Below, one piece after another: positions 1 to 6,178 of a DNA stretch of 6,178 bases. Both the position numbers and the translations under genes were made by a program. The stretch is taken from positions 1 through 6,178 of the forward strand of contig JAFXHW010000137.1 of assembly GCA_017533545.1 (NCBI GenBank), read 5' to 3'. This DNA comes from Clostridia bacterium (GTDB lineage Bacteria > Bacillota_A > Clostridia > Oscillospirales > CAG-272). Numbering within the stretch: position 1 is the first letter of the stretch; the number at the start of each line of letters is the position of its first letter. The notes under the pieces were generated by a model. That model was not told where the DNA came from. It made no database searches and worked only from the letters and a program-made list of their open reading frames with translations.

Positions 1-454
1 GCTTTTGGCTGAAAAGTTCGGTATGTACTACACCGATTCTGACAACACTCAGAAGCTGCCCTACATCATCCACCGTACCTCTCTGGGCTGCTACGAGCGC
101 ACACTCGCACTCCTTATCGAAAAGTATGCAGGCGCGTTCCCGCTTTGGCTTGCTCCCACCCAGGTCAAGATCCTCAACATCAACGCTACCAACGAAGCAT
201 ACTGCGACACCCTTCGCGATAAGCTCCAGGCGATCGGCGTAAGAGTTGAGTGCGACTACCGCAACGAAAAGATCGGATACAAGATCCGCGAAGCACAGCT
301 TCAGAAGATCCCCTACATGATCGTTATCGGCGACAAGGAAGAAGAAGAGGGCATCATCGCCGTCCGCGACCGCAAGACCACCAATACCGAAACAATGACT
401 ATCGACGAATTCTGCGCAAAGTGCCGCGAAGAGATCGACAGCAAAGCAAGATAA
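1..454 (+). CDS. thrS: Threonyl-tRNA synthetase, C-terminal fragment
   Basis: This is the 3' part of a gene that begins before the window; the reading frame is open from base 2 and stops with TAA at 452-454. The enzyme charges tRNA-Thr with threonine in the cytoplasm. The visible part starts in the class II catalytic core. Motif 3 is clear (HRTSLGCYERTLALLIE, His codon at 71-73), followed by the AGAFPLWLAP.QV signature that joins the core to the C-terminal anticodon-binding domain. That domain runs to the end, with the typical ...GVRVECDYRNEKIGYKIREAQ and IPYMIVIGDKE segments and a VRDR strand. The C-terminus (EEIDSKAR) sits where ThrRS proteins normally end, so this end is intact. About 150 residues are visible, whereas complete ThrRS proteins are around 580-650. 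An intrinsic terminator follows directly, so the gene closes its transcription unit. Any T-box leader would be upstream and out of view. Confidence 0.96.
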   Translation, partial: LLAEKFGMYYTDSDNTQKLPYIIHRTSLGCYERTLALLIEKYAGAFPLWLAPTQVKILNINATNEAYCDTLRDKLQAIGVRVECDYRNEKIGYKIREAQLQKIPYMIVIGDKEEEEGIIAVRDRKTTNTETMTIDEFCAKCREEIDSKAR

Positions 455-464
455 ATTCAAAAAC

Positions 465-499
465 AAGGACCGACACGATCGTGTCGGTCCTTTTATTGT
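465..499 (+). terminator. Intrinsic terminator of thrS
   Basis: Bases 465-492 form a perfect 28-base palindrome: 14-base arms meet at a central GATC, with GGACCGACAC opposite GTGTCGGTCC. Allowing for a small loop this gives a stem of about 12 bp. It is followed by a T-rich run (491-499, TTTTATTGT). It lies 10 bases after the thrS stop, as expected for a rho-independent terminator. An A-rich stretch before the stem could let it work weakly in the other direction, but no gene converges on it. Confidence 0.93.
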
Positions 500-549
500 T
501 AAAAGAAAATTTTACCATGCCAAAAATCGACTAACGGTGTCGTTTAACA

Positions 550-578
550 TTGACAAAGCCGACACTTTGTGATAGAAT
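550..578 (+). promoter_or_regulatory. Sigma-A-type promoter of the sigma/LRR fusion gene
   Basis: A perfect -35 hexamer TTGACA (550-555) is separated by 17 bases from the -10 hexamer TAGAAT (573-578, 5 of 6 consensus). Transcription would start near 585, giving a leader of about 60 bases before the ATG at 647. The spacer holds an inverted repeat, ACAAAG (553-558) and CTTTGT (565-570), which overlaps the -35 and could be an operator. This is a housekeeping-type promoter, not an ECF-type one, so the downstream sigma-like protein does not obviously drive its own transcription. Confidence 0.85.
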
Positions 579-646
579 GTATTATATATATCTATATGTA
601 GTGTTAATGCAAGTATCCCATCGTTATGTAACAGAAAGGAACCGAT

Positions 647-2524
647 ATGAACCTTACCGATACTGTTGCTCTCGCACTTAACTCGGACAGCGAAGCCATT
701 GAGCTTTTATACACACAATATAAAAGGCAGGTCTATTACCTCGCGCTCAAACTGATGGGCAATCCCAAGGATGCCTCCAACGTTTTGCAATATACTTTCT
801 TCCAGGCATTTCATAAGCTCGGTGCGCTGAAAAATCCCGAGAATTTTGAGCCCTGGCTTTACATAATCGCATCGGGACGCTCCCGTATGCTCCTTCGTGA
901 AAAATATCCGCTCCGCTTTGCTCCCGAAAATAACAAGCAAAAGCAGTCGAGCGCCAAATTCGAAATAAGAAATACACCCGTGTCCTCTCCCGAAATTGCT
1001 GATGATACCGCAGGCCGCAATGCAGTTTCACAGATCATCGACAAGATGCCCGAGATGACCCGCCTTTCGGTTATGATGTATTTCTACTGCGGCATCAGCG
1101 TCAGCCAGATCGCAAAAGTGCTCTCGTCGGACGACGCGCACATCCGTCAGTATCTCGCCGCAGGTGAGACCCAGCTCAAGGCTGAAATCGAATCGATGTC
1201 CTCGAAGATCCCCTCTCTTGCAGGATACACCGGTGTCGCCGAGGTTGGTACGATCCTCCGCCGCTGCGCGCTTTCGACCGCGATTTCGCCCGAGCTTGAC
1301 GAGGCGATCATCTCAACATCCCTCACTTTGGTTATGGCATCATCGTCCGTACCCACCGACGTTGAAAGTACGTCGGGCACCGACACCCCCGATGTCAAAG
1401 AATCCGACGAGGGCAATTACCGCCGTCTGCGTTCGGCAGCAATCCGCAATCTTATTACCATTGCCGTCGTCATCGTACTTGCGGTATCGATCATTGCCGT
1501 GTCGGTCAACATAATCCGCCGCGCCGCCAACAATCCCCCTATTGATCCCGATATAACCACCACAGATACAGAAGAAGCTACCGTTGACTCGACCACCGAG
1601 TATACCCCCTCGGTAAAGGATCCCACATCCGACACCACCTCTCCCGAAACCGAAAAGGATACCGAGCCCGAAGTTACGACCGAGCCTGAACTTACAACAG
1701 ACACGCCCGTAACCACCGAGCCCGAGGTAACAACCGAAGAGGTAACAACGGAGGCCGAAACCGAGCCCGAGGAGATTGAAGGCTCGTCGATGACCTCGGC
1801 CGAGGCGTCAAAGTCCTTTGTTTGCGATGTTAACGTCAGCAAAAAGACAGTTGTGATCAAAAAATACAGCGGTAATGCCCTCGAAGTTGACATTCCCGCA
1901 TACATCGACGGAATCCCCGTAACCGAGATCGGTGCAAATGCCTTTGCAAACAACACCAAGATCACCAGCGTCAATATCCCCAACTCGGTAAAGCTTATCG
2001 GTATCGGTGCTTTCCAGAACTGTCCTTCGCTCACATCGGTAAGTATTCCCTCCTCGGTAACCGAGATCGGATACTATGCATTCCTCAAGTGTACGAACCT
2101 TTCTTCAATAACTGTCCCCTCGTCGGTTAAATCCATTGGATATTCCGCTTTCCAGAGCACCAAGTGGCTGTACGCTCAGAAGAACGAATTCGTAATCGTC
2201 GGTGACGGCGTTCTTATCAAGTACAACGGTAAGGGCGGCAACGTAGTTATCCCCAACACCGTAAAGAAGATAACAAATGCATTCTATTTTAACAGCAATG
2301 CTGCAACAGTTACCATTCCCTCCTCGGTAACATACATTGATACCTACGCATTCTACTCCTGCTCAAAGCTTACTTCCATCTCCTTCCCCGCATCTGTCAA
2401 GGAAATGGGCAACAATGCCGTTTCGGAATGCAGTAAGCTCACATCGCTGACTGCCCCGAAGGGTTCTGAAGCTGAAAAGTGGATCATGAGCAGTGCATAT
2501 TACAAGCTGTTCATTGCACAATAA
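647..2524 (+). CDS. ECF-like sigma factor fused to a membrane helix and extracellular BspA-type leucine-rich repeats
   Basis: This is a 625-residue multidomain protein. The ATG is set by a good ribosome site (AGAAAGGA, 633-640, six bases upstream). Domains in order: sigma-70 region 2 (about 16-85, with LYTQYKRQVYYLALKLMGN, DASNVLQYTFFQAF and a FEPWLYIIAS recognition helix); sigma region 4 (about 126-183, LPE-like KMPEMTRLSVMMYFY then helix-turn-helix GISVSQIAKVL); a connector (186-258); one transmembrane helix (about 269-290) preceded by the basic stretch RRLRSAAIRN; a Thr/Glu/Pro-rich stalk (about 299-378); and an LRR_5/BspA-like domain (about 392-615) with repeats of the AF..C..L.S..IP.SV type. 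There is no N-terminal signal peptide. Charge bias puts the sigma part in the cytoplasm and the repeats outside. The family picture (inference) is a one-piece surface sensor or adhesin linked to transcription. The acidic and basic contact residues usual in sigma regions 2.2 and 4.2 are partly replaced, so the sigma part may be altered in function. The CoA ligase follows after 27 bases. Domain calls are firm; the role is unknown. Confidence 0.88.
   Translation: MNLTDTVALALNSDSEAIELLYTQYKRQVYYLALKLMGNPKDASNVLQYTFFQAFHKLGALKNPENFEPWLYIIASGRSRMLLREKYPLRFAPENNKQKQSSAKFEIRNTPVSSPEIADDTAGRNAVSQIIDKMPEMTRLSVMMYFYCGISVSQIAKVLSSDDAHIRQYLAAGETQLKAEIESMSSKIPSLAGYTGVAEVGTILRRCALSTAISPELDEAIISTSLTLVMASSSVPTDVESTSGTDTPDVKESDEGNYRRLRSAAIRNLITIAVVIVLAVSIIAVSVNIIRRAANNPPIDPDITTTDTEEATVDSTTEYTPSVKDPTSDTTSPETEKDTEPEVTTEPELTTDTPVTTEPEVTTEEVTTEAETEPEEIEGSSMTSAEASKSFVCDVNVSKKTVVIKKYSGNALEVDIPAYIDGIPVTEIGANAFANNTKITSVNIPNSVKLIGIGAFQNCPSLTSVSIPSSVTEIGYYAFLKCTNLSSITVPSSVKSIGYSAFQSTKWLYAQKNEFVIVGDGVLIKYNGKGGNVVIPNTVKKITNAFYFNSNAATVTIPSSVTYIDTYAFYSCSKLTSISFPASVKEMGNNAVSECSKLTSLTAPKGSEAEKWIMSSAYYKLFIAQ
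1541..1780 (+). repeat. Thr/Glu/Pro-rich stalk with short tandem repeats
   Basis: This stretch encodes residues about 299-378 of the fusion protein, just after the membrane helix. It is nearly all Thr, Glu, Pro, Asp, Ser and Val. VTTE occurs four times and TTEPE twice. At DNA level the 15-base unit beginning GAGGTAACAAC is repeated in tandem at 1724-1738 and 1739-1753, with 13 of 15 bases the same. Such low-complexity acidic Thr-rich segments usually act as extended spacers across the cell wall and can change length by slippage. Confidence 0.8.
1925..2491 (+). repeat. LRR_5/BspA-type leucine-rich repeat array
   Basis: Seven successive units are visible in the protein, each about 23 residues with the pattern (E/S)IG..AF..C..L(T/S)S(V/I).(I/V)P.SV(T/K). 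Residue positions are 427-449, 450-472, 473-495, 496-540, 541-562, 563-585 and 586 to about 615. Unit four is enlarged to 45 residues by an island containing EFVIVGDGVLIKY. Units two, three, six and seven share a cysteine at the same place (C459, C482, C572, C595). An exact 17-base DNA repeat (ATTCCCTCCTCGGTAAC) occurs at 2045-2061 and 2315-2331, the kind of identity that allows recombination between units. These repeats typify surface proteins of gut bacteria that bind host or microbial partners. Confidence 0.85.
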
Positions 2525-2551
2525 AACAACGAAAGGTTACATCTTTTAACA

Positions 2552-4189
2552 ATGCCTATTACCGATACACTTATAAAAAACGCCTCGCTGTACGCAGACG
2601 AGGTGGCGCTCGTCGAAATCAACCCCGAAATACGCGAAAAGCGCGGGGTGACCTGGCGCGACTACGAGCTGGTTGAGACCAATCCCGCACAGAGATACCG
2701 CCGCGAGATGACATGGGCATCCTTCAACCGACGTGCAAACCGATTTGCAAACCTGCTTCTTTCCCGCTCGATAACAAAGGGCAAAAAGGTTGCGCTTTTG
2801 CTTATGAACTGCCTCGAATGGCTGCCCATCTACTTCGGTACGCTCAAATCGGGCGCAGTCGTTGTACCCCTCAACTACCGTTACAGCTCGGACGAGATCA
2901 AATATTGCCTCGAGCTTGCCGAAGCCGACGTGCTCGTTTTCGGTCCCGAATTTGTCGGACGAGTTGAAGCGCTTGTAGGCACACTCGGCCGATGCAAGGA
3001 CCTTATCTTTGTCGGTGCCGACTGCCCCTATTTTGCCGAAAGCTACGACATCGTTACCAAGCGTTTCCCCTCAAAGGAGCCCGAGATTCCGCTTGATGAC
3101 AGCGAGGATGCCGCAATTTACTTCTCGTCGGGAACGACGGGATTTCCCAAGGCAATTCTCCATGCGCACCAAAGCCTTGTCTGCTCTGCCGTAACCGAGC
3201 AGAAAAATCATCACCAGAACCGCGACGACAACTTCCTCTGCATTCCTCCCCTCTATCATACGGGCGCAAAAATGCATTGGTTCGGATCGCTTTTGGCAGG
3301 ATCGAAGGCCGTGCTTTTGCGCGGTGTCAAGCCCGAATGGATTCTCAAGGCGGTAAGCGAAGAAAACGTCACCATCGTATGGCTGCTCGTACCCTGGGCG
3401 CAGGATATTCTTGATGCCATTGAGCGCGGCGAGATAAACCTTGATGACTATCACCTTGATCAATGGCGACTGATGCATATCGGTGCTCAGCCCGTGCCTC
3501 CAAGCCTTATCACCCGCTGGAAGCAGTATTTTCCTCACCACGATTACGATACGAACTACGGACTTTCCGAATCTATCGGCCCCGGATGCATACATCTCGG
3601 AATCGAGAATATACATAAAGTTGGAGCTATCGGAATTGCCGGATACGGTTGGGAGAACATGATTGCCGACGAAAACGGCAACGAAGTGCCCGACGGCGAT
3701 GTCGGCGAGCTCTGCATCAAGGGCCCCGGCGTTATGAAATGCTACTACCGCGACGAGGAGGCCACAAACGCCGTGCTTAAAAACGGCTGGCTGTTCACCG
3801 GCGATATGGCAATGCGCGACAGCGACGGATTTATCTATCTTGTCGACCGCAAAAAGGACGTTATCATCACGGGAGGGGAAAATCTGTATCCCGTGCAGAT
3901 CGAGGATTTCCTCCGTTCATGCGAGCATATCAAGGACGTTGCGGTAATCGGTCTTCCCGATGCCAGACTCGGCGAGATAGCGGCTGCCATCATCGAGCTT
4001 AAAGAGGGTCACAGCATGACCGAAAAGGACGTTGAGGCCTTCTGCGCAGGAATGCCTCGCTATAAGCGTCCGAGAAAGATCATTTTCGACGAAGTACCCC
4101 GCAATCCTACCGGCAAGATAGAAAAGCCCAAGCTCCGCGCAAAATACTGCGGAAATGAAACGCTCGTCGATTTGCAGATCAAAAAATAA
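2552..4189 (+). CDS. Class I adenylate-forming enzyme, acyl-CoA synthetase type
   Basis: This 545-residue protein is a member of the ANL superfamily: it activates a carboxylic acid with ATP to an acyl-adenylate and probably passes it to coenzyme A. Visible core motifs in order: phosphate-binding loop SSGTTGFPK (192-200); GAQPVP (311-316); YGLSE (336-340); the TGD motif with Asp418; the hinge VDRKKDVIITGGENLYP (431-447); and PRNPTGKIEKPKLR with the predicted catalytic Lys522. Length and motif order are complete and normal for a stand-alone CoA ligase with no carrier domain. The substrate cannot be read from sequence; fatty, aryl or other acids are possible. Residues 21-60 contain a 20-residue tandem duplication (VEINP and VETNP start the copies, each with a T-W pair). 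The start is 27 bases after the previous stop. The only ribosome-site-like run (GAAAGG, 2531-2536) is 15 bases away, which is unusually far. The gap has no terminator, so co-transcription with the fusion gene is likely. Confidence 0.93.
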   Translation: MPITDTLIKNASLYADEVALVEINPEIREKRGVTWRDYELVETNPAQRYRREMTWASFNRRANRFANLLLSRSITKGKKVALLLMNCLEWLPIYFGTLKSGAVVVPLNYRYSSDEIKYCLELAEADVLVFGPEFVGRVEALVGTLGRCKDLIFVGADCPYFAESYDIVTKRFPSKEPEIPLDDSEDAAIYFSSGTTGFPKAILHAHQSLVCSAVTEQKNHHQNRDDNFLCIPPLYHTGAKMHWFGSLLAGSKAVLLRGVKPEWILKAVSEENVTIVWLLVPWAQDILDAIERGEINLDDYHLDQWRLMHIGAQPVPPSLITRWKQYFPHHDYDTNYGLSESIGPGCIHLGIENIHKVGAIGIAGYGWENMIADENGNEVPDGDVGELCIKGPGVMKCYYRDEEATNAVLKNGWLFTGDMAMRDSDGFIYLVDRKKDVIITGGENLYPVQIEDFLRSCEHIKDVAVIGLPDARLGEIAAAIIELKEGHSMTEKDVEAFCAGMPRYKRPRKIIFDEVPRNPTGKIEKPKLRAKYCGNETLVDLQIKK

Positions 4190-4200
4190 GTCAAAAAAAG

Positions 4201-4229
4201 CAGGGGGCATACCGCCTCCTGAATTTTTT
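4201..4229 (+). terminator. Intrinsic terminator after the CoA ligase gene
   Basis: CAGGGGGC (4201-4208) pairs with GCCTCCTG (4214-4221) in an 8-bp stem with one G-T wobble and a five-base loop. Six Ts follow (4224-4229). It starts 11 bases after the ligase stop codon. The seven As before the stem (4193-4199) make it potentially bidirectional. Confidence 0.9.
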
Positions 4230-4261
4230 GCAACATTATTATATATAAGGACATCACAGCA

Positions 4262-4519
4262 ATGGCAAACAGCAAAAGGATAGCAAATATAATAGCATCG
4301 CACCGCATCTCGGCGGGTTATACGCAAGCAAAGCTCGCCGAAATTGTCGGTGTATCCGTCGGAACCGTTCAAGCCTGGGAAAGAGGATCTTCTCTTCCCT
4401 GCCTTGCAAATGCCCGACTGCTCGGCAAAATATTCGACGCTCCGATATCCGATTTTACCTTCGATAAATCACCCGATTATTCGAAAATAAGTCCAAATCA
4501 TAGCAATTCACCCTTCTGA
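4262..4519 (+). CDS. Small XRE/Cro-C1 family DNA-binding protein
   Basis: This 85-residue protein is essentially one helix-turn-helix domain. Residues 7-60 match the HTH_3 pattern: IASHRISAGYTQAKLAEIVG (helices 1 and 2) then VSVGTVQAWERGSSLP (recognition helix and the typical W-E-R-G turn), followed by a helix around LANARLLGKIFDAPISDF. The last 20 residues are polar (Ser, Asn, Pro, Lys) and look unstructured; no sensor, enzyme or dimer domain is visible. The ATG has a TAAGGA ribosome site ten bases upstream (4246-4251). No convincing -35 hexamer lies between the preceding terminator and the start, although TATA-like hexamers are present at 4237-4247, so it may rely on read-through or a weak promoter. 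No toxin partner is adjacent. The target is unknown; it could regulate itself or the following genes. Confidence 0.88.
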   Translation: MANSKRIANIIASHRISAGYTQAKLAEIVGVSVGTVQAWERGSSLPCLANARLLGKIFDAPISDFTFDKSPDYSKISPNHSNSPF

Positions 4520-4566
4520 GAGTGATTATTGTATACTGAATTTGTATAGATTGTAACGGTTTTATT

Positions 4567-4621
4567 AAATAAAAAAATTTTCTGAAAAACCTATTGACAA
4601 AACGATTTTTTTTGCTATAAT
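4567..4621 (+). promoter_or_regulatory. Strong promoter of the Rrf2-rubrerythrin operon, with UP-like A/T tract
   Basis: This is a perfect -35 TTGACA (4594-4599), a 16-base spacer and a perfect -10 TATAAT (4616-4621). TG at 4613-4614 makes it an extended -10. An A7-T4 run with flanking A/T (4567-4581) sits about 47-61 bases before the expected start near 4628, where UP elements contact the RNA polymerase alpha subunit. No other promoter in the window scores as well, which suggests strong transcription held in check by a repressor. Confidence 0.92.
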
Positions 4622-4628
4622 GATTATA

Positions 4629-4641
4629 GACTATTTTAGTG
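4629..4641 (+). promoter_or_regulatory. Putative IscR/Rrf2-type operator
   Basis: GACTATTTTAGTG fits the core of the known E. coli IscR type 1 site (GACT, five bases RWWWY, AGTC) at every position but the last. Within it ACTA-TTT-TAGT is a perfect inverted repeat. The flanks match the longer consensus only partly. It lies just downstream of the -10, over the expected transcription start, a classic place for repression. The first gene of the operon encodes an Rrf2-family protein, so autorepression is the natural inference. Confidence 0.6.
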
Positions 4642-4653
4642 AACATTAACGCA

Positions 4654-4659
4654 AAGGAG
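4654..4659 (+). promoter_or_regulatory. Ribosome binding site that fixes the Rrf2 start
   Basis: AAGGAG lies six bases before the ATG at 4666. A longer in-frame reading from the GTG at 4639 would place this site inside the coding region and would start on top of the operator and transcription start, so it is not used. The resulting N-terminus MRVTREIDYALR is the standard Rrf2 opening. Confidence 0.9.
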
Positions 4660-4665
4660 TTTAAT

Positions 4666-5091
4666 ATGCGCGTCACAAGAGAGATTGATTATGCATTGCG
4701 CATAATGAACTGCCTGGCCACTAAGTCTGATGCAAACACCAGCGTAAACGCAAGTACCATTTCAGAAACGATGGTCGTTCCGCAGCGCTTTACGTTGAAG
4801 ATACTCCACAAACTGTCCCAGGCGGGGCTGGTAAAATCCTATAAAGGAACAGCCGGCGGCTACGCGCTCGCCATTCCTGCCGATCAGATAAGCATACTGA
4901 GTATCGTCGAATGTATAGACGGGCCAATCGCGATAAACCAATGTCTCGAAAAGGATTGTCCCTGCACCCGCATGGATATGCAAAAGCACAACTGCTATTT
5001 TCACCTGCTGTTCAGGGAGATCAACGATTCCATTTCGGAAAAACTCGGCAAAATCACTTTGGCAGATTCACTACCCCAAAATCAAAATTAA
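4666..5091 (+). CDS. Rrf2-family transcriptional regulator, probable Fe-S sensor
   Basis: This 141-residue protein is typical in length for Rrf2/IscR regulators. The winged helix-turn-helix occupies residues 1 to about 75: MRVTREIDYALRIMNCLA, then a helix pair ending VVPQRFTLKILHKLSQAGLV, then the wing YKGTAGGYALA, which is a family hallmark. A dimerisation helix follows. The sensor loop contains C93, C98, C100 and C110 (pattern C-x4-C-x-C-x9-C), richer than and spaced differently from the three cysteines of E. coli IscR. Some of these cysteines probably hold a [2Fe-2S] or [4Fe-4S] cluster, so the protein would sense redox state, NO or iron-sulfur status in the cytoplasm. It is the first gene after a strong promoter with an IscR-like palindrome and is followed 30 bases later by rubrerythrin. 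An autoregulated repressor of the operon is the likely role (inference). Confidence 0.92.
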   Translation: MRVTREIDYALRIMNCLATKSDANTSVNASTISETMVVPQRFTLKILHKLSQAGLVKSYKGTAGGYALAIPADQISILSIVECIDGPIAINQCLEKDCPCTRMDMQKHNCYFHLLFREINDSISEKLGKITLADSLPQNQN

Positions 5092-5121
5092 TTATTTCTA
5101 AATTAAAAGGAGAATATTACT

Positions 5122-5670
5122 ATGAAAAAGTTCAGATGCAAAGTTTGCGGTTACGTTCATGAAGGCGACAGCGCTCCCGAAAGATGCCCCCAGTGCAAGG
5201 TTCCCGCTGAAAAGTTCGAAGAAATTAAAGAAGATAAGCTCACTTGGGCTGCAGAGCACGTTGTAGGCGTTGGCAAGGACGCTCCCGAAGAAATCGTTAT
5301 GGGTCTTCGCGCTAACTTCGAAGGCGAGTGCAGCGAAGTAGGTATGTACCTCGCTATGGCACGCGTTGCCGCAAGAGAAGGCTATCCCGAGATCGCTCTC
5401 TACTGGGAAAAGGCAGCTTTCGAAGAGGCAGAGCATGCAGCTAAGTTTGCTGAGCTCCTCGGCGAAGTTGTAACCGATTCCACCAAGGAAAACCTCACTC
5501 TCCGCGTTGCTGCTGAAAACGGTGCAACCGCAGGTAAGTTTGAGCTTGCAAAGATGGCAAAAGAGCTCGGTCTCGACGCTATCCACGACACCGTTCACGA
5601 AATGGCTCGCGACGAAGCAAGACACGGCAAGGCTTTCGCAGGTCTTCTCGAAAGATACTTCGGCAAATAA
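5122..5670 (+). CDS. rbr: Reverse rubrerythrin (N-terminal rubredoxin domain plus diiron domain)
   Basis: This 182-residue cytoplasmic non-haem iron protein reduces hydrogen peroxide to water, and possibly oxygen, in anaerobes, taking electrons through a rubredoxin-like centre. Residues 1-35 are the rubredoxin domain: CKVCG (C6, C9) and CPQC (C22, C25) bind one iron. Residues about 55-182 form the four-helix diiron domain. Candidate ligands are Glu69, E102-x-x-H105, Glu132 and E165-x-x-H168. Classical rubrerythrin has the rubredoxin domain at the C-terminus; the N-terminal order here is the 'reverse' form known from Clostridia. The start has AAGGAG (5107-5112) nine bases upstream. No separate promoter is evident in the 30-base gap, so it is probably transcribed with the Rrf2 gene and controlled by it. 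The gene looks complete. Confidence 0.95.
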
Positions 5671-5688
5671 GATAAAAGCGCATAAAAC

Positions 5689-5716
5689 AAGCGGAGGTTT
5701 TATCCCTCCGCTTTTT
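5689..5716 (+). terminator. Intrinsic terminator after rubrerythrin
   Basis: AAGCGGAGG (5689-5697) pairs perfectly with CCTCCGCTT (5705-5713) around a seven-base loop. It runs into a T5 tract (5712-5716) and lies 18 bases after the stop codon. This closes the Rrf2-rubrerythrin operon. Confidence 0.93.
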
Positions 5717-5770
5717 ATCAGGCAGTATCAAAAGTCAAATGGCATACCTTTGGGAATTATCAAATTGATT

Positions 5771-5787
5771 TAAAGATATAATCTTTA
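5771..5787 (+). promoter_or_regulatory. 17-base palindrome over a TATAAT box, possible operator
   Basis: TAAAGAT-ATA-ATCTTTA is a perfect inverted repeat with 7-base arms. It overlaps a perfect -10-like hexamer TATAAT (5777-5782), but no good -35 lies 16-18 bases upstream. It could be a regulator site with an activator-dependent promoter for the downstream membrane-protein gene. In a sequence this AT-rich, chance is a real alternative. Confidence 0.35.
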
Positions 5788-5837
5788 GCATATATTTTTG
5801 TATCTTTTTGAATTCAACATTTTTTCCAATCTTGTTG

Positions 5838-5866
5838 TTCAAATCATCTCCTGCATCAGGTAAAAT
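5838..5866 (+). promoter_or_regulatory. Candidate promoter of the small membrane-protein gene
   Basis: TTCAAA (5838-5843, 4 of 6) and TAAAAT (5861-5866, 5 of 6) are 17 bases apart. Transcription would start near 5872 with a short leader to the ATG at 5899. The spacer ends in a small inverted repeat CCTG-CAT-CAGG (5850-5860). The match is modest and the TATAAT at 5777 is a competing choice. Nothing else gene-like is visible between 5717 and 5898. Confidence 0.35.
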
Positions 5867-5898
5867 ATTATTGTAAAAAACCAAAAGGAGATTTGATT

Positions 5899-6178
5899 AT
5901 GAACACAGACAAAATTTTAGCAGAATCCATCGCAAAGGACTATGCTCCGAAAGAAAGCTCCAAAATCGTTGCACTGAAGAAGCTGGATAAGCGCGCCAAG
6001 CTCCCGGCAACAATTTTCACATACACCTGGGGAATTGTATTTGCCCTCGTATTCGGCGCCGGAATGTCGCTCGCGATGCAGGTCATAGGCAGCAGCATGA
6101 TTCTCGGCATAATCATCGGTCTTGCAGGCCTTTTAGGCTGCGCGGTGAATTATCCGATATATAAGAAAATGCTTGAAA
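5899..6178 (+). CDS. Small two-helix membrane protein of unknown function, N-terminal part
   Basis: The frame is open from the ATG at 5899 to the window edge, giving 93 residues with no stop. AAGGAG (5885-5890) lies eight bases upstream and supports the start. Residues 1-36 are a charged cytoplasmic-looking segment containing YAPKESSKIVALKKLDKRAK. A first membrane helix spans about 39-60 (IFTYTWGIVFALVFGAGMSL) and a second about 68-86, followed by the conserved-looking NYPIYKK. There is no cleavable signal peptide. From memory of the family, similar short proteins in Clostridia are sometimes named 'dihydropteridine reductase'. Nothing here resembles a Rossmann-type reductase, so that name should not be trusted. 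Function is unknown. It lies beyond the rubrerythrin terminator, so it is a separate unit. Confidence 0.82.
   Translation, partial: MNTDKILAESIAKDYAPKESSKIVALKKLDKRAKLPATIFTYTWGIVFALVFGAGMSLAMQVIGSSMILGIIIGLAGLLGCAVNYPIYKKMLE

What the first reader, a model, noticed from the sequence alone, without database searches (positions are those of the whole stretch)
647..2524. Sigma factor, membrane helix and extracellular LRR sensor in a single polypeptide
Sigma regions 2 and 4 (residues about 16-183) are joined through one transmembrane helix (269-290) and an acidic Thr-rich stalk to a BspA-like LRR domain. Sigma control across the membrane normally uses a separate membrane anti-sigma factor. Here sensor and sigma module are one chain and no anti-sigma gene is adjacent. 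Either the sigma domain is held at the membrane and freed by proteolysis when the LRR domain binds a ligand, or it works while tethered. ECF sigma factors with C-terminal extensions, some membrane-bound, are known; I do not recall the LRR_5 combination as a characterised system.
Basis: partly seen in the sequence, partly recalled or inferred. Interest (0 to 1): 0.75.

Follow-up and report, generated by a model that had tools for sequence, protein, structure and literature searches.

The report
Membrane receptor with sigma-like inner domain
A clostridia-like gene encodes one protein that carries a leucine-rich repeat domain outside the cell and a transcription-sigma-factor-like domain inside; the arrangement is a new variant of a known single-chain design, and in this branch the sigma part has lost the residues that normally read promoter DNA.

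Summary
In detail: window 647-2524 encodes one 625-aa chain of ECF-type sigma2-sigma4 module, one membrane helix, acidic Thr-rich stalk and LRR_5 domain. Thirteen further proteins, 38-62% identical, align end to end, so a frameshift is excluded. None of the six neighbours scanned is an anti-sigma factor.

The arrangement is not isolated. Related clostridial genomes hold proteins that join an ECF sigma module, a membrane helix and a variable ectodomain (LRR, WG, Big_2, SH3 and others); the LRR label changes at least three times on the tree. Sigma-TM-ectodomain chains are published (ECF52 SCO4117, IutY).

Basic at 174: 0 of 15 against 173 of 173 comparators; Arg169: 1 of 15 against 169 of 173. 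Acidic residues flanking Gln48 in region 2.2 are lost too, while sigma2 is the best conserved part (75% mean identity).

Most likely a one-chain outside-in receptor whose sigma-like module acts by protein contact (sigma mimicry or atypical RNA polymerase binding), not ordinary -35 reading. Anatomy is shown; mechanism is inferred.

The parts
465..492 (+). intrinsic-terminator-like hairpin after thrS; separates the gene from upstream transcription
   Evidence: 12-pair stem, 7 G-C, loop 4, T-rich tail (12 such sites in the region, 5.3 expected from shuffles)
550..578 (+). housekeeping (sigma-A type) promoter-like site TTGACA-17-TAGAAT, 11 of 12 matches, with TG before the -10
   Evidence: consensus match only (7 found in the region, 5.4 expected from shuffles)
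633..640 (+). ribosome-binding-like AGAAAGGA
   Evidence: read from the sequence
647..2524 (+). single-chain sigma-like / membrane helix / LRR receptor, 625 aa
692..904 (+). sigma2 module, residues 16-86; clade signature LQYTFFQAFH; Gln48 kept, acidic residues at 45 and 49 lost
   Evidence: Sigma70_r2 37.9 bits; 0.75 mean pairwise identity in 14 proteins; residue counts
1001..1198 (+). sigma4 fold, residues 119-184
   Evidence: Sigma70_r4_2 18.9 bits, below its cut-off; TIGR02937 to residue 179; fold match to SigW over 1-184
1133..1180 (+). former recognition helix of sigma4, residues 163-178, lacking the usual T.KSR....R residues
1211..1345 (+). helical segment after sigma4, residues 189-233, no known family
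   Evidence: predicted helices 189-193, 197-209, 215-233; no Pfam hit
1451..1519 (+). single membrane helix, residues 269-291; four Arg just before it, two Arg at its outer end, then the acidic stalk
   Evidence: hydropathy; predicted helix 255-295
1532..1774 (+). acidic Thr-rich stalk, residues 296-376
   Evidence: composition of 294-388; pLDDT under 50 at 296-376
1796..2521 (+). BspA-type LRR_5 ectodomain, residues 384-625
2552..4189 (+). acyl-CoA ligase-like gene 27 bases downstream, possibly co-transcribed; not specific to the system
   Evidence: AMP-binding 239.7 bits; also next door in L001, but matches at E <= 1e-140 in 181 of 395 family genomes, and none of 10 such loci inspected has the receptor beside it

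Best explanation
The gene makes a one-chain, single-pass membrane receptor (N-terminus inside, LRR outside). SHOWN by sequence and prediction: sigma2-sigma4-like module, helical segment 189-233, membrane helix, disordered acidic stalk and LRR domain, kept as one unit in 15 proteins (window, P0002-P0014, L021). INFERRED: the topology; that the LRR domain binds an extracellular ligand or surface; that the signal (proteolysis in or near the membrane helix, or a conformational change) frees or exposes the sigma-like module. INFERRED, and the step to which I commit: because this clade has lost the -35-reading residues of sigma4 and the acidic residues beside Gln48 in region 2.2 while keeping sigma2 as its most conserved part, the module acts by a protein contact (sequestering an anti-sigma factor as PhyR does, or binding RNA polymerase in an atypical way) and not as an ordinary promoter-reading ECF sigma factor.
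Confidence: 0.45

Rival explanations
1. A genuine ECF sigma factor tethered to the membrane, released by regulated proteolysis when the LRR domain is engaged, with changed -35 specificity or reliance on the -10 element.
For: Sigma profile TIGR02937 above cut-off; sigma2 including the -10-reading part strongly conserved; Lys/Arg167 and Gln48 kept; published single-chain precedents IutY (cleaved by Prc and RseP) and ECF52 SCO4117 (PMC8999054 section 3.5, part 1 of 2; PMC5826349 passages). Site-2 protease family M50 is in 8 of 8 genomes searched, but also in 14 of 14 controls, so uninformative.
Against: Loss of the recognition-helix residues and of the acidic residues in region 2.2; sigma4 profile below cut-off. 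The promoter-like site of the gene itself is of housekeeping type, so autoregulation, common for ECF genes (recalled), is not evident.
Confidence: 0.37
2. A surface LRR adhesin whose cytoplasmic sigma-like module is a decayed, inert membrane anchor.
For: Loss of DNA-contacting residues; LRR_5 proteins are common surface proteins (recalled).
Against: Sigma2 is the most conserved part of the protein, more than the LRR domain, with clade-wide invariant residues; decay would not leave it so.
Confidence: 0.12
3. An artefact: two genes joined by a sequencing error or a chimeric contig.
For: No whole genome is held for the window, so its source cannot be checked.
Against: Thirteen other proteins and L021 span the junction in one frame; P0001, 99% identical, stands for 12 member sequences.
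Confidence: 0.01

Closest known systems
ECF52 sigma factors (SCO4117 of Streptomyces coelicolor)
   Same: One chain: ECF sigma domain, membrane region, low-complexity stalk, extracytoplasmic binding domain (PMC5826349, abstract and passages).
   Different: ECF52 has a zinc-finger domain and a carbohydrate-binding module and is described as exclusive to Actinobacteria; here no zinc finger is matched, the ectodomain is LRR, the relatives are clostridial and the sigma4 helix is altered.
IutY of Pseudomonas putida (ECF243)
   Same: Sigma factor fused in one chain to its membrane-bound regulatory part (PMC8999054 section 3.5.3).
   Different: IutY carries its anti-sigma factor as the fused part and responds to the siderophore aerobactin; here no anti-sigma family is matched.
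Clostridial sigma-TM-ectodomain proteins found here (e.g. L056, L058, L059, L086, L014, L020)
   Same: Same order of parts; all six named show LRR motifs (L020 is listed there as the identical ORF of L002), and LRR_5 matches 9 of the 40 proteins scanned (which does not name the members).
   Different: They keep the canonical recognition helix and most keep region 2.2, and many carry a G.KLY..P-like motif and an Ala/Gly-rich segment before the membrane helix that the window clade lacks; the window clade stands apart at 100/100 support.
PhyR (sigma mimic, Alphaproteobacteria)
   Same: Sigma2- and sigma4-like subdomains in a protein that does not act as a sigma factor (PMC4598750 passage); moderate fold match.
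   Different: PhyR has a receiver domain; the window protein has a membrane helix and LRR domain and no receiver-domain match.
BspA-type LRR_5 proteins
   Different: The titles of those entries name leucine-rich repeat or cell-surface proteins, not a sigma module.

Membership tests
ECF sigma factors | Sigma2-sigma4 domain recognised by profile | tested here: met
   TIGR02937 60.7 bits, cut-off 42.9; Sigma70_r2 37.9, cut-off 24
ECF sigma factors | Sigma4 region with canonical recognition-helix residues | tested here: not met
   Sigma70_r4_2 18.9 bits, below 25.7; 21.7 bits for residues 121-268 alone; Arg169 1 of 15, basic 174 0 of 15
ECF sigma factors | Core RNA polymerase binding | not testable with these tools
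   Gln48 kept, acidic 45 and 49 lost; direction unclear without an experiment
ECF52 | Membrane region plus low-complexity stalk plus extracytoplasmic domain in the same chain | tested here: met
ECF52 | Zinc-finger domain after sigma4 | tested here: not met
   No zinc-finger match in residues 184-268 of the window or the like segments of L001 and L021 (one unrelated hit at E 0.21 in L021)
ECF52 | Carbohydrate-binding module | tested here: not met
   LRR_5 instead; no carbohydrate-binding family among the matches
IutY-type (ECF243) fusions | Fused anti-sigma factor | tested here: not met
   No such Pfam match; a fold-level resemblance of residues 189-233 was barely tested
PhyR-type sigma mimics | Receiver domain next to the sigma-like domain | tested here: not met
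   No receiver-domain match
PhyR-type sigma mimics | Sigma-like module that binds an anti-sigma factor and not promoters | not testable with these tools
   Loss of promoter-reading residues is suggestive only
ECF262 (Ruminococcus albus type, with regulatory extension) | Membership by the published group profile | not tested
   Group named in Table 2 of PMC8999054; the classification paper is not held
LRR_5 (BspA type) | Pfam LRR_5 above cut-off and LRR fold | tested here: met

The most novel reading that the evidence does not exclude
A transmembrane receptor whose intracellular output domain is a sigma-factor mimic: an extracellular LRR sensor coupled in one chain to a sigma-like module that no longer reads promoters but competes for an anti-sigma factor or for RNA polymerase. 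It would be sigma mimicry wired directly to an outside sensor, without a two-component system, in clostridia.
Probability: 0.33. Interest if true: 0.82.

Novelty: new variant of a known kind. Interest (0 to 1): 0.56.

Why it matters
Outside-in control of ECF sigma factors is most often split between a sigma factor and a membrane anti-sigma factor. A clostridial branch that puts sensor, membrane helix and sigma-like module in one chain, and has then altered the promoter-reading part, gives a compact natural test of which sigma surfaces are needed for signalling. The wider class (sigma module, membrane helix, variable ectodomain; found in 19 of 295 sampled genomes of one order) points to a modular family of one-chain membrane receptors; the one member with a name among the 120 listed is called simply a sigma-70 family RNA polymerase sigma factor.

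Tried and rejected
Frameshift or chimera: rejected by homologues.

A functional pair with the downstream acyl-CoA ligase: the same pair stands in L001, but the ligase has matches at E <= 1e-140 in 181 of 395 family genomes; in 10 of those loci (L098-L107, about 1-1.5 kb of flank, ORFs of 120 aa or more judged by eye from their first 70 residues) the receptor is not beside it; and G181, which has a clade member, has no ligase match at E <= 1e-60 and a cation-transporter-like gene (named by eye) downstream. So the pair stands in 2 of 3 loci with context but is not specific.

An on-board anti-sigma domain in residues 184-268: no Pfam match; the fold searches barely tested this part, so it is neither shown nor excluded. 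Site-2 protease as evidence for proteolysis: in 8 of 8 genomes but in 14 of 14 controls. A free-standing relative of the clade's sigma module: none at E <= 1e-20 among 7466 candidates of about 171-544 aa. The first genome scan with the single sequence found no relative; the second, with alignment A2, found 5 loci. The housekeeping-type promoter site was not seen in the same place in L001.

Literature: searches for sigma factor with LRR, BspA or LRR_5, membrane-tethered sigma factor, ECF with C-terminal extension and Firmicutes, and ECF with Oscillospiraceae listed no paper that, by title and start of abstract, describes this combination; the listed papers were not opened for this. Only open-licence PMC papers are held, and the main ECF classification paper is not. 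Other papers seen: PMC8999054 (outline, sections 2.2 and 3.5 part 1 of 2, figures and tables), PMC5826349, PMC4598750, PMC7406223 and PMC8103513 (passages only).

Recalled and from no call: which residues of region 2.2 touch RNA polymerase, which recognition-helix residues touch -35 DNA, that region 2.4 reads -10. PhyR's own residues at these positions were not compared. Rows dropped: from the class alignment A3 I left out L016-L018 (long sigma ORFs without a membrane helix by hydropathy), L080 (cut by the contig end), the short free ECFs, and further matches that were not fetched whole.

Full report
WHAT IS THERE. The window carries, on the + strand, the 3' end of a threonyl-tRNA synthetase gene (2-454), a terminator-like hairpin (465-492), a housekeeping-type promoter-like site (550-578), the gene in question (647-2524, 625 aa), an acyl-CoA ligase-like gene (2552-4189), a small HTH protein (4262-4519), an Rrf2-type regulator (4639-5091), a rubrerythrin-like protein (5122-5670) and the start of a weakly DUF485-like protein. 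None of the six neighbours scanned matches an anti-sigma family. Overlapping ORFs on the - strand were listed but not searched further.

ANATOMY. The 625-aa chain has an ECF sigma module (TIGR02937, residues 16-179, 60.7 bits against a cut-off of 42.9; Sigma70_r2 37.9 bits; Sigma70_r4_2 18.9 bits, below its cut-off), one membrane helix (hydropathy maximum 269-287), an acidic Thr-rich stalk (28 acidic, 2 basic of 95 residues) and an LRR_5 domain (145.8 bits). The model of the whole chain (14 rows) has mean pLDDT 77 and pTM 0.44; the stalk (296-376) is under 50 and most of the LRR part is above 90. The model of residues 1-293 (33 rows) has pTM 0.77; helices 189-193, 197-209 and 215-233 after sigma4 lie in 10-residue blocks of 88-95 pLDDT up to residue 230 (79-89). 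That segment has no Pfam match. Topology with the N-terminus inside is inferred from four Arg just before the helix and from the nature of the two ends; two Arg at the outer end weaken the charge argument.

CONSERVATION. A search of 5.8 billion proteins with residues 1-310 gave 15 proteins. Fourteen have sigma module and LRR (34-99% identity to the searched part); 13 of these carry both Pfam labels and P0011 only LRR_5, but it aligns end to end. The fifteenth (P0015, 28%) is a different sigma fusion. P0002-P0014 align with the window protein at 38-62% identity. A further member, L021 in genome G181, came from a genome search. The clade is rare: in samples of 295 genomes of the order, 395 of the family and 391 of the class of G001, only G001 and G181 match the clade profile below E 1e-50. 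Mean pairwise identity in the 14 aligned proteins is 0.75 for sigma2, 0.49 for sigma4, 0.42 for residues 184-262, 0.60 for the membrane helix and 0.65 for the LRR part. No relative of about 171-544 aa was found at E <= 1e-20, so this sigma module is known here only in the fused form.

THE WIDER CLASS. Of 295 genomes of the order of G001 (the genome of L001), 31 had a match to the clade profile at E <= 1e-20; of the 38 places listed, 26 lie in open frames of 350 aa or more. In the class-wide sample (391 genomes, E <= 1e-18) only 10 of 74 places, in 7 genomes, lie in such long frames; the rest look like free ECF genes. With a profile of the wider class (alignment A5), 23 places in 16 of 295 genomes match to model position 289 or beyond, through the membrane helix, and three more genomes (G082, G094, G097) stop at 272-273 but show a hydrophobic helix: 26 places in 19 genomes. 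Six of these places are rows of the model itself, one (G125) holds a stop codon, and at most 7 candidates per genome were scored. Of 40 full proteins compared, 38 match Sigma70_r2 and 38 Sigma70_r4_2, 9 LRR_5, 5 LRR_8, 4 WG repeats, 2 Big_2, and single ones Lipase_3, SH3_3 and others; 39 of 40 have a hydrophobic window of 1.6 or more starting at residues 200-420, the exception being L004. These 40 were chosen by me for long frames. A search with L056 found 506 long relatives at E <= 1e-10 among the 7993 candidates scored; 6 of the 120 listed, L056 itself included, carry LRR_5. On a tree of 62 sigma domains the window clade (9 rows) is one group (100/100) on a long branch (1.14), and the label 'fused to LRR' needs 5 changes, at least 3 forced by well-supported branches: LRR was gained or lost more than once. 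The bootstrap had not fully settled and deep branches are weak.

WHAT IS ODD ABOUT THE WINDOW CLADE. Against 173 comparators (36 class proteins, 121 long proteins free ECFs from the same loci; most of the 121 are close kin, and L056 stands in two sets) the 15 clade members have lost Thr165 (166 of 173 against 0 of 15), Ser168 (166 against 0), Arg169 (169 against 1), the basic residue at 174 (173 against 0), the acidic residue at 45 (171 against 2) and at 49 (167 against 0; Tyr in 14 of 15). They keep Gln48 (170 of 173; 15 of 15) and Lys/Arg167 (15 of 15). The mean net charge of residues 163-178 is +0.67 against +3.8 in 18 class members (sequences are kin, so its p-value is not used here). That these residues contact -35 DNA or the polymerase in ordinary sigma factors is recalled knowledge. 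The pattern (sigma2 tightly held, sigma4 surface let go, clade signature LQYTFFQAFH) argues for a changed role rather than decay. Against this stands the strong conservation of region 2.3/2.4 (0.79).

HOW IT PROBABLY WORKS. Shown: parts and their order, conservation, loss of residues. Inferred: outside sensing by the LRR domain; transmission by proteolysis or conformational change; output by protein contact. Published single-chain precedents support the first two steps in principle: IutY is cleaved by Prc and RseP, and for ECF52 SCO4117 release from the membrane is proposed (PMC8999054, sections and tables; PMC5826349, passages). PhyR is a published case of a sigma-like domain that does not act as a sigma factor (PMC4598750, passages). 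I put 0.45 on output by protein contact, 0.37 on a genuine released sigma factor, 0.12 on an inert anchor.

NEIGHBOURHOOD. The downstream ligase is also downstream in L001, but it is a common gene (181 of 395 family genomes), so I do not make it part of the system.

VERDICT. A real and conserved protein, a new variant of the known single-chain membrane sigma design. Its interest lies less in the LRR combination than in the altered sigma module.

Noticed in passing
window 4594-4621 and 4639-5670: An Rrf2-type regulator gene with a perfect sigma-A promoter-like site (TTGACA-16-TATAAT, TG before the -10) is followed by a rubrerythrin-like gene: probably an ordinary oxidative-stress unit.
   Followed up: no
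L019 577-2313 (-), 2792-4450 (+), 4464-7787 (+); L014 3131-4963 and 4960-8160 (+): In genome G003, sigma-TM-Thr-stalk genes stand next to genes for large LRR-like proteins (by eye, not scanned) with an N-terminal hydrophobic segment, in L014 overlapping by four bases; a possible sensor-and-partner pair.
   Followed up: no
L004 8001-9722: A Muribaculaceae contig has one ORF joining an ECF sigma module, a hydrophobic segment at about 180-198 and, it seems, a beta-barrel domain (one of the 40 proteins matches OMP_b-brl; the row is not named there); its sigma4 helix is also unusual. Could be a true fusion or two genes run together.
   Followed up: partly
L016 0-3053 (-), and matches in frames of 1049-1155 aa (e.g. 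G106, G146, G190): Another long type: sigma module at the N-terminus of proteins of about 1000 aa; L016 (cut by the contig end) shows no membrane helix by the hydropathy test.
   Followed up: no
L052, L056, L072, L081 and others, about residues 190-215: Many of the wider class share a motif like G.KLY..P..(L/F)L..L just after sigma4, followed by an Ala/Gly-rich segment and the membrane helix; it may be a built-in inhibitory element.
   Followed up: partly
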